A DNA stretch of 64,000 bases from Methanolobus profundi (lineage in GTDB: Archaea; Halobacteriota; Methanosarcinia; Methanosarcinales; Methanosarcinaceae). The notes under the pieces were generated by a model. That model was given only the letters and a program-made list of their open reading frames with translations, had not been told where the DNA came from and did no database searches. The stretch is from NCBI RefSeq assembly GCF_900114835.1, contig NZ_FOUJ01000001.1, positions 124,001 to 188,000 of the forward strand. Reading direction: 5' to 3'. The translations under genes and the position numbers were made by a program. Below, piece after piece: positions 1 to 64,000 of this stretch. Each line of letters opens with the position of its first letter. Positions within the stretch are counted from its first letter, which is position 1.

Positions 1-750
1 AGCAACTTCGATCACAGCATGATCTACCTTGACGGAGTTTTCACAGCAAACGTATCCACAGAGTACTTCAATGTAACAGCTCTTTCAGATTCCACAAGCT
101 ATGAAATAGGAATAAGGACCGTTGACAAGTCCGGTAATATAAACACAACCTGGGTCAACGACACTGCTACCACGCTTGATGGAACAGCACCTGCTTCTGT
201 TGCAGGTTTAAGTGAGGTTGCTGTTGGTTATAGCTGGATCAACTGGTCCTGGAGCAATCCTTCAGATGTGGACTTTGACCACTGTGATATTTATATCGAT
301 GGGATTTATGCTGGTACAGCGACATCTCCATACTACAATGCAACAGGTATCTCACAGGGTACTGTTTGTGAGGTCGGTATCATGACGGTTGATAGTTCTG
401 GTAATGTAAACACCAATCTGATCACTGACTCTGCAAAGACAGATGAACAGGTAGCGGTTACTACTGTTACTTCAAAAAGTAGCGGAAGTTCTTCAAGTAG
501 TAATACAGGTACTGAACTCAGGATAATAGGATCTGATGAGGAAGAAGACGATTCAGTAGCAGATCTTGAAGAAACTCCATTGCAGTCCACACCAGAGGTA
601 TATGAAGAAGAAGCTGAAATGGATATAGGTGCTAGCATTGCATCAGAAGCTTCTGATGCTACAGAGACCACAAGCAGTGCTCCGGGATTCGGGGTATTGA
701 CAGCTATTGGTGTCATGATCTCAATGGTTCTTTTCAGACGTAAGGATTGA
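1..750 (+). CDS. Surface protein with fibronectin type III-like repeats and PGF-CTERM tail (5' partial)
   Basis: The reading frame is open to the first base, so the start lies outside the window and 249 residues are visible. Two tandem beta-sandwich-like repeats are present, the first incomplete; each carries a YIDG or YLDG motif and ends in TVDxSGN. Many N-x-T/S sequons suggest glycosylation. A Ser-rich linker and an acidic stretch follow. The last 22 residues (PGFGVLTAIGV..., a hydrophobic helix, then RRKD) form a PGF-CTERM-type sorting signal, which in archaea is processed by archaeosortase and lipid-anchored. The product is therefore probably an S-layer-associated surface protein. A T-rich tract at 763-777 may end the transcript. 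The ligand or role cannot be read from the sequence. Confidence 0.8.
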   Translation, partial: SNFDHSMIYLDGVFTANVSTEYFNVTALSDSTSYEIGIRTVDKSGNINTTWVNDTATTLDGTAPASVAGLSEVAVGYSWINWSWSNPSDVDFDHCDIYIDGIYAGTATSPYYNATGISQGTVCEVGIMTVDSSGNVNTNLITDSAKTDEQVAVTTVTSKSSGSSSSSNTGTELRIIGSDEEEDDSVADLEETPLQSTPEVYEEEAEMDIGASIASEASDATETTSSAPGFGVLTAIGVMISMVLFRRKD

Positions 751-829
751 TACTTCGATCCTTCTTTTTTTCTTTTGATCACTCATTCTATCCAAAAACT
801 CTTTTTTGTAGTTCACTGTTCTACTTATT

Positions 830-1798
830 ATGGGATCTCACGTCAACATCGTTCACTCACGGCCGATCATTGTCATAAGTAAATGCCTTGGCTTTGCAAA
901 CTGTCGTTACGATGGTCAGATCACCAGTTTTCCTTTGATGGAAACCATGAGGCCATTTGTAGAGTTCATAGACGTGTGTCCTGAATGCGAGATCGGTCTG
1001 GGAGTTCCCAGAGAACCTATTCTCATAGTGGATGATGGGAGTAAGAGACTTATCCAGCCAGCCACCGGGCTTGATCTTACAGAGAAGATGAATGGATTTT
1101 CCAGATCATATCTTGAAAGGCTGGATGATTTCGATGGATTTATCCTCAGGTCCAGATCACCTTCATGTGGTATCGGGACAACTAAGGTATTTCCAGATAA
1201 GTACAGTGATGAATATCTGCATCGTGAAGGTAATGGTCTCTTTGCTGAGACAGTGCTAAGTGAATATCCTGATCTTCCTGCTATTGATGAAGAAAAAATG
1301 GCAGATCCTTTTCTCAGGGACCATTTCCTGACCCGGGTCTTTGCACTTGCCTCTTTCAGGGATGCTTCACTTTCAGGGAAGATACACACTCTGGTCGAGT
1401 ATCATACAAGGAACAAGTTGTTGTTCATGGCATATGACAAAACGCTTCTTTCTGAGATGGGTGATCTTGCTGCTAACAGGGGAAATATACCGGTAGAGAA
1501 GGTCTATGAGAGATACCTCTCACTTTTGTTGCAGATGCTATCCAAACCGGTGGGTACGGGTCCTGTTGTAAATGCTCTTATGCATGCTTTTGGATATTTT
1601 TCAAGGCACATGAGTGCAGGTGAGAAGTTCATTTTCATGCAGAGATTGCAGAAATATCGCGAGGGGAATATCTCGATATTTGAACTGAAAGAATGGTTCA
1701 TATCAAAGGCAGAAGAGTTCAAAGTAGATTATCTTCTGGAACAGACCTTTTTCTGTCCTTACCCTGCTGAACTGTCAGGTAGTTTGGAGATAGTTTGA
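830..1798 (+). CDS. DUF523 and DUF1722 domain protein
   Basis: This 322-residue protein has an N-terminal DUF523 domain, opening with ISKCLGFANCRYDG and containing RSRSPSCGIGTTKVF, which suggests Cys-based metal or cluster binding. The C-terminal DUF1722 domain (about residues 190-312) carries the hallmark YHTRNKLLFMAY. The same domain pair occurs in bacterial YbgA-like proteins, some fused to photolyase. The biochemical function is unknown. The start at 830 has no clear ribosome binding site, so an alternative start slightly downstream is possible. It stands alone between a surface protein and a small zinc-ribbon gene. Confidence 0.75.
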   Translation: MGSHVNIVHSRPIIVISKCLGFANCRYDGQITSFPLMETMRPFVEFIDVCPECEIGLGVPREPILIVDDGSKRLIQPATGLDLTEKMNGFSRSYLERLDDFDGFILRSRSPSCGIGTTKVFPDKYSDEYLHREGNGLFAETVLSEYPDLPAIDEEKMADPFLRDHFLTRVFALASFRDASLSGKIHTLVEYHTRNKLLFMAYDKTLLSEMGDLAANRGNIPVEKVYERYLSLLLQMLSKPVGTGPVVNALMHAFGYFSRHMSAGEKFIFMQRLQKYREGNISIFELKEWFISKAEEFKVDYLLEQTFFCPYPAELSGSLEIV

Positions 1799-1870
1799 TA
1801 TGTATTAAAGTTGCATGTTATTATGTAGGTACAGTGTCCATCGGGGAAACTCAAACAGGAGGATATTGTC

Positions 1871-2107
1871 TTGGAAGAAAATGATACTGAACAAAATGAT
1901 ATTCAGGGATCGGAAGAAGACGAAGAACTTATAGAGGTATGTCCTGTATGCGGCAGTCCTGACCTATATTATGAGGCAGGCGGTACCGAAGGGCTCTACC
2001 ACTGCAAATACTGTGGATACATCGGTGGTTTTGTTATCGATGCGAACCGAAAGATGATGCAACTCATCCGTGATGAATACGAGAGTAAGTTGCGGGTCTC
2101 TGAATGA
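1871..2107 (+). CDS. Small zinc-ribbon protein
   Basis: This 78-residue protein has an acidic N-terminus (EENDTEQNDIQGSEEDEE), then a zinc ribbon formed by CPVCGS and CKYCGY about 21 residues apart, then a short charged helix. The start codon is TTG, chosen because a strong AGGAGG lies 8 bases upstream (1857-1863). The two CxxC knuckles should bind one zinc ion. Similar short ribbons are common in methanogens, but no function is assigned. It converges on the eS1 gene. Confidence 0.7.
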   Translation: MEENDTEQNDIQGSEEDEELIEVCPVCGSPDLYYEAGGTEGLYHCKYCGYIGGFVIDANRKMMQLIRDEYESKLRVSE

Positions 2108-2160
2108 CCCTCTGAACACTTTTTCAAATAAGGTTTGAAGGTTAGTAAAAAGAGTAAAGG

Positions 2161-2182
2161 AAAGGTGGTAAACACCACCTTT
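2161..2182 (-). terminator. Terminator hairpin after the eS1 gene
   Basis: A perfect 9-bp inverted repeat (AAAGGTGGT / ACCACCTTT) with a 4-base loop lies 17 bases beyond the eS1 stop codon. On the minus strand it is followed by a T-rich stretch. It could also serve the converging zinc-ribbon gene. Confidence 0.6.
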
Positions 2183-2198
2183 GGATCTTTAAGTAAAA

Positions 2199-2789
2199 TT
2201 ATTCTTTCTTAGGAAGAGCCTTTACTTCTGTCTTCCTGATCTCTACCCTTCTGAGTGGGTAGATGGACTTTGCGTTCCTGTAGATGTTTGCGGAAAGCTT
2301 GCCCATGATAGCTTCTTCGATGAACTGTTCGAAGCTAAGTTCTGCTGCACGGTCTTTGACGATCTTGACCATTACTTCCCTGATACCTTTGATCTGGCTG
2401 GTTCTTGCCCTCTTTACAGTAAAGCATATTGGCTTTACTCTAATGCGGTATCCGTCCTTTGTGACAACATCAAGGTTTGCGTCGATCCTTGAGGTCTGAC
2501 GCTTTACAATGGAGCGCAGGTAGTCTGTTGTGATCTCGTGACCAAGGAATCTTGTGTTTGCGGTGTCACCGTTGACATCGCTGATCTCGAGTCTGAGCTT
2601 TGTGTTATGCTTTGTGAAATCGTTAGCAATTTCGCCAACAGTGGTCTCAACGACACGACCGATGAGCTGTTCAGGCTCTTCTGCAGGGCTTACTCCGATA
2701 TTTGTCCTGCTCATGAATTCCGGTGTTTCTACGTTGTACCATGTCTTTGACTTCCATTTGTCTAACTTTCTCTGCACTTTCCTTGCCAA
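2199..2789 (-). CDS. rps3ae: 30S ribosomal protein eS1 (S3Ae)
   Basis: This 196-residue protein matches archaeal eS1 over its full length. It has the basic N-terminus ([18 protein letters not shown]), a central [25 protein letters not shown] segment and a C-terminal [10 protein letters not shown]. eS1 sits on the small-subunit platform near the mRNA exit. The start is TTG at 2789, supported by GGAGGA about 9 bases upstream. In many archaea eS1 is linked with uS15, a RecJ-like gene and pcc1. Here those genes are also nearby on the same strand but are separated from eS1 by unrelated genes. Confidence 0.95.
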
Positions 2790-2814
2790 GTGATAATTCC
2801 TCCGAATGATTGTG

Positions 2815-2829
2815 ATTTATAATATAATT
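2815..2829 (-). promoter_or_regulatory. TATA box of the eS1 gene
   Basis: The minus strand reads AATTATATTATAAAT 26-40 bases upstream of the TTG start. It is the only strong AT box in the intergenic region on that strand. Confidence 0.45.
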
Positions 2830-2920
2830 GATGAAATATTGTAATTGTTCAACGAGCTATCTTAATGATTATGAAATAAGGTATGCACTGATAAATTGGC
2901 TCTCTATAGTATGCATGTCC

Positions 2921-2930
2921 ATATATAAAT
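2921..2930 (+). promoter_or_regulatory. TATA box of thiM-thiE
   Basis: ATATATAAAT is a good archaeal TATA element. With a usual spacing of about 25 bases, transcription would begin near 2950. That leaves a leader of about 135 nt before the thiM start, long for this window. Confidence 0.5.
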
Positions 2931-3086
2931 AGATCGGTTAGTATCATGAATATCCATTTTAAGCTCAGATATTGCCTGATCGCCGCCAACAAAAAGTATT
3001 TTATCGATAGGTCCTTCTCTATGATATTCACAATTGTAAATGCATTATCAATAAAATGTCTTACTGGCAATAGGGGCAATTCGTAT

Positions 3087-3872
3087 ATGAATCTTCCACT
3101 TGGAACTATAAGGGAAACAAAACCACTGGTACACCACATGACCAACTGGGTAACGATCTATGACTGCGCAAACATGACAAGGGCATTCGGTGCGCTGCCT
3201 GTAATGGCCCATGCACCTCAGGAGGCTGCTGATATGACAGGTATCGCCTCGGCACTTGTTCTTAATATTGGAACTCTCACAGAAGAGCTGATAGATGCAA
3301 TGCTCATTTCAGCAAAAGCTGCAAATGAGAAGAACATTCCTGTTGTGCTTGATGCTGTAGGTGTAGGTGCTACAAAGTTCCGTGACGAGATGGCAGCAAA
3401 GATACTCGACTCTGCTCGTATCGATGTGATCAAAGGTAATTATTCTGAGATCGCTAAACTCGCAGGTGAGAATGCACAGACCAGAGGAGTTGAGGCAACA
3501 TCCATCGATGCAGACCCAAAGCAGGTAGCAAAGGACTTTGCAGGCTCAAGGTCATGCGTGGTCGTTATGACCGGCGCAGAAGATATCATTAGTGATGGAA
3601 AGAGGACCTATGTAGTAAAGAACGGACACGAGTCAATGGGTCTTATCGTCGGTACTGGATGTATGGCAGCATCAGTTATCGGAACCTTCGCAGCGGTTGA
3701 TACGGATTACTGTAATGCTGCAAAAGATGCACTCTGCTACTTTGGAATCGCAGGGGAACTTGCAGCAGAGAAATCTGAAGGACCAGGAACATTCAAGATG
3801 TACTTCTATGATGAGGTCTTCAATCTTTCAGATGAGAAAGCACGGTCTATGATAAATGTCGAAGAATGCTGA
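3087..3872 (+). CDS. thiM: Hydroxyethylthiazole kinase
   Basis: This ribokinase-fold enzyme phosphorylates 4-methyl-5-(2-hydroxyethyl)thiazole in thiamine salvage. From the ATG at 3087 it has 261 residues, normal for ThiM. The family motifs [39 protein letters not shown] and the catalytic GTGCMAASV are all present. The frame stays open upstream to 2946, but those 47 extra codons have no family similarity, and the ATG at 3087 with GGGG upstream gives the usual N-terminus. It is followed directly by thiE. Confidence 0.92.
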
Positions 3873-3879
3873 GTTGACC

Positions 3880-4533
3880 ATGGAACACAAAAGATCATTA
3901 CTTGATATCATTGATTTCTACCTTGTGACAGACTCCGGTCTGTCAAAAAAAGGTACTCTCTCAGATGTGGAGAGTGCAGTTGCTGCAGGATGCCGTATCG
4001 TTCAGTACAGGGAAAAGACAAGAAGTACCAGGGACATGGTTCTTGAAGCATCTCAGATAAAGACCCTGTGTGGCAATGAGGCCATATTCCTTGTGAATGA
4101 CCGTGTAGATGTAGCTCTTGCAGTGGATGCAGATGGTGTGCATATCGGGCAGGATGACATGCCGATCCATACTGCAAGAGAGCTTCTGGGACCAGACAAG
4201 ATAATCGGTCTTACGGTACATAATATCGAGGAAGCCCTGGAAGCAGAAAGAAGCGGTGCTAATTATGTTGGATTGGGTCCGATATTCAACACTTCCACAA
4301 AAGAAGATGCAGGTGAGGGTATCGGTCCTGAGAGTATCAGGGCCGTTAAGGAAGCTCTAAACATCCCTGTAGTTGCTATCGGTGGGATCAACAAGCAGAA
4401 CAGTGAAAGTGTTATCATCGGTGGTGCCGACAGTCTGGTAGCTATCTCTGCTGTAGTTTGCAGCGATGATGTAACAAGGGAAACGAAGGAGTTTATAGAC
4501 CTTATAGACCAGATAAGATCACAATATAAGTGA
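3880..4533 (+). CDS. thiE: Thiamine-phosphate synthase
   Basis: ThiE couples the pyrimidine diphosphate to thiazole phosphate to make thiamine monophosphate. The TIM-barrel motifs are intact: [42 protein letters not shown] and AIGGI. From the ATG at 3880 it has 217 residues, normal for the family. An in-frame ATG at 3856 would overlap thiM by 17 bases and is the alternative start. Close spacing to thiM implies one transcript and probable translational coupling. Confidence 0.92.
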
Positions 4534-4568
4534 TACAAGAACAGATAATTCTTAAAATAAATGAATTT

Positions 4569-4592
4569 TTGATGGGATGAATTTCCCATCAA
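4569..4592. terminator. Shared terminator hairpin between convergent thiE and serS
   Basis: A 9-bp inverted repeat (TTGATGGGA / TCCCATCAA) with a 6-base loop lies in the 67-bp gap between the two convergent genes, with T-rich tracts on both strands. Confidence 0.6.
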
Positions 4593-4600
4593 TAAACCGA

Positions 4601-6172
4601 TCAGAGGAACCTGATACCTTGTGGTAGCTCCCCTGCTCTTTTCCTGAACTCTTCCGGCCAGTTCTCAGGGTCAATTCCTTTCTGTGCAAAGAAAGCAGAA
4701 GCCCATCTCTCAAGTCCCACACCGGAACATCCTGACCAGAGTTCTTCACCAGACTGGGATTTGACATTGAATCCTGATGGATACTTGTTTCCGTTGACAC
4801 TGACATTCTGGAATTCCAGCCACTCAGCATCTTCGCCACGGTATGGCAGAACTGCTTCATAATCTGTGGTACCGGCTTCGGTCTGCTCGGAAACTCCTGT
4901 AAGACCTTCCTGTGCCATGAACCAGGGAGTTACCCATGCCTTTCTCCATTCGAGGTCAAGTATCTCGTTGAAGATATGCATGTACTTCTCATGAAGCTCA
5001 TTTGCGGTCTTGATGACCTGTTCCTTGTTACCTACCCAGAGGATCTCTATTCTGTGGAACTCGTCCACACGTTCCATACCATGGATACCACCACTCTCGT
5101 ATCTGTGTGAGGTTCCTGACCTGTCAAAGACCTTTATCGGGAACTCGTCGGTAGGTATGGTCTCACCCTGAAGGTACGTCCAGAACGGAGGACACTGTGC
5201 GTAGCACATTCCACCAATCGGGTCACCTATCTTCTCTCTGATAAGTTCAGTTGGTACTTCAAGTGTCACTTTATAGTGGTCGATGACCTCTTCCCAGAAT
5301 TCAGGGTCCCTTGTCTTTGGAGGGCAAACGTAGTAGATCTCAGGATAGACACCTTTTGCGTGTCCTGATTTCTGCCATACTTCCCATGGTACCAGTTTCG
5401 GGAAGATCATTTCTCTGTATCCGAGCGGACCAAGCAGTTCCTCAAGAACTATTCTCTCAAATGTCCTGAACATTGCTGTGGACTGAGGACCATGTATCCA
5501 CTGTCCCCTGCTGGCACCTCTCTTGAGCCATCCGGCTTCCATCATTGCCTTTGTAGGATCTTCTGTGAACTTGTGCTCTTTCTTCTCGCTCTGCCAGAGG
5601 ATGTTCCAGTGCTCTGTCTTTCCACCATAGTCCTGCTGTTCCAGTTTATCTTCCATCAGGGAAAGTATCCTGTCAGGAACACGGTTTGACATTGCAGCTT
5701 CATCAACATCGAGTATAAGTTTTATATTTCCATCCTCATATGTCATTTCTGAAACATATGGGATCTTCATTGCCGGAAGTTCTTTCTCGGAAGGTACTTC
5801 TATTGTGTATGAATCTACCTCAATTCCACGGATACCGATCTTGAACTCTTTTCCAAGTTTTCCTGCTAGTGGCTTTCTCATACGGAGCAATGCATCATGT
5901 ACACGAACGTGCCTGCCGGATTCGATAACGAGCTTGATCCTGTCACCTTCGACCCTCCATCCTGTGACCTTGGCACCCTGCCCTTCAGGTGCACCTTTTG
6001 TCAGAACGCTGTGATTTGCCTCATGTATGTATTCACCAATAACATCTGAAGCCTGTGTTGCATCAGCACTTGTTTTCAGTGCACATTCCAGCCTGAACTT
6101 GAAATTGATAACTTCTCCGACACCTTCCGGTTTGTCTGCCGGACAGCATTCATCTCTTTTCTTTGCTTCCAT
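4601..6172 (-). CDS. serS: Seryl-tRNA synthetase, methanogenic (type 2) form
   Basis: This is the rare zinc-dependent SerRS of methanogens. It has 523 residues from the ATG at 6172 (GGAG just upstream); related proteins have about 502. Matches include the N-terminal tRNA-binding domain ([32 protein letters not shown]) and the class II core with [12 protein letters not shown] and [12 protein letters not shown], whose cysteines ligate the active-site zinc. The end, ELPQGIRFL, is typical. About 20-35 N-terminal residues ([20 protein letters not shown]) precede the usual start, and a downstream non-ATG start cannot be excluded. Confidence 0.93.
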
Positions 6173-6361
6173 AGATCTCCATTCCTCTTTGTGATTGTGA
6201 TAAGCAAGCAGCATTAACTGCTTTTTATGATTATTTCCAGGTCTCTGGTTACTTTATGCATGATGTATCTTTTGCTAATTAAGAGCTTCTCTTAATTGGT
6301 CCCTGCCCAAGAGTTATTCTTTTAATGGAAAAAAACATCTATGCGAGAAAAGAGGTGCTTT

Positions 6362-7282
6362 ATGAAGGTCCTGATATTAGGTGCAGGAGCAGTAGGTCTG
6401 ACACTTGCTGCGAAATTGTCTTCGGTATGTGATGTACATGCGGTATGCCGCCAAAGGCATGCTGACAGGATACAGGATGCAGGTTTTAAGATGACCGGTA
6501 TCTGGGGAGAATCTACCTGTACTTTCAGTTGCTCTGAAGATGTACCCGAAGCAGAGTACGATTATATTTTCATTACAGCTAAATCCACTGCAACCGAGTC
6601 TATATGTGAACAGTTCTCTGATGTCATCAAAGGAAGAGAGGTCATCAGCATGCAGAACGGCATTGGTAATGAGGAGATCATTGCCCGCTATACTGACAAA
6701 GTGATCGGTGGTACTATTATCACAGGTTTTGAATGGGTAGGAGATGCACAGATACATGTTTCAGTAGAGACCGGTCCCATGAACCTTGGAAGGTTCCCTT
6801 CAGGACTTGATGATAGTGTACTTCAGCTTGTAGAACTTGTAAAGAGTGCAGGTGTCCAGGTCACAGGATCAGAGAACATCATGAGCTCTGTCTGGTCTAA
6901 AGTATTGTACAATTCAGCTCTCAATCCTCTTGGTGCTGTTATGGGTGTTCCATATGGAAAACTTGAGAATACTCATGCATGGACCATTATCCGGAATATC
7001 GTAAAAGAGGCTTTCATGGTAACAGAAGCAGAAGGTGTTGTGCTTCCATGGAAGACCGCAGAGGAATATCTATCCTTCCTGCATGATTTCCAGCTTCCTA
7101 ACACTGCTGAGCATCATTCCTCGATGTTCCAGGATATCTCATCCGGCAGGAAGACCGAGATCGACTTCCTGAATGGTGCTATAGTTGAAAGAGCAAAGAA
7201 GTTCGGAATCAATACACCTTATAATACATTCATATCGGAGCAGATCCGCTTTATGGAAGCACTGAGGTCGGAAGAACAGTAA
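6362..7282 (+). CDS. Ketopantoate reductase family protein (ApbA/PanE-like)
   Basis: The N-terminal Rossmann fold (KVLILGAGAVGLTLAAKL) binds NADPH, and the C-terminal helical domain contains WSKVLYNSALNPLGAVMG and TEIDFLNGAIVERAKK, as in 2-dehydropantoate 2-reductase. The reaction would be reduction of ketopantoate to pantoate for coenzyme A. The start at 6362 follows AGAGGTG with good spacing; an upstream ATG at 6341 lacks a site. It is 306 residues long. Paralogs of this family act on other 2-oxo acids, so panE is not certain. Confidence 0.78.
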   Translation: MKVLILGAGAVGLTLAAKLSSVCDVHAVCRQRHADRIQDAGFKMTGIWGESTCTFSCSEDVPEAEYDYIFITAKSTATESICEQFSDVIKGREVISMQNGIGNEEIIARYTDKVIGGTIITGFEWVGDAQIHVSVETGPMNLGRFPSGLDDSVLQLVELVKSAGVQVTGSENIMSSVWSKVLYNSALNPLGAVMGVPYGKLENTHAWTIIRNIVKEAFMVTEAEGVVLPWKTAEEYLSFLHDFQLPNTAEHHSSMFQDISSGRKTEIDFLNGAIVERAKKFGINTPYNTFISEQIRFMEALRSEEQ

Positions 7283-7341
7283 TAGAATGAACCGATCCTG
7301 AATTATTTATTTTTAACGAACAATGGTTGATAGGTGTTTAT

Positions 7342-7911
7342 ATGGCGATCCGGTCAGTGAGTGAACTTGTAGAACAGGGATTCAAGGTTATTGAAAAAGA
7401 GATCATGGGTTGTACTGACTGTCAGCTTCATGAAACGGTCACAAATCGTGTTATAAGTAAAGGTTCCACATCTCCAAAAGTTGTCTTTGTAGGGGAAGCA
7501 CCTGGAAAGAACGAGGATGAGTCCGGGATCCCATTCTGTGGCAGGGCCGGAAAGAACCTTGATGGTATGATCGAGTATATGGGACTCTCAGTGGATGACT
7601 ATGCGGTTATAAACACCATCAAATGCCGTCCTCCGAAGAACCGTAATCCTCTGAAATGTGAGATAAATGCCTGCAAACCATTCCTCCAGGCGCAGATCGA
7701 GTTGCTTGGTCCCAAGGTCATCATATTGCTGGGTAACACAGCAGAAAAAGCATTCTGTAATGGTGAAAAGCTTGATTGGGGAGTCCCAAGACCAGTTGAT
7801 GGGAAATACACTCTTTTGAAGATCTACCATCCGGCTGCTCTGATATATCAGCGTTCAAGGATAGAGGAGCAGAATTCTCTTATTGATAATAACAGGCATC
7901 TGTGGGAATAA
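7342..7911 (+). CDS. Family 4 uracil-DNA glycosylase (4Fe-4S)
   Basis: This 189-residue protein removes uracil from DNA at the start of base excision repair. The family motifs VGEAPGKNEDESGIPFCGRAG and the C-terminal HPAAL are present. Four cysteines (CTDC near residues 24-27, plus KCRPP and LKCEIN in the middle) are placed as in the cluster-ligating set. The ATG at 7342 has GGTG upstream; a TTG at 7327 is a weaker alternative. Confidence 0.88.
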   Translation: MAIRSVSELVEQGFKVIEKEIMGCTDCQLHETVTNRVISKGSTSPKVVFVGEAPGKNEDESGIPFCGRAGKNLDGMIEYMGLSVDDYAVINTIKCRPPKNRNPLKCEINACKPFLQAQIELLGPKVIILLGNTAEKAFCNGEKLDWGVPRPVDGKYTLLKIYHPAALIYQRSRIEEQNSLIDNNRHLWE

Positions 7912-7945
7912 ACTACGAAATTAAAAAGAGAATAAGAAATGTATA

Positions 7946-7966
7946 AGACCTTATTCTTCAAGGTCT
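7946..7966. terminator. Shared terminator hairpin overlapping the pcc1 stop
   Basis: A perfect 7-bp inverted repeat (AGACCTT / AAGGTCT) with a 7-base loop spans the end of pcc1. On the minus strand it is followed by a T-rich run through 7921. It also lies just past the convergent glycosylase gene. Confidence 0.5.
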
Positions 7967-8184
7967 TCTGCTATCTCTTCTGCTATTTTTGCATTCATCA
8001 ACAGGTCATCCACTGTGGCGATGAGCGATGTTATCTTTTCAGTGGAAATATGAATGCAGACGCTTTCATCACTGACCTCGGTATTCATGTTAGTAAGGTT
8101 ATCAGGTGCAAGTGAGTTTGCAACTCTCTTAGCTATCTCCATGGCACCTTCATCTTTGAACTCGATGGTGGTGGTGATCTTCAT
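7951..8184 (-). CDS. pcc1: KEOPS complex subunit Pcc1
   Basis: Pcc1 is the small dimerising subunit of KEOPS, which makes the t6A modification at tRNA position 37. The 77-residue protein has the family pattern IEFKDEGAMEIAKRVANSLAPDN and ends in an acidic helix. Its start overlaps the stop of the RecJ-like gene by 4 bases (8181-8184), so the two are translationally coupled. This pair is conserved in many archaea. A second Pcc1-like gene lies at 57309-57536. Confidence 0.85.
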   Translation of the reverse strand: MKITTTIEFKDEGAMEIAKRVANSLAPDNLTNMNTEVSDESVCIHISTEKITSLIATVDDLLMNAKIAEEIAEDLEE

Positions 8185-9521
8185 TCACTCTGCTCCTGCT
8201 TTGGGAGTTGTTCTGCAACTATCTCATCAACTTTAGCAATGAACTGTTCAGCAGTTCCGGGTGGAATAGAGGCACCTGATGCTACATTGTGACCTCCGCC
8301 CTCGCCACCAACAAGCTTTGCAGCTTCACGAAGTGCAAATGAGAGGTCAAGTCCTTTTTCTACAAGTGCACGGGTGCCCCTTGCAGACACTTTAACGAGT
8401 TCATCTACCTGATTTACAGCAACGAATGGCATCTCAGGGTTAACGTACCTGACAAAGGTGCTGGCTATCAGACCAGTGCCTTCCATATCTTCACCTATCA
8501 GGTAACCGATGCTTTTTCCTTCTTTTACCATATCCATGCCTTTCCTGATATTTTCAACAATGGATATCTGGTGAGATATCGCCATATCTCTGGCCTCTTC
8601 AAGATGGGTCTTATCTTTCATGCAGATCGAGAGTCCCATGCCATATTTTTCAGTCTTGCCACAGGTATTTAGAATTGCAACGAGATCATATACGTTGGAA
8701 ACAAGCTCCTTGTTCAGAAGGTAAATATCACCAATTGCAGCATCAACAGCTTCCGGACTTGCATTCTTTGCAAGTTTGAGTGCTACGGCGGATGTAAGTG
8801 CTTTTGTCTGGTCAGGATTCAGGTCTTCGATATTCCCGTCAAGTCCCAGGAAATCCAGGAACTGCTCTATCTTCTCACTGTCTCCGGTAATATCAAGATA
8901 AGGTTCAGGTGTGTATTCCAGTATTTTAGCCAGATCCCCATCGCCGACCTTCAGTCCTTTCTTCACGGACACGATCTCAGCATTCACTGCCTCTTCAAGG
9001 ATGTGACCGTTCAGTGTGCTGAAAAGTTGTTTATCACCCACAGCACCTGCGATAGCAAGTCCTGCAAGGTCGATATTCGCTGGCTCCATTTCCATTGCTA
9101 CAAAAAAAGTAACTCCTGAGCCGGATATGTGCATAGCACCATCGATCCCTACAAGATGTGGGTTCACAAGTACTTTTGCAGGTGTTTCTCCCACCGGAAC
9201 ATGGTGGTCAAGTACAACTATATCCTGTTTCAGTTCGGAAATGATATCTGACTGTCCGCTTCCCATATCACAGAAAATAACAAGGTCATCGTCTGCAGCA
9301 GTCTCCTTTATCTTTTCTACAACAGCCCTGTCAAGACGTGGTTCGATGGTAGTATGAAAACGGATGCCCTGTCTCAGAAGAGCCTGGCAGATGATCCCTG
9401 CTGATGTCAGTCCATCGGCGTCATTGTGTGAAATGACACGGACATGCTCGTACTTCTCAATAACGTCCGCTGCCTCTCTTGCCAGATCCTTGAGTTTTTG
9501 CATCTCTATATTAAGGTTCAT
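8181..9521 (-). CDS. RecJ-like DHH-family nuclease
   Basis: This 446-residue archaeal RecJ/GAN-type protein probably acts as a single-strand-specific 5' exonuclease with the replisome or in repair. The DHH domain has ISHNDADGLTSAGI, VIFCDMGSGQ and VVLDHHVP; the DHHA1 domain has GGEGGGHNVASGA. All metal-binding Asp/His residues are visible. The start ATG follows CCGGAG. It is 32 bp downstream of glmU and overlaps pcc1. In other archaea it is linked with uS15, which lies upstream on this strand. Confidence 0.87.
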   Translation of the reverse strand: MNLNIEMQKLKDLAREAADVIEKYEHVRVISHNDADGLTSAGIICQALLRQGIRFHTTIEPRLDRAVVEKIKETAADDDLVIFCDMGSGQSDIISELKQDIVVLDHHVPVGETPAKVLVNPHLVGIDGAMHISGSGVTFFVAMEMEPANIDLAGLAIAGAVGDKQLFSTLNGHILEEAVNAEIVSVKKGLKVGDGDLAKILEYTPEPYLDITGDSEKIEQFLDFLGLDGNIEDLNPDQTKALTSAVALKLAKNASPEAVDAAIGDIYLLNKELVSNVYDLVAILNTCGKTEKYGMGLSICMKDKTHLEEARDMAISHQISIVENIRKGMDMVKEGKSIGYLIGEDMEGTGLIASTFVRYVNPEMPFVAVNQVDELVKVSARGTRALVEKGLDLSFALREAAKLVGGEGGGHNVASGASIPPGTAEQFIAKVDEIVAEQLPKQEQSE

Positions 9522-9553
9522 CCGAATCTCCGGTGTAAAGAATGCAATGTGCC

Positions 9554-10762
9554 TTAATTAGTTTTTCTTCTGTGCATCACTACCTCGCCAGGCATGGTGG
9601 AACTTCCAGGTTCCATAACACTGCCGATATTGATGCTGGTATTGATGCCTGTGTGAACATCATCACCCATGATGACACCAAGTTTCCTGCGTCCGGTGTC
9701 CACTACTTCTCCTTTGACCATGGACTTCACGTTCTTATTATCGTGGCGAAGGTTAGCGACCTTGGTTCCGGCGCCAAAGTTGCAGGCTGTGCCGATGACA
9801 CTATCGCCCAGATAGCTGAGATGGCCTATCTTTGTGCCATCCATTATTATGCTGTTCTTGACCTCCACTGCATTTCCGATATGGACATCATTACCGATCG
9901 CAGTTGAAGCTCTGATGAAACAGTTAGGGCCGATATCACAGTTGTCACCAATGACCGCAGGACCAACAATATAAGCACCGTTCCTGATTATCGTGTTCTT
10001 TCCAACATTCACATTTCCATGAAGTGTTGCATAAGGTTCGATCGTTCCTTCACGGGTGTTATCGATATTCTCAAGCAGTACTTTGTTAGCATCCAGCATG
10101 TCCCATGGTCTGCCGATATCTATCCAGTCAGTTGTCAGGAGTTCATATCCAACGCTTAGCCCGTCATCTATCATCATCTGCAGGGAATCTGTGATCTCGT
10201 ACTCTCCTCTCTTTGACTTCCCAGTCCTGTCAATATACTCGAAAATAACATCATCGAACAGATATATTCCTGCATTTGCAAGGTTCGTAGGTGGGTTCTT
10301 TGGTTTTTCGATTATACGGGTGACCTTTTCCTCATCAGTTTCAATGACCCCGAAATGGGAAGGATCTTCAACTTCCTTTACACTGATGATGGCATCCTCA
10401 GTTCTTGATATAAGGTGGCTTATGTGCTCTGTACTTACAAGCATATCTCCATTAAGAACAATAAAATGACCTTCAACGAACCCTTTTGCACATCCGATCG
10501 CGTTTGCAGTACCAAGTTGTTCTTCCTGATGCACGTATTCCACACTGATGCCAAGGTGGCTTCCATCTTTGAAGTAGTCCATTATGGCATCTTCACGATA
10601 TCCGGTGACTATCAGGAATTCCTTTATTCCAGCTTCCACAGCAGCATTTATCGTATGCTCCATCATAGGTTTGTTAGCTATTGGAAGCATAACCTTTGGT
10701 TTGGATGTGGTGAGCGGTCTCATACGTGTGCCTTCACCGGCAGCAAGTATAACTACCTTCAT
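9554..10762 (-). CDS. glmU: Bifunctional glucosamine-1-P acetyltransferase / GlcNAc-1-P uridylyltransferase
   Basis: This 402-residue archaeal GlmU makes UDP-GlcNAc. The nucleotidyltransferase domain (residues 1-225) begins [17 protein letters not shown] and has VLNGDM. The C-terminal left-handed beta helix (about 245-395) contains [13 protein letters not shown] and [16 protein letters not shown], the acetyltransferase residues of archaeal enzymes (His314, Tyr317 and Asn337 in this numbering). The ATG at 10762 follows AGGAGT and overlaps the glmM stop by 4 bases (ATGA). It is the last glm gene of the operon. Confidence 0.92.
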
Positions 10763-12060
10763 TGGAGGCACTCCTGTACTATACTCTCAACCTTTGCGTG
10801 AAGCTCTTCAACATTCTCTCTGGCCTCTGCTGTGACCCTTATCTTTGCCTCGGTCCCTGATGGTCTGACAAGTACCCATCCGTCTTCCATATCGACCCTT
10901 ATACCATCGATGCTGGAAACATCGCCCATGCTCTCAAGTTTAGAACTTACAGTTTCCATAACGATTGCCTTTTTGGAATTATCACATGCAACCGTGCTTC
11001 TGAGTGTTGGATATTTTGGTAGTTCGTCTCTGAGTACAGAGAGTTTCTTATCCTTCACGATATCAACAAGCAGAGCTGCTGCATAGATACCATCCGGACA
11101 GTAGGATATCCTCGGGAAGATCCAGCTTCCGGAGGGCTCTCCTCCAAAATCTGCCTTCTGCTTTTTCATCTCTTCAGCCACATATACATCACCGACCCTG
11201 GTATGAATTATAGTTGAGCCGGGGAGTGCATCATCGACTATCATTGATGTGTCAACAGGAACCACAACCTTTGGATTATCCTTGCATTCATAGCGTGCAA
11301 AGATGGCAAGCATCTCATCACCTGAAAGGAACACACCATTCTCATCCACGGCCATCATCCTGTCAGCATCACCATCATGTCCTATTCCAAGTGCTGCTTC
11401 AAATTCCTTTACAGCTTTTTTCAGCATCCAGAGGTTCTTATCATTTGGTTCGGGATTACGTGCCGGGAAGTGTCCGTCGAGCTGGGAATTGAGTGTGATG
11501 ACCTCACATCCCATCTCACGTAAAAGGAAAGGTGTTATCGTTCCACCCGCTCCGCCTCCACAATCCACTACCACACGAATAGGTGCACCAGTGGAGTGGC
11601 TGCGTATCATATCGATGTGATCTATAACAGCATTCTCGTATGTGGATATCTTTCCTACCATGTTCCAGGGCACATAGACAAAATCCTCTTTCTCTATGAT
11701 ATCCTCAATATCTTCCTGCTGGGCAGAGTCAAAAGCCATACCATCGGGGTTCCAGAGTTTAATTCCCACATCCTTTGCGGGATTGTGTGATGCTGTTATC
11801 ATTACTCCGCAATCGTAGTTGCGTGCTGCGTAGGCAAGTGTGGGCGTGGTGACAAGACCAACACGGGTAACATCACAACCTGCAGACATAAGTCCTGAGA
11901 TGACTGCAAGTTCTATCATCTCTCCGGCTACACGTGGATCTCTTCCAATAACAGCACTCTTTTTTGACTTTCCAAGTGCCATTCCAACTTTCAGGGCCAG
12001 GTCAACGGTGACTTCCACATTTGCAAGTCCCCGGATGCCTGAAGAACCAAATAACTTCAT
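10759..12060 (-). CDS. glmM: Phosphoglucosamine mutase
   Basis: GlmM interconverts glucosamine-6-P and glucosamine-1-P. The 433-residue protein has the family signatures: FGSSGIRG, the phosphoserine loop [10 protein letters not shown], the metal loop GHDGDADRM, and the substrate loop [15 protein letters not shown]. Position between glmS and glmU supports glucosamine rather than mannose or glucose as substrate, although archaeal enzymes of this family can be broad. The ATG follows AGAGGA. Confidence 0.92.
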
Positions 12061-12087
12061 TCGATATCCTCTCTTAAAATAAAATGA

Positions 12088-13917
12088 TCATTCAACGGTC
12101 ACACTCTTTGCAAGGTTCCTTGGTTTATCGATGGAACAATCCTTTGCAAGTGCGGTGTAATATGAAAGCAACTGTAGCGCTACTGAAGAAAGCACCGGTG
12201 CAAGGAGCTCATGAGTGGAAGGTACTCTTATAACGACATCCACATACTTCTCGATCTCAGTATCATCGTCATCTGCAACAGCGATAACGGTGGCATTACG
12301 TGCTTTTACTTCCTTGATGTTACTCAGTATCTTTTCATATGTGTGTCCCTTCGTGGCTATTGCAACAACAGGCGTCTCATCTGTGATAAGTGCCAGAGGT
12401 CCATGCTTAAGCTCTCCTGCTGCGTATCCTTCTGCATGTATATATGATATCTCTTTCAGTTTAAGGGCACCTTCAAGTGCCACCGGGAAGTTGAGGTATC
12501 GACCGATGAAGAAGTAGTCTCGCTTATCTGCGAACTGCACGGCACATTCGTTGATCGTATCCTTCCTGCTGAGTACCTTCTGTATCTGCCCGGGAAGTCT
12601 CTTGATCGCAACTATGAGGTCCTTCGCCTCGTCAGCACTGATAACCCCTCGTGCTCTTCCGAGATTGATCGCAAGCATGTAGAGTACGATAAGTTGTGCT
12701 GTAAAGGTCTTTGTTGCAGCTACACCTATCTCAGGTCCGGCCCTTGTGTAGAGAACACTGTCGGATTCTCTGGTTATCGTACTTCCGACAACATTAGTGA
12801 TGGCTATACTGCGGCATCCGTATGAGGTTGAGCTCCTGACCGCTGCCAGTGTGTCAGCTGTCTCACCGGATTGTGTGATAGCAATGGTAAGTTCTTCTCC
12901 ACAGAGCACAGGGTTACTGTAGCGAAACTCGGATGCTGTCTCGATGTCAGTATGAATGCCTGCCAGTTTCTCAAAGAGATATTTTCCAAGGATACCTGCG
13001 TTCCATGAAGTGCCACAGGCAATAATAGTAGCCCTTTTGAGTCTTTTGATCTCTTCCTTTGAAAGGTAGAGCTCTTCCAATGTGACATTTCCCTCGAGTT
13101 CGGATAATTTACCTGCAAAAGTGTTCTGTATGGAAGTGGGCTGCTCATGTATCTCTTTGAGCATGAAGTGCTCGTAACCTGCCTTTTCAGCAGCCTCAAG
13201 GTCCCACTCGATAGTCTCTGTATCTCTGGAAACGCTGTTCCCTTCCATATCATATATCTCTATAGAATCAGGTCTTAGGAGTCCTATCTCATTATCGTTG
13301 ATGAAGATGACCTCTTTCGTGTGCTTTAAAAAAGCAGTGACATCAGATGCAGCATAGTTGTTTCCTTTACCAATACCTATCACCAGAGGACTGTCCTTTC
13401 TGGCAAAGGCTATCATATCTGCATTCTCATTGCACATAGCACCAATGGCGTATGACCCATTCAGTTCTTTCACTGTTTCTTTAAGTCCTTCCAGAAGTGA
13501 CCGTCCACCTTCCTGGTTCATGTTGAAATGAAGGAGGTGTGCAATGACCTCTGTGTCGGTGTCTGACTGGAATTCATAACCAAGACCTATGAGCCTTTCC
13601 TTTAGTTCAAGGTAATTCTCAATAATACCATTATGGACCACTGAAATGTTCGACGAGAGATGAGGATGTGCATTCCTTGTTTCCGGCTTCCCATGGGTTG
13701 CCCATCGGGTATGTCCTATACCAACATTCCCTTTTACACTTTCAGGTATCACTTTTTCAAGTTCTTTTATCCTACCTGCAACCTTGTATGTTTCAAGGGT
13801 ATCATTGAATATTGTAACTCCGGCAGAATCATATCCTCTGTATTCCAGCATCTTCAGTGAATCTATGAGGACAGGTATGGCCTGTCCGTCTCCTATATAC
13901 GCGACTATTCCACACAT
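12088..13917 (-). CDS. glmS: Glutamine-fructose-6-phosphate aminotransferase
   Basis: GlmS makes glucosamine-6-P from fructose-6-P and glutamine, the committed step to UDP-GlcNAc. At 609 residues it is full length. The N-terminal glutaminase starts MCGIVAYIGDG with nucleophile Cys2 and has GHTRWATHG and SDTDTEVIAH. Two SIS sugar-isomerase domains follow (TQSGETADT, ELKHGPLAL) and the C-terminus is KPRNLAKSVTVE. It lies 27 bp upstream of glmM and 13 bp downstream of the second glmU-like gene. No ribozyme-like leader is seen. Confidence 0.96.
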   Translation of the reverse strand: MCGIVAYIGDGQAIPVLIDSLKMLEYRGYDSAGVTIFNDTLETYKVAGRIKELEKVIPESVKGNVGIGHTRWATHGKPETRNAHPHLSSNISVVHNGIIENYLELKERLIGLGYEFQSDTDTEVIAHLLHFNMNQEGGRSLLEGLKETVKELNGSYAIGAMCNENADMIAFARKDSPLVIGIGKGNNYAASDVTAFLKHTKEVIFINDNEIGLLRPDSIEIYDMEGNSVSRDTETIEWDLEAAEKAGYEHFMLKEIHEQPTSIQNTFAGKLSELEGNVTLEELYLSKEEIKRLKRATIIACGTSWNAGILGKYLFEKLAGIHTDIETASEFRYSNPVLCGEELTIAITQSGETADTLAAVRSSTSYGCRSIAITNVVGSTITRESDSVLYTRAGPEIGVAATKTFTAQLIVLYMLAINLGRARGVISADEAKDLIVAIKRLPGQIQKVLSRKDTINECAVQFADKRDYFFIGRYLNFPVALEGALKLKEISYIHAEGYAAGELKHGPLALITDETPVVAIATKGHTYEKILSNIKEVKARNATVIAVADDDDTEIEKYVDVVIRVPSTHELLAPVLSSVALQLLSYYTALAKDCSIDKPRNLAKSVTVE

Positions 13918-13930
13918 TATGAACCCTCTC

Positions 13931-15148
13931 TCAGATAACTATGGAATCAGCTGGAACATCCTCTGCGATGGTCTTACCTGAACTAATTCGACTGTTTGTA
14001 AATATCATGTTGCCTGCACGTACCAGGACATTACCGCCTATATCGGCATCATCTCCTATGATGGTGCCCAGTTTCTTCGCGCTATGAAGCTCTTTCTCTA
14101 TCTGTATCAGCAGATCCTTTCCTTCCTCTGTAATGAAGTTAGGTCCTGTTGAAACATTGCTTCCGATAACTGAATTGGATATGTTGCTGTGTGTGCTTAT
14201 GCGCACATCGTTCATGATGATACTGTTCTTGATATATGAGAATGAGGCCACAGATACATTGTTACCGATACATGTGGAAGGAAGTATGACAACGTTTGGT
14301 CCGATGTCACAATTATCACCTATGACCACAGGTCCTACAATGTATGACCCTGCTCTGATGATGGTGTTACTGCCTATGGATACATTTCCTTTGAGATCGA
14401 CACCTTCCTCAACTTTTCCTTTTTCCAGATCAGTTTCCAGGTCACCGAGTACAATGGTGTTTGCTTCCAGCAGGTTCCATGAATATACGGCATCCAGCCA
14501 TTCGGTGTTGGTGATGGTCATGGTAACATCCATGTCGTTATCTATCATCAACTGGAGTGTGTCTGTGATGGCATATTCTCCGCTTGTGGATATGGCTGTC
14601 TGCTCGATGAGTTCGAATATGCCCTGTCTGAAAAGGTAGGTTCCTGTGTTGATAAGATGACTGACAAGTGTCTTTGGCTTTTCGATAACTTCTTTGACAC
14701 TCTTTCCTTTTGCAACTATCACTCCATAATTGGTGACATCATCCTTTTTGCATGTAAGGACCGTAGCATCTCCTTCTGCACCATTGATAAGGTCGGATAT
14801 CGCATCAGGGCCTATTATATTATCACCGTTCACTACAATGAAGCTCTCTTCCTCCTCGCCTATGAACTTGCGTGCCTGGAGGATAGCATGTGCTGTTCCT
14901 ATCTGTGCTTTCTGTTCAATGTACTCTATGTTTGCACCAAAAGCGACACCGTCCTCAAAATGGTCCATTATGCGCTCTTTTTTGTAGCCCACTACAAGTA
15001 TGATATCTTTGATATCGTTCCTGACCAGAGAATTGATAACGTGTTCAAGTATCGGTTTATTAGCCACGGGAAGCATAACTTTTGCTCTTGTGAGTGTGAG
15101 AGGCCGGCACCTTTTACCTTCACCGGCTGCGAGAATGACAGCTTTCAT
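13931..15148 (-). CDS. GlmU-like sugar-1-phosphate nucleotidylyltransferase, paralog without acetyltransferase motif
   Basis: This 405-residue protein heads the glm operon. The nucleotidyltransferase domain is intact ([32 protein letters not shown]). A left-handed beta helix follows. Where the paralog at 9554-10762 has [13 protein letters not shown] and [14 protein letters not shown], this one reads ISTHSNISNSVIG and STGPNFITEEG, so the acetyltransferase His/Tyr/Asn set is missing. It may only transfer UMP or dTMP to a sugar phosphate, or may act on another sugar. A TATA box about 27 bases ahead of the ATG and the lack of a ribosome binding site suggest a leaderless message. Confidence 0.85.
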   Translation of the reverse strand: MKAVILAAGEGKRCRPLTLTRAKVMLPVANKPILEHVINSLVRNDIKDIILVVGYKKERIMDHFEDGVAFGANIEYIEQKAQIGTAHAILQARKFIGEEEESFIVVNGDNIIGPDAISDLINGAEGDATVLTCKKDDVTNYGVIVAKGKSVKEVIEKPKTLVSHLINTGTYLFRQGIFELIEQTAISTSGEYAITDTLQLMIDNDMDVTMTITNTEWLDAVYSWNLLEANTIVLGDLETDLEKGKVEEGVDLKGNVSIGSNTIIRAGSYIVGPVVIGDNCDIGPNVVILPSTCIGNNVSVASFSYIKNSIIMNDVRISTHSNISNSVIGSNVSTGPNFITEEGKDLLIQIEKELHSAKKLGTIIGDDADIGGNVLVRAGNMIFTNSRISSGKTIAEDVPADSIVI

Positions 15149-15169
15149 GGCATATAATGTTCTTTAAAA

Positions 15170-15179
15170 CAATTTATAA
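15170..15179 (-). promoter_or_regulatory. TATA box of the glm operon
   Basis: The minus strand reads CTTATAAATT, centred about 27 bases before the ATG at 15148. The predicted start of transcription therefore coincides with the start codon. There is no Shine-Dalgarno sequence, so the message is probably leaderless. Confidence 0.55.
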
Positions 15180-15261
15180 GTTCCCTTCATAAGTGCCCGA
15201 GGACCAACAAGGACACAATAAAATAACATAGCCTGCGCTGGGCAGTTAATATCAGAATAGT

Positions 15262-15294
15262 AAAAAAAGATAAGGTTTGACCTTGCGGCCAAAC
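15262..15294 (-). terminator. Terminator of the uS15 gene
   Basis: On the minus strand GTTTGGCC, a 4-base loop and GGTCAAAC form a hairpin (one G-U pair), followed by CTTATC and seven T residues. It starts 16 bases after the uS15 stop codon. Confidence 0.7.
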
Positions 15295-15309
15295 AGCGAT
15301 CTTGACAGT

Positions 15310-15768
15310 TTATCTTGTGATCAGCATCTCAGCGGTTTCTGGCTTGTATTTCCAGTCTGCTGGGAGTACCTTTGTGGACTGGTAGTATTTTACCAATCTT
15401 CTGATCTTGGACTCTGTGTTCTGGAGGGAACGCTTGTTGTGTACATCCTTGTGGTTGTAGCTCATGTGTTTCCTCATAGCGATAGCCTTTACGATAAGGT
15501 TGTAGAGGTCCTCAGGTACTGCGAAGCTCTCGCCGTTGTCCTTAAGGATCTTTGTGACCTTCTGGCCTGTTGCGATCTTTATGTCAGGTACACCATACTT
15601 GTCCCTGAGGATCATACCGATCTCGCTTGTGCTGATTCCCTGTTTCCAGAGGTCTTTTACTACTTCTGTCACTTCGTCGCTGGTCATTGTTGACCATGCT
15701 GGTGCTTCTGTACGAAGTGGTCTTGTAGGTCCGGAGTTTCCTTTCCTACGGGTGTGCATTTTTGCCAT
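15310..15768 (-). CDS. rps15: 30S ribosomal protein uS15
   Basis: The 152-residue length and N-terminal extension ([19 protein letters not shown]) are typical of archaeal/eukaryotic uS15. The core has [19 protein letters not shown] and the C-terminal [17 protein letters not shown]. It binds the central domain of 16S rRNA. The ATG follows AGGAGGAAG. The upstream region (15814-15896) carries two perfect inverted repeats that may be part of the leader RNA. Confidence 0.96.
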
Positions 15769-15813
15769 AATCTTCCTCCTGATAATTGAAAGTTAAGTTT
15801 TGATTTAATTTGT

Positions 15814-15843
15814 CTATATTGGATTAGATAGGATCCAATATAG
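15814..15843 (-). promoter_or_regulatory. Perfect inverted repeat in the uS15 leader (proximal)
   Basis: CTATATTGGAT and ATCCAATATAG form an 11-bp perfect inverted repeat with an 8-base loop, 46-75 bases upstream of the uS15 start. As RNA it would form a stable hairpin in the leader. Confidence 0.5.
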
Positions 15844-15860
15844 AATTGATGTTTTGATCC

Positions 15861-15896
15861 TTATCGAACTCTTGAACTTGGGAGTCGGTTCGATAA
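15861..15896 (-). promoter_or_regulatory. Perfect inverted repeat in the uS15 leader (distal)
   Basis: TTATCGAAC and GTTCGATAA form a 9-bp perfect inverted repeat enclosing 18 bases that contain an internal ACTC/GAGT pairing. It lies 17 bases upstream of the first inverted repeat. Confidence 0.45.
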
Positions 15897-15943
15897 TATG
15901 TAAATATGATTGGCGAAGTGCTACCTATGAAGTCGATCATATC

Positions 15944-15952
15944 ATATATATG
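15944..15952 (-). promoter_or_regulatory. Possible TATA box of the uS15 gene
   Basis: The minus strand reads CATATATATGATATG here. Initiation about 25 bases downstream would place both inverted repeats in an mRNA leader of roughly 150 nt. A weaker box (CATATTTACA near 15900) would exclude most of the distal hairpin. Confidence 0.35.
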
Positions 15953-15991
15953 TTATGATTGAGGGAGTACTTCTTTTCAGGTGATAAATCC

Positions 15992-17203
15992 TCACCATAC
16001 CATCAGTACAATATCAGCACCAGCAGGATTTGCTGTTCTGTATATCGCATCTAACTGGGTACTGGCAAGTTCATATCTGCTGCTGTTGTCCGTGGCGTTG
16101 CACATGAGTGCGATCGCCATGTCAATATCATCTGCATGCTGACAATTCATATGTTCAGAGATGAGCCTTTTATTCTCATCCATTATTAGAGTGTTGACAG
16201 TATTCACAATGTCCAGTTCGATACTTTGCTCTTCTTGGTCGATCGTTACTGTGAGGCCGTACAGGTCATTAACAGTATAGTTCATACATCCAAGGACACT
16301 CTGTATGACAGGACTGCTGTAATTCTGTGTATCAGGTCCGGTAAGACATGCCAGTTGTTCACTGTCAACCGAAATTTCAGTACCGTTGAGCGAGGACAGA
16401 TATTCGTAAGGAAATACGATCTCTGTGATCATCTCAGCACATCCTGTTGATGCGATCAGGATACTGTCATTGAACATTTTATGAAGTTCATCATCAGGGT
16501 CAGGGGAATTCATGGCAGCATAGATCGTGCTGTCATTGAAAGGTCTGTATATATCGTCCTTTGTAACGGAAAAGGTCACAGGCAGGGATATTCTTGCTTT
16601 CTGTTTAGCAGCGTTCACGGGTGCTTCCTCTCCTACTACGATCTCACTCTGCACCTTGTAGCCTGTAACAGGCTGCCAGTGAGCTTCGAACCTGTAATCA
16701 TACCTTTGTCCTATGGTCCTTTCAAGATGTGCTTCTATCTGCTTTTCGGTCTCTACACTTTGCATCTTCGTCATAGGATTGAGAACTTTTGTTGTACTGT
16801 TATCTTTCTGATACAGGCTGAGGACCAATCCTTCTGCTACAAGGTCTGAGAATGTACGATGTCTTTGTTCTTTTGAGAATATTGTCTTCTCGGCATCCTC
16901 AAGCAATGAATCCTCTGAAATATTGACATTGATGCCTGCCAGTTCGGCAGGTTTGAGCGTATATTCAAAATCATCTACTGTGCTGCTCATAATGGTGTTC
17001 AGGAGGTATGTGTCCATATCCTGTGCAGATGTGTGGGAAGCAGAATGATATTGTCCATTCGCTGCGATCGATGGCATAAGAATGACCGCAGAAACAGATA
17101 CAAGTATAAGGAACAGGATCGCATCGATACTGGTTGAGAATGCTGCCTCGTCCTTTATTATTCCTGACCTGTCTGCTTTATGATAATTTTCGGATATTGG
17201 CAT
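15992..17203 (-). CDS. Membrane-anchored extracellular protein of pilin-like cluster (403 aa)
   Basis: No specific function is recognised. A charged N-terminus (DRSGIIKDEAAFSTSID) precedes one hydrophobic helix (about residues 24-46), the arrangement of archaeal pilin-like and Tad-associated proteins; the remainder is an extracellular domain with N-x-S/T sequons and several cysteines. The ATG at 17203 has GGAG 6 bases upstream; an ATG at 17215 is the alternative. It is the last of four tightly packed minus-strand genes after hisS. It resembles the haloarchaeal DUF728x group of co-located proteins, but this is a recollection of family style, not a search result. Confidence 0.7.
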   Translation of the reverse strand: MPISENYHKADRSGIIKDEAAFSTSIDAILFLILVSVSAVILMPSIAANGQYHSASHTSAQDMDTYLLNTIMSSTVDDFEYTLKPAELAGINVNISEDSLLEDAEKTIFSKEQRHRTFSDLVAEGLVLSLYQKDNSTTKVLNPMTKMQSVETEKQIEAHLERTIGQRYDYRFEAHWQPVTGYKVQSEIVVGEEAPVNAAKQKARISLPVTFSVTKDDIYRPFNDSTIYAAMNSPDPDDELHKMFNDSILIASTGCAEMITEIVFPYEYLSSLNGTEISVDSEQLACLTGPDTQNYSSPVIQSVLGCMNYTVNDLYGLTVTIDQEEQSIELDIVNTVNTLIMDENKRLISEHMNCQHADDIDMAIALMCNATDNSSRYELASTQLDAIYRTANPAGADIVLMVW

Positions 17204-17232
17204 AGTGTTCTCCATTGTTTGTCAGATAGTTC

Positions 17233-17736
17233 TCAATTCCACAGGTTTTGGGTGATCTTCACGGTGATCGTCCCTGGTACACATCTCACATTGCTTCCAA
17301 GTTCAATGACCACAGGTACTGATGCCGCAATGATGTCCCTGCCATTCTGAGAGCCTGTTCCATCATCGATCGTCCAATGATACCTATTATCGTCGGTAGA
17401 TACCTCTACAAAAAGGTCGATATTTTCCGAGAATCGCTGGAAGAACATGTATCTCTCCTCCTTTGCTGAAGGAGATGCTATTATGTCAAGTGCTTCAGCT
17501 GATATCAGCTCAGGCCGGCTTCCCTGAAGAGGTGGATAGGCTGCGATGTCCTTTGCTATCATGGCAGCCTGTTCGTAACTCTCAAGTGCATTTGAATTGT
17601 CATCAAAAGCTATGAAGGTCTTTGACAGGATCGCTGCAAATACCATAAAACCGATAACCACAATAGCAATGGATATTATGTCGTTGTTGGGCTCAAGAAA
17701 AGCTCTCTCATCACTGGTGAACGAGGATATACTCAA
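17233..17736 (-). CDS. Pilin-like membrane-anchored protein (167 aa)
   Basis: The N-terminus SFTSDERAFLEPNNDIIS is followed by one hydrophobic helix (about residues 19-43) and an extracellular domain of about 120 residues. A short charged leader, one N-terminal helix and a small beta-rich domain recall pseudopilins. The start is TTG with GAGGTGA 6 bases upstream, inside the end of the previous gene (26-bp overlap). The RAFLEP segment resembles the haloarchaeal minor pilin-like DUF families. Its role is unknown. Confidence 0.7.
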   Translation of the reverse strand: MSISSFTSDERAFLEPNNDIISIAIVVIGFMVFAAILSKTFIAFDDNSNALESYEQAAMIAKDIAAYPPLQGSRPELISAEALDIIASPSAKEERYMFFQRFSENIDLFVEVSTDDNRYHWTIDDGTGSQNGRDIIAASVPVVIELGSNVRCVPGTITVKITQNLWN

Positions 17737-18385
17737 GTTCTCTCACCTCGCTTCCATCTGTTACGAAGACTGATGCCTGCTCAATTATGACATCTCTGCT
17801 TGTGTTCAAGTATAGTTCTTCTGCTGCTGTACTTGAGAGCAGGTCTGTTACATCTGTATATGGGAAGGGTGAATTTATCGGCTGGTCCCTGGTCCCGTCA
17901 GCAGCAAATTTACCTGTCAGTACCGATCTGAGGTTTTCGGGACTGAACGGTACTGTCCTGTAACTGAGAGCTCGGGCAGCACAGATGGTATTTCCATCAT
18001 CCTCAAAGCTACTGGTCACATATTCTCCAGTAACAGAGATATTCAGTCTTTCGTGAGAAATGAGCTGTCCTGCGTATGTGTCGAATACGTAAGTGACAGT
18101 AAGGTTCTCTGTTCCCGGATGAATGCTACCTGCAGAATCAATATGTGATGCAAGGTCAACTGTGATAAGTTCCAGTTCGTTCTTTTCGATAACATCTGAT
18201 GAACTGGCAGCCAGTGCATACACTGCAGTAAGAATGACCACACTTGCAAGGATGAGTGCCGTTTTTGAAAGTATGAGGTCTGCCCATGCTCTGTCATTAT
18301 CGATTAACTGGCATATCATGTCAGTTGCCGGGTCTGGAAGGTTATGGCAGACCACATTAACTTCTTTTCGTTTTTTCATCTTCAT
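17711..18385 (-). CDS. Pilin-like membrane-anchored protein (224 aa)
   Basis: A cytoplasmic N-terminus of about 40 residues (with NDRAWADLILSKTALIL) leads into one membrane helix (about 40-60), then an extracellular domain rich in Thr/Ser and N-x-T/S sequons. It overlaps the upstream gene by 4 bases (ATGA), a sign of translational coupling. The end, EYILVHQ, runs into the next start. It is probably a structural or assembly component of the same surface structure as its neighbours. No known domain is recognised with confidence. Confidence 0.7.
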   Translation of the reverse strand: MKMKKRKEVNVVCHNLPDPATDMICQLIDNDRAWADLILSKTALILASVVILTAVYALAASSSDVIEKNELELITVDLASHIDSAGSIHPGTENLTVTYVFDTYAGQLISHERLNISVTGEYVTSSFEDDGNTICAARALSYRTVPFSPENLRSVLTGKFAADGTRDQPINSPFPYTDVTDLLSSTAAEELYLNTSRDVIIEQASVFVTDGSEVRELEYILVHQ

Positions 18386-18873
18386 TGCGACTTATCACAA
18401 AGTGCAATAAAAATTTTTCCATTTTGATCTCGAACACTTTCCATAGTTATCGTGTGTGGTCCGGGGCTGAGGATGAAACAGCCGTCAAGTGTGGCATTAG
18501 AATAGTATGCAGCAGATTCGCCATTTATCTGCTTATCTTTTATCTTAATATAGTAGTTACGAGCATCAGTGGGCCAGCTAGCTTCCTCGTTGGGAATTGC
18601 TCCCATGGCAAGTTCTGTATTGGGAGGAACATCTATGTCAAGTGTGATATTGCTGCCAGCCCCTTTTGAGGACATTTGTTCAGCATGTGCCTCTATCTCA
18701 GAAATGATGGTCTGAGCAACGTATACCTCTTCCTTTTCAAGAAGGGAATTGACACCGGTGGTAAGCAGGAACAGCAATGCCCCTATTGCAATGACCGCTA
18801 CTACCATCCTCATAGGGAGGGCATCAGCTGCCCTCTCATTGTTCAGTATCTTTCGAAATGGGTCACTGCTCAT
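18382..18873 (-). CDS. Pilin-like membrane-anchored protein (163 aa)
   Basis: The N-terminus [18 protein letters not shown] precedes one hydrophobic helix (about residues 22-41) and a small extracellular domain of about 120 residues. Its ATG overlaps the hisS stop codon by 4 bases, so it is translated from the hisS message. The motif [10 protein letters not shown] before the helix parallels NDRAWADLI and DERAFLEP in the next two genes, suggesting a shared processing or membrane-insertion signal. Confidence 0.7.
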
Positions 18874-20105
18874 CTGTCTGTGAGTTTTTGAATGACCTCA
18901 TCGATGGTCAGTAGTTCCTGTTCGCCGCTGCTCATGTCCTTTAGCATGACCTTACTGGCTTCAACTTCCTTCTCGCCGATGATCAGCACATGTTTTGCAC
19001 CCATATTGTTGGCATAGGATAACTGGGCTTTGAAGTTCCTTTTCATCAGATCATTGTAGACCGGCATGTGTTCTCTGAGCTTATTGGCTGCTTTTATTGC
19101 ATCAAGACGTGTGCTGTCCTTTGCTATGATCACAACTGGGACATCATCAGGTGTTTCAAGCTCACAGACTTCCATTATCCTGTCAAAACCAAGGCCGAAA
19201 CCTGTTGATGGAACATCTCCGCCTCCAAAGAGCTGGATCAGCTGGTATGAGCCGCCGCCACAGACCTGGTTCTGTGCACCAAGTCCTTCTGCGTATATCT
19301 CAAAAACAGTTCCTGTGTAATAATCAAGTCCTCTGGCAATTCCAAAGTTTATTGTGTATTCCACGCCGTAGGCATCCAGCATGGTAAGAAGTTCCTGGAA
19401 ATCATCTATCTCAGGAAGGTCTCCCAGAATATCTCTTGCTTTTGTAATTGCATCATTGCCTGTGAGTGAGATCAGCTCGATAAGTTTCTGACGAAGGACT
19501 GCAGGAGCGTTTATCTCCTCAAGGAAAGTATCTAGTCCTTCGTAGTCCTTCTTGTCCACAAGTCTCATTATCTTGCTCTGTTCCTCACTTTCCAGAACAC
19601 TGAGAAGATGTCTGATAACTCCAAGGTTGTTTACGTTCAGGTCGCCTTTTATTCCCACGGTTTTGAGCATCTCTGTTGCAAGAGCAATTACTTCGGCATC
19701 AGCATCCATTTTTCTGCTGCCTATAAGTTCAACACCGAATTGCCAGAACTCTCTGAAGCGTCCCTTCTGTGGTCTTTCGTACCTGAAGCAGTTCTCGAAG
19801 TAGTACAATTTCAAAGGCTGTTGATGTGCCTGCATCTCGTTGACATACATCCTCATTACCGGTGCTGTAAGTTCAGGACGCAGGGTCATTTCCCTGTCAC
19901 CTTTATCTTTGAAGTTATAGAGTTCTCCTATGATGCCTTCACCGGATTTGAGTGTGAAAAGTTCCAGGTTCTCGAAAGTAGGTGTGATCACCTCGCTAAA
20001 ACCCCAGTTCTTTACGACCTGACGTAAGATGCTCTCTACATACCTTCTTTTCTTAGTGTCCTCCGGGAGGAAGTCACGGGTGCCTCGTGGTTTTGTGATC
20101 TTCAT
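18870..20105 (-). CDS. hisS: Histidyl-tRNA synthetase
   Basis: This 411-residue class II synthetase has motif 1 near the N-terminus ([16 protein letters not shown]), motif 2 [14 protein letters not shown], the histidine-binding [14 protein letters not shown] and [14 protein letters not shown], motif 3 [13 protein letters not shown], and the C-terminal anticodon-binding domain. The length is normal. It is the first gene of a minus-strand unit whose four downstream members encode pilin-like proteins, an unusual pairing. Confidence 0.96.
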
Positions 20106-20424
20106 TTTTTGTCAACCTGATGATTGTGAATTGCTGATTACGATGGATGAGCTGCTGAAGCAATGATGACCTTCTCTGGCCTGATTTTTATCAGAGCTTA
20201 TGTTAATTATGTCTGCTAGTATTAGGGTAGTATATTTTACAGTTTCGATTAGTTGTTATTAAGTTCTTCCTGTGTTCAGTATTTTTCTCCTTTTTGATAA
20301 TATGAAAATGAATATCATATATTGTTTATAAATTTTACATTAAAATAGAACAAAATAACAAAGTTTAAATATTCTCTTATCCTGCTTTGCTCAGTTCACA
20401 TTAGAATAAAAAACGGGTTCATTC
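20106..20424. promoter_or_regulatory. Divergent promoter region between hisS and the giant exoprotein gene
   Basis: This 319-bp AT-rich gap has no coding features. Plus-strand TATA candidates are TTTATAAA at 20325-20332 and TTTAAATATT at 20364-20373; the second would start transcription near 20395. No strong Shine-Dalgarno precedes the ATG at 20425. The hisS start on the other strand has a weak AGGTTGA. Confidence 0.5.
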
Positions 20425-23400
20425 ATGAGATCAGATGCTTCAGGTAAAAAACGTAGTTTCTTCCAGGATACACAGGCTTATATTCCGTTTGCTGTGATCG
20501 GTACTTTCGTTCTTCTCTTTGCTGTGATCTCATCGGTATATATAGCAAAGACGGATTATGAACTTGCAGAAGTGATCTACACCACGGATACAACGGATAT
20601 GAAAATGGAAGAGAATGCTATTGATTTTGCTTCTGCTGACCTTGCACGGTGTCTTAATTATGCAGGGATGAAGGCTCTGGCCTGGCAGGGTGAGCATCCT
20701 GTGATAAAACCTGAGGATCTCACATATGAACAAATGGATTTAGATGGTTTCTACGTTGCTGCTGCGAGCAGGGAAGCTGAACCCGGAGATACGATAAAGG
20801 TATCTGTCACTCTTCCATCGGATGTATTCCAGGCGATATCATGTCTCTTTTCAGAAAAGACCAGAACACTTGTCCTTAAGAGCGATTCCGGTACGGTCTA
20901 TCAGACCATAGATTACAATGAGACGCATTCATTCTGGACAAGTTCTGAATTTGAAGAGGAACTGTTGATCCCTGAGAATGCAGAATATGGGTATGCTTAT
21001 CTTTTCCTTGAATATGATGGTGAAACAAAGGCTTTGAACTGGTTACATGTGGGCAGCAGTCCTTTGAAAGATATCACAGTCGATCACTTCAATGAGTATC
21101 TCCAGACATCCTATCAGGAGAACCAGCACACTTTCAATAATTATGCTATCAACATAGAACCGAATGTAGACCCTTTACAGATACGAATAGACCAGATCAA
21201 TGGCACACTGAAAAGGGAGATCAGCAGATCAGGTGCTGATAATCCTGTTTATCCTTTATATTATACTATGACCGTGGAAGATCTGAACTATACTCTTGTG
21301 GACCTTAGTGCCAATACTTCTGTGAACGGTTCAATGAATGTGACCGCTCTGATCACTTCAAGGGAGCCTCTTCTGGAGCAGCTTGTTAATGAATATCAGG
21401 ATGAACTGGATGGTGGTGTGGCTTCGGATATAGTTCTTGGTGCCACCAATGTCCGAACTTTTATCTATGGCCCGTGGCAGCATTATATGAATGGTCCTCT
21501 GAACATCGTAACAGGTCCGTCATTGTCTGCTTCTGTGAATGCCGGAACGTTGTACACTCAGAAGAGGATATTCGATTCTGTGGACCCCTGGGCCCTTACA
21601 TATACTACATATTACAACGGCAAGGTTCTCTATGATGATGTAAAACACGATACAAGTGAGTACGAAGATGATAAGAAAAAGAATCTGAGCACAACATATG
21701 ATGGTCTGTCTGAAAAGGGAACTTTCAACATAAGTATTGCTCAGGGCATCAATGAGTCCATGAAGGATGCCAATGTAAGCATGGAGGACGTCTCTAATAA
21801 TTCAAAGATAGTGGTATCAGTTTCTAATTTCACAAATGAAGTTTACAGCAACTGGGTCTACAATGATGTCGATGAATGGAGCAATGACGATCCTGACCTG
21901 TTGCATGATGTAACACATGATGTGTATAGTGGTACGATACAGGGTCAGGTCTTCAGGGATGGGTTCAACAGTGCTGTTCCTTATGGTCTGTGGGTGGGCT
22001 CTACGACCTATGATTCGGTGTCATATCAGGGAGGTGAGTCAAAGGCTGATAAATACATCACATGGACCAGCCATCATCCGGTCTCGATATCGCATACATG
22101 TGCTATATCTCCTGACTATATTTTTAGTGATGTTCTCGACCTGGACCACAAAGTAAGTGTAGATGCTTCCTCTCATGAGTGGTATTTTAAGAGTGTAAAT
22201 GTGGAACATGTATCCACAAATCTCGTTTGTGAAGGTGTGGATGTGACCTACGATTACATAGGCAATGATAATGTGGTTGATCTTGAAAGGACAGATGGTT
22301 ACCTGTCCCGCGAAAACCATACTTTTGACTGGAAGGTCACGTACAATGTTAATTTCAAGGCTAGCACACGCTGGAATATCTATTATACATATCACTGGTC
22401 GTATATGACATATAACTCAGCTACAGGAAGCCGTAATTATTTTAATGGGGATTCTTCCGGTTCACTGACCAACTATCAAATTACTGATGTGGTCACTATT
22501 CCTCATACTGAAACAGAGACCGAATACATAAGCATCGTTTATCATCAATATCTTCCATCCGGTGGATACTCTGGCATAGATTCGGTCTACGATCCGGGTA
22601 CTTCCAATGATTACAGGAACACAACGGTGATCATCAATGGTGTCCAGCAGAATGATCCCGGATGCAGTGATGCGGCCGATAAGTATCGTGATCAGTATGT
22701 TGACCTGTACGAGATAGAAAAGGGCTATTCCACTTACACGGATGGTACATCTCTTCCTGATGAGAAGGTCTACTGTGATATTCCTTCATGGCTTCACAAG
22801 AACATGAGCCAGGAAATGGAGAGCATGTTCGATGCTATCAATGAAGATGACCCCACACGTGAAGTTTTTCTGTTGGGTGAGAACCTTGGGAAGAACCCCA
22901 CAACATTGATCCAGGAAGCTTCGCTGGAACTTGCCGATGAGATGTCCGATCCTGCAAAGCGTGAATCCTTCATTGAACAATATCAGTACATGAACATGAG
23001 CCAGTTCAACACAAGCAGTGATGCCAGTCGTGCCATTGCGAAGAATGAGGCATATGACCGCCTGATCCATGAACTGCGGGAGCGTAACAAGGGCGTAGAG
23101 GATACTTTTGAGGACTACATCGAGACATCGTTCGAAGAAGAGCAGGGTCATTCCCTTCTCGACCTTGTCAAAAACAAGGTTTCCACCGATGTGATATTCA
23201 ATAATCCTGCAATGGATATGGCCTCCACGGCACTGGCATCGGAAATGGGTATCATTGAAACTATAGAGGTTGTGGGGATGCCTGACAGTAAGTACAACTG
23301 GACCGAGAATATGACCCTTGTTGTGGACCAGTATCCTGATTATCTCTACCATGACCCTGAGTTCGATCTGCAAAGCCAGTATAACTGGACAGATTCGTCA

Positions 23401-24489
23401 GGCAGGAGGGTGTATCCTTTGGCTGTTCGCAATATCTGTATCTTTTCTACAGGTATCGGTGATGATATTGCAGAAATATTGCAGTCTGCTACAGAACCAC
23501 TGAAAGATGCAGTGTCACAGTCCATGAGCCAGAGCATTGCTGATGCGAACTCCGAGGTGAATTCCCTGCTTGATGATATCGCGGAAGATAGTGTGGATCT
23601 GACCATGAATGGCATGTCAACAGATATGACTCTTATCGAGGAGAACCGAACCAGAATGATGACGGCATACAGCAGCAGTATCAGGGAACAGATTCCGGCA
23701 ACAATTGCTGATGAGATTGCAAACGACCCTGTTCTCAGCACGTGGATAAGCCACTCTGATACCGTCCTGATCTCTGAGTCGTATCTTGATTCCCTCTCCG
23801 ACGAGGAGATTGTAAGTATGGCCGCTGACAACACCTTACAGAATGAAATTCTTATCATGCTCAGTCAAAAGATCATGGATGACAACCCGACGTTAGCCTC
23901 TGATGAAATGGAAGCAGTGCTATACCGTCTCGAAGCTGATCTCCGTATCGGTGTTGCAGATGGTGTGTGTAAAGGCATAGAACTCTGTCAGGAGACCATC
24001 GATGAGTGCTTCGCCAACATCAACAGTGAACTGCAAGCCAAACTGGATGAATCAAGTGAGAAACTCACAGGCAAACTCGCAGATAAGATTGACCAGAGGT
24101 TGCAGAGGTCGATGAAGATGGTTCCGTGTGGTCTGCCGGTGATTCCTCCGCATTGGGTGTGTACTGTGAATGTGTGGGAGTATGAAGTTATAGGGAAGTA
24201 CAAGGAATTTGAGATTATTGATAATGATAATGAATGCATGTTCAATCCTTATTTCGGGCACGATGCGCAGGTGTATGTGAGGAAAGAAGAACGTATTCCT
24301 CATCCGTTCAAAAGAAACAACAATAATGGGTTTTTATGGATTGGTTACAATGCACCAATAGAGTTTAGATTTGCTGGCTATGCTGCTACAATAGTAGGTC
24401 CTGGTCCAAAAGGCGTTGGCGATAAAACAGGTAAGAGGGATGAAAAATCAGAAGCTTTTGATCAATTAGTATCTGAATGGGAGAATTGA
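20425..24489 (+). CDS. Giant membrane-anchored extracellular protein (1354 aa)
   Basis: A basic N-terminus (SGKKRSFFQDTQAYIPF) is followed by one membrane helix (about residues 20-41) and about 1300 extracellular residues. These are rich in Asp, Tyr, Ser and N-x-T/S sequons, with aromatic beta-strand stretches around 500-720 and a helical, Glu/Ser-rich part around 790-1230. A Cys/Pro segment (VPCGLPVIPPHWVCTVNVW) lies near residue 1232. The N-terminal layout resembles haloarchaeal DUF7286-type proteins, which accompany pilin-like small proteins, as here. No enzyme motif is seen. The next gene starts one base after its stop, so it heads an operon with the sarcinarray genes. Confidence 0.75.
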   Translation: MRSDASGKKRSFFQDTQAYIPFAVIGTFVLLFAVISSVYIAKTDYELAEVIYTTDTTDMKMEENAIDFASADLARCLNYAGMKALAWQGEHPVIKPEDLTYEQMDLDGFYVAAASREAEPGDTIKVSVTLPSDVFQAISCLFSEKTRTLVLKSDSGTVYQTIDYNETHSFWTSSEFEEELLIPENAEYGYAYLFLEYDGETKALNWLHVGSSPLKDITVDHFNEYLQTSYQENQHTFNNYAINIEPNVDPLQIRIDQINGTLKREISRSGADNPVYPLYYTMTVEDLNYTLVDLSANTSVNGSMNVTALITSREPLLEQLVNEYQDELDGGVASDIVLGATNVRTFIYGPWQHYMNGPLNIVTGPSLSASVNAGTLYTQKRIFDSVDPWALTYTTYYNGKVLYDDVKHDTSEYEDDKKKNLSTTYDGLSEKGTFNISIAQGINESMKDANVSMEDVSNNSKIVVSVSNFTNEVYSNWVYNDVDEWSNDDPDLLHDVTHDVYSGTIQGQVFRDGFNSAVPYGLWVGSTTYDSVSYQGGESKADKYITWTSHHPVSISHTCAISPDYIFSDVLDLDHKVSVDASSHEWYFKSVNVEHVSTNLVCEGVDVTYDYIGNDNVVDLERTDGYLSRENHTFDWKVTYNVNFKASTRWNIYYTYHWSYMTYNSATGSRNYFNGDSSGSLTNYQITDVVTIPHTETETEYISIVYHQYLPSGGYSGIDSVYDPGTSNDYRNTTVIINGVQQNDPGCSDAADKYRDQYVDLYEIEKGYSTYTDGTSLPDEKVYCDIPSWLHKNMSQEMESMFDAINEDDPTREVFLLGENLGKNPTTLIQEASLELADEMSDPAKRESFIEQYQYMNMSQFNTSSDASRAIAKNEAYDRLIHELRERNKGVEDTFEDYIETSFEEEQGHSLLDLVKNKVSTDVIFNNPAMDMASTALASEMGIIETIEVVGMPDSKYNWTENMTLVVDQYPDYLYHDPEFDLQSQYNWTDSSGRRVYPLAVRNICIFSTGIGDDIAEILQSATEPLKDAVSQSMSQSIADANSEVNSLLDDIAEDSVDLTMNGMSTDMTLIEENRTRMMTAYSSSIREQIPATIADEIANDPVLSTWISHSDTVLISESYLDSLSDEEIVSMAADNTLQNEILIMLSQKIMDDNPTLASDEMEAVLYRLEADLRIGVADGVCKGIELCQETIDECFANINSELQAKLDESSEKLTGKLADKIDQRLQRSMKMVPCGLPVIPPHWVCTVNVWEYEVIGKYKEFEIIDNDNECMFNPYFGHDAQVYVRKEERIPHPFKRNNNNGFLWIGYNAPIEFRFAGYAATIVGPGPKGVGDKTGKRDEKSEAFDQLVSEWEN

Positions 24490-24490
24490 T

Positions 24491-25096
24491 ATGAACATAA
24501 AAATGTTGATAGTTGTTTTTTTGGTTAGTTTTATGGTAATGCCTTCAACAACTTTGGCCGAAAGCCCACATATTTCTATTGATGTGTATTATAACGATAA
24601 ATTCATTCCTATAACAGAAACTCCAAAGCCATTATTAAAAATTGGTGAGCCTTTCACTCTAAGGTTTGATGTAACGTGTTTAAGTCCCGGAGTTTTATCA
24701 GTGAAGTTAACGGAACTGGCAGATGGTAGTTTTGAGGTAGTTGAGGGCCCAACTTCAAAAATTGATAAATATACTGATAATAAACTCGAGAAGAACGAAA
24801 CTATTTCTTATGAGTGGACACTAAAACCAACAGATGTATGGGCTGGAGGGAATATGCCTCTTGATTTTGTTTACCAGCTAAATGATTTTGATACTATGAA
24901 AGTTCTAGTTCAAGGTGAATTCACCGCCGCCTACGTCACTATCTCCGAAGAGTACTACGATGGTCCTGCAATTCCAGAAGAATCTATAGATGGATTCTCT
25001 GGTGATAGTAGTTCACCTACAACACCTGCTTTTACAGTGCTGTGTGCTTTTTTTGCGCTGGTTGTTGTCAGTGTTTATAGAAGGAAACAGAGGTAG
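24491..25096 (+). CDS. Sarcinarray/MAST-type surface protein, copy 1
   Basis: This 201-residue protein has a signal peptide (MNIKMLIVVFLVSFMVMPSTTLAES), then a beta-rich domain with VYYNDKFIPIT and PKPLLKIGEPFTLRFDVT, and a C-terminal tail SPTTPAFTVLCAFFALVVVS ending YRRKQR, a PGF-CTERM-like sorting signal. The tandem arrangement and these motifs fit the methanosarcinal sarcinarray family (MAST domain). The family's molecular function is unknown. The start is one base after the stop of the giant exoprotein gene. Confidence 0.8.
   Translation: MNIKMLIVVFLVSFMVMPSTTLAESPHISIDVYYNDKFIPITETPKPLLKIGEPFTLRFDVTCLSPGVLSVKLTELADGSFEVVEGPTSKIDKYTDNKLEKNETISYEWTLKPTDVWAGGNMPLDFVYQLNDFDTMKVLVQGEFTAAYVTISEEYYDGPAIPEESIDGFSGDSSSPTTPAFTVLCAFFALVVVSVYRRKQR
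24920..24968 (+). repeat. 49-bp near-identical block in sarcinarray genes, copy A
   Basis: The block starts TTCACCGCCGCCTACGTCAC and encodes FTAAYVTISEEYYDGP. It recurs at 26154-26202 (identical) and 26805-26853 (one difference). It is GC-rich compared with the AT-rich surrounding coding sequence. Confidence 0.85.
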
Positions 25097-25105
25097 GTGA
25101 GAAAG

Positions 25106-25699
25106 ATGAGGTGGATGCTGGATATCATGTGCATAGTTGCTCTAATACTGTTGTTTTCATCACCAGTATCATCGGAAAGTTCCATTCTCAAAGTTGATTA
25201 CTATTATAATGATCAGTTCATTCCCGTAACAACAACTCCAGAACCATATTTGAAAATTGGAGAACCACTAACATTGGCCTTTAATGTAACATGCTATAAA
25301 GAATGCAATCTATCTGTTGCATTGTTGTCATCGTCATATGATATAATCGAAGGTCCAACTTCTAATTTTGGTGATCGCGTATGTCAGGTAATGAGTGAAA
25401 ATGAAACTAAATTCTTTGAATGGATAGTAGCTGCTAATGATAACAGTTCAGGAAGTACAGGGTCCATTAGTTTTCGTTATGATATGACTGATTTGAATCG
25501 TGGATACAAAATTACAGGTGGTGGTCCTGTCATACTTTACGCCAAGATTTCACATTTACACTACGACGGTCCCAAAATCGAAAAAGTCTCTTCTGAAGCC
25601 TCATCATCCAATGAGGGCAGATCACCTACTACACCTGCGTTCACTGCTCTTTGCGCTGTGTTCGCACTGGTTGTGATGAGCTTGTATAGAAGGATGTAG
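25106..25699 (+). CDS. Sarcinarray/MAST-type surface protein, copy 2
   Basis: This 197-residue paralog has the same order: signal peptide, YYYNDQFIPVT, EPYLKIGEPLTLAFNVT, EGPTSNFGD, and tail SPTTPAFTALCAVFALVVMS. It is the most diverged copy; the YVTISEEYYDGP block shared by the others reads YAKISHLHYDGP here. The ATG at 25106 follows AGGTGA; a GTG at 25097 is in frame. It has five cysteines in the mature part or tail, more than copy 1. Confidence 0.8.
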   Translation: MRWMLDIMCIVALILLFSSPVSSESSILKVDYYYNDQFIPVTTTPEPYLKIGEPLTLAFNVTCYKECNLSVALLSSSYDIIEGPTSNFGDRVCQVMSENETKFFEWIVAANDNSSGSTGSISFRYDMTDLNRGYKITGGGPVILYAKISHLHYDGPKIEKVSSEASSSNEGRSPTTPAFTALCAVFALVVMSLYRRM

Positions 25700-25715
25700 G
25701 GTATAGGTGAGAGAA

Positions 25716-26330
25716 ATGAGAGGGTCACAGTGTTTTATGTTCGTTATTTGTCTTATCTTTCTGTTTTCATCACCAGTAGCAGCAGAAAGCCAGTATGGTA
25801 ATATCGAATATTATTACAATGGTCATCTGATTACTGCTTCTGATTCTCCTGAAACGCCAAAGCCACTATTAAAGATAGGAGAACCATTCAAACTGAGATT
25901 TGAAATTACATGCTATAAAAGAAACTTTCTGTCAGTTAAGCTAACGTCAATTGGTGATACTGATTTTGATATTATTGAAGGTCCAACATCCGATTTAGGT
26001 GACTATATAGATGAAACAGTAGAAGCAAATGAAACAAGGATCTTTGAATGGACCGTTGCTCCAAATGAAGAATGGGCTGGTGGCAGTGCTCCTATCAATT
26101 TTTACTATCAAATGACTGATTTGGATACCGCAAAGACCATCACAAATGGTAAGTTCACCGCCGCCTACGTCACTATCTCCGAAGAGTACTACGATGGTCC
26201 TGTAACTCCGGATGAATCCATAGAAGAACCATCTGACGATGGCAGTTCTCCCACTACTCCTGCGTTCACTGCTCTTTGCGCTGTGTTTGCGTTGGTTGTT
26301 GCTACTGTGTATCGGAGAACGCAGAATTAG
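25716..26330 (+). CDS. Sarcinarray/MAST-type surface protein, copy 3
   Basis: This 204-residue paralog has signal peptide, YYYNGHLIT, PKPLLKIGEPFKLRFEIT, WTVAPNEEWAGGSAPINFYY and tail SPTTPAFTALCAVFALVVAT with YRRTQN. It is nearly identical to copy 4 from WTVAPNEE to the end, while the N-terminal halves differ. The ATG at 25716 follows AGGTGA; the GTG at 25707 is in frame. Confidence 0.82.
   Translation: MRGSQCFMFVICLIFLFSSPVAAESQYGNIEYYYNGHLITASDSPETPKPLLKIGEPFKLRFEITCYKRNFLSVKLTSIGDTDFDIIEGPTSDLGDYIDETVEANETRIFEWTVAPNEEWAGGSAPINFYYQMTDLDTAKTITNGKFTAAYVTISEEYYDGPVTPDESIEEPSDDGSSPTTPAFTALCAVFALVVATVYRRTQN
26154..26202 (+). repeat. 49-bp near-identical block in sarcinarray genes, copy B
   Basis: Identical to the block at 24920-24968. 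Downstream identity with copy C continues through the C-terminal coding region. Confidence 0.85.
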
Positions 26331-26372
26331 GATTGAAATACGGTAAGTTATGGATAAAGCTGGGTGGTAAAA

Positions 26373-26975
26373 ATGAAATTAAAACTGGTTTGTATATGCA
26401 TTATATTGTGTTTGCTGCTTCTTTTTTGTCCTCCTGCATCTTCAGAGAGTTCCAATCTTAAGATCGATGTTTATTACAATGATCAATTGTATCCGGGAGC
26501 TTCAACTCCAAAACCATTGCTAAAAATCGGTGAACCATTCACTCTTCGATTTGAAGTAACTTGTTATAAAAGGAACTTTTTGTCAGCCCAATTGTTGTCT
26601 ATTGGAAATAATGATTTTGATATAATTGAGGGACCCACATCAAAATTGGGAACCGGTACTCGAGGAATCATAGAAGCAAATGAAACGAGGATTTTTGAAT
26701 GGACAGTGGCACCTAATGAGGAGTGGGCTGGAGGTAGTGCACCAATTGATTTTTACTACCAAATGACAGATTTGGATTCAGCAAAAACAATTACCAGTGG
26801 CGAATTCACCGCCGCCTACGTCACCATCTCCGAAGAGTACTACGATGGTCCTGTAACTCCGGATGGATCTATAGAAGAACCATCTGATGATGGCAATTCT
26901 CCCACCACGCCTGCGTTCACTGCTCTTTGCGCTGTGTTTGTGTTGGTTGTTGCTACTGTGTATCGGAGAAGATGA
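26373..26975 (+). CDS. Sarcinarray/MAST-type surface protein, copy 4
   Basis: This 200-residue paralog has signal peptide, VYYNDQLYPGAST, PKPLLKIGEPFTLRFEVT, and the same WTVAPNEEWAGGSAPI and SPTTPAFTALCAVF blocks as copy 3. It ends VYRRR. The ATG at 26373 follows GGTGG. It is the last copy of the array; the 327-bp stretch beyond has no recognised gene. Confidence 0.82.
   Translation: MKLKLVCICIILCLLLLFCPPASSESSNLKIDVYYNDQLYPGASTPKPLLKIGEPFTLRFEVTCYKRNFLSAQLLSIGNNDFDIIEGPTSKLGTGTRGIIEANETRIFEWTVAPNEEWAGGSAPIDFYYQMTDLDSAKTITSGEFTAAYVTISEEYYDGPVTPDGSIEEPSDDGNSPTTPAFTALCAVFVLVVATVYRRR
26805..26853 (+). repeat. 49-bp near-identical block in sarcinarray genes, copy C
   Basis: Differs from copies A and B by one base (CACC for CACT in the Thr codon). 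Confidence 0.85.
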
Positions 26976-27302
26976 TTTGCAGAGCAAACTGAATGGCTAA
27001 TCAAGCTTCCAAGAAAAACAATAAATTGCTTGTTCGATTGAAAAGCAAAATTCAGATGAGCCTAGGCAAAAGATAATCAGTACATCCTATTCAGACTGAA
27101 AGAAAATGTATTCTCTAAATGTGTGCTTCAACGCATTAAAAAGAATGCTGAATATGAAAGCTGTTTTTTTAATGTCCCTGAAAGGTAGAGACTTGATATG
27201 TGAAGTAAAGTTTGATGAAACTAAAAGAATAAATTTTAAAGAAATATGAATATATTATGCACTTAGTTTTTGTGTTATGTTTTGTATTTAGAGGTGGTTA
27301 TT
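26976..27302. other. AT-rich intergenic region, no recognised gene
   Basis: The 327 bp between the sarcinarray array and the LVIVD gene contain only short frames, such as a 34-codon one at 27149-27253 with no recognisable similarity or ribosome binding site. TATA-like sequences at 27228-27240 (ATAAATTTTAAAG) and 27248-27257 (GAATATATTA) may drive the next gene. Confidence 0.5.
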
Positions 27303-28622
27303 TTGAATCGTAAAATGTTTTTGTTATTTTGTCTCAGTGTTACTTTATTAGTAAGTATAACTGGTGCAACAACTAATGAAATGAACGTTGAAATTAAAAC
27401 ACATTTAAATTATTCAATAGATGTATTTGCTTATTCAGAGGACTATGTGTATGCAGGTCATGACAGAACATTATCAATAATCAATATAAGTGACCCTATA
27501 AATCCAATATTAGAAGGAAAGTACGAAGCAAATGACTTTATTCGCAAAATAGAAGTTGAAAAAAATATTGCATACATAGTTGATGGAGACAAACAATTTA
27601 GCATCATCAACGTAAGCAACCCAAAAAATCCTTTTGTTGAAGGAAAATATACTTCGTCTGAGTACATATCTACATTTGCTATCAATGAAAACTTTGTATA
27701 TACTGCTGAGGGAAGATATCTTAGAATAGTTAATGTAACTAGCAATAAACATCCAACTTTGAGAGGACAATACAAAGTAGTGTACAAAATAGTGCGTGGA
27801 AATAGAACTCAAGAAATTATAGATGAGATTTCACATATTGAGCTAGAGAATGACTTAGCTTATGCTTCGATTCAAAATTGTATGTTTATAATTAATGTGA
27901 ATGATCCTGACAACATTTTTCTTGAAGGAAAATATTTAACATCGAGCCACATAAAAAATATTGATGTAACCGAAACCATTGGATATTTAAGTTGCTGGAT
28001 GGATGGTTTTTTAGTAGTAAATTTAAATAACCCCAAAAAAATCTCTCTAATCAATAACCATTATATTCCTAAATCAAAGAATAGTGGAACTATATCTACG
28101 AGAAACAAAGATTTTATGGCAATAAAGCAGGTTGTTACGGAAGGGAATTTTACATATGTAATTGGAGATGAAAATCAATTTGTTATTTTAAATAGTAGCA
28201 ATCCTAAAAACATATCAACTGAAGCATGTTTTAGTATCATTGAAAGAAATGACTTTGGAAAAGCAACTCCTGCTTTCGAAGGATACAGTGATAGGACAAA
28301 ACTACTTGATTTTGAAGTTGAAGATAATCTAGTATATTTGGTTGATCGATATAATGGACTTACTATATTGTCTTTTAACGACAATTTAAATGGTGCCAAT
28401 GAACTCGAAATTGTAAGTGAAAATGATACTAGATTATTGAATAATACTGAGCAAGTAGAACAAAATAGCATTAATAAAACTAAAATTGATGATAAATTGC
28501 ATGATAAAAAATTTGAAGAACTACCTTTAGAATCTAATAATAGCTCCAAGATTCCAGGGTTTGAAATTACATATTCTTGTATAGTAATTATTATTTTGTA
28601 TTGTGTGAGGCGTTTGTTTTGA
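27303..28622 (+). CDS. LVIVD-repeat surface protein with PGF-CTERM-like tail
   Basis: This 439-residue secreted protein has a signal peptide (NRKMFLLFCLSVTLLVSITGA), then at least five repeats of about 40-50 residues with the pattern YVxxxxxxLxIINxSNPxNPxxEGKY, typical of LVIVD beta-propeller proteins on archaeal surfaces. The tail PGFEITYSCIVIIILYCVRRLF is a degenerate PGF-CTERM signal. The TTG at 27303 follows GAGGTGG; an ATG at 27315 is too far from that site. Codon use is strongly AT-rich compared with the rest of the window, which suggests recent acquisition or relaxed selection. Confidence 0.8.
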   Translation: MNRKMFLLFCLSVTLLVSITGATTNEMNVEIKTHLNYSIDVFAYSEDYVYAGHDRTLSIINISDPINPILEGKYEANDFIRKIEVEKNIAYIVDGDKQFSIINVSNPKNPFVEGKYTSSEYISTFAINENFVYTAEGRYLRIVNVTSNKHPTLRGQYKVVYKIVRGNRTQEIIDEISHIELENDLAYASIQNCMFIINVNDPDNIFLEGKYLTSSHIKNIDVTETIGYLSCWMDGFLVVNLNNPKKISLINNHYIPKSKNSGTISTRNKDFMAIKQVVTEGNFTYVIGDENQFVILNSSNPKNISTEACFSIIERNDFGKATPAFEGYSDRTKLLDFEVEDNLVYLVDRYNGLTILSFNDNLNGANELEIVSENDTRLLNNTEQVEQNSINKTKIDDKLHDKKFEELPLESNNSSKIPGFEITYSCIVIIILYCVRRLF

Positions 28623-28630
28623 TTCTAACT

Positions 28631-28677
28631 GATGTACCATCAGGAATGTAGATTATCGATTCTTAGGATGGTACATC
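28631..28677 (+). terminator. Terminator after the LVIVD-repeat gene
   Basis: A perfect 11-bp inverted repeat (GATGTACCATC / GATGGTACATC) encloses 25 bases with an inner GAAT/ATTC pairing, 9 bases after the stop codon. It is followed by TCATATATTTTTG. Confidence 0.6.
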
Positions 28678-29067
28678 TCATATATTTTTGAATTCAAATT
28701 ATATGTTCCGTATTTCTAGATAGCTATAATCCAGCATTATTACGAAAAATATTATTTAATATCGTAATCCGAGTCCGTACTCACCAAGATAGAAGAAAAG
28801 CAATTCAAATTATCAGAATTAAAGAAGTATGTGGCTGCTTTATGTTAAAAAGTTAGTTATTCTCCAGCACCATTAAATACCACACATATTTTACTCCCCT
28901 CATCATTTTTAAAATCAATCTAATGATATTATCAAATTATAATGGAGGGAAAAATGAGCTAATTTGATGATTTCCTAATACTCAATTCCACAAATCAAAA
29001 CCATTAAATAGGCTAAAATGTACTCTTTTATACATTGTTGAATTCCCTTTTTCACAGAGGTATAACT
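28678..29067. other. AT-rich intergenic region upstream of trpB2
   Basis: About 390 bp without a recognised gene. It contains an AT-rich stem-loop at 28739-28768 (ATTACGA / TCGTAAT) and AT boxes near 29002 that could serve trpB2. No mobile element end or RNA gene was recognised. Confidence 0.4.
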
Positions 29068-30366
29068 ATGGATCATACAAAGATATTACTTGACGAGAAT
29101 GAGATGCCAAAGCAGTGGTATAACATACTGGCTGACCTTCCGGTGGAGCCACCACTGAACCCGGCGACCAATGAGCCGATGAACCCTGCGGACCTTGAGC
29201 CTATATTCGCGAAAGAGCTCATAGCACAGGAGATCAGCTCCAAGAAATACATTGACATTCCTGATGAGATCCAGGAGATATACAAGCTCTGGAGACCATC
29301 ACCTCTGCACAGGGCACACAGGCTTGAAAAGGTACTGGGTACGCCTGCAAAGATATACTACAAGAACGAAAGTGTCAGTCCTGCAGGAAGCCACAAGCCT
29401 AACACTGCGATCGCACAGGCTTACTATAATATGAAAGAAGGTACCGAGAGGATCACAACTGAGACCGGTGCCGGACAGTGGGGCAGTGCATTGTCACTCT
29501 GCTGTAACTATTTCGACATCGAGTGTAAGGTCTATATGGTACGCTCAAGCTTCTACCAGAAGCCATACCGTAAGTCACTTATCAACCTCTGGGGAGCAAA
29601 TGTCGTTCCTTCCCCAAGCAATGAGACACAGTTCGGAAGGAAGATCCTCGAGATGTATCCTGACACAACAGGAAGTCTTGGTATAGCTATCAGTGAAGCG
29701 ATTGAGGAAGCTGCTCTTAACGACAACACCAAATATGCACTTGGCAGTGTGCTTAACCACACCAGTCTGCACCAGACAGTTGTAGGTCTTGAGACACAGG
29801 CACAGTTCGACAAGACAGAGGACTATCCTGACATCGTAATCGGGTGCTGTGGTGGCGGAAGTAACCTTGCTGGTGTCAGTCTCCCATACATCAGGGACAA
29901 TCTCGCAGGCAAGACCGACACAAGGTTCATAGCAGTAGAACCATCCGCATGTCCGACCCTCACATCAGGTGAGTTCAAGTACGACTTCGGTGACATGGCA
30001 CAGCAGACACCATTGCTTAAGATGTACACACTGGGTTCAGAGTTCATTCCACCAGCGATCCACGCAGGCGGTCTCAGGTACCACGGTGCATCACCTATCA
30101 TAAGCAAGATCGTTGCCGACGGCATCATGGAAGCAACCTCATACCACCAGGTAGAGGTATTTGATGCAGCAGTCCAATTCGCACGCAGTGAAGGTATCGC
30201 TCCTGCTCCTGAGTCCTCACATGCTATCAAGTGCGCCATCGATGAAGCACTCAAATGTAAGAAGACAGGTGAAGAGAAGACCATCCTGTTCAACCTAAGT
30301 GGTCACGGTCACTTCGACATGGGTTCATATGACAAGTACTTCAGCGGCGAGCTGAGCAACGACTGA
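29068..30366 (+). CDS. trpB2: Tryptophan synthase beta chain, TrpB2 type
   Basis: This 432-residue PLP enzyme belongs to the TrpB2 branch, longer than TrpB1 at its N-terminus. The PLP lysine is in [11 protein letters not shown], the substrate region is [13 protein letters not shown], and the phosphate loop is [11 protein letters not shown]. TrpB2 condenses indole (or O-phosphoserine-derived aminoacrylate in some lineages) with serine, usually without TrpA. The ATG at 29068 has GAGGT upstream. No other trp gene is adjacent. Confidence 0.92.
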
Positions 30367-30452
30367 TAGCGACCAAATATTTTTCAGTAAAAGTGGTTCA
30401 ATGCCACTTTTTCATTTCTATTTTTTGGATTTTTAGAAATCCTGCTGATCAA

Positions 30453-30620
30453 AACTTTGAAATCAGTAATTTTTAATAACTGAATTATTTCAATAGTCTT
30501 CAGGATTGTAGGGAAGGAAGGTGTTGCTTTTGGCGGATGATGCTTTGATATTTCATTGCCACTGATCATTTGTCGGTCCATCAAAGGCACAGGGATGCCG
30601 GGAACAACAATATTGCAATC
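30453..30620. repeat. Diverged direct repeat, copy 1
   Basis: It shares with copy 2 the segments AACTTTGAA, AATAACTG, ATAGTCTTCA, GGCGGATG, GCACAGGGAT and CAACAATATT in the same order and spacing. On the minus strand it overlaps a 68-codon open frame (30384-30590) containing KHHPPKATPSFPTILKTI. Confidence 0.65.
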
Positions 30621-30848
30621 GAAGAATGATTAACTTAAACCATCCCGAAGGGTCCGGCGAAGCCGGCACAATCCTAAAAAGTGCAAGAAATATTCTATGA
30701 CTTTAATTTTGCTTCTGCCTGCAAACGAGTATTTCCACAGACCTGATAGTTGACCAAAAAAATGAGATGATTCTGCAGATACATGATACATATAAAAATT
30801 CCAGAGCGTTTATTTTCCCCTCGCAGTGTATTATTTCCTATGGATGTT

Positions 30849-31014
30849 AACTTTGAACAAATCAATTTTAAATAACTGCACTATTCTCATAGTCTTCATG
30901 GCGGTGAAGGAAAGTGCCGCCTGCGGCGGATGGTTGTTGTGTTCTTTGTTTTCCAACGATTATTTACAGTGACGTCAAAAGCACAGGGATACAGGGGGCA
31001 ACAATATTTCAATC
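30849..31014. repeat. Diverged direct repeat, copy 2
   Basis: Same ordered segments as copy 1. The minus-strand translation reads NHPPQAALSFTAMKTMRIVQ, similar to copy 1, but the frame is interrupted by a stop on the N-terminal side. Confidence 0.65.
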
Positions 31015-31035
31015 AGGTATACCTTAGAATATATT

Positions 31036-31710
31036 GTGAAAAACGTCAATGATCTGCTGTCTGATCCTGCCAGACGAAAGTCCGTTGAAGCTTTTCGCTT
31101 GTTTCTTCAATTAACAGGACTTGCGATCTTCGTTTATTTTGGCAGCCAGTCCACAATATATGTTATACTTTTAAGTGTACCTCTGGCCTTGCTCTTTGGA
31201 CCTGTCTATTGTGGATGGATGTGCCCGAGAGGCCTTTTCCAGGATATCTTTGCAAGACTTGGACGAAAGGTCCTTGGCAAACGATACAACGTTGCAGTTC
31301 CAAGAAAATACCATCCATTACTGATGTATTCCAGATACGCACTGATGCTGTTTGTTCTGGTGACTTTGATTCTTTCAGAACTTGGTCTTCTTCCCGAATC
31401 CACAGGAATTCTCATACTTGAAGGACTGGTGGTCATAATGGTCGTCTCGATACTGCTCTCATTTTTTGTGGACAGGGCAGCATGCAAGTATTTCTGCAAG
31501 GAAGGGGCTGCTGCGGGACTACTGAACCTTGTAAGCAGAAAGAAGATAAGAAGGGCTGCTTCATTGTGTATTTCATGTGGCATCTGTGACCGTGTCTGTC
31601 CCATGTGGATAGAAATATCGAACAGGGAGATAGTTACGGACCATTCCTGTGTCTGCTGTTTTAAGTGTGTACAGGCCTGTCCGGTGGATGCACTCTCTAT
31701 TGATGAGTGA
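31036..31710 (+). CDS. NapH/CcoG-like membrane polyferredoxin
   Basis: This 224-residue protein has four or so membrane helices (about residues 21-38, 41-58, 94-112, 125-145), a CGWMCPRG motif after the second, and a C-terminal pair of 4Fe-4S sites (CISCGICDRVCP and CVCCFKCVQACPVDA). Members of this family pass electrons between quinone-like carriers or cytochromes and soluble partners. The start is GTG without a visible ribosome binding site. It precedes hel308 without obvious functional connection. Confidence 0.8.
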   Translation: MKNVNDLLSDPARRKSVEAFRLFLQLTGLAIFVYFGSQSTIYVILLSVPLALLFGPVYCGWMCPRGLFQDIFARLGRKVLGKRYNVAVPRKYHPLLMYSRYALMLFVLVTLILSELGLLPESTGILILEGLVVIMVVSILLSFFVDRAACKYFCKEGAAAGLLNLVSRKKIRRAASLCISCGICDRVCPMWIEISNREIVTDHSCVCCFKCVQACPVDALSIDE

Positions 31711-31742
31711 TAATGGCTTTTTGTGGTTGCATTGAGTTCGGG

Positions 31743-31754
31743 TAAATTTATTAG
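31743..31754 (+). promoter_or_regulatory. TATA box of hel308
   Basis: TAAATTTATTAG is centred about 30 bases before the ATG at 31779, which has no ribosome binding site. The message is probably leaderless or has only a few leader bases. Confidence 0.45.
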
Positions 31755-31778
31755 ACATTTTAACCTTTAATCCCGATA

Positions 31779-34022
31779 ATGAAAATCGAATCTCTTGACC
31801 TGCCAGACGATGTCATTCGTTTCTATCTTGATTCCGGTATTGAAGAGCTATATCCTCCTCAGGCAGAAGCCATTGAAAAAGGATTGATAGAAGGTAATAA
31901 CCTGCTTGCTGCAATTCCAACAGCATCAGGAAAGACACTTCTTGCAGAGCTTGCAATGCTAAAGGCAATATCCAAAGGTGGAAAAGCTCTCTACATAGTG
32001 CCGCTACGTGCTCTTGCAAGTGAGAAGTTCGATAGGTTCAGATCATTTTCCTCTGTATCAGTAAAGCCCGGGGAGAACAGGGGTCTTAGGGTAGGTATAT
32101 CTACAGGTGATTTCGAATCAAGGGACGAGTGGCTCGGTTCTAATGACATAATCGTTGCCACATCAGAAAAGACCGATTCCCTCTTACGTAATGAGACCTC
32201 ATGGATGCAGGAAATTACAACCATTGTTGTGGATGAGGTACATCTGCTTGACTCTGCTAACAGGGGTCCTACTCTTGAAGTAACTCTCACAAAGCTCATG
32301 AAGCTCAACCCTAATTGCCAGATCATTGCTCTTTCGGCAACTGTGGGTAATGCTTACGAGGTAGCTGACTGGCTGAAGGCAAAACTTGTGCTAAGTGAGT
32401 GGCGTCCTACAAGTTTACGTGAAGGTGTTTACTATGGAGGGAACATCAATTTTCATGGTTCACAGAAACTTATAGATCCAAGGACCAATGATGATGCTGT
32501 CAATATCCTTCTGGATACACTGGAAGAAGGAGGGCAATGTCTTGTCTTTGAGAGCAGCCGTAAGAACAGTGTCTCATTTGCCAAAAGGGCAGGTGCAAAG
32601 GTATCAGAGACACTTGATAAGCTCACACGTAATGCACTGGATGAACTTGTGGAGCAGATCATAGAGAACGGTGAGACCGAGGCTGCCAACGAGCTTGCAA
32701 AATGTGTGAGGAATGGTACCGCTTTCCATCATGCAGGACTGAACTCAGCACACCGAAGGATAGTAGAGGACGGTTTCAGAAGCAACAAGATAAAGGTGAT
32801 AAGCAGCACTCCTACCCTTGCAGCAGGACTCAATCTTCCTGCAAGAAGGGTGATCATCAGGAGTTACAGGCGTTACGACCCGAATTATGGAATGCAGCCG
32901 ATCCCTGTCCTTGATTACAAGCAGATGGCAGGCCGTGCAGGCAGGCCGCATCTTGATCCATATGGTGAATCCGTGCTCATCGCCAAGTCATACGATGAGA
33001 TGGCAGGTCTTTTTGATAATTACATTGATTCGGATGCTGAGGATATCTGGTCCAAGCTCGGTTCAGAGAATGCCCTGAGGACTCACATCCTTTCTACCAT
33101 CGTGAATGGTTTTGCAACCACAAGGGATGGACTTCTGGAGTTCATTGAAGCGACCTTCTTTGCCCACCAGAACGATACATGGGGAATCATGGATGTGGTT
33201 GATGAATGTCTTGATTTCCTGAGGGATAACAAAATGCTCGAAGGAGATGAGGCATTGCTTCCAACAGCTCTTGGAAGACTTGTATCCACACTTTACATCG
33301 ACCCGCTTTCAGGTGCTTATATGGTGGATGGTCTGAAGAAAATAAAAAATCCTACAACTATTGGTCTTCTTCATCTTATTTGCAAGACTCCAGATATGAG
33401 GCAATTGTATTTAAGGTCCAATGAATCTGAAATAATCAATGATATTGTTATGGCTCATAGTGATGAGTTTGTGGAAATTCCACCTCGTTCTAAAGAAATG
33501 GAATATGAGTGGTTTTTAGCTGAAGTAAAAACCGCTCTTTTGCTACAGGATTGGGTAGATGAAAAACCTCTTGATCCAATTACAGAAAAGTTCAATGTCG
33601 GTGAGGGTGATGTGCATGCTTTTGCGGACATTGCCGAGTGGCTGATGCATTCCATGTCAAGGCTGGCAGGTCTTATTGCTCCTGAAATGAGCACTGACGT
33701 TTCCAACCAGACCGCCCTTCTTGAGAAAAGGATACATTATGGGGCTTCGCCTGAACTTATTGAACTTGTCAGTATACGTGGTATCGGTCGTGTACGTGCC
33801 CGTAAGCTCTATGATAATGGGATCAAGACCACTGATAGCATAAAGGAGGCCGGTCTGGAACGTGTCTCTGAACTGATCGGTCCAAAGACTGCGCTAAAGC
33901 TCTTTAATGAGATCGGTCTTCATCTTGATATCCGATCAGAGGAGCCGGGAAAGGTAAATTCACAGACCATGAGCTCACTTATGGAAAATGAGCAGAGCAC
34001 TTTCAGTGACTTTGAAAAATAG
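31779..34022 (+). CDS. hel308: ATP-dependent DNA helicase Hel308
   Basis: This 747-residue superfamily 2 helicase acts at stalled replication forks in archaea. Motif [11 protein letters not shown] is at residues 44-53, motif II DEVH at 152-155, motif III LSATVGN near 187-193, and motif [11 protein letters not shown] near 385-393. The C-terminal part has the winged helix, ratchet domain and helix-hairpin-helix segment ([17 protein letters not shown]). All domains are present. Confidence 0.96.
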
Positions 34023-34043
34023 TATATGATATCCTTCTGCTGC

Positions 34044-34074
34044 CCTGTTCTAAGAATTATATATGATGAACAGG
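34044..34074 (+). terminator. Possible terminator after hel308
   Basis: CCTGTTC and GAACAGG pair across a 17-base loop, 22 bases beyond the stop. The tract that follows is only weakly T-rich, so the role is uncertain. Confidence 0.3.
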
Positions 34075-34165
34075 TATAAGCATCAGAAAACAATTAGTCA
34101 TTTAGCAATAATTATCAATTTGACGTTATCATATTACAATTCTACAGACCTTCAGGGGAAATATC

Positions 34166-35446
34166 ATGCTTTACAAGAAACTATCCGAACTTACCGATGA
34201 AGAAAGGAACAAACTGGTCGGCCGTGGTGGCGGGGATCTTGCAGATGTCGGAGAGACAGTTGCAGCAATTCTAAAGGATGTAAAGCATAATGGCGATTCA
34301 GCCCTTCGAGAATACACTAAGAAGTTCGATGGTGCTGATATAGAGGCCATCGAGGTCTCTAAGGAAGAGATAGATGAGGCTGCAAAGAGCGTTGACCCTG
34401 AACTGCTGGCAAACCTTGAGTTTGCGGCAGCAAATATCAGAAAGTTCCACGAGGCCCAGATGCCTCAGAGGATCTGGTTCATTGAAGTATCCCCGGGAAT
34501 AGAACTGGGACAGAAATTCACTGCGCTTGAAAGCGTAGGTGCATACGTTCCTGGTGGCAGGGCATCGTATCCTTCCACAGCTCTCATGACAATAGTGCCT
34601 GCAAAGGTTGCGGGTGTCAAGAATGTGGTCATGTGCACTCCTCCGGGTAAGGATGGAAAGGTCAATCCTCTGACACTCGCGGCAGCAAAGGTGGCCGGAG
34701 CAGATCACGTTTATAAAATAGGTGGTGTACAGGCAGTTGCCGGTATGGCATATGGAACTGACACTGTCATGAAGGTGGACAAGATAGTAGGTCCTGGCAA
34801 TGTTTTTGTTACATCTGCAAAGATGCAGGTAAGGGACATGGCTGAGATCGACTTCCCGGCAGGCCCCAGCGAGGTGCTGATTATTGCTGATGATTCGTGT
34901 AATGCCAGAATGGCCGCATCTGATATGATCGCTCAGGCAGAGCACGACCCGAACGCTGTGTCTGTAATTGTTACTACATCTGAGAAGCTTGCAGAAGCTG
35001 TAAAGGTCGAAGTGTTAAAGCAGGCAAAAGAGACCCTCAGGACTGAAATAGTCAATACGTCACTTGAGAATGCCGCAGTTCTGGTAGCTGATTCTATGGA
35101 AGAGTGTATTGTTTTCTCCAATGAGTTCGCTCCTGAGCACCTTGAGATAATGGTAGAGGATGAGGATGCTGTCCTTGAGGGAATAGAACACGCTGGTTCT
35201 ATATTCGTGGGCAATTATGCTCCGGTCCCTGTAGGAGATTATGCATCAGGTACCAATCACGTTCTTCCTACGGCTGGTTACGCCAGACTATACTCCGGAC
35301 TCAACCTTGCACATTTCATGAAATCCGCAAGCATACAGAGGATCAGCAAACAGGGACTCGAAACTTTGAAAGATCCTGTTATATCACTGGCTGAAAAAGA
35401 AGGTCTGCAGGGGCATGCGGATTCTGTCAGAACAAGGTTCGAGTGA
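34166..35446 (+). CDS. hisD: Histidinol dehydrogenase
   Basis: HisD carries out the last two oxidation steps of histidine synthesis with NAD and zinc. The 426-residue protein is full length. It has [53 protein letters not shown] and FAPEHLEIM. The ATG follows AGGGG. No other his biosynthesis gene is adjacent. Confidence 0.95.
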
Positions 35447-35482
35447 GACACCCTTTTACTTTTTTCCATGGCAAATCGGTAA

Positions 35483-35493
35483 TTATTTAATAG
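35483..35493 (+). promoter_or_regulatory. TATA box of the DUF1699 gene
   Basis: TTATTTAATAG lies 57-67 bases upstream of the ATG. Transcription would start near 35513. Confidence 0.4.
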
Positions 35494-35549
35494 GTGAACA
35501 CATACATTATTTTATTAAGTTCTCAACGAACTGGAGGTGAGGGAGACTT

Positions 35550-35948
35550 ATGAAAATAAGAGTTGTAAGTTCGCGAGAGGAGATACCACATTTAAATCCA
35601 AATGAAAGGGTCATCCATCTTGCTTTCAGACCATCGAACAAGGATATATTCTCACTTGTACAGACATGTCCAAAAGTAGAAGTTATCCAGATCCCGAGTT
35701 CTTACAGACGTACTGTCTCAAAGTCCATCGAGATGTTCATGGCCATGCAGAACATTAAGCTCATTGAAGGCGATGTGTGGGGTCACAGGAAAGATATCAA
35801 CGAGTACTATAGTATTGCACCCGCGTTGCTTGACAAGATCAAGGAGCTTAAGTCCGAAGGTATGTCTGATGAAAATATAGTCAACAAACTGGAACGTGAA
35901 GGCAAATTGAACAGAGAAATGCTGTTCTATATATTAAGCAAGAAGTAA
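35550..35948 (+). CDS. DUF1699 family protein
   Basis: This 132-residue protein matches the methanogen-restricted DUF1699 family in style and length: MKIRVVSSREEIPHLNPNER, HLAFRPSNKDIFSLVQTCPK, SSYRRTVSKSIEMF and GDVWGHRKDINEYY. A C-terminal helical segment follows. No function is known. The ATG follows GGAGGTGAGG and the gene has its own promoter and terminator, so it is monocistronic. Confidence 0.8.
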   Translation: MKIRVVSSREEIPHLNPNERVIHLAFRPSNKDIFSLVQTCPKVEVIQIPSSYRRTVSKSIEMFMAMQNIKLIEGDVWGHRKDINEYYSIAPALLDKIKELKSEGMSDENIVNKLEREGKLNREMLFYILSKK

Positions 35949-36015
35949 ATTTCAACGGGTTGGATCAGGTGCGGTATCAGTGGAGGTACAGCACTCATCT
36001 TCTATTTAAATAAAG

Positions 36016-36055
36016 TTAATTGATAGGTATATCAATTAATTATTTTTGTTTTTCT
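36016..36055 (+). terminator. Terminator after the DUF1699 gene
   Basis: A perfect 9-bp inverted repeat (TTAATTGAT / ATCAATTAA) with a 6-base loop is followed directly by a T-rich run (TTATTTTTGTTTTTC). Confidence 0.75.
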
Positions 36056-36123
36056 ATTGACCAGCTTTGCTTTTATTTTACCAGATAAAGTTATCTTGTT
36101 TTAGATTGTAACTTGAGACGATG

Positions 36124-36134
36124 CATATTTATAA
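36124..36134 (+). promoter_or_regulatory. TATA box of cobA-hemD
   Basis: CATATTTATAAG lies 52-62 bases upstream of the cobA ATG; transcription would start near 36155. Confidence 0.45.
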
Positions 36135-36185
36135 GTTGGTAAGTTCATTACCATTCTAAAAAAAGATTAACAGGATCTCACTAAC

Positions 36186-36953
36186 ATGGCCCAGAAATAT
36201 GGTAAAGTCTATTTGGTTGGTTCAGGCCCGGGTGACCCGGAACTATTAACTCTTAAAGCACGTCGTCTTCTTGATACTGTCGAAGTTGTCGTATATGATC
36301 AGCTTCCTGGAAAGGCTATCATCGATTCCATTCCGGAAACCACTGAGAAGATAGATGCAGGTAAACATGCAGGAGAACACACACTTACCCAGGATGAGAT
36401 CAATGCTGTGATCGTCCAGAAAGCTAAGGAAGGGAAAGATGTAGTGCGTCTTAAAGGCGGAGACCCATACATGTTCGGCCGTGGCGGTGAAGAGGCTCAG
36501 GAACTGATAGCTGAAGGTATCGAGTTCGAGGTAATTCCTGGTATCACATCTGCGGTAGCTGTTCCTGCATATGCCGGAATACCTGTGACTCACAGGGACC
36601 ATGCTTCAATGGTGACATTCATCACCGGTCATGAGGATCCTACAAAAGCAGAGAGTGCTCTTGACTGGGAAACACTTGCGAAGTTCGACGGGACCATTGT
36701 CATATTCATGGGCGTCAAGATGCTTGGCAGGAATGTCGGTGAACTGATGAAGTTCGGCAAGGATCCAAAGACCCCTGTTGCACTTATAGAAAGAGGCACA
36801 AGGCCTGACCAGCGTGTGACCGTTGGTGTCCTTGAGAACATTGCCGAGGTTGCCAAAGAAAGAGGCGTGAAGGCTCCTGCTATCACAATAATCGGTAACG
36901 TTGTCCAGCTTCATGGTATACTGGGTGAACAGGCACCTGTCAGTTTTGATTAG
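36186..36953 (+). CDS. cobA: Uroporphyrinogen-III C-methyltransferase
   Basis: This SAM-dependent enzyme methylates uroporphyrinogen III at C2 and C7 to precorrin-2, the branch point to siroheme, cobamides, F430 and siroheme-derived heme. The 255-residue protein has VYLVGSGPGDPELLTLKARR, RLKGGDPYMFGRGGEE and PGITSAVAVPAYAGIPVTHR. It is the stand-alone single-domain form. hemD follows after 11 bp. Confidence 0.95.
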   Translation: MAQKYGKVYLVGSGPGDPELLTLKARRLLDTVEVVVYDQLPGKAIIDSIPETTEKIDAGKHAGEHTLTQDEINAVIVQKAKEGKDVVRLKGGDPYMFGRGGEEAQELIAEGIEFEVIPGITSAVAVPAYAGIPVTHRDHASMVTFITGHEDPTKAESALDWETLAKFDGTIVIFMGVKMLGRNVGELMKFGKDPKTPVALIERGTRPDQRVTVGVLENIAEVAKERGVKAPAITIIGNVVQLHGILGEQAPVSFD

Positions 36954-36964
36954 AGGTGTTGCCC

Positions 36965-37756
36965 TTGGCAGAAGATATCAAGAAACCTGTACTCGCGATA
37001 ATGCGCCCAAAACGCTATCTGGAAGATTCAGTAGCATTAGCAGAGAAAATGGGATTTGAGCCCCTTGCAGTTCCTATGATCGAACTTGCGGACATGAAGG
37101 ATGAATACTTCGATGGTTTTGTGGAACATGTCATGTCGGGAGTATCTGACTATGTTATCTTTACAAGTGCCAACGGTATCGACTTCACTCTGAGCAAGAT
37201 AGAGGACAGGGAAGGGTTCATTGATGCCCTCAATGCCACAAAGGTAATTGCCATAGGTCCGACAACCCGTAAGGCTCTGGAAGACCTTGGTATCAATGTA
37301 CTTGGAATGCCGGGAGTGTACAGTTCCGAAGGTCTTGTAGAGTTCCTGTGTCCCGATGTGAAAGGCAAGGTCATTGACACAGCCAGGAGTTTCTATGGTT
37401 CTACTCTTCTAATAGAGGGCTTAAAGGAATGTGGTGCCGAAGTTCACGAGACAAAGGTCTATACACTGACAAAACCAGAAGGTAGTGCACAGGAAGATTT
37501 CATTTCCAGGGTACTTGCCCGTGAGATCGATGTTTTCGCATTCACAAGTTCCATGATGGTGCGCAATTTCTTCGAGCATGCTGTGGACCAGTCCTCAAAG
37601 AAGGATGTAATTGATATCATGAACGATTCCATAGTTGCTGCCATTGGAATTCCCACTGGGCAGACCATAGAAAGCTATGGTGTGAATGTTTCAGTAACGC
37701 CAGGAAAGTTCACATTTGAGGATATCCTCAAAAAGGTCCGGGAACTGCTTGACTGA
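36965..37756 (+). CDS. hemD: Uroporphyrinogen-III synthase
   Basis: HemD cyclises hydroxymethylbilane with inversion of ring D. The 263-residue protein has the two-lobed pattern with low sequence conservation; DYVIFTSANGIDF, VIAIGPTTRKAL, FAFTSSMMVRNF and VAAIGIPTGQTIESYG are the recognisable elements. The start is TTG at 36965, chosen because GAGGTG ends 6 bases upstream; a GTG at 36956 lies within that site. Co-transcribed with cobA. Confidence 0.9.
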   Translation: MAEDIKKPVLAIMRPKRYLEDSVALAEKMGFEPLAVPMIELADMKDEYFDGFVEHVMSGVSDYVIFTSANGIDFTLSKIEDREGFIDALNATKVIAIGPTTRKALEDLGINVLGMPGVYSSEGLVEFLCPDVKGKVIDTARSFYGSTLLIEGLKECGAEVHETKVYTLTKPEGSAQEDFISRVLAREIDVFAFTSSMMVRNFFEHAVDQSSKKDVIDIMNDSIVAAIGIPTGQTIESYGVNVSVTPGKFTFEDILKKVRELLD

Positions 37757-37886
37757 GCATTCCCTCATTATTTATTTTCAATAGTCTTTCATCCTGTCTA
37801 CCATAGATATAATATAGGATGATCGTATAGGTGTTCGCATATATTGGAACGATTTTCTTTTATTCTTTTATTTCGGAGTCCTGATC

Positions 37887-39089
37887 ATGATAGGTATTTC
37901 AAAACTTTATTGCAGAACTGTGGAGCCATCGGATGCGCTTCGTTATGGGCGTGATTCTAAAAAACTCCCATCCCACCTGCTCCAGTTCTCAAAGGATAAA
38001 AAACCGGTTGTAGTCTGGAATGTTACCCAGCGCTGTAACCTTCGCTGTGTTCATTGCTATGCTCATTCAAAGGATATTGATTATAAAAATGAACTTACTC
38101 TTGAAGAAGGTAAGGCTCTCATAGATGACCTTGCTGATTTTGGATGTCCTGTCATCCTGTTCTCTGGTGGTGAACCTCTTATGAGGAAGGACCTTCCTGA
38201 GCTCGCAGGATATGCAACCTCAAAAGGTATCAGGGCTGTTATATCAACAAATGGTACAATGATCACACAGGAAATGGCCAGGACCCTCAAGAATATCGGC
38301 CTTTCTTATGTGGGCATCTCTATTGACGGAATGCGTGAGACCAATGACAAGTTCCGTGGCATAGAAGGCTCGTTTGACCGTGCCATGCAGGGTCTTCATA
38401 ACTGCCAGAAGGAAGGTATCAAGGTAGGTCTCAGATTTACGATAAATAAACACAATGTTCATGATATCCCTGCAATATTCGACCTGATGGAAAAAGAGAA
38501 CATTCCTCGTATCTGTTTCTATCACCTTGTATATGCAGGACGTGGCTCTGATATGATCAATGAGGACCTGTCCCTTGAGGAGAGTCGTGCAACTGTGGAC
38601 CTTCTTATCGATAAGACAAGGGATCTGCATAGTAAAGGTAAGATGGTCGAGGTTCTCACGGTGGATAATCACTGTGATGGTCCATACATCTACCTGCGTC
38701 TTCAAAAAGAGGACCCTGAAAGGGCTGCAGAGGTTCTGGAACTTCTGAACATGAACAGGGGCAATTCCACAGGTATAGGCTTTGGATGTGTATCATGGGA
38801 TGGTTCTGTTCACCCTGATCAGTTCTGGAGGCACTATTCCTTTGGTAATGTAAGGGACCGTAAGTTCAGTGAGATCTGGAGAGATACGGATGATGAACTT
38901 ATGGCAGGTCTTAAGGACCGTAAGCCACTCATCAAGGAAAATGGCGACAGGTGTGCCAAATGTAAATGGTTCGATGTCTGTAATGGTAATTTCCGTGTAA
39001 GGGCAGAATCTGTCTACGGGAATGTATGGGCAGATGATCCGGCATGCTATCTCACTAAAGAAGAAATAGGTTACGAAGACTTCCAGTGA
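37887..39089 (+). CDS. ahbC: Radical SAM heme biosynthesis protein AhbC
   Basis: AhbC removes acetate side chains from didecarboxysiroheme to give Fe-coproporphyrin III in the archaeal heme route. The 400-residue protein begins IGISKLYCRTVEPSDALRYG, as in known AhbC, and has the radical SAM motif CNLRCVHC (residues about 54-61) and a C-terminal Cys-rich cluster (CAKCKWFDVC, then DPAC). The ATG follows CGGAG. AhbD is related and cannot be fully excluded. Its presence next to cobA-hemD fits a cytochrome-making methanogen. Confidence 0.85.
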   Translation: MIGISKLYCRTVEPSDALRYGRDSKKLPSHLLQFSKDKKPVVVWNVTQRCNLRCVHCYAHSKDIDYKNELTLEEGKALIDDLADFGCPVILFSGGEPLMRKDLPELAGYATSKGIRAVISTNGTMITQEMARTLKNIGLSYVGISIDGMRETNDKFRGIEGSFDRAMQGLHNCQKEGIKVGLRFTINKHNVHDIPAIFDLMEKENIPRICFYHLVYAGRGSDMINEDLSLEESRATVDLLIDKTRDLHSKGKMVEVLTVDNHCDGPYIYLRLQKEDPERAAEVLELLNMNRGNSTGIGFGCVSWDGSVHPDQFWRHYSFGNVRDRKFSEIWRDTDDELMAGLKDRKPLIKENGDRCAKCKWFDVCNGNFRVRAESVYGNVWADDPACYLTKEEIGYEDFQ

Positions 39090-39109
39090 CCTTTCTTTTT
39101 TATTTTTAA

Positions 39110-39211
39110 TTATGCATGCATGTATGGGACCATATAGCTCAGGAACAAATATGCCATTATCCCGGTTATAAATGCCAGAAATGCGAACTTAGCTACTAGT
39201 TTTACTAACAT
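39110..39211 (-). CDS. Small single-helix membrane protein (33 aa)
   Basis: The predicted peptide starts MLVKLVAKFAFLAF and ends YMVPYMHA, with one membrane helix covering most of it. The ATG at 39211 follows AGAGGTG by 6 bases; an ATG 6 bases further upstream would be too close to that site. It is the last gene on this strand after superoxide reductase, but a terminator (39277-39304) and a possible TATA sequence separate them. The function is unknown; the strong ribosome binding site is the main support. Confidence 0.55.
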   Translation of the reverse strand: MLVKLVAKFAFLAFITGIMAYLFLSYMVPYMHA

Positions 39212-39276
39212 TGCCATCACCTCTTTCCTTTCGCAGGATCGTACTATACCATGTGAAGGTGGAGATGAACAGGTAT

Positions 39277-39304
39277 AAAAAAGATGTGGCAACGAATGCC
39301 ACAT
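39277..39304 (-). terminator. Terminator of the superoxide reductase operon
   Basis: On the minus strand ATGTGGC, a 7-base loop and GCCACAT are followed by six T residues, 24 bases after the superoxide reductase stop codon. Confidence 0.75.
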
Positions 39305-39327
39305 ATCTATTAATTCTATGTACGTGT

Positions 39328-39678
39328 TCAGACTTCTATGCAGTTCTGCCAGACACCATGAACATTACAGTATTCAAGTGCGCAGAATGACTTGAAATCA
39401 TCGATGTTGTTCACGTGGAAAGTAGCAACAGGGTCTGTGTGGACCGCTTCGAATGTCATTTTTCCGAAATTGACGGTCTTTCCTTCCTTGGTAACACCAT
39501 AGAGCTCTACCCACTGGATGTGATGCTCTACTGTGTTTGGATGTGGTACTTCCTTACCAACTACCACACGTACGAAGTTTGCCTTGGCCTGACCATGTCC
39601 TTTGATGATCTCGATGTCAGGAACATGTTTCTCTTTGCCTTCAACTTCCTTACCTTTGAGTATTTCCCCGAATTCCAT
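39328..39678 (-). CDS. sor: Superoxide reductase (neelaredoxin, 1Fe type)
   Basis: This 116-residue protein reduces superoxide to peroxide without making oxygen. The iron-site ligands are visible: KHVPDIE, KEVPHPNTVEHHIQWVELY, and the C-terminal EYCNVHGVWQN. It lacks the N-terminal desulforedoxin domain. The ATG follows GGTG. It is downstream of ferritin and a DsrE-like gene on the same strand, a typical anaerobe oxidative-stress unit. Confidence 0.93.
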   Translation of the reverse strand: MEFGEILKGKEVEGKEKHVPDIEIIKGHGQAKANFVRVVVGKEVPHPNTVEHHIQWVELYGVTKEGKTVNFGKMTFEAVHTDPVATFHVNNIDDFKSFCALEYCNVHGVWQNCIEV

Positions 39679-39701
39679 ATTTTCACCTTTTATATTGTAA
39701 A

Positions 39702-40214
39702 TTATTCTTTCTTTGCAGGAGGATTGAATGTCCTTGCTTCAAGTTCCTTGTCCAGCATGAAAAGACCGTTACCGTCCTCACCGACAAGTTTGAGCTTTGC
39801 GATCATCTCGTTGTCGTTTGCTTCTTCCTCTATCTGTTCGGTTACGAACCACTGGAGGAATATCTGGGTTGCATAGTCCTTCTCTTCATTTGCAAGGCTT
39901 ACCAGTTCATGGATCGACTTTGTGATGAACTGTTCATGTTTCAGTGTTGCCTCGAACATATCTAATGGAGTACCGAAATTCTCCGGTGGTTTTTCAATGG
40001 CATGAAGGATGACCTTTCCACCCTGATCGTTCACGTAGTCGTATATCTTCATAGCATGGCTCATCTCTTCATTGTATTGGACCATGAACCAGTTGGCAAA
40101 GCCATTTAGTCCTACGTAGGTGCAGTGAGCTGACATGTCCATATAGAGGTATGCAGAATACATCTCTTTGTTGATCTGCCCGTTAAGGGCCTCTGTCATC
40201 TTTTCGCTTATCAT
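39702..40214 (-). CDS. ftn: Ferritin
   Basis: This 170-residue four-helix protein stores iron. The non-heme ferroxidase residues are in NKEMYSAYLYMDMSAHCTY, NEEMSHAMKIYDY and FLQWFVTEQIEEE. The ATG follows GGAG. The gap to superoxide reductase is 23 bp, so both are expressed together, coupling iron sequestration to superoxide removal. Confidence 0.93.
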   Translation of the reverse strand: MISEKMTEALNGQINKEMYSAYLYMDMSAHCTYVGLNGFANWFMVQYNEEMSHAMKIYDYVNDQGGKVILHAIEKPPENFGTPLDMFEATLKHEQFITKSIHELVSLANEEKDYATQIFLQWFVTEQIEEEANDNEMIAKLKLVGEDGNGLFMLDKELEARTFNPPAKKE

Positions 40215-40241
40215 TTCATTTCTCCATTCTTGTATTTACGA

Positions 40242-40592
40242 TCATACTACGATTATCTCATAGCCATCATTCATATATCGTGCCATGCTTGGATGTCCGA
40301 ACATCTCATCACATAATGGCAGTTCCTGATCCTTTGCACTTTCAAGACTTTCCATTTTGGATGCACACGCCCTGCATACGCAGTCTATAAGACCTGCATC
40401 CTTTGCTTTGGAATAAAGGCTGGTAAAAGGTCTTTTCTCTCCCTCTGCCTCTTTCACAAGCCGGGTTGCAGAACCTTCTATCACTAATTTGACATCATAG
40501 CCTTTCTCTTTCATATCAAGCGCATTCATCAGAGCGTGGACGAAACACATCTCTTCTCCATTAAATGCAAAAATAGCTACTTTTCTGGTCAT
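40242..40592 (-). CDS. DsrE-family small protein
   Basis: This 116-residue protein has the DsrE/DsrF-like fold pattern: KVAIFAFNGEEMCFVHALMNALDM, VKLVIEGSATRLV and CVCRACASKMESL, the last containing candidate sulfur-carrying cysteines. Family members take part in sulfur transfer. The ATG follows GAGGTGA. It is the first gene of the unit leading to ferritin and superoxide reductase, so a role in sulfur or stress handling is likely but unproven. Confidence 0.8.
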   Translation of the reverse strand: MTRKVAIFAFNGEEMCFVHALMNALDMKEKGYDVKLVIEGSATRLVKEAEGEKRPFTSLYSKAKDAGLIDCVCRACASKMESLESAKDQELPLCDEMFGHPSMARYMNDGYEIIVV

Positions 40593-41101
40593 AGCTCACC
40601 TCATCTGATAGATACTCGCCTCTGCTCCCCTTTCTAAAAAGGAGTAGATTTGTATAAAGTGTTTTCGGTTTCCTGCTATTTTTATAAGAATACGGAGGTA
40701 CCGTTGTCAGTCATATTTTATTGTATATGTGTTCTAATTAAGAACAAAATCGTAATATTCATATAGTTCCCTTCCCTCACAAGAGGTGGTTCGTCCCTGT
40801 GCGTGGATCCGGACAAAGATAGGGCATATGTTCCAGACGGTATCATCACCCATTCGTCAAGGAAATGTTTGCTTTCGATCGTACACCAATGACCTTTTGT
40901 CCTTCCAGGGCTTTCTGCAAGATGCCTTTTTGTGCAGGGATGACCTCTATTCATTTTCTTTTTTGTAAGATCCCTCTGGCACTGATGCACTTATTGAGCT
41001 TAACCAGATAATTTAAATAATCTTACACCACTTAGGATAAAAAAACACGATCACTATGTCTGATCATAACATTAATTGATTATACTCATCGGAGAGTCAC
41101 A
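40593..41101. other. 509-bp intergenic region between divergent units
   Basis: No convincing gene. Short frames on both strands (for example 40718-40990 minus) overlap each other, lack ribosome binding sites and match nothing recognised. A minus-strand TATA-like CTTTATACA near 40652-40661 may serve the DsrE unit and ATTTAAATAA at 41011-41020 probably serves valS. Confidence 0.45.
41011..41020 (+). promoter_or_regulatory. TATA box of valS
   Basis: ATTTAAATAA lies 82-91 bases upstream of the ATG; transcription would start near 41042. Confidence 0.45.
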
Positions 41102-43693
41102 ATGACCATTCCAAAAGAATATGACCCACATATCATAGAGCCTAAATGGCGCGATTCATGGGATATGTCCATGTATCATTTTGACTGGAAAGATAACAGC
41201 AGACCCCAGTTCATAATTGATACTCCGCCACCATATCCTACTGGTAATTTCCATATCGGTAACTCTCTTAACTGGTGTTACATTGATTTTGTTGCAAGAT
41301 ACAAGCGCATGTGCGGATATAATGTGATGTTCCCACAGGGCTGGGACTGTCACGGTCTTCCTACTGAAGTAAAGGTGGAGGAGATCCATGGCATCACAAA
41401 GAACGAGGTATCCAGGGAAGAGTTCAGGAACATGTGTCGTGAGCTTACTGTCGGCAACATCGAGAAGATGAGACAGACAATGTTGAACCTTGGTTTCTCC
41501 ACTGACTGGAGCAACGAGTTCGTGACAATGGAACCTGAATACTATTCTAAGACCCAGAGATCTTTCAGGAACATGTATGATCAGGGTCGTCTCTATCAGT
41601 CCGAGCACCCTGTTAACTGGTGTCCTAGATGTGAAACAGCTATTGCATTTGCAGAAGTGGAATATGACCCAAGGGAAACAAAGCTCAATTACCTGCACTT
41701 CGATGGTCTTCAGATAGCTACATCCAGACCGGAACTGCTTGCAGCATGTGTTGCTGTTGCTATCAATCCTGAGGATGAACGCTACAAGGAAAACCTCGGT
41801 TCCACTGTAAAAGTACCTCTTTTCGGACATGACGTAAAGGTCATCGGTGACAAGGATGTTGATCCGAGTTTCGGTACCGGTGTTGTCATGATCTGTACTT
41901 TCGGTGACAAGCAGGATGTCAGATGGTGGCTCGAACATGGTCTCCCATTGCGTAAGGCTATCGACAAGAAAGGAAGAATGACAGCTATCGCTGGTAAGTA
42001 TGAAGGAATGACAATTCCTGAATGTAAGCAGGCTATCATTGTGGACCTTGAAGCAGAAGGCTATCTCTTTGAACAGAAACCTCTCGACCAGAATGTCGGT
42101 ATGTGCTGGAGATGTAGTACTCCTATTGAGATCCTCTCCGAACGCCAGTGGTTCATCAAGATCGATAATGAAGAGATCGCAAAGGCTGCAAATGAGATCG
42201 AATGGCTGCCTGAGTATATGAAGGTCAGGCTTGACAACTGGAACAATACAATGGAATGGGACTGGTGTATATCCCGTCAGAGGCTTTTCGCAACCCCTAT
42301 CCCTGTATGGTACTGTAAGGAATGTAATGAGGTAATGGTAGCCAAGGAAGAATGGATGCCTATCGATCCTACAATACAGCAGCCACCGGAAAGCTGTAAA
42401 TGTGGATGCACAGAGTTCGAGGCAGAAGAGGATGTTCTGGATACCTGGATGGATTCATCTATCACTGCACTTCATGTTTCAGGATGGCTCACAGACCATG
42501 AGATGAGACTTCCTACACAACTTCGTCCACAGGGTCATGATATCATCAGGACCTGGGCATTCTATACTATACTACGTTCAATGGCTATCCAGGGTAAGAG
42601 GCCATGGGATGCTATACTGATCAATGGTATGGTCCTTGGAGAGGACGGACACAAGATGAGCAAATCCCTTGGTAATGTCATCTCACCTGAAGAGGTCATA
42701 AAGGATTACAGCGCGGATTCATTCAGGCAGTGGGCTGCAATTGGTGGTTCACCAGGTTCCGATGTGATGTTCCGCTGGAAGGATGTGGTCTCAGCATCCA
42801 GGTTCTTTGCAAAGATGTGGAGTATCTACAGGTTCAGTATGTCCCATCTGGAGGAATACGAATATGCTGATATGAGCATAGATGAGCTGAAGATCGTTGA
42901 CAGGTGGCTTCTCAGTAACCTTAACAGACTGATAAGTTCAGTAACAAGGTCAATGGAAGATTATCAGTTCGATGAGGCATTCAAATCAATAAGGGGATTC
43001 ACATGGGATGTCCTTGCAGATAATTATATAGAACTTGTAAAGGCACGTCTTTATGGTGACGACGAGGCTGGAAAGAAAGCTGCGAGGTACACATTGTATG
43101 TTGCTATCGATGCCCTTTCACATATGCTTGCTCCGTTCGCTCCGTTCTTTGCAGAGGAGATGTTCTCCCGCATTGGTGAGGGTAGCATTCATGTAACATC
43201 ATGGCCAGAAGCTTGTGACTCTATGGTCGATGCTGATATCGAGGCCTCAGGAGAGTTCATCAAGGACATTGCCAGCAGCGTAAGGAGATACAAGTCCGAG
43301 CATGGTATGGCACTCAATGCTCCTCTTGAGAAGATCGAGATATATGGTACACTTGCAGACATCACTGATGTGCTGGGTGCGACCAATTCTCCTGTAGAAG
43401 TAATAGCTGGTGAACCTGATTTCGAGCATGTTCCTGTTAATGTAAAACCTAATATGGGTGTAATAGGTCCGAAATTCAGAGGACAGGCAAAGGACATCAT
43501 CAATGCTCTGACCGAGGAGAACCCAAAGAAGATCGCAGATGAGATCGCAAAGGGTAAGATCACTGTGATGGTCAATGGTGATATGCTTGAGCTCGAACCT
43601 GAATGTGTAGCGGTCGAGAAGGAAGTAGTATCAGCAGGAAGGGCCGTGGATGTACTTGACATCAGCGGAATTCCTGTTGTGATCGTAAGATAA
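41102..43693 (+). CDS. valS: Valyl-tRNA synthetase
   Basis: This 863-residue class I synthetase has the HIGN form of the HIGH motif ([17 protein letters not shown]) and KMSKS in [11 protein letters not shown]. The CP1 editing domain ([21 protein letters not shown]) and zinc-type cysteine pairs ([14 protein letters not shown]) are visible. The [11 protein letters not shown] context and overall match favour ValRS over IleRS. The ATG follows CGGAG. Confidence 0.95.
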
Positions 43694-43708
43694 GGTCAGA
43701 TGGGTGTA

Positions 43709-43731
43709 TTATGCGGGCTGCTCCCGCATAA
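43709..43731 (+). terminator. Terminator hairpin after valS
   Basis: A perfect 9-bp inverted repeat (TTATGCGGG / CCCGCATAA) with a 5-base loop, 15 bases beyond the valS stop. Confidence 0.65.
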
Positions 43732-43848
43732 ACTTTAAAAACATCCATTTCTTATTTTATATCGGCAATTTGAATAATTGCCATATCAATATTAAATGCA
43801 ATAGTGTTACTACAGAATACAATATCTATCTGTTTGACAGGTGATAAG

Positions 43849-44331
43849 TTGAAAGTAAGATCCAGAGTACAGTTAAGGAAATCAGCAAAGAATCAACTCT
43901 TGAGCGATATAAGTTCCATTTTTGGTGAAGGGGTCGGAAAGCTTGAAAAAAGTAAGTTTGAAACAGCAAACATAGATGATCAGGCCCTTATCCTTGTTGA
44001 TGGGGAACCTCTTCTGTTCCAGATAGATGGGTTCTATTTCCCTACTGTAAAAGGTGTGCTGAAGCTTGGTCTGCTGAAGAACGTTGTTACTGTGGATTCC
44101 GGTGCAGTACGCTTTGTTGTCAATGGTGCGGATATCATGTGTCCGGGAATTGTTGACGCTGACCCTGATATTAAGGAAAATGATCCTGTTATAATAATAG
44201 AGGAAGCTCATGGCAAACCACTTGCTATCGGCAGGGCTGTGATGCCGGGTCCTGAGATGAAGGGGAATAAGGGCAAAGGTGTGAAGTCTATCCATTACGT
44301 AGGCGATAAGCTCTGGAACCTTGACATCTAA
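43849..44331 (+). CDS. PUA-domain RNA-binding protein (MCT-1-like)
   Basis: This 160-residue archaeal protein has an N-terminal basic domain (KVRSRVQLRKSAKNQLLSDI) and a C-terminal PUA domain (about 75-155) with VVTVDSGAVRFVVNGADIM, CPGIVD and GKPLAIGRA. Relatives resemble eukaryotic MCT-1/eIF2D, which bind ribosome and tRNA. The TTG at 43849 follows AGGTGA and gives the usual N-terminus; an upstream TTG at 43804 adds unrelated residues. Confidence 0.85.
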   Translation: MKVRSRVQLRKSAKNQLLSDISSIFGEGVGKLEKSKFETANIDDQALILVDGEPLLFQIDGFYFPTVKGVLKLGLLKNVVTVDSGAVRFVVNGADIMCPGIVDADPDIKENDPVIIIEEAHGKPLAIGRAVMPGPEMKGNKGKGVKSIHYVGDKLWNLDI

Positions 44332-44355
44332 AAGAAATCATTAAAATAGGATGAG

Positions 44356-44370
44356 TTTAAATATAAATAG
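44356..44370 (+). promoter_or_regulatory. TATA box of sepF
   Basis: TTTAAATATAAATAG is a strong archaeal TATA element, implying a start of transcription near 44390 and a leader of about 75 nt. Confidence 0.5.
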
Positions 44371-44466
44371 CAGCAACAGTTCATATTAACAGTCCGGCAG
44401 TCCGGTAACATTTTAAGTAGGAATGATATTAATATAACAATGTTTTTGAATACATGAGGGCGAATT

Positions 44467-44847
44467 ATGGCAAATATTGTGAACAAATTATTTGGCGGCA
44501 GCAGTAAAAGCTCAACTCCTGAGGATGAATATACCGAACTTGACCTCACCAAGTATGAGGAGGTCCTGGACGATGAGCCTGCAGAGACCTATATCAGGGT
44601 TGCAGAGCTTACAAATCTCAACGAACTCACATCTCTCAAAAAAGAGGTCTACGATGGTAACATCGTCATGATCGACATTTCCAACATTAAAGTGGACAAG
44701 TTACTGCTCGATCGTGCTTTGAAGGACCTCAAGGAAGTTGTACTCGACGTACATGGCGATATCGCCGGTATAAAGGATGACCAGGTCCTTGTAACTCCAA
44801 CAGGCATCAAGATCGACAGATCCAAGATAATCGGTGGGAGATATTGA
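44467..44847 (+). CDS. sepF: Cell division protein SepF
   Basis: Archaeal SepF anchors FtsZ to the membrane. The 126-residue protein has the N-terminal amphipathic membrane-targeting segment (ANIVNKLFGGSS), an acidic linker, and the SepF core (YIRVAELTNLNELTSLKKEV, NIVMIDISNI, DIAGIKDDQVLVTPTGIKID). The stop overlaps the start of the next gene (TTGA). Confidence 0.93.
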   Translation: MANIVNKLFGGSSKSSTPEDEYTELDLTKYEEVLDDEPAETYIRVAELTNLNELTSLKKEVYDGNIVMIDISNIKVDKLLLDRALKDLKEVVLDVHGDIAGIKDDQVLVTPTGIKIDRSKIIGGRY

Positions 44848-45482
44848 GCGATAAGGAATCCTGCCGAAGCTTTGAAACGCGATCATCATGTCCGCTTTGC
44901 CATGAAGAACTTATCATCAAGTGGCAGGGTGATGAGATCCCTTATTTTGGCGAAGTGATGTATATCGCTGCGGCTTGTAAATGTAGTTTCAGATTTGCGG
45001 ATACACTTATCCTTTCACAGAAAGAGCCAATGAGGTATGAGCTCAGGGTGGAGAACCTTGAGGATCTCAATATCAGGGTCGTACGTTCTACTTCAGGTAC
45101 TATAAGGATACCTGAGCTCGGGATAGATGTTGAACCCGGATCGATCTCTGATTCTTATGTTACCAATATCGAAGGTGTACTTGACAGGATCTACAAGGTG
45201 GTCATAACAGCTACCAAGTGGGCTAAGGATGATGAGGAAAAGTACGCGAAGGGACTTGAGATACAGAAATACCTTGAAGAGGCCATTGATGGTAAGCGTC
45301 CTATTACGGTTATAATAGAGGATCCGTTCGGTAACAGTGCCATAATATCCGACAAGGCGGTGTCCTGTGCACTTGATCCTGAAGAGGCAGGTGAACTTAA
45401 GACCGGTATGATCGTTTTCGATGCTAATTCTTCCGGTATGGAGCTTGATGCAAGCGACAGTGAGCATCAATTGAAGGACTGA
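44844..45482 (+). CDS. ZPR1-type zinc finger protein
   Basis: This 212-residue protein has an N-terminal C4 zinc finger (SSCPLCHEELIIK ... AACKCSFRF) and the ZPR1 beta-rich domain (RVVRSTSGTIRIPELGIDVEPG). Archaeal ZPR1 homologs are linked with translation factors in eukaryotes (eEF1A folding). The start is TTG, overlapping the sepF stop, with GGGAG upstream. Co-transcription with sepF is clear; the connection in function is unknown. Confidence 0.85.
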   Translation: MSDKESCRSFETRSSCPLCHEELIIKWQGDEIPYFGEVMYIAAACKCSFRFADTLILSQKEPMRYELRVENLEDLNIRVVRSTSGTIRIPELGIDVEPGSISDSYVTNIEGVLDRIYKVVITATKWAKDDEEKYAKGLEIQKYLEEAIDGKRPITVIIEDPFGNSAIISDKAVSCALDPEEAGELKTGMIVFDANSSGMELDASDSEHQLKD

Positions 45483-45634
45483 GTTTTTCTTTCCTTCGTT
45501 CTTTACTCTTTTTTATCAACTATTTTTAGTTACTTTTCACTAACTTCGATCTCTTTGTTCCTGCCTGTAAAGGAAATGGCTATAAGCAATGTATTAGTTA
45601 ATGTAGCCAAAATCAAGTATAAACAGGTGAATAC

Positions 45635-47071
45635 ATGGCAGAGCAAGAAAAAGAGGCTGCGCTTCCTTCAAAAGAGAATTTCAGTGAATGGTACAATGAC
45701 CTGCTCCTTAAAGGGGAGATCATGGATGTACGCTATCCTGTAAAGGGTCTGTATGTCTGGTTCCCATTCGGTTTCAACATCAGAAGAAATGTTTACGATA
45801 TAATGCGTAAGCTGCTTGACAAGGATCATCAGGAAACAATGTTCCCGCTCCTTATCCCTGAGAATGAGTTCATGAAAGAGGCTGAACACATCAAGGGCTT
45901 TGAGGATGAGGTATACTGGGTAACACACGGAGGAACGTCTCCGCTTGATGTTAAACTGGCACTTCGTCCTACAAGTGAGACCGCTATTTATCCTATGTAC
46001 AAGCTATGGATCAGGTCACATGCGGACATGCCTCTCAAGCTCTATCAGATCGTCAACACATTCAGGTATGAGACAAAGCACACCCGTCCTCTCATAAGGC
46101 TCCGTGAGATCACATCCTTTAAAGAGGCACATACTGTACATGCTACATGGGACGATGCGGCTTCACAGGTGGACGAAGCTATCAGGATATATACTGATTT
46201 CTATCGCCAGCTTGCTGTTCCTGTTCTTGCTTCCACAAGACCTGAATGGGACAAGTTCCCTGGTGCAGATTATACTATTGCTACTGATGCTCTTATGCCA
46301 GATGGCAAGACCCTGCAGGTAGGTACTGCCCATCATCTTGGCGACAACTTTGCCAAGACATTCGACATCACCTATGAGGATGAAGAAGGGGAACAGGTCT
46401 ATGCTTTCCAGACATGTTATGGTGTTTCAGAACGTTCCATAGCTGCTCTTATCTCCATACATGGTGATGACAAGGGTCTGGTACTTCCTCCTGCTGTTGC
46501 TCCTGTGCAGGTCGTTATAATCCCTATCATATTCAAGAAACCTGAAGGTGTCCTTGAGGCATGTGAAGAACTTAAGGAAAAGCTGGAGGCTGCCGGTGTA
46601 CGTGTGAAGATGGATGCAAGTGACAGCCGTCCTGGTGCAAAGTACTACAAGTGGGAAATGCGCGGAGTTCCTGTAAGACTTGAACTGGGTCCAAGGGATC
46701 TTAAGAACAATGCTGCAATGCTCGCACGCCGTGATACAGGTGAAAAGGAACAGGTATCTCTTGACAACATCACAGATGATGTTCTTTCTCTGCTCGACAA
46801 TATCCATGAGAGTCTTTATGACAAGGCAATGGCAAGTGTCAATGAACGTATATTTGAATGTCCTGATCTTGATACCGTCAAGGAGAAGCTTTCTCAGGGT
46901 ATTGCAAAGATATTCTGGTGTGGCAACAAGGAATGCGGCCTGAAGATCGAAGAGGATATCGGTGCCGGCATATTGGGTATCCCTACTGAACAGACCGAAG
47001 GATGTTCCGGTAAGTGTCCTGTCTGTGGTTCAGATGCTGACACCCAGGTATATGTTGCAAGGACATATTGA
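45635..47071 (+). CDS. proS: Prolyl-tRNA synthetase (archaeal/eukaryotic type)
   Basis: This 478-residue class II synthetase has [37 protein letters not shown] (motif 2), [16 protein letters not shown], and the C-terminal zinc-binding and ARTY end typical of the archaeal/eukaryotic branch. The ATG follows AGGTGAATAC. It is full length. Confidence 0.96.
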
Positions 47072-47124
47072 TCCCATCTGGAAAAGGTCATATACTCCCT
47101 GTAAAATACATCTAGGCGATTGGC

Positions 47125-48201
47125 ATGGATACATTAGCACCTGAAAAAGTCCGGTTACCTGAAAAACCGTTGTTTGTGTGCGTTCTTGGAAACACGGAAA
47201 CGGCCTACATAGAAGGCCTTTCTGCAGCTGGCAAGACTGCAAAACTGACCGATTATACGCCAGCAGGCGATGCAGAGGTCCTCGAGACAGGAACTATCAT
47301 TGATATTCCTATTCTCCCGATGACCCCTCCATATGATACTCCTACGCCTGCTCTGATCACACGTGCAGCACTATCGATCACTGGTATTCCTCATGTGTTC
47401 GTTAATGCCGGTCTGCGTGTCCTTCCGGCAAAGCAGGTACCTCTGATCGACATTGGCGGGAAGCCTGGTGATGATATCAGGAAGCCTGTTGCTGTTCATG
47501 ATGTGGAGGATGTTTTCGACAATGCCTTCAAGCTCGGTGAAAAGCTTGCAAAGGAACATGACCTTATTGTCATTGGGGAAAGTATTCCTGCCGGAACTAC
47601 TACTGCAAATGCTGTCCTTCAGGCCCTTGGGTATGATGGTAATGTAAGCAGCAGTTCGAATTCCAATCCGCTCGATCTGAAAAAGCAGGTCGTAGCTGAT
47701 GCACTTAAGTCCTCGGATATCACATTTGGTTCATTGCGCGAGACCCCACTTAAAGCCATAGAGGCCGTGGGTGATCCTATGATGGTTGCAGTTGCAGGTA
47801 TCACTGCAGGTCTTGGTGATACTCCTGTGATACTTGCAGGTGGTACTCAGATGGCCTCGATATTTGCTGTTGTCAAGCACATGGGATATGCTATGGATGA
47901 TGTCAAGATAGTCACCACCAGCTATGTGGTTCGTGATGAGACTGCTAACTTTGCAGAGCTTGCTGCTGAGATCGGTGCTGAGTATGAAGGTGCTGATCCG
48001 GAATTTGGCAGATCATCTTTCAAAGGTCTCCAGCAATATGAAGTGGGCTTTGTAAAAGAGGGCGTAGGTGCAGGTGGAGCGATCTATCTGACCGCCATGT
48101 TCGGTCATACCATGGAAGAGCTGCGCCTGAAGATAGAAGAACTCTGTGATGAGCTATGTAAGTTCGGTGATATCAACAGGGTTGCTGAAGCGGATATATA
48201 A
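47125..48201 (+). CDS. cobT: Archaeal CobT-family phosphoribosyltransferase
   Basis: This 358-residue protein belongs to the archaeal nicotinate-nucleotide:base phosphoribosyltransferase family, which activates the lower ligand of cobamides. Motifs include GIPHVFVNAGLRV, IGESIPAGTTTANAVL and VILAGGTQMASIFAV. Methanosarcinal methanogens need cobamides for their methyltransferases. It lies 53 bp after proS with no obvious ribosome binding site. Confidence 0.88.
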   Translation: MDTLAPEKVRLPEKPLFVCVLGNTETAYIEGLSAAGKTAKLTDYTPAGDAEVLETGTIIDIPILPMTPPYDTPTPALITRAALSITGIPHVFVNAGLRVLPAKQVPLIDIGGKPGDDIRKPVAVHDVEDVFDNAFKLGEKLAKEHDLIVIGESIPAGTTTANAVLQALGYDGNVSSSSNSNPLDLKKQVVADALKSSDITFGSLRETPLKAIEAVGDPMMVAVAGITAGLGDTPVILAGGTQMASIFAVVKHMGYAMDDVKIVTTSYVVRDETANFAELAAEIGAEYEGADPEFGRSSFKGLQQYEVGFVKEGVGAGGAIYLTAMFGHTMEELRLKIEELCDELCKFGDINRVAEADI

Positions 48202-48232
48202 AGATAATAGCAAAGAAGAGCGAGTGGTACCG

Positions 48233-48243
48233 CTAAATATATC
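48233..48243 (+). promoter_or_regulatory. TATA box of the tRNA-Trp gene
   Basis: CTAAATATATC lies 40-50 bases upstream of the mature 5' end; transcription would start near 48262, leaving a short 5' leader for RNase P. Confidence 0.5.
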
Positions 48244-48282
48244 TTTGATAAGATGTATTGTGGGGGTACTGCCCGAATATAT

Positions 48283-48477
48283 GGGGCTGTGGCCTAGCCC
48301 GGCATGGCGATGGGCTCCAGCGGATAAATGATGAACAACGGGTCTACTGAGACCAACCCGACGGGGTAGGTCTGTGAGGAACCGTTGGAGCACTGATGTG
48401 TGCTCAAGAACCTAGGCTGTTATACGCAGCTGTTCGGAGAGACCCGTCGATCGTGAGTTCGAATCTCACCAGCCCCA
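48283..48477 (+). tRNA. tRNA-Trp (CCA) with a 121-nt intron
   Basis: The acceptor stem GGGGCTG pairs with CAGCCCC (48470-48476), followed by discriminator A. The D arm is at 48292-48308, the T arm is GTGAG-TTCGAAT-CTCAC at 48453-48469. The anticodon stem ATGGG (48310-48314) pairs with CCCGT (48443-48447), and the loop contains CCA at 48317-48319. The intron (48321-48441) sits after position 37, the canonical site in euryarchaeal tRNA-Trp. The 3' CCA is not encoded. The exact splice points are inferred from the folded loop. Confidence 0.95.
48328..48396 (+). ncRNA. C/D box guide RNA inside the tRNA-Trp intron
   Basis: Box C ATGATGA (48328-48334), box D' CTGA (48347-48350), a C'-like TGTGAGGA (48373-48380) and box D CTGA (48393-48396) are in order. 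The element before D' (ACGGGTCT) is complementary to AGACCCGT of exon 2, placing the fifth paired base at C39. The element before D (GTTGGAGC) pairs with GCTCCAGC of exon 1, placing the fifth base at C34. This is the same arrangement as the haloarchaeal tRNA-Trp intron, which guides 2'-O-methylation of 34 and 39. Confidence 0.88.
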
Positions 48478-48481
48478 CTAT

Positions 48482-48525
48482 CACCCTTGCAGCATTTGTT
48501 TCTGCAAGGTGGGTATTTTCTTTTC
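48482..48525 (+). terminator. Terminator of the tRNA-Trp gene
   Basis: CCTTGCAG and CTGCAAGG pair across a 10-base loop, with further pairing outward through a bulge, followed by GGGTATTTTCTTTTC. Confidence 0.65.
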
Positions 48526-48682
48526 TAAGCCTAACCTTTATATGTAGATAGAACTATATAATTAATAGTAAAATTAAAACCAATAATTTTACCACTTTAA
48601 TGGACCTGATCAAGAGTTAACCATTAAATTTATATTGGAATGTATTTATTTAATTTACTTGTAAAAAGGGAGCCTATTATTC

Positions 48683-49444
48683 ATGCATGACAGGGATAAA
48701 GTACTCATAGTTGATGACGAACAAGCCATAGTGGAGTTAATGGGCCTTTACCTTAAGTCAGACTATGAAGTGATTCCTGCATATAGTGGTCAGGAAGCAC
48801 TGGACAAGGTAAAAAGTGAAAAACCTGATATCATTCTTCTTGATGTAATGATGCCGGATATGAATGGCTATGAGGTCTGTCGTGTCCTTAAGACGTCGGT
48901 TGAGACCCAGTTCCTTCCTGTTGTGATGGTCACTGCTCTTTCCGGTAAGGATGACCGTATCAAAGGTATCGAAGTAGGTGCTGATGAATTCCTTGGCAAG
49001 CCTGTAAATCGTCTTGAGCTTGTTACAAGGGTAAGATCTCTTTTAAGGATAAAACATCTTCAGGATAAGATCCTTGCTGAAAGGAATGAGGCAATGAACT
49101 ATCTGGATGTTGCTGGTTTTATTGTTTTTGTCCTTGATGCTGACATGAAGATACATCTTGTCAATACCAAGGGTAACGATATTCTGGGCTATGGTGAGTT
49201 CGAACTAATAGGTAATGATTTCATCAAGTCACTTGTTCCTGAAGCTACAGGGGAATCTCTCAGGGAAACATTGTCTCAGGCAGTTGGTGGTGAAGCTGAA
49301 CTTCCAGAGTTCACTGAACATCCTGTTATTACAAAAGATGGTAATGAGATACCTGTGCGCTGGTATGATGTTGTTCTGAAGGATAATTCAGGTAATGTCA
49401 CCGGGATATTACGTTCAGGCGAGGATCTGAGCAAGTTCCAGTGA
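48683..49444 (+). CDS. Response regulator with PAS domain
   Basis: The N-terminal receiver domain (residues 5-122) has Asp11/Asp12, phospho-acceptor Asp54 in LLDVMMPDMNG, Thr84 and Lys106 in LGKPVNR. A short coiled linker leads to a PAS domain (about 130-250) with GNDILGYGEFELIG. There is no output kinase or DNA-binding domain, so it probably works with a separate histidine kinase. Such orphan receiver-PAS proteins are common in Methanosarcinaceae. It starts 206 bp after the tRNA gene. Confidence 0.9.
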   Translation: MHDRDKVLIVDDEQAIVELMGLYLKSDYEVIPAYSGQEALDKVKSEKPDIILLDVMMPDMNGYEVCRVLKTSVETQFLPVVMVTALSGKDDRIKGIEVGADEFLGKPVNRLELVTRVRSLLRIKHLQDKILAERNEAMNYLDVAGFIVFVLDADMKIHLVNTKGNDILGYGEFELIGNDFIKSLVPEATGESLRETLSQAVGGEAELPEFTEHPVITKDGNEIPVRWYDVVLKDNSGNVTGILRSGEDLSKFQ

Positions 49445-49475
49445 TCATTGTTCTGTTATCCGTATAATATCTCTT

Positions 49476-49766
49476 TTATTCAAGGGTACAGTCCGTATCC
49501 TCTTTTCTCAGAACGTTCTTTGTAACGCAACACATCCATTTTTTATGTAGTGCAAGGTGTATTCCAGTGAATAGTATCATCAGGAATGCTGACCTGTTGT
49601 GTATGAGTGTCCATGTGGCTTTTGTGATCCCTATATATTCCTGATATCTTCCTCTGGGAACGCCGGAAGGCATCATGAAGTACATAACGGCTCCGGTTAT
49701 GGCAACTATCAGGAACAGTATTATTAAAACAAGGTCTATGGAATAGTTGAGCTTTGTTCTGTTCAT
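49476..49766 (-). CDS. DUF4405-type small membrane protein
   Basis: This 96-residue protein has two membrane helices (about residues 9-30 and 55-74) with histidines in LIHNRSAFLMILFTGIHLALH, a pattern of heme-b-binding helices in DUF4405 proteins. A short tail with WMCCV follows. It converges on the response regulator. It may be a small cytochrome b-like subunit; heme binding is inferred from the histidines only. Confidence 0.7.
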   Translation of the reverse strand: MNRTKLNYSIDLVLIILFLIVAITGAVMYFMMPSGVPRGRYQEYIGITKATWTLIHNRSAFLMILFTGIHLALHKKWMCCVTKNVLRKEDTDCTLE

Positions 49767-49872
49767 TTTATCTCTCTTTTTTAATCTGCATTGTCTTATA
49801 TGCTATATTTGCAATGTATCAGTTGTTATTCAAGTATTATATTCTTTTATTCAGTTCAGCTTGGTGCAAAGG

Positions 49873-49880
49873 TTTAAATT
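49873..49880 (+). promoter_or_regulatory. TATA box upstream of the eL15 superoperon
   Basis: TTTAAATT would direct initiation near 49900-49905, almost exactly where the structured leader (49904-49975) begins. Confidence 0.5.
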
Positions 49881-49892
49881 CGATCACGTTAA

Positions 49893-49979
49893 GTAGTAGT
49901 CCTGTTTCATTACCGGGATAAGTCCCGTGGGAATGTAGCTTCAAAGGAGCTGAACCGTGAAACTAGAAATGAAACTTAG
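49893..49979 (+). pseudogene. Probable TnpB C-terminal remnant with omegaRNA-like structure
   Basis: An open frame from 49893 ends at TAG 49977-49979 and encodes RDKSRGNVASKELNRETRNE near its end, which resembles the C-terminus of archaeal IS605-family TnpB. The nucleotide sequence contains GAACCGTGAAACTAGAAAT, like the conserved 3' end of TnpB omegaRNAs. It folds into an outer stem (GTTTCATT 49904-49911 with AATGAAAC 49968-49975) enclosing two hairpins (CGGGA/TCCCG at 49914-49927; AGCTTC/GGAGCT at 49937-49951). No transposase body is present. It ends 9 bases before the eL15 start. Confidence 0.55.
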
Positions 49980-49988
49980 GTGAACAAA

Positions 49989-50579
49989 TTGTCAAAATCA
50001 TTTTACGCATACGTAAGGGACGCATGGAAAGACCCGGACAGCACATATGTCCAGGAACTAAGATGGGAAAGACTCCAGGAATGGAGGAAGGAAGGCTCTG
50101 TCACAAAGATCAGACGTCCAACCCGTATTGACCGTGCCCGCTCCCTTGGATACAAGGCAAAGCAGGGAATCGTTGTAGCTCGTGTAAAGGTACGCAGAGG
50201 AGGTCTCCGAAAGTCAAGGTACATTCGTGGAAGACGTACACAGCGCATGGGTAAGAACAAGATCACCGGCGGAATGAGCATTCAGAGAATTGCTGAAGAG
50301 CGTGCTGGAAGGAAATTCCCTAACATGGAAGTTCTCAACTCATACTGGGTTGGAGAGGACGGAAAGGCAAAATGGTACGAGGTCATTCTCGTAGACCCAA
50401 GCCACCCTGTGATAAAGAGTGACAAGAACCTCAACTGGATATGCGCTAACACCCAGAAGGGACGTGCACAGCGCGGTAAGACCAGTGCAGGCCGTAAGGG
50501 CAGAGGTATGATGTCACGTGGTACAGGTACTGAGAAGAACAGACCAAGTATCAGGTCAAACCTTAACAGGGGCAAGTGA
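49989..50579 (+). CDS. rpl15e: 50S ribosomal protein eL15
   Basis: This 196-residue protein matches archaeal eL15: [63 protein letters not shown], and the basic [12 protein letters not shown] tail. The TTG at 49989 follows AGGTGA by 5 bases and gives the family N-terminus; a GTG at 49980 overlaps that site. It heads the RNase P/proteasome/exosome superoperon. Confidence 0.95.
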
Positions 50580-51031
50580 TCCATTATATTAGCCTGCGCG
50601 TGATCGCGCACTCAACTGAGGATCTTTCCAGGGTACGAGCTGCCCTGGACTTATTTTTACGGAATGCCATGGGCATGCCCGATGATGCTGTTACTGATGA
50701 ATTTGTTGATGTAACTGATATTGAAGGTCATTATGGTAATTCCTCTGTGATGCTCAGTTCTCAGATCACTCGCAGATCGGACTCTGTAAGACTTGCCAGG
50801 TTCATCCGGGAGAATATGTCCCAGGATGATGTGGATACCCTGCGCAGTGAAATGCCTGACAGGCTGGATGATGATCAGTTGTTCCACATGAGGTTCGATA
50901 AACAGTCCGCTTTCCTTGGAAAGATGGTACTTAGTTCCTCATCAGATTCCATTACTGTAAAGGTAAAGATAGCCACTTACCCTAAGGACCGTCTTCAGGC
51001 GGGTCGTATAGTGGAGGAATTATTTGGCTAG
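50576..51031 (+). CDS. COG1325 RNA-binding protein (predicted exosome-associated)
   Basis: This 151-residue protein has the COG1325 pattern, starting with [20 protein letters not shown], and is conserved at this place in the archaeal superoperon. It is predicted to bind RNA and was proposed as an exosome-associated factor from gene context. The GTG start overlaps the eL15 stop (GTGA). Downstream it overlaps the Rpp30 gene by 8 bases. Confidence 0.85.
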
Positions 51032-51746
51032 ACCCAAATTCTATGACCTGAATGTCCACACTGCTCCTGAAGGCAAAAACACGATCGAAGAAATGGTCCC
51101 TCTTGCAAAGCGCTTTGGCTATGCAGGAGTTGCCGTAACGGATCCTTCAAATTCCTGTAAACCTCTCAGATCTGCTGTAACTGATGGTTTCGAGATCATC
51201 AGTGGGGTCGAACTGAGTCCTGAGAATGCTTCTAAATTACATGGACTTGTAGGCAAGTACCGGCAAATGGTCGATGTGGTCGTTGTCCGTGGTGGCAGTG
51301 AAAGCATTAATCGGGCAGCGGTGGAGAATTCAAATGTGGATGTCCTATCTAACTTTGGTTCTATGAAGGAAAATGGTCTTAACCATGTTCTGGCAAAGTC
51401 CGCAAGCGACAATGATGTTGCTATTTCTTTTGATCTTTATGATATTATATATCTGCGTGGTGGCAGGAGAGTAAAAGCACTTTCTAATTTCAGGAAAGAC
51501 CTGTCCCTTGTTCGTAAGTATGATGTTCCTTTCATTCTCACAAGCAATGCAAGGTCATTATATGACCTGCGTGCTCCTCGTGAACTGATGGCCCTTGCAT
51601 CTCTTTTTGGTATGACCCGCGAGGAAGCTTTACATGGGCTTTCTGTGGTACCTCAGAGGATCCTTGCAAGGAATTGTCCGCCCGCTAATTATGTTATGGA
51701 TGGCGTGGAGATCGTGGACCCGTCGGAAGGAGGTTGTGATCAATGA
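51024..51746 (+). CDS. rnp3: RNase P protein component 3 (Rpp30)
   Basis: This 240-residue TIM-barrel protein (PHP-like) is one of the archaeal RNase P subunits that mature the tRNA 5' end. It has KFYDLNVHTAPEGKNTIEEM, GYAGVAVTDPSN, VVVVRGGSESINRAAVE and PFILTSNARSLYDLRAPREL. The start is TTG overlapping the previous gene. The stop overlaps the next start (ATGA). Confidence 0.93.
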   Translation: MARPKFYDLNVHTAPEGKNTIEEMVPLAKRFGYAGVAVTDPSNSCKPLRSAVTDGFEIISGVELSPENASKLHGLVGKYRQMVDVVVVRGGSESINRAAVENSNVDVLSNFGSMKENGLNHVLAKSASDNDVAISFDLYDIIYLRGGRRVKALSNFRKDLSLVRKYDVPFILTSNARSLYDLRAPRELMALASLFGMTREEALHGLSVVPQRILARNCPPANYVMDGVEIVDPSEGGCDQ

Positions 51747-52117
51747 AGGTACTTCCACCCACACTTCGTGAGAACAAAAGGTATCTTGCATTCGAGCTCA
51801 TTGCAGAGGGGCAAGTGAGCAGGGATGAATTGATAAGAGAGATATTTTCCGCATCGGGGAGTTTACTTGGTGATCTTGGCTCAAGTGAATGCAATATATG
51901 GCTTTTCGAATTCGAGGACCTCAAAGGTGTCATTAGTTGTGACAGGGATCATGTCTGGCAGACACGTGCTGTTCTTGCTACGATCAGTAGTATCAAGGGT
52001 AAAAAAGTGATCCTCCATGTGCTTGGTGTGTCCGGTACGGTTCTGGGTGCAACAAAAAAGTATTTAGAGGGTGCAGATATATTTAACCCCAAAGAACAGT
52101 CACATATAAATGAATAG
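51743..52117 (+). CDS. rnp2: RNase P protein component 2 (Pop5/Rpp14)
   Basis: This 124-residue subunit pairs with Rpp30 in archaeal RNase P. It has [20 protein letters not shown] and an RRM-like fold pattern ending [18 protein letters not shown]. Overlap with rnp3 by 4 bases ensures coordinated synthesis of the two partners. Confidence 0.93.
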
Positions 52118-52188
52118 AAAGCATATTTCAGTTAGTTATCGTATATATTCTATTATTATTTACAAATAAATTAGGAGATGAAGTGAAG

Positions 52189-52977
52189 ATGCAAATGGCA
52201 CCACAAATGGGTTATGATCGTGCAATTACAGTTTTTAGTCCAGATGGACGTCTCTTTCAGGTAGAATATGCAAGAGAGGCCGTTAAGAGAGGTACAACTG
52301 CAGCAGGTGTAAAAGCAAAGGACGGTGTGGTAATACTTGTGGACAAGAGGATCACAAGCAGATTGATCGAGGCGGAGTCCATTGAAAAGATATTCCAGAT
52401 CGATGACCACATAGGTGTCGCCACTTCAGGACTTGTTGCCGATGCCCGTGCACTTGTGGACAGGGCAAGGGTCGAGGCCCAGGTCAATATGGTCTCATAT
52501 GATGAGCCTATTGGTGTTGAAGTGATCGCCAAGAAGATATGTGATCACAAGCAGACCTACACACAGTATGGTGGTGTCCGTCCTTATGGTACTGCTCTTC
52601 TTATAGCAGGTGTTGACGATTCAAGACCACGTCTGTTCGAAAGCGACCCAAGCGGTGCACTCCTTGAGTACAAGGCAACAGCTATCGGAGCTGGAAGGAA
52701 TGCATTTATGGAGATATTTGAAGCAGATTACGATGATGACATGGACATCGACGCTGCTATCATGCTGGGTATGAAGGCACTTTATACTTCCACTGAAGGA
52801 AAGGTAGATGCAGCAACCCTTGAGCTTGGTGTAGTGACCCTTGAGGACCGCCAGTTCAGAAAACTGTCCGAAGAAGAGGTCTCAACCTTTGTTACAAGAG
52901 TTAGCGAAGAGCTCAAGGACGAAGTAAAAGAAGAAGATGCTGATGGCTCTGAAGGTCAGGAAGGGTCAACTGAATAA
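52189..52977 (+). CDS. psmA: Proteasome subunit alpha
   Basis: This 262-residue alpha subunit of the 20S proteasome begins [20 protein letters not shown] and has the [16 protein letters not shown] signature, [20 protein letters not shown] and GAGRNAFME. The ATG at 52189 matches the family start; a GTG 6 bases upstream is possible. The acidic C-terminus ([19 protein letters not shown]) is longer than in Methanosarcina. A TATA-like CGTATATATTC at 52140-52150 may give extra transcription. Confidence 0.96.
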
Positions 52978-53007
52978 TATTAATTAAGGTCGCGGGGTGA
53001 ATGTAAC

Positions 53008-53700
53008 ATGGTATCTCTTGATGAGTCGGTCATTGCAAGACTCAAGAAAGGAAAGAATCATTTTGAAGTATTCGTCGAACCAGAGGGTGCTTTTGCACTT
53101 AAGAGGGGAGAAAAGGCGAATATGGAGGATATAATCGCTGTAGAATCTATCTTCTATGATGCAAGTCAGGGTGACCATGTTGCAGAATCTGATCTGGTAG
53201 CCGCATTTGGCACCAATAATGTTCTGGAGATCGCTGAACAGATACTTGTTCACGGTGATCTTCAACTTACAAAAGAACAAAGGAAACGCATTCTGGAAGA
53301 GAAGACCAAACAGGTCATCACCATCATAGCACAGAATGCTATTAACCCCCAGACAAAAGCCCCTCATCCACCTACAAGGATCGAAAGAGCAATGGAAGAA
53401 GCAAAGGTCCATATCGATCCTATCAAAGGTGTTGATGAACAGGTGAACATTGTAATGAAGGCGATCCGTCCGATAATACCCATAAGGTTCGAAGAGGTCG
53501 ATGTTGCTGTGAAGGTTCCAGGTGAATACGCAGCAAAAGCTTACGGGGATATCGCCGGTTTTGCAACCCTTGTCAAGAATGAATGGCAGAGCGATGGTTC
53601 ATGGGTTGCGGTTGTAAAAATGCCTGCAGGTCTGCAGAATGATTTCTATGGGCTTATCAATCATCTCACCAAAGGGGATGCTGAAACTAAATTATTATGA
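53008..53700 (+). CDS. sdo1: Ribosome maturation protein SBDS (SDO1)
   Basis: This 230-residue protein releases eIF6 from the large subunit in the eukaryotic pathway. Three domains are visible: the FYSH domain (SLDESVIARLKKGKNHFEVF), the helical middle (LTKEQRKRILEEKTKQVITI, NPQTKAPHPPTRIERAMEEA) and a C-terminal ferredoxin-like domain. Its place between psmA and rrp4 is the standard archaeal order. Confidence 0.95.
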   Translation: MVSLDESVIARLKKGKNHFEVFVEPEGAFALKRGEKANMEDIIAVESIFYDASQGDHVAESDLVAAFGTNNVLEIAEQILVHGDLQLTKEQRKRILEEKTKQVITIIAQNAINPQTKAPHPPTRIERAMEEAKVHIDPIKGVDEQVNIVMKAIRPIIPIRFEEVDVAVKVPGEYAAKAYGDIAGFATLVKNEWQSDGSWVAVVKMPAGLQNDFYGLINHLTKGDAETKLL

Positions 53701-53709
53701 GGCTGCATA

Positions 53710-54486
53710 ATGGAGCGTGAAATTGTAATTCCGGGGCAGCTATTGTCCGAAAACAAGGCAGATTCCGGTCCTGGTACATATGTAAAGGACGGAAAGGTCT
53801 ATTCCCTTTTATATGGAGTAAAGAACGCAAAGAACAAGATAACTGTTATTCCTTTTTCCGGTAAATATATTCCATCACCCCGGGATTATGTCATAGGTAC
53901 GGTCATCGATGTTACTCCTTCCAACTGGATATTCGACATAGGTTCCCCGTATGACGGGCTACTGCATGTTTCGGAGTATCCAAGACGTGTGGATTCCGAT
54001 AAGATGGTAAGTACAATGGATTTCGGAAGTTCTGTTTTGCTTCGTATAAAAGATGTAAATTCATCCATGAAGGTCGAACTGACCATGAGAGAACGTGGTC
54101 TTAGGTCACTTGATGTTGGCCGTGTAATTGAAGTGACACCTACGAAGGTCCCGCGTATCATAGGACACGGTGGTTCTATGGTATCCCTGCTTAAGAAAGA
54201 GACGAATTGCGAGATGTTCGTTGGTCAGAATGGAAGAATATGGATAAACGGTAAAGATAGTGAAATGGACCTTCTCACAGAAGCTATTGAGCTTATTATG
54301 AAACATTCTCACACATCCGGATTGACGGATAGGATATCTCATTTCCTGAATAATGAGGATGATGTTGTTTCTGAGAAGGATGACGCTGTTTTGGAGAAGG
54401 ATCTCGCTGAGGATGAAGAAGATGAAGGCGAGATAAGGGAAGATACCTACAGAAAAGTAGATGCTCTTCTGGAAAATGATGATTGA
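53710..54486 (+). CDS. rrp4: Exosome RNA-binding subunit Rrp4
   Basis: This 258-residue cap subunit has an N-terminal domain, an S1 domain (about 60-130, YVIGTVIDVTPSNWIFDIGS, LLRIKDV) and a KH-like domain (about 140-200, IIGHGGSMVSLLKKETNCEM). The last 40 residues are acidic (EDDVVSEKDDAVLEKDLAEDEEDEGE). It binds and threads RNA into the Rrp41/Rrp42 ring. The next gene begins 53 bp downstream. Confidence 0.95.
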   Translation: MEREIVIPGQLLSENKADSGPGTYVKDGKVYSLLYGVKNAKNKITVIPFSGKYIPSPRDYVIGTVIDVTPSNWIFDIGSPYDGLLHVSEYPRRVDSDKMVSTMDFGSSVLLRIKDVNSSMKVELTMRERGLRSLDVGRVIEVTPTKVPRIIGHGGSMVSLLKKETNCEMFVGQNGRIWINGKDSEMDLLTEAIELIMKHSHTSGLTDRISHFLNNEDDVVSEKDDAVLEKDLAEDEEDEGEIREDTYRKVDALLENDD

Positions 54487-54539
54487 TCCGGAGTATCTCT
54501 TTTTGATCAGAGAGAATGTGCAAACATTGGAGAATTAAT

Positions 54540-55556
54540 ATGAGTGATAAACCTGAAAAGTTCATTGATGAAAATGGATTGCGTCTAGATGGCAGACGCA
54601 TCGACGAGATCAGGCCTATGAAGATGGAGATCGGTGTGCTCTCCAGGGCTGATGGTTCCTGTTATCTGGAGTGGGGTAAGAACAAGATACTCGCAGCAGT
54701 ATATGGCCCAAGGGAACTCCATCCAAGAAGATTACAAAAAGCTGATTCTGTATTGATCAGATATCGTTATAATATGGCTGCTTTCTCTGTAGAGGACCGT
54801 ATAAGGCCGGGACCAAGCAGAAGAAGTACTGAGATCTCAAAGGTAAGCAGAGAGGCATTCGAGCCTGTAGTTCTTACTCATCTTTATCCTGGTGCTGTTA
54901 TAGATGTATTTGCTGAGGTTCTTCAGGCAGATGCCGGAACCCGTACAGCAGCTATCAATGCAGCTTCCATGGCTCTCGCAGATGCCGGTATCCCTATGAA
55001 GGGACTTGTCTCTGCATGTGCTGTAGGAAAGGTCGACGGACAGCTTGTTCTTGACCTTAACAAGGCAGAAGATAATTTTGGTGATGCTGATATCCCTATG
55101 GCTATCACTTCCGAAGGTGAGATATCCCTTATCCAGATGGACGGTGACGTTACACAGGAAGAGTTCAAGAAAGCTATCGAGATGTGTAAGGAAGGATGCC
55201 GCCAGATCCTTGAGATACAGAAAGAGACCCTCAAGAACAAGTTCACGAAACTCGATGAGGTCGAGATCCCTGAGGATGAGGAAGAGGATGTTTCAGCTCT
55301 TGTTGAAAGCACACTCACATCCGCTGATGAGGGTGAGGCTTGCGAGGACGAAGAGGTCGTTGAGGAAGCTGATGCCGAGGATGACTCTGAAGATGTCGAT
55401 GATGTAGAGGATGTTGAGGACGACGAAGAGGCCGAAGATGAGGATGACGTTCCTGAAGAAAAGGCTGACGAGGTCGTTGAAGCAGATCCTTCATTCGAGG
55501 ATGTCGAAGAAGAGGAAGATGAAAACCCGGAAGATGATGAAGAAGAGACTGTCTGA
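54540..55556 (+). CDS. rrp41: Exosome exonuclease subunit Rrp41 with long acidic tail
   Basis: Rrp41 is the catalytic RNase PH-like subunit of the archaeal exosome. Residues 1 to about 238 form the normal core (GLRLDGRRIDEIRPMKMEIG, SVLIRYRYNMAAFS, RPGPSRRSTEISKVSREAFE, VDGQLVLDLNKAEDNFGDAD). A 95-100 residue tail made mainly of Asp and Glu follows; the usual family length is about 240-250. The ATG at 54540 follows TTGGAG. The tail is in frame, with the GAx codon bias expected for real coding. Confidence 0.95.
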   Translation: MSDKPEKFIDENGLRLDGRRIDEIRPMKMEIGVLSRADGSCYLEWGKNKILAAVYGPRELHPRRLQKADSVLIRYRYNMAAFSVEDRIRPGPSRRSTEISKVSREAFEPVVLTHLYPGAVIDVFAEVLQADAGTRTAAINAASMALADAGIPMKGLVSACAVGKVDGQLVLDLNKAEDNFGDADIPMAITSEGEISLIQMDGDVTQEEFKKAIEMCKEGCRQILEIQKETLKNKFTKLDEVEIPEDEEEDVSALVESTLTSADEGEACEDEEVVEEADAEDDSEDVDDVEDVEDDEEAEDEDDVPEEKADEVVEADPSFEDVEEEEDENPEDDEEETV

Positions 55557-55565
55557 GGTGTGATC

Positions 55566-56348
55566 ATGGGTAACGAAGTAATGTCTGTACTTAAGAAAGA
55601 TTATATTTACAACCTTATGCTCAAAGGAAAACGTCAGGATGGTCGTTCCTTTGATGAGATAAGAAACATCGATCTTAGAACCAATGTCATTGAAAAGGCA
55701 GAAGGTTCTGCATGGATCAAACTTGGAGAGACCGAGATACTTGTTGGTGTAAAGTTACAGGTAGGTTCTCCATTCCCTGACTCTGCCGGAGAGGGTGTCA
55801 TCATAACAAGCATGGAGCTGAATCCAATTGCTTCTCCTGACTTCGAGGCTGGTCCTCCTAAGGAGAAAGCTATAGAGATGGCACGTGTTGCTGACAGGGG
55901 AATTCGTGAATCAGGCGCAATTGATTTAAGTAAGCTCTGTATTACGGAGGGAGAAGAAGTTTGGATCGTATTCATCGATATCCATGTTCTCAATAACACA
56001 GGGAACATTCAGGATGCTGCATCTCTGGGTGCAATTGCCGCCCTGCTTACCGCAACAGTCCCTGGTGAAAGAGAGGGACGCGGAGAGGATATGCCTATGC
56101 CTATCAGGGACATGCCTGTGGCCGTTACACTGGCAGACCTCGGCGGTGAGATGATGGTAGACCCTGATCTTGGTGAAGAAACAGTTTGTGACTCCCGCAT
56201 AACCATTGTTTCCAATCAGGATGGCTCAATATCAGGAATGCAGAAGAGCGGTGATGGTGCACTTACAGAGGAACAGTTGTTAAAGGCTGTGTCACTGGCA
56301 TGTGAGAAAGCATCTGAGCTAAGGGAAAACTATCTGTTGAATATCTGA
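55566..56348 (+). CDS. rrp42: Exosome subunit Rrp42
   Basis: Rrp42 is the non-catalytic RNase PH-like partner of Rrp41 in the hexameric ring. The 260-residue protein has LKGKRQDGRSFDEIRNIDL, GSAWIKLGETEILVGVKLQ and PNPIASPDFEAGPP-type segments (here LNPIASPDFEAGPPKEKAIE). The ATG at 55566 follows GAGGTG; a GTG at 55560 lies within that site. Confidence 0.95.
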   Translation: MGNEVMSVLKKDYIYNLMLKGKRQDGRSFDEIRNIDLRTNVIEKAEGSAWIKLGETEILVGVKLQVGSPFPDSAGEGVIITSMELNPIASPDFEAGPPKEKAIEMARVADRGIRESGAIDLSKLCITEGEEVWIVFIDIHVLNNTGNIQDAASLGAIAALLTATVPGEREGRGEDMPMPIRDMPVAVTLADLGGEMMVDPDLGEETVCDSRITIVSNQDGSISGMQKSGDGALTEEQLLKAVSLACEKASELRENYLLNI

Positions 56349-56399
56349 ACGGAACATTCAATATCATAGAATTCACACAATTTCAAGGAGATAAGATTC

Positions 56400-56693
56400 A
56401 TGGCAAAAAAGTATACACGAAAAGGACGTGTATCCAGATCAGCTGGTAGGTTTGGTACACGTTATGGTAGAAGGGACCGTAAACTGGTGGCAGATCTTGA
56501 AGAAAAGATGCGTGCCCCTCATAAGTGCTCAAAGTGTGCACGTCCAAATGTAAAGAGAATAGGTACAGGTATATGGAAATGTACAAAATGTGGCCACACA
56601 TTCGCTGGCGGTACATTCCTCCCTCAGACCAACGTAGGCAAGACTGTAGCCCGTTCTGTAAAGAAGGCAAAGGAAGCAGCAGCAGCAGAGTAA
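56400..56693 (+). CDS. rpl37ae: 50S ribosomal protein eL43 (L37Ae)
   Basis: This 97-residue zinc ribosomal protein has the basic N-terminus ([20 protein letters not shown]), the zinc ribbon [23 protein letters not shown] and GGTFLPQT. The ATG follows AAGGAGATAAG. rpoP begins 7 bases later. Confidence 0.96.
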
Positions 56694-56700
56694 GGTTAAT

Positions 56701-56838
56701 ATGGCCTATAAATGTACAAGATGCAAAAGGAATGTTGAGATCGACTACGAGTATACAGGTATACGCTGTCCATACTGTGGACACCGTATCCTTGTGAAAG
56801 AGCGTCCAACAACCATCAAACGCATCAAAGCAGAGTAA
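56701..56838 (+). CDS. rpoP: DNA-directed RNA polymerase subunit P
   Basis: This 45-residue zinc-binding subunit (Rpb12 homolog) begins [20 protein letters not shown] and has [15 protein letters not shown]. The two CxxC motifs bind one zinc. It lies between eL43 and Brix in the conserved archaeal order. The short length is normal. Confidence 0.95.
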
Positions 56839-56844
56839 GAAGCG

Positions 56845-57312
56845 ATGCTTATCACTTCTTCTCGCAAACCATCTGCCAGTACGCGTACTTTATGTAAGCA
56901 TCTGGCATCTTTTTTCGGTTGTGAATATCCCAACCGGGGTAAGATGGGTATGGGTGAGGTCATTGACCTTGCTCAAGACTCACTTCTTATTATTATTGGT
57001 GAATATCACGGTAACCCCGGCAGTATTGTATTCTATGGTCCGGGAGGTCACTGTTTACTTTCGCTTTATATCTCAGTGTTATCTGTACCTGCTTCATACT
57101 CGAGGACTTCTGGTCCTGTAATAGAAGGGGACAATGAGCTTGTACCTTTGATGTCCGAGCTCCTTTCAGAGGATACTGAAGGATCTTCACAGTCTCTTGT
57201 ACTGGACATATCCGGTAATACCATGGAGTTCAAAGAGAATGGAAAGGTGCTTTTCAGCCTGAGGATCAAGAGCTATATGGTCTATGAAGGTGATGAGGAT
57301 TGCTCCTTGTGA
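56845..57312 (+). CDS. Brix-domain rRNA maturation protein
   Basis: This 155-residue archaeal Brix/Imp4-like protein has LITSSRKPSASTRTLCKHLA and NRGKMGMGEV near the N-terminus, as in the IMP4 superfamily. It is predicted to act in ribosomal RNA processing. The stop overlaps the start of the next gene (GTGA). Confidence 0.88.
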   Translation: MLITSSRKPSASTRTLCKHLASFFGCEYPNRGKMGMGEVIDLAQDSLLIIIGEYHGNPGSIVFYGPGGHCLLSLYISVLSVPASYSRTSGPVIEGDNELVPLMSELLSEDTEGSSQSLVLDISGNTMEFKENGKVLFSLRIKSYMVYEGDEDCSL

Positions 57313-57536
57313 CCAGGTCCGTTTTTGAAACTCCTGCAGCTTCATCCATATATCGCTCTCTGCGACCGGAACTTGAGAGTCAGGTAACTGAAAGGTCCTC
57401 TGTGGAAATGAAAGTGGAGGATTCCTGTCTTTTACTTACTGTGAGCTCTGATGATCTTGTGGCCATGCGTTCGACCATGAACACCTGGTTGCGTCTGATC
57501 CAGGTGGCTTCAGAGACCGCAGAATGTCTTGCATAG
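57309..57536 (+). CDS. Pcc1-family protein, second paralog
   Basis: This 75-residue protein resembles Pcc1 (ASSIYRSLRPELESQV, then CLLLTVSSDDLVAMRSTMNT, LRLIQVASET). It lies between Brix and prefoldin beta, where Pcc1-like genes often occur in archaea. The other copy at 7951-8184 is paired with the RecJ-like gene. A Pcc1 paralog (Pcc2) has been reported as a fifth KEOPS subunit in archaea; which of the two genes corresponds to it cannot be decided here. The GTG at 57309 overlaps the Brix stop; a TTG at 57300 is in frame. Confidence 0.75.
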   Translation: MTRSVFETPAASSIYRSLRPELESQVTERSSVEMKVEDSCLLLTVSSDDLVAMRSTMNTWLRLIQVASETAECLA

Positions 57537-57669
57537 TCATTTTTGCAGTGTAGTTATGTAGCTCTTAAATTTCCAGTGTATGCCACCTTCACATCATTGT
57601 TTTTTGTTTTGAAGGACATAGAAACATTAAAATCACTTTAGGTTTATTGGTATGCCAGGTGAAACCAAA

Positions 57670-58023
57670 ATGAGTACGCAAATACCCCCACAGATACAGA
57701 ACCAGCTGGCACAGTTGCAGCAGGTCCAGCAACAGGCACAGTCTCTTGCGATGCAGAAATCTCAGATGGAGTCCATGCAGAAAGAGTCTGAAATGGCACT
57801 CGAAGAGCTTGATAAGGTCCCTGAGGATGCTGTCATCTACCGTACAGTAGGTGAGCTTCAGATCAAGTCCAGCAAGGAAGAAGCAGTTTCTAAACTGAAC
57901 GAAAAAGTAGAGACACTTTCACTCAGATTACAGTCTATTTCCAGACAGGAAGAAAGGATCTCAAAGCGTTTCACACAACTTCAGGAACAGATCGAACAGT
58001 CCATGGGGAACCAGGCTCAATAA
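57670..58023 (+). CDS. pfdB: Prefoldin subunit beta
   Basis: This 117-residue protein forms a coiled coil, a beta hairpin linker and a second coiled coil (PPQIQNQLAQLQQVQQQAQS, DAVIYRTVGELQIKSSKEEA, LRLQSISRQEERISKRFTQL). The hexameric chaperone hands nascent proteins to the thermosome. The ATG at 57670 follows AGGTGA; an ATG at 57652 lies upstream of that site. Confidence 0.94.
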   Translation: MSTQIPPQIQNQLAQLQQVQQQAQSLAMQKSQMESMQKESEMALEELDKVPEDAVIYRTVGELQIKSSKEEAVSKLNEKVETLSLRLQSISRQEERISKRFTQLQEQIEQSMGNQAQ

Positions 58024-58083
58024 GCCCCTCCCTATACTGATGACATGACCAGCATCAATGCCTGGTAATGTCCAGAGGTTTCC

Positions 58084-59073
58084 ATGCAAGTTGAAGAAAC
58101 GGAGTTTTTCAATAAACTCCTGGATTACAATAATATTCTTTATCTTTGCCACCGGAATGCTGATCCAGATGCAGTAAGCAGTGCTTTTGCCCTTTCTGAA
58201 GCCTTAGGCGGGACTATTGGTCTTGTAGATGGCTGCAACAGAGTTGCTTCACTTCTTATTGACAAACTCAATATAGATGTGGTCGAAAAACCTGACCCGT
58301 CTGAATATGATATTACTCTTGTAGTTGACACTTCGACCAGTTCACAGCTCAATGATATCCAGCTTGGGAAGTATTGTGTGATAGATCACCATGCCACCAC
58401 AGCTCTCATTGAGAATGCCGAATTCTACCTTCATCGTCATGCAACATCAACTGCAGAGATGGTCTTTGATATACTCCGTTCCATTGGTGCTCCTGTAATG
58501 CGTCGCACTGCTATGGGTCTTTTGACGGGTATAATAACCGATACGGGTCATTTCAAACATGCCACCCAGGATACTTTCAAGACCGTTTCTGAGATCATAG
58601 CATGTAGTGGTGTGGAATATGCAGATGTACTGGAGATGATGGCTGCAACTCCACAGGACATATCAATGCGCATAGCTATGCTGAAATGCGCTACAAGGGC
58701 GACCATCGAAAGAGTGGATGACTGGCTTCTGGTTGATTCTCACGTCAATTCTTTTGGAGGTGCTGCTTCTTCGATGTTCCTTAACATCGGGGCGGATGTT
58801 GCTCTTATAGGCACTTCGCGTGATGCTAACATAAGGGTCAGTGGCAGGGCCAAGCGTGAAGCGGTCGCTGCAGGTGTTAACCTGGGCAAGATAATGGAAG
58901 ACATAAGTAAGAACTATGATGGTACCGGAGGAGGGCATGCAGGTGCTGCCGGTATAGATGTGGTAGCAGACATGGATACCATCATCTGGGAATGCAAGTA
59001 CAGGATACGTGATATCCTCCAAGGCAAACCAAATCCTTCAATATGTGATTCATTGAATGAAGAAAATAAATGA
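58084..59073 (+). CDS. DHH-family phosphoesterase (NrnA-like)
   Basis: This 329-residue protein has LCHRNADPDAVSSAFAL (DHH motif I), VVDTSTSSQL, CVIDHHATT and the DHHA1 motif GGGHAGAAG. These match nanoRNase/pAp-phosphatase type proteins, which degrade short oligonucleotides. It follows the exosome superoperon, which suits a role in finishing RNA decay. The ATG follows AGAGGT. Confidence 0.88.
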   Translation: MQVEETEFFNKLLDYNNILYLCHRNADPDAVSSAFALSEALGGTIGLVDGCNRVASLLIDKLNIDVVEKPDPSEYDITLVVDTSTSSQLNDIQLGKYCVIDHHATTALIENAEFYLHRHATSTAEMVFDILRSIGAPVMRRTAMGLLTGIITDTGHFKHATQDTFKTVSEIIACSGVEYADVLEMMAATPQDISMRIAMLKCATRATIERVDDWLLVDSHVNSFGGAASSMFLNIGADVALIGTSRDANIRVSGRAKREAVAAGVNLGKIMEDISKNYDGTGGGHAGAAGIDVVADMDTIIWECKYRIRDILQGKPNPSICDSLNEENK

Positions 59074-59103
59074 TCTTGATCGATCTTATCAAGGGGCAGT
59101 TAG

Positions 59104-60408
59104 ATGATAGAGTATTGGAACCCATTGGTTGAAAGGATGCCAGTCGATGAACTGGAGAAGTTACAGGAAAAGAAGCTCAGAAATCTGGTAGACTATGTCT
59201 ACAATCATTCTGATTTCTATAAGAAGCGATTTGATGATGCAGGTGTGAAGCCGGAAGATATCCAGACGCTTGATGACCTGAAAAAATTGCCATTTACATA
59301 TAAATCAGACCTGAGGGATACCTATCCAACAGGCATGTTCTGTGTACCCAATGAACAGCTTGTTCGTTTCCATGTTTCATCAGGGACCACTGGTAAACCT
59401 ACTGTTGTAGGTTACACACGCAATGACATCAATGAATGGTCAACCTCCCTTGCAAGGGCATTGACCTCCATAGGTGTAGGTCGTGGAGATGTCATCCAGG
59501 TAAGTTATGGCTACGGTCTTTTCACAGGTGGTCTTGGTCTTCACTATGGTGCAGAGGAAGCAGGTGTCACTGTTCTGCCTACAAGTTCTGGTAATACAGA
59601 AAAGCAACTTGATCTCATGAGGGACCTTGGTACCAGTGTAATGGCATGTACACCATCTTATTTCCTCTTCATGAACGAAGTGGCTAACAACATGGGTGTA
59701 AGTATAAATGACGATACTAAGCTCCGTGTTGGGATATTCGGTGCAGAACCATGGTCCGAAGAAATGAGGGCAAGGATCGAGGAAGCTACAGGTATCAAAG
59801 CCTATGATGTCTATGGTACCTCAGAGCTCAGTGGTCCTCTCTGTACGGAATGCCAGTACCAGGATGGTATTCATATATGGGGTGACCAGTTCCTTATAGA
59901 GGTCATCGACCCTGTTACCGGTGAACAGCTCGGTGAAGGTGAGCGCGGTGAACTTGTCATAACAACACTTGCAAAGGAAGCACTTCCACTTATCAGGTAC
60001 CGTATAGGTGATATTACGGTCATCAACAAGGAACCATGTAAATGTGGACGTACACATCCACGTATCATGAGGGTACTTGGACGTGCAGATGATATGCTTA
60101 TAGTTCGTGGTATCAACGTGTTCCCCGGACAGGTTGAATCTGTATTGATGACAATTCCTGAGGTGGGTGAACACTTCATGATCGTTGTGGACAGGGTAAA
60201 TGAACTTGACACCATGACGATACAGATCGAGATGACAGATGAAGCATTCAGTGACAAGGTAAATGATATCATTGCTCTGGAGAAAAAGGTCCAGGCTGCA
60301 CTGAAGAATGTACTTAACCTTGCAGTGAAGGTCGAACTTGTAGAGCAGGGTACCATTCCAAGGTCAATGGGCAAGGCCAAGAAGGTAATGGACAACAGAA
60401 AGCTATAA
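59104..60408 (+). CDS. Phenylacetate-CoA ligase family protein (PaaK-like)
   Basis: This 434-residue AMP-forming acyl-CoA ligase has VSSGTTGKPTVVGYT (P-loop), YDVYGTSELSGPLCTEC, GERGELVITTLAKEALPLIRYR, and GRADDMLIVRGINVFPGQVE, with a zinc-like Cys group (PCKCGRTHP). It probably activates aryl acetates to CoA esters. The ACT-domain gene begins 43 bp after the stop, and an IorA-like gene lies nearby, suggesting aryl-acid uptake into aromatic amino acids. The substrate is not determined. Confidence 0.9.
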   Translation: MIEYWNPLVERMPVDELEKLQEKKLRNLVDYVYNHSDFYKKRFDDAGVKPEDIQTLDDLKKLPFTYKSDLRDTYPTGMFCVPNEQLVRFHVSSGTTGKPTVVGYTRNDINEWSTSLARALTSIGVGRGDVIQVSYGYGLFTGGLGLHYGAEEAGVTVLPTSSGNTEKQLDLMRDLGTSVMACTPSYFLFMNEVANNMGVSINDDTKLRVGIFGAEPWSEEMRARIEEATGIKAYDVYGTSELSGPLCTECQYQDGIHIWGDQFLIEVIDPVTGEQLGEGERGELVITTLAKEALPLIRYRIGDITVINKEPCKCGRTHPRIMRVLGRADDMLIVRGINVFPGQVESVLMTIPEVGEHFMIVVDRVNELDTMTIQIEMTDEAFSDKVNDIIALEKKVQAALKNVLNLAVKVELVEQGTIPRSMGKAKKVMDNRKL

Positions 60409-60451
60409 TATGCCACAGGACATAACTTCTAATAGAATTGCAGGTGTTAAC

Positions 60452-60889
60452 ATGGAAGAGAAGATAATCAAACAGATCTCCCTTTTTGCCGAGAACAAGC
60501 CAGGTCGTCTTGCTAACATTGCAGCGAACTTCAGGAAAGCCGGTATCAATATCAGAGCTTTCACCATAGCTGAAGCAGGTGATTTTGGTATCATAAGAAT
60601 GGTGGTTGACCGGCCCGATGCTGCACATGAGGTCCTGCATGATGCGGGATTTACTGTCTCTGAGACCAGTGTACTGGGAATTGAGATGGAGGATGTGCCA
60701 GGAGGTCTCGGAAAGATCGCTGACGTGCTTGGTGACAGGGATATCAATATTGATTATGCGTATGCATTTGTCACAAAGACCGAGAAGGCGCTTCTTATTC
60801 TCAGGGTAAGTGATATCGAAGCAGCTATTGAGGTACTGCATGGGGCAGGTATCAAACTTATAGATATGGCTGACATTCAGGAGATATGA
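60452..60889 (+). CDS. Double ACT-domain protein
   Basis: This 145-residue protein has two ACT domains (KQISLFAENKPGRLANIAAN and GIEMEDVPGGLGKIADVLGD), the fold that binds amino acids. The ATG at 60452 follows AGGTG; an upstream ATG at 60410 has no site. Pairing with a PaaK-type ligase is common in methanogens and suggests regulation by an aromatic amino acid. Confidence 0.88.
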   Translation: MEEKIIKQISLFAENKPGRLANIAANFRKAGINIRAFTIAEAGDFGIIRMVVDRPDAAHEVLHDAGFTVSETSVLGIEMEDVPGGLGKIADVLGDRDINIDYAYAFVTKTEKALLILRVSDIEAAIEVLHGAGIKLIDMADIQEI

Positions 60890-60916
60890 TCTAAAAGATC
60901 ATTCTCTTTTTATCTT
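60887..60916 (+). terminator. Terminator after the ACT-domain gene
   Basis: TGATC-TAAAA-GATCA forms a short hairpin that overlaps the stop codon and is followed by TTCTCTTTTTATCTTT. Confidence 0.5.
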
Positions 60917-61024
60917 TCATACTTTTTAATAACGTATCTTTCATATTCTCTTCCGGTTCTTGTTCCTGCTATTTAAAAGTCAACCACTACTGTTTTATAG
61001 TACTTCTTGTCATTCCCCTTGAAA

Positions 61025-61372
61025 ATGAGTGATACTACTGGCAACAAAGAAGTTAGCAGGCCAAAGTCCAAACTGGGAGGTTCACATTCCACTATAATAG
61101 GTGGCAGAACCGGCAAAAAAGTAGTATCATTGGTAAGCCAGCATCCTGAAGTAAAAAAGATAATACCTTCTGTGATAACAGTCAAAGGGAAGGGGAATTC
61201 AGGAGGGATGCTGAATGCCAGGGTACAAAGACCTGATGACAGGGGTAACCTCAGATTGTTAATATCGCACGGTACCTCTTTTCAGGAGCTGCGTCTGATA
61301 ACTACGGTAGGTAGCTTTTCAGATGGTGAGCGTATCATGGAAGAACTCAATTCATTATTATCTGATGACTAA
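61025..61372 (+). CDS. DUF2103-type predicted metal-binding protein
   Basis: This 115-residue basic protein has KLGGSHSTIIGGRTGKKVV and VITVKGKGNSGGMLNARVQR, which fit the archaeal DUF2103 family (predicted metal-binding). The ATG at 61025 is not preceded by a clear site; a TTG at 61019 is the alternative. It precedes the marker 12 gene by 11 bp and is probably co-transcribed. Confidence 0.7.
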   Translation: MSDTTGNKEVSRPKSKLGGSHSTIIGGRTGKKVVSLVSQHPEVKKIIPSVITVKGKGNSGGMLNARVQRPDDRGNLRLLISHGTSFQELRLITTVGSFSDGERIMEELNSLLSDD

Positions 61373-61383
61373 GGTGGAATAAT

Positions 61384-62364
61384 ATGTTCGTTGGAATTGA
61401 TCACGGTACTACTGCAATGCGTTTTGCTGCACTTTTCCCGGGGGGAGATGTGCTGAGACTTGAAATTCCGCGAACCGAAGCTGCTAATATGACCGAAACC
61501 CAGCTAGTTGCAGCTATGGAGGATGCTTTTGGTGTGAAGAGCAAGGACATCTCTCTTATGGCTGTTACATACTCAATGGGTGACGGTATCAGTGATATAG
61601 AGGACATTAGGACTGTAAAGGACCGTGGTGTCAGAAGCATAGAGGGAGCCGGTAAGAAGACTGGTGGTGGAGGCAGGGTATTTGATGCAATAAGATCCTC
61701 CGGTATCTCTGCTGTTGTTATTCCTGGTATTCATGACGGAAGCGATACAGATGCCCGTATGAACATCTTCTCACATTCTACAAGTCCTGAAAAGATCGGT
61801 ATAGCCTATCATGCATATTCACTTGGACTGAAGGACTTCGTTCTTTCTGATATAAGTTCCAACACTGTCACCGTAGGTGTTGCAGCAGGAAAACTGATAG
61901 GTGCCATAGATGCCTGCATCTTTGCTCCTGGTCTGCAGCATGGTCCGCTGGATGTAGGGGCATTGAGGGAAGTGGATGCCGGGAAGATGAGTGCCAATGA
62001 AGCATTCGTCCATTCAGGTGTTCTCAAGAACACTCCTTTCTTGAACAGGCATGATCTTCTTGAAGCATTTGAAAAAGGTGACCCTCAGGCAATATTTGCA
62101 CTGGACAGCATCGCTCTTTTTGCATCCATGGAGGTTGCAGGTATGCAGATCCTGATGCGAGATCATGGTTCAGATGGTGAGATCGTCATCGAGGGTTCAG
62201 TTGGTGAGATACCTTATGTGGTCGAAAGGATCGAGCAACATCTTGGTGTAAAAGCTCATGTGCTTGACAGGTGGAGTGCAGCTATCGGTTGTGCTGAGAT
62301 AGCACGTGATATTCATGAAGGTTCACAGGATATACTTGGTCTTCGTGTGAACTTATCTAATTAA
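61384..62364 (+). CDS. Methanogenesis marker protein 12
   Basis: This 326-residue protein has an ASKHA-type ATP-binding start (FVGIDHGTTAMRFA) and VLSDISSNTVTVGVAAGKLIG, matching methanogenesis marker 12, found nearly only in methanogens and related archaea. Its function is unknown. The ATG follows GGTGG. It supports the methanogen assignment. Confidence 0.88.
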   Translation: MFVGIDHGTTAMRFAALFPGGDVLRLEIPRTEAANMTETQLVAAMEDAFGVKSKDISLMAVTYSMGDGISDIEDIRTVKDRGVRSIEGAGKKTGGGGRVFDAIRSSGISAVVIPGIHDGSDTDARMNIFSHSTSPEKIGIAYHAYSLGLKDFVLSDISSNTVTVGVAAGKLIGAIDACIFAPGLQHGPLDVGALREVDAGKMSANEAFVHSGVLKNTPFLNRHDLLEAFEKGDPQAIFALDSIALFASMEVAGMQILMRDHGSDGEIVIEGSVGEIPYVVERIEQHLGVKAHVLDRWSAAIGCAEIARDIHEGSQDILGLRVNLSN

Positions 62365-62373
62365 TTGTTTGAT

Positions 62374-62430
62374 ATTTCAAATTTGAAATTATAAATATGA
62401 AACGATATATTTCAAACAACCAATTTGAAA
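62374..62430. repeat. Two inverted repeats with TTTCAAA half-sites
   Basis: ATTTCAAATTTGAAAT (62374-62389) is a perfect 16-bp palindrome, and TTTCAAA (62410-62416) pairs with TTTGAAA (62424-62430) across 7 bases. Both lie in the gap between convergent genes and may act as terminators or protein-binding sites. Confidence 0.6.
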
Positions 62431-62489
62431 CTTCAAATAACTCCTATCACTGATCAGGCTAAAAATAAGTTTGCATCAATTAAAATAGA

Positions 62490-64000
62490 CTAGAATTTTA
62501 TGCATTTTCCTTCCAGATAGAGAACAGAAACTCCTTTTGCTTTTCTTTGTTCATCTATCAGTTCCTTTAGCATATGCTGCGTGTTCAAGATCCCTTGTGA
62601 ACTGATACTCCTGTCAACGTCAATGATCGTCATATCCGGGACCAGTGCTCTTACAAGTTCGCGCAGGTCTGGTGTTCCCTGTCCTCCTGTCATTGCAGCG
62701 ACCTCATTCTGCAGTATTATTACAAGGAGGTCGAAACCGCCATCCACTGCATTTATGAGTCCAATGATGCCGGAGTGTGCAAGTCCGAAATCTCCTATTA
62801 CAGCTATGCCCTTTCCGGGGAACCCGCATGCTGTGGAAATAGCACCTCCAAGTGCAAATCCTGTGTCAACAGCATTCAATGGGTCAGGTGCTGTGCGTAT
62901 TGAACAGCCCATATCTCCTGCCACTGGTCTGATGTCATGCAATACATTGTATAGTGGCATGAATGGGCAGTCACTGCAGATCGGCCTTGAACCCCTGTTA
63001 GCTATCGTCTGGATCTCGGTGTATTTTGAGACCGTGTCCTTATCGATGTTCTCAAGTGCAAATTCCACATGTTCCTTCTCTATCATTCCGGTGGGCAGAT
63101 GTCCGCTCTTTTTCCCGAGAATGGTGTTACATGTGCTGATGTGTGATTCTATGAATGCCTCACTTTCTTCGATAACGATGATGCGTTCGTGTTGATCTAT
63201 GAACTTTCTGACAAGTTTATCCGGGAATGGTGAGACCACTCCAAGTGCCAGATGTGAATAACCTGAATAGACAAGTTGTGTGGACAGCAGACCATCTATG
63301 ATCGCTGTTGGATAGCCAGATGATATTATCCCTGTCCTATCTCCATTTATCGTCATACGGTTGAAATGTGAACCTTCAGCTTCATGTATCAGGATGGGTT
63401 CTGATCTGATGTGGAAACGCTGGTGCTTTCCATGCATGGTCAGTTTCCAGATGTTCCTGTCAAATTCTTGCCCAGAACCTTCAGTGAACTTTCCTGTATT
63501 CGATCTTACAAGATCCTGCATGTCCTTTTCCAGTCTGTCCGTAATTCTCATTATTACGGGGACCTTAGCTTCCTCTGAGAGCTCAAAGGCCCTGTTCAAT
63601 GAGTCATAGGCATCCTGTGGTGTTGCCGGGTCAAAGACCGCAGTCTCTGATATCGAACCATAGAACCTTGAATCCTGCTCGTTCTGTGATGCCTTTGCAG
63701 CGGGGTCATCGCCTGCAAGTATAACGATCCCTGCACCGGTGGTGTGCATCATTGCGGTCATGAGCGGGTCAGACAGCAGGTTCATTCCAACGTGCTTCAC
63801 CATTACCATGGATCTCCTTCCGGTAACGGATGCGCCCAGTGAAGCCTCCATGGCTGCCTTCTCATTGGTGAACCAGTGAATATCATACCCACTGGATCCC
63901 TTATTCTCAAAAAAGTGGTCTATGACAGCGGTCATTGGATATCCGGCAACGGCAGTAATGAACCTTACATTACTGTCGAGGGCTGCAAGGTATATTGCCT
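62490..64000 (-). CDS. iorA: IorA-like 2-oxoacid:ferredoxin oxidoreductase TPP subunit (5' partial), no C-terminal ferredoxin domain
   Basis: The frame is open to the window edge and 502 residues are visible. The N-terminal part has the pyrimidine-binding-type domain (RFITAVAGYPMTAVIDHF, MVMVKHVGMNLLSDPL), and the C-terminal part has the TPP-binding domain (CSDCPFMPLYNVL, VAGDMGCSIRTAPDPLNAVD, AVIGDFGLAHSGI). The protein ends KGVSVLYLEGKCIKF where usual IorA proteins continue into a two-cluster ferredoxin domain. It may use a separate ferredoxin subunit or be a distinct subfamily. Confidence 0.85.
   Translation of the reverse strand, partial: AIYLAALDSNVRFITAVAGYPMTAVIDHFFENKGSSGYDIHWFTNEKAAMEASLGASVTGRRSMVMVKHVGMNLLSDPLMTAMMHTTGAGIVILAGDDPAAKASQNEQDSRFYGSISETAVFDPATPQDAYDSLNRAFELSEEAKVPVIMRITDRLEKDMQDLVRSNTGKFTEGSGQEFDRNIWKLTMHGKHQRFHIRSEPILIHEAEGSHFNRMTINGDRTGIISSGYPTAIIDGLLSTQLVYSGYSHLALGVVSPFPDKLVRKFIDQHERIIVIEESEAFIESHISTCNTILGKKSGHLPTGMIEKEHVEFALENIDKDTVSKYTEIQTIANRGSRPICSDCPFMPLYNVLHDIRPVAGDMGCSIRTAPDPLNAVDTGFALGGAISTACGFPGKGIAVIGDFGLAHSGIIGLINAVDGGFDLLVIILQNEVAAMTGGQGTPDLRELVRALVPDMTIIDVDRSISSQGILNTQHMLKELIDEQRKAKGVSVLYLEGKCIKF

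Follow-up and report, generated by a model that had tools for sequence, protein, structure and literature searches.

Candidate minor pilins and a giant putative tip protein of a probable, scattered 4F-type archaeal pilus in Methanolobus

Four small pilin-like proteins (A to D) and one giant exoprotein (E) encoded in a Methanolobus genome probably serve an archaeal type IV filament of the subclade 4F kind, the small ones as minor pilins and the giant as its distal subunit, a reading to which we assign a probability of about 0.7; that A-E belong to a pilus is well supported. We see in it a known type of archaeal pilus whose genes have become scattered, and we found no experimental study of that type. 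Its parts are held at four separate loci here (the motor, the minor pilins, the giant and the candidate shaft pilins), and this scattering of pilus parts in Methanosarcinaceae is new, as is the tie between E and the sarcinarray surface proteins (F), which we observe in four or more lineages.

A pilin-like gene cluster and a giant exoprotein gene on either side of hisS

The window, by which we mean the whole stretch of 64,000 nucleotides that was analysed, is C7:124001-188000 of a 3.1 Mb genome (G000). A preliminary description from the letters alone had reported four minus-strand genes for single-helix proteins and a gene for a 1354-residue giant, and all five open reading frames are present: A (163 aa, 18382..18873), B (224 aa, 17711..18385), C (167 aa, 17233..17736, with a TTG start codon and overlapping B) and D (407 aa, 15992..17215) on the minus strand, and E (1354 aa, 20425..24489) on the plus strand. 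That layout had overlooked the histidyl-tRNA synthetase gene hisS (18870..20105, minus strand), which separates A from E and shares 4 bp with A, as well as four plus-strand sarcinarray genes behind E. The first of these encodes F1, a sarcinarray/MAST surface protein with a Sec-type signal and a sorting-type tail at its C-terminus (24491..25096), and is followed by its paralogs F2 (25097..25699), F3 (25707..26330) and F4 (26364..26975); they score 163, 101, 152.7 and 156.7 bits against the sarcinarray model TIGR04209, all above its cut-off of 45 bits. Downstream of D lies rps15, for ribosomal protein S15 (15310..15768, minus strand). The spacer between D and rps15 (15769-15991, minus strand) folds more stably than its shuffles (z -4.3) and contains two strong hairpins, possibly a terminator or leader structure.

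Each of A-E has a single hydrophobic stretch, located N-terminally. In archaeal prepilins, one transmembrane helix follows a site with G, A or S at position -1 and a charged residue at -2 (PMC4371748), and A, B, C and D conform to this rule. The residues before the helix are NERA in A, NDRA in B (then WADLILSK), DERA in C (then FLEPNNDI) and DEAA in D, so that the charged motif reported for three of the small proteins is indeed seen in A, B and C. The giant was rightly said to share this N-terminal layout, with DTQA ahead of YIPFAVIG and its one helix; position -2 is an uncharged Q in this strain, most Methanolobus orthologs have DTRA, and D-x-R-A is the consensus before the helix in alignments of both the E and D families. 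The rule of a charged residue before [GAS] is lenient and such sites are common by chance, for which reason we did not take matches to it as proof. The genome contains one gene for an A24 prepilin peptidase. Beyond its helix, E consists of an extracellular region that in ortholog alignments ends in a conserved Cys-containing C-terminal domain.

Family membership of the small proteins and the giant

We compared the proteins with haloarchaeal families that form an operon with the order DUF7310-DUF7311-T2SSE ATPase-TadC-DUF7283-DUF7285-DUF7284-DUF7286. The Pfam gathering cut-off is 27 bits for DUF7284, DUF7285, DUF7286 and DUF7311, and two of our proteins exceed it: D matches DUF7284 (PF23955) with 56 bits over profile positions 1-171 of 278, and E matches DUF7286 (PF23957) with 117.1 bits in two stretches, the best at 957-1344. 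The idea of an undescribed structure therefore does not hold, since D and E already fall into named families and the haloarchaeal operon carries both an ATPase and TadC. For C, the match to DUF7285 (PF23956) reaches 14 bits, and that of its ortholog in L113 23.7 bits, both under the cut-off; in profile-profile comparison C and DUF7285 match at 98% (E 3.8e-14). Similarly, the Pfam search gave no match of A to DUF7311 (PF23993) at the cut-off of 27 bits and its Methanoperedens ortholog scored 25.9 bits, and profile-profile comparison of A with DUF7311 gave 94% (E 1.1e-7). Iterated HMM searches led from A to haloarchaeal DUF7311, from C to DUF7285, from D to DUF7284 and from E to DUF7286. Because the formal cut-offs are missed, we call A and C remote homologues of DUF7311 and DUF7285 as judged from sequence profiles, not formal members. 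B appears to fill the DUF7283 (PF23954) slot with only weak similarity (p 0.009-0.019), which is collinear over 97 columns and better than that of B to the other two families. A search of A-D against NCBIfam returned chance-level matches only.

The suggested kinship with haloarchaeal DUF728x clusters is thus borne out by D, E and the remote homologues A and C. Of the profile relationships looked for within DUF7283-DUF7288, those of C, D and E are found and that of B is weak, whereas A goes to DUF7311 instead. The Methanolobus genes resemble the haloarchaeal operon in that D and E belong to its last two families and A and C are remote homologues in the same order. They differ in that the ATPase and TadC do not lie between A and B, E lies across hisS, sarcinarray F is added and A has a leader, haloarchaeal DUF7311 starting directly with the helix.

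Conservation and rearrangement of gene order

The order hisS-A-B-C-D-rps15 is kept in loci of other Methanosarcinaceae genera, with the hisS neighbour conserved in L095, L113-L117 and others, and E has orthologs in 35 of 60 relatives; for these reasons A-E are real genes. In Methanosarcinaceae the A-B-C-D genes are flanked by hisS and rps15; the E gene is found at another place or, in most Methanolobus, on the other side of hisS. The preliminary description had raised the possibility that adjacency is conserved in relatives, which is the case for the A-B-C-D order but not for E, unlinked in most Methanosarcinaceae genera. Likewise, its divergent arrangement of giant and small genes applies to Methanolobus, but the two are collinear in Methanocella and Methanoperedens, where A-B-C-D-E-F form a single run, and in haloarchaea. 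A C-D-E-F run also occurs in three MAG contigs labelled Thermoplasmata/Thermoplasmatota (L223, L228, L234), outside Halobacteriota, for which binning error or transfer is possible.

An unlinked ATPase/TadC pair that matches the haloarchaeal motor

Any assembly machinery had been expected to lie elsewhere, and a matching pair, which we call pair H, is encoded on contig C8 (ATPase, L111:8302-10878; neighbouring TadC, L111:10859-12805). Eight clear secretion ATPases of the genome were compared; a ninth above the cut-off, on C16, was left out. The haloarchaeal operon ATPases match the pair-H ATPase with E of 1e-79 to 1e-92 and the seven others with 1e-29 at best, and given this score gap the others (labelled A, B, D, E, F and G in the ATPase set, and ArlI) were rejected as drivers. 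Haloarchaeal TadC proteins match the pair-H TadC, which the Pfam T2SSF model does not detect, with E of 1e-67 to 1e-78, and there is no clear second match in the genome. By sequence, pair H is thus the one clear ortholog of the haloarchaeal ATPase/TadC in this genome.

The distribution of these genes bears on whether pair H and the pilin-like proteins work together. Of 38 haloarchaea, 36 have a platform-H homolog no more than 8 kb away from DUF7286. The preliminary description had asked whether genomes with the cluster also carry a Tad-like ATPase. Across 295 Halobacteriota genomes, the C8 family of TadC occurs together with DUF7286 in 72; in 4 and 4 genomes only one of the two is present, and 215 have neither. 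DUF7284 co-occurs with the C8 TadC family to a similar degree (Fisher p about 1e-53 to 1e-58 for co-occurrence, uncorrected for phylogeny). D and E are common to 69 of these genomes, with one alone in only 7 and 2. We also observed that platform, D and E decay in parallel: G007 has both D and E as fragments, with a stop within E; in G266, D and E are absent and TadC survives as a remnant interrupted by 14 stops; in G251, TadC is broken, D is partial and E is absent; and G005 and G006 lack all three. The exception is G004, in which the platform is kept, D is a 44-residue remnant only, and E and F are gone.

Assignment to subclade 4F and candidate shaft pilins

Subclade 4F pilus systems, as described by Makarova, Koonin and Albers in 2016 (PMC4858521), occur in Halobacteria and methanogens and have an ATPase with a Cys-rich N terminus, a coiled-coil component (arCOG07564) and tandem stand-alone pilins, the major pilin being of the PilA family (arCOG02981); an FtsZ-like gene lies near some of the haloarchaeal loci. 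Here, 12 Cys fall within residues 1-249 of the C8 ATPase, compared with 1-7 Cys over the whole length of the other ATPases compared, and a four-Cys cluster is common to its haloarchaeal orthologs. The T2SSE ATPase plus a TadC cognate to this pilin set, as in 4F, are found in pair H. Candidates for the coiled-coil component are DUF7310 in the haloarchaeal operon and a coiled-coil protein with a transmembrane segment that is encoded beside pilins on contig C16 and beside A in Methanocella. The C16 locus (C16:401950-402819) contains two tandem pilin-like genes, one of them without a leader, and a divergent coiled-coil gene; a similar tandem pilin/coiled-coil arrangement is found beside TadC in a related family. 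In a haloarchaeon, a CetZ tubulin-like gene (L092:13175-14317) adjoins DUF7284/DUF7285. Given the Cys-rich C8 ATPase, the CetZ gene near the haloarchaeal locus and the tandem pilins with a coiled-coil gene, we file the system as putatively 4F-type.

It resembles the 4F systems of PMC4858521 in the Cys-rich N terminus of the ATPase, in TadC and in having several pilin-like proteins, and differs from them, as far as they are set out there, in that its parts are spread over four loci. The giant-sarcinarray pairing and the Thermoplasmatota members go unnamed in the main text of PMC4858521, whose supplementary tables may list them.

Pairing of the giant with sarcinarray proteins

Outside haloarchaea, which have E without F, an F gene lies directly 3′ of E almost without exception, across families and in the Thermoplasmatota MAGs. 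Methanosarcina acetivorans, a laboratory strain open to genetic work, has matches to DUF7284, DUF7286 and TIGR04209. TIGR04209 has 56 matches in 60 genomes, and all but about four of them (G033, G037:C60, the first copy in G044:C188, and G056:C73) stand beside an E tail or belong to an array that follows one. F1-F4 are members of the sarcinarray TIGR04209 / MAST domain TIGR04204 (NCBIfam) families, here tied to E. Papers found by literature search assign no partner to the sarcinarray family, and searching with the DUF names and sarcinarray yielded one table mention only; the sarcinarray proteins are most likely a previously unrecognised partner of this pilus.

In Methanosarcina-type genomes, extra copies of the E tail (268-445 aa, leaderless, 76-91% identical to the intact E) follow the intact E-F pair (L089:10660-16425, L198:11787-13207, L210:11929-13853), each succeeded by one F that is merely 42-87% like other F proteins. 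These leaderless copies are possibly silent cassettes. When close species are compared, E is 91-95% alike over its first 900 residues and 83-86% alike over its last 420, which fits a fast-changing or recombining tail, although switching is not proven by this pattern. It is tempting to speculate, as a tentative and somewhat doubtful extension, that E and F together make a changeable tip, in which F is matched to the C-terminal domain of the giant, and that tail-plus-F cassettes in Methanosarcina and related families recombine with the expressed E gene, varying tip recognition in the way of silent pilin cassettes. If so, Methanosarcina and related methanogens would vary what the pilus tip recognises.

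A model for the filament, and other explanations

Tip complexes such as T2SS GspH-I-J-K and the minor pilin-PilY1 complexes of type IV pili consist of small minor subunits and one much larger distal subunit. The layout of A-E is alike, an analogy only, as we found neither sequence similarity nor a fold match to these complexes. In the AF2 model of D (pLDDT 74), an N-terminal helix of 55 residues leads into an alpha/beta domain; a 932-aa homologue of E is modelled with helical and beta domains (pLDDT 70). Searches against the PDB gave no significant match to a pilin or any solved fold for D (Foldseek, VIA) or for the E homologue (Foldseek); VIA returned helical bundles and ribosomal S3-like matches for D, with Z below 6, and a family not listed there is possible. 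With no filament observed and no solved structure matching either model, we infer the tip role from layout and genetics, not from structure.

In the model that we favour, a PibD/FlaK-type peptidase, the product of the one A24 gene, would remove the short leaders, and the C8 ATPase and TadC would extrude the helices from the membrane. A-D would assemble into a small complex that starts the filament, like GspH-I-J-K or PilVWX, and that brings E to the distal end of a shaft made by a separately encoded pilin, for which the C16 pair is a candidate. Surface-anchored F may then bind or receive the C-terminal domain of E, and the likely task would be attachment to cells or surfaces.

The same subunits could instead build a type II-secretion-like machine, in which a short pseudopilus built of A-D and E drives F or other exoproteins across the S-layer, with no long pilus being made. 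The combination of several small single-helix subunits with a single very large one is reminiscent of GspK with GspH-I-J, and the coupling between E and the secreted F is tight; against this, F carries a Sec-type signal of its own and is anchored at its C-terminus, archaea lack an outer membrane, C16 offers tandem candidate shaft pilins and the closest systems among those described in PMC4858521 are adhesion pili, so we regard a pseudopilus as rather unlikely. We consider it improbable that E, F and the small proteins make up a membrane-bound surface complex, for example an S-layer accessory, whose prepilin-like anchors are not assembled by ATPase/TadC. Such a complex would explain why no motor gene lies near any of these genes in Methanosarcinaceae, as well as the imperfect leader motif of E and the leaderless state of A in haloarchaea, but it is difficult to reconcile with the ATPase and TadC in the haloarchaeal operon (36/38 linked) and with an unlinked platform that co-occurs with D and E genome-wide and decays in parallel with them. 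Chance proximity of separate surface genes would suit the distance of E from A-D in most Methanosarcinaceae genera. It is effectively refuted by conserved operons, namely the A-B-C-D-E-F run in Methanocella and Methanoperedens and C-D-E-F in Thermoplasmatota MAGs, and the many genomes that share D and E against the few with one alone speak against it too; we give it almost no credence.

Under the pilus reading, at least five families of unknown function (DUF7283-7286, DUF7311, sarcinarray) would become one testable machine, with its motor named in a genome where linkage gives no clue and the system extended to Methanoperedens and Thermoplasmatota MAGs. Pilus genes could then scatter and join housekeeping genes (hisS, rps15) and yet be inherited together. 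Certain relatives within this order live in close association with partner cells, which makes the binding target of such a pilus ecologically interesting.

Two further observations concern neighbouring genes. Downstream of the sarcinarray array, the window encodes an LVIVD-repeat surface protein (27270-28622) in a stretch of lower GC, about 36%. On C16, near 402.4 kb, the pilin-like gene L180:1486-1965 has lost the leader that its homologue L179:993-1472 has, and a divergent integrase gene (L180:1983-3170) lies directly against its 5′ end, which looks like the insertion of an element at this pilin gene.

Follow-up and report, generated by a model that had tools for sequence, protein, structure and literature searches.

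The immunity arrays of the Vibrio cholerae T6SS have a displacement layout, as set out in the parts of the published account available (PMC5361080). Polymorphic toxin systems are rare in archaea, for which RHS proteins of Methanosarcina acetivorans have been named (PMC3482391); the giant/sarcinarray gene pair described here is not mentioned in the available passages of that paper. The word 'sarcinarray' turned up in a single publication, as an entry in a table of domain counts (PMC5244752), and for TIGR04209, IPR026476, 'MAST domain-containing', DUF7284, DUF7285 and PF23957 that publication gave the only mention. A search covering mainly non-subscription literature found no mention of DUF7286. 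In searches of the same coverage on archaeal polymorphic toxins and kin discrimination, the pair was absent from titles and abstract openings among the matches listed. Sarcinarray had a name but no partner or function in the literature searched, and the DUF7286 tip can now be given as its linked partner.

A window of 64,000 nucleotides from Methanolobus profundi (assembly GCF_900114835.1, contig NZ_FOUJ01000001.1, positions 124,001 to 188,000, forward strand) was analysed, and all coordinates refer to it. The results suggest an undescribed self/non-self recognition system in archaea.

Organization of the locus

The giant surface protein (20425..24489, + strand; 1354 aa) was assigned from its ORF, its Pfam match and relatives in other loci. 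It scores 117.1 bits against PF23957/DUF7286 (gathering score 27), the best stretch being residues 957-1344, and has one N-terminal transmembrane helix (20479..20550, +), read from the sequence with QDTQAYIP just before it; operon context suggests that this helix is pilin-like. A single base separates the giant's stop codon, whose last letter is 24489, from the ATG of the first sarcinarray gene at 24491. Copy 1 (24491..25096, +), the partner of the giant's own tip, is followed on the same strand by the orphan copies 2 (25097..25699, divergent), 3 (25707..26330) and 4 (26364..26975), with likely start ATGs at 25106, 25716 and 26373, respectively, and with ORF gaps of 0, 7 and 33 bp between successive genes. 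Copy 1 is preceded by GGAG and each of the other likely ATGs by a GGTG-type Shine-Dalgarno motif, as read from the sequence. TIGR04209 scores of 163, 101, 153 and 157 bits for copies 1-4 (curated cut-off 45) make all four family members, and TIGR04204 (MAST_ArtA_sort, curated cut-off 150) gave 154.5, 75.5, 139.2 and 139.5, which puts copy 1 over that cut-off and the other three below it. No further sarcinarray genes were found in the genome.

The giant is therefore directly joined to a four-copy array, as the preliminary description had it. Its further proposal of a single operon is retained from the layout: the 1-bp gap, together with a pattern scan that placed no + strand terminator-like site between the giant and copy 1 (a site that would have spoken against the claim), supports one operon or transcription-unit-like block. 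One terminator-like site, at 24845-24861, lies within copy 1. The promoter scan returned 35 sites against 30.3 expected, which is chance level, its consensus being of the sigma-70 type and uninformative for an archaeon.

A pilin-like cluster lies on the - strand, separated from the giant by hisS and in divergent orientation. It comprises a DUF7284 gene (PF23955; 15992..17215), a DUF7285-like pilin-like gene with a weak Pfam match of 14 bits (17233..17736; cut-off 27), and two more pilin-like genes, one with conserved neighbours and no Pfam match over cut-off (17711..18385) and one with no Pfam match (18382..18873). The T2SSE/T2SSF genes of this genome are located outside the window. In five other loci (L122, L213, L214, L215 and L216), relatives of the DUF7284 gene immediately precede the giant within a single operon, and pilin-like genes share an operon with the giant in L122, L213, L214 and L216; outside the window genome, giant and sarcinarray close an operon with DUF7284/7285-type pilin genes at some loci. 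The earlier assignment of the giant to a pilin-like system is strengthened by these shared operons in relatives.

Linkage across genomes

Tips were counted if they were complete and followed by 300 bp or more of sequence; they came from 60 chosen loci plus the window (set A) and from a scan of genome contigs (set B), the genomes of which overlap set A. A sarcinarray gene was directly 3' of the complete giant tip in 81/83 cases in set A, including 43/44 full-length giants, and in 53/55 in set B, giving 134/138 for the two overlapping sets together. Thermoplasmata-type loci with the 3' end on the contig had a sarcinarray behind the giant in 10/10 cases; in haloarchaea-like genomes the giant was present with a sarcinarray downstream in 0/8. 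Among 149 genomes of the order, both families occurred in 72, neither in 67, sarcinarray alone in 6 and DUF7286 alone in 4 (Fisher p = 6e-30, phylogeny ignored). The 6/78 sarcinarray genomes lacking a DUF7286 match consist of five from one genus and one 57%-complete genome, and the two giant-less genomes of that genus that were inspected each carry a single, divergent sarcinarray copy. Gene order is strict, and 4-bp overlaps are frequent. The linkage is deep, from Methanosarcinales to Thermoplasmata-type genomes. Sarcinarray proteins, previously described as partnerless, do have a partner gene in the DUF7286 giant, and arrays that stand consistently apart from it, the outcome named beforehand as damaging to the link, are not the rule.

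Tip and partner cassettes

Residues 1233-1354 (24121..24486, +) make up the giant's C-terminal tip domain, the part seen again in other genomes as truncated cassettes further downstream: many loci of Methanosarcina type and of a second family, f2, run giant, sarcinarray, truncated giant C-terminus (DUF7286), sarcinarray, and so on in repeats. Unlike those loci, the window has no tip remnants beside its orphan sarcinarrays. Binning tip variability by 20 residues gave an ambiguous first picture, which pairwise comparison of tip and partner then cleared up.

Across 56 pairs the variable tip loop (residues 1290-1310; 24292..24354, +) and the sarcinarray ectodomain co-vary at r 0.587, a value that 0/5000 within-genome permutations reached (their maximum was 0.540), while a control segment in the same test gave 1796/5000. 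The covariation was repeated in f2 (17 pairs, r 0.80-0.86, 0/5000); it was not seen in family f5, which is uninformative with 8 pairs and only one genome holding more than one. For full-length giants only, partner distance against tip gave r 0.63 in 13 Methanolobus loci and 0.76 in 15 Methanosarcina loci, and no 100-residue segment of the giant body tracked the partner in either genus (r -0.20 to 0.37). Body segments track one another, while tip loop and partner vary together.

Some of the covariation is due to co-transfer, tip and partner being no more than about 500 bp apart. To the view that two adjacent, fast-evolving surface genes merely recombine together, with no functional coupling, we give very little credence: the short distance and a small signal in the signal peptide between tip and partner ectodomain (r 0.155) would fit it, but partner residues 27-60 are skipped although nearer (r 0.09) and the coupling peaks at residues 61-140 (24671..24910 in copy 1, +; r 0.65 and 0.66), and neither the conserved pair order as far as Thermoplasmata-type genomes nor the near-constant presence of a partner behind complete tips would be expected from it. 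Cognate pairing of tip type and sarcinarray type is, as far as sequences can tell, well supported.

Orphan sarcinarrays

Copies 3 and 4 are not simple tandem duplicates of copy 1, because their ectodomains are closer to the active partners of other species: copy 3 has 0.84 identity to the giant's partner in one genome of the genus (L095) and 0.50 to copy 1, and copy 4 has 0.89 to that in another (L092) and 0.52 to copy 1. Copy 2, whose best other-genome ectodomain identity is 0.51, may be such a duplicate. A 49-bp tract behind the variable ectodomain (24920..24968, +) is identical in copies 1 and 3 (26154-26202) and has one mismatch in copy 4 (26805-26853), while over the whole gene these copies differ by a synonymous divergence of 0.95-1.66; the tract reads as a gene-conversion or recombination footprint.

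For 13/19 array orphans the best foreign match is a tip-paired sarcinarray with 0.80-1.00 ectodomain identity, against 0.38-0.56 to their own giant's partner. The overall figure of 16/19 tip-paired best foreign matches is not striking alone, since paired genes make up 56/77 of the sarcinarrays compared. Two Methanosarcina genomes (G102 and G073) each carry the other's partner as an orphan. Two array orphans, L070:12116 (0.93) and L067:5415 (0.99), are almost the same as the partner of their own giant. Testable orphans are under purifying selection (dN/dS 0.06-0.36 in 10 comparisons). Retention is incomplete: set A holds four broken ORFs of 84-106 aa (two in L077, one each in L078 and L118), and L070:9709 is cut short.

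The maintenance of orphans bears on two further readings. If viruses used the pilus tip as a receptor, diversifying selection on the tip could be answered by sarcinarray as a co-assembled structural subunit fitting each tip; joint variation of loop and partner beside body segments that track one another would agree with this. On that view an orphan partner without its tip would serve no purpose, but most orphans are full length, purifying selection acts on those tested, and sarcinarray has its own membrane-sorting signal, so that we consider virus escape improbable. A role for sarcinarray as a chaperone that helps to fold or export the giant in a tip-specific way appears very unlikely. Strict gene order and frequent overlaps suggest coupled translation, and client and chaperone could plausibly co-vary, but a stalk with a C-terminal sorting signal implies that the protein ends up at the surface, chaperones left as orphans should decay, and haloarchaea-like giants do without sarcinarray.

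Domain and structure searches

The giant has the architecture of polymorphic toxin/immunity systems, a constant body with a polymorphic C-terminus, and partner specificity for that C-terminus is seen in the form of covariation. In the tip, only DUF7286 was over cut-off in Pfam, and no NCBIfam or PADLOC model was. With no recognisable toxin domain, the pair is therefore not filed as a member of those systems. Tips share a single homologous domain whose loops vary; they are not a collection of toxin domains swapped for one another. Sequence searches of the PDB gave no solved relatives for the giant tip or sarcinarray; the plasmid collection had no match for the tip and the phage collection none for sarcinarray copy 1.

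In the structure model of the giant, residues 585-709 (22177..22551, +) are predicted to form three beta strands, each some 40 residues long (local pLDDT ~86), and residues 601-700 are the most variable of the 100-residue segments compared in both genera. Foldseek of the whole giant against the PDB returned nothing below E 0.001, the best rows being complement polyC9/MAC (2.3e-3 to 2e-2, TM 0.05-0.07); in VIA-align the top rows (Z 9.5 and below) mostly matched the helical part, and the MAC rows scored Z 3.8-3.9 at an rmsd of ~10. Because the whole-model pTM is 0.42, neither a tip fold nor a pore is claimed from structure comparison, the MAC rows being non-significant.

Copy 1 comprises, from N to C, a signal peptide, an Ig-like domain, a linker and a C-terminal sorting helix (AF2 mean pLDDT 87.3). 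The predicted fold is an Ig-like sandwich with generic neighbours, among them complement MG domains and, at Z ~10, pilus backbones and RbmA, a biofilm protein; such matches are uninformative as to function.

Proposed function

The match of tip type with partner type, together with the displaced cassette series, points to recognition or immunity. The earlier suggestion that sarcinarrays decorate the giant is a poor fit, as sarcinarray type goes with the giant's C-terminal tip type and related arrays are displaced tip/partner cassettes. The chances appear about even that the giant is a contact protein linked to T4P whose tip is polymorphic, with sarcinarray as the immunity-type, membrane-anchored partner cognate to that tip. 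The giant would belong to an archaeal type-IV-pilus-like system, its N-terminal helix fixing it in the membrane and its C-terminal domain serving as an exposed polymorphic contact tip, while sarcinarray would present its Ig-like domain on a short flexible stalk and be attached to the surface via an archaeosortase-type C-terminal signal, where the tip may bind it directly. Tip loop and partner would be exchanged between strains as one cassette: an incoming pair would be spliced onto the conserved giant body, the old tip truncated and pushed downstream, and the old partner gene left in place. Such tip/partner arrays are read here as the signature of bacterial effector/immunity displacement arrays.

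Most likely, the tip would act on a neighbouring cell unless the matching sarcinarray is displayed by the latter, in contact-dependent antagonism or kin discrimination, and displaced sarcinarrays would be kept because they still protect against neighbours with the old tip. More specifically, and tentatively, sarcinarrays may serve as the set of immunity proteins in an archaeal system of contact-dependent antagonism whose weapon is the giant T4P-linked protein with its polymorphic tip, perhaps with residues 585-709 as a membrane-inserting long beta-hairpin region (complement MAC/perforin pores give the best, though non-significant, Foldseek rows); this would be a self/non-self system of methanogens and relatives built from parts unrelated to CDI, Rhs or T6SS.

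Adhesion or allorecognition is somewhat unlikely, though a serious contender. Here the tip would serve as ligand for a sarcinarray receptor on the surface of sister cells, making like cells adhere to one another in packets or consortia, and orphan receptors would broaden the choice of partners. A stalked, Ig-like surface domain with pilus backbones and RbmA among its generic neighbours would suit such a role, as would tip/partner specificity and the lack of a toxin domain in the searches; but keeping displaced partners that match foreign tips would blur self-recognition, and the displacement layout is that published for immunity arrays.

Methanogens live in dense mixed communities. If the proposal is true, a kin-recognition or antagonism machinery would be widespread in archaea, from Methanosarcinales to Thermoplasmata-type genomes. 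The system is directly testable, because both families are present in Methanosarcina acetivorans, which is genetically tractable.

Comparison with known systems

As in the V. cholerae T6SS effector/immunity arrays, so far as the published account was available (PMC5361080), a constant 5' body carries an exchangeable 3' end with its partner gene, displaced partner genes are retained downstream, some with truncated remnants, and orphans resemble the partners of other strains. The archaeal pair differs in having neither T6SS nor a known effector domain, in the variable loops within one conserved domain, in the surface-sorting signal of the partner and in its archaeal T4P context. With polymorphic toxin systems, Rhs and CDI, as described in the passages of PMC3482391, it shares a polymorphic C-terminus and a cassette that forms a single exchange unit with the partner gene; unlike them, the giant has a tip without a recognised toxin module. 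The haloarchaea-like DUF7283-7286 T4P-like operon has a homologous giant (PF23957) near a T2SSE ATPase (L220, L211 and L217), with T2SSF (over cut-off only in L211), DUF7283, DUF7285 (L220) and DUF7284 (L220 and L217) as further genes near it, and differs in having no sarcinarray downstream; one giant ORF was found in each of these genomes among at most three candidates scored per genome, and tip cassettes may occur there. The library entries TIGR04209 (sarcinarray) and TIGR04204 (MAST_ArtA_sort) give a name only and, in the material consulted, no partner, and the family is here linked with the DUF7286 tip.

Gene arrangement in the window

The giant surface protein (gene at 20425-24489, plus strand; 1354 aa) has a single N-terminal helix and, at its C-terminus, a DUF7286 match of 117 bits. 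Its gene is followed, one base past the stop, by four sarcinarray genes (TIGR04209; copies 1-4) with gaps of 0, 7 and 33 bp between them. All coordinates assigned to these five genes in the preliminary description were correct by ORF mapping, and no sarcinarray was found elsewhere in the genome. The first gene 3' of the array (27270-28622, plus strand) encodes a secreted protein of 450 aa that contains LVIVD repeats (PF08309), ends in an 'IPGF' stretch, a helix and a basic end, and is perhaps another archaeosortase-type substrate; no relative of it turned up when the neighbours of the fetched loci were clustered.

Association of giant and sarcinarray

In an order-wide survey of 149 genomes, sarcinarray was present in 78 and DUF7286 in 76 (both in 72, sarcinarray only in 6, DUF7286 only in 4, neither in 67), the matches in the four DUF7286-only genomes being all weak or partial. 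Set A comprised 60 loci chosen by us, plus the window, mapped for ORFs, with 84 complete C-terminal domains of giants (tips), 83 of which had at least 300 bp behind them. A sarcinarray lay directly behind 81 of these 83 tips (43 of 44 full-length giants), mostly at spacings from a 4-bp overlap to a 9-bp gap; the misses were the L093 giant and a 74-aa fragment in L065. With the giant's C-terminal end as query, named genomes yielded 54 loci (set B, whose genomes overlap set A), in which 53 of 55 tips were followed by a sarcinarray, the misses being L132, from the same genome (G119) as L093, and L150 (ANME-3). The giants of L093/L132 and L150 are full length with no sarcinarray directly behind; in L093 the following genes encode a cupin and an OEP-domain protein, and another G119 contig (L094) carries a tip fragment plus sarcinarray. 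These exceptions possibly reflect rearrangement or an assembly break. Ten more loci, of which eight are titled Thermoplasmata or Thermoplasmatota and the other two 'Euryarchaeota archaeon', likewise have a sarcinarray homologue (E 1e-24 to 7e-38) behind the giant. The giants measure 878-985 aa in eight of them, and those of L172 and L176 are truncated by a contig end; the L168 giant runs off its contig end. The giant/sarcinarray pair is deep. L082 and L083 (genus g3) each hold a single sarcinarray that diverges from the others (ectodomain identity about 0.3), in a common setting, which in L082 is between an AdoMet synthetase gene and redox genes; no DUF7286 match was found in either genome.

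Pilus-like gene context

In three of the four loci of family f14 (L213, L214 and L216), small pilin-like genes, DUF7284, giant and sarcinarray form one operon, and the same gene order occurs in L122; no sarcinarray was found in the fourth, L215. In the window, pilin-like genes of the f14 kind (15992-18873, minus strand) lie across hisS, pointing away from the giant. Loci L207-L212, L217, L218 and L220 we take to be haloarchaea-like, from their high-scoring DUF7286 and a Haloferax control. Across three such loci taken together, the neighbours of the giant's relatives include genes for the ATPase T2SSE and the platform protein T2SSF (over the cut-off in one only), as well as DUF7283, DUF7285 and DUF7284, and because of these neighbours the giant would be part of a type-IV-pilus-like system. 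None of the eight complete haloarchaea-like giants (L207-L212, L217, L220) has a sarcinarray behind it; most of those inspected keep a C-terminal GVGD..G...E.S-like motif. The T2SSE and T2SSF matches of the window genome all lie outside the window, which would fit a census of archaeal type IV pili that describes ATPase/platform modules able to work with pilins encoded elsewhere (PMC4858521).

Arrays as tip cassettes

In multi-copy arrays the sarcinarrays are often interleaved with short ORFs, each encoding a C-terminal piece of the giant and having its own sarcinarray directly behind it. These pieces begin near giant residue 1087, 1208 or 1236, or further upstream. The closed pieces that were read start within the giant and have no membrane helix; pieces cut by a contig end are not distinguishable from full giants. 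Some pieces are broken (L067) or without the loop (L070), with the sarcinarray behind still full length. Decay is seen in sarcinarray genes too: set A, with 107 sarcinarray ORFs, includes four broken ones of 84-106 aa. Where a full-length giant was in view the array was always 3' of it, except in L110, where a contig-end-cut piece and two sarcinarrays precede a second giant.

Covariation of tip and partner

For 56 tip/sarcinarray pairs of one family, distances of the tip loop (residues 1290-1310) and of the variable Ig-like part of the sarcinarray (ectodomain) were correlated at r 0.587 over 1501 between-genome comparisons, against a mean of 0.237 and a maximum of 0.540 when partners were shuffled 5000 times within the 8 multi-pair genomes; the conserved control stretch directly upstream of the loop gave nothing in the same test (1796/5000). 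Every comparison with a tip-loop distance of 0.25 or less had an ectodomain distance of 0.29 or less (26/26), and the mean ectodomain distance was 0.58 at tip distances above 0.5 (878 comparisons). Family f2 (17 pairs) gave r 0.80 for loop and tail and 0.86 for the tip domain (0/5000 shuffles); family f5 (8 pairs) gave no covariation. With full-length giants only, the partner tracked the tip (r 0.63 for 13 Methanolobus, 0.76 for 15 Methanosarcina loci), no 100-residue body segment tracked the partner (r -0.20 to 0.37), and body segments tracked the N-terminal part (r 0.48-0.96). In the body, residues 600-700 (22222-22524) form a second hypervariable patch that does not follow the partner; very long beta strands are predicted in an overlapping region.

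Since tip and partner adjoin, co-transfer must contribute to the covariation, and a small signal (r 0.155) is seen in the signal peptide, which lies between the two. Coupling to the tip loop shows no fall-off with distance along the sarcinarray: r is 0.09 at residues 27-60, which are nearer to the tip, 0.65-0.66 at 61-140, 0.11 at 141-160 and 0.07 in stalk and anchor. The stretch between loop and residues 61-140 seems to have undergone exchange or homogenisation, with these two staying matched. A peak lying past an uncoupled stretch favours a physical interface between tip loop and residues 61-140, as a pointer and not as proof, because residues 27-60 also vary less.

Orphan partners and probable displacement

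Sarcinarrays without a tip of their own (orphans) were compared for 19 array members of at least 180 aa from the family of the 56 pairs. In 13 of them the best foreign match was a tip-paired sarcinarray with an ectodomain 0.80-1.00 identical, and identity to their own giant's partner was only 0.38-0.56; the other six include two near-copies of that partner (0.93, 0.99). In the window, copies 3 and 4 belong to the 13, with ectodomains that match giant partners in genomes of the same genus (0.84 to L095 and 0.89 to L092, respectively), and copy 2, one of the six, has no close match (best 0.51). Copies 1 and 3 share an identical 49-bp tract directly 3' of the variable domain, one base off in copy 4, which we read as a gene-conversion or recombination footprint. 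Methanosarcina ectodomains are no more alike within a genome (0.51) than between genomes (0.51), whereas their C-terminal anchor regions are (0.65 versus 0.50).

The clearest case is that of genomes G102 and G073, whose giants are about 90% identical except in patch 601-700 (0.57) and the tip-bearing end (0.48). In G102, the orphan adjoining the pair is identical in ectodomain to the active partner of G073 and is still preceded by the old tip's tail; an orphan of G073 matches the ectodomain of G102's active partner at 0.93. The testable orphans are under purifying selection (dN/dS 0.06-0.36 in 10 comparisons; 0.08-0.56 in 19 comparisons of paired sarcinarrays). Cognate pairing of tip and partner, exchanged as a cassette, is very probable.

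Structure models and proposed function

In the AF2 model of the sarcinarray, an Ig-like domain (pLDDT mostly 95-98) is followed by a disordered stalk and, at the C-terminus, a helix, in keeping with a membrane-standing protein. The giant model was poor overall (pTM 0.42), with three strands of about 40 residues at 585-709; a Foldseek search with it returned nothing under E 0.001, and the best rows, MAC/perforin pores, are a hint only.

By analogy with T6SS and polymorphic toxins, the tip would serve in contact-dependent antagonism or kin discrimination, and the sarcinarray would be the surface protein that matches it, for protection or recognition; we give antagonism with immunity roughly an even chance. 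Adhesion or allorecognition, as the function of the same pairs, is rather unlikely. No toxin domain was found in the tip. The tip varies by loops within one domain family, from haloarchaea-like to Thermoplasmata-type genomes, and is therefore not classed as a polymorphic toxin. The arrays share their pattern with polymorphic toxins, for which it is explained by exchange of a 3' cassette along with its immunity gene (PMC3482391), and with the Vibrio cholerae T6SS clusters, for which the explanation is that effectors were displaced one after another and their immunity genes kept (PMC5361080).
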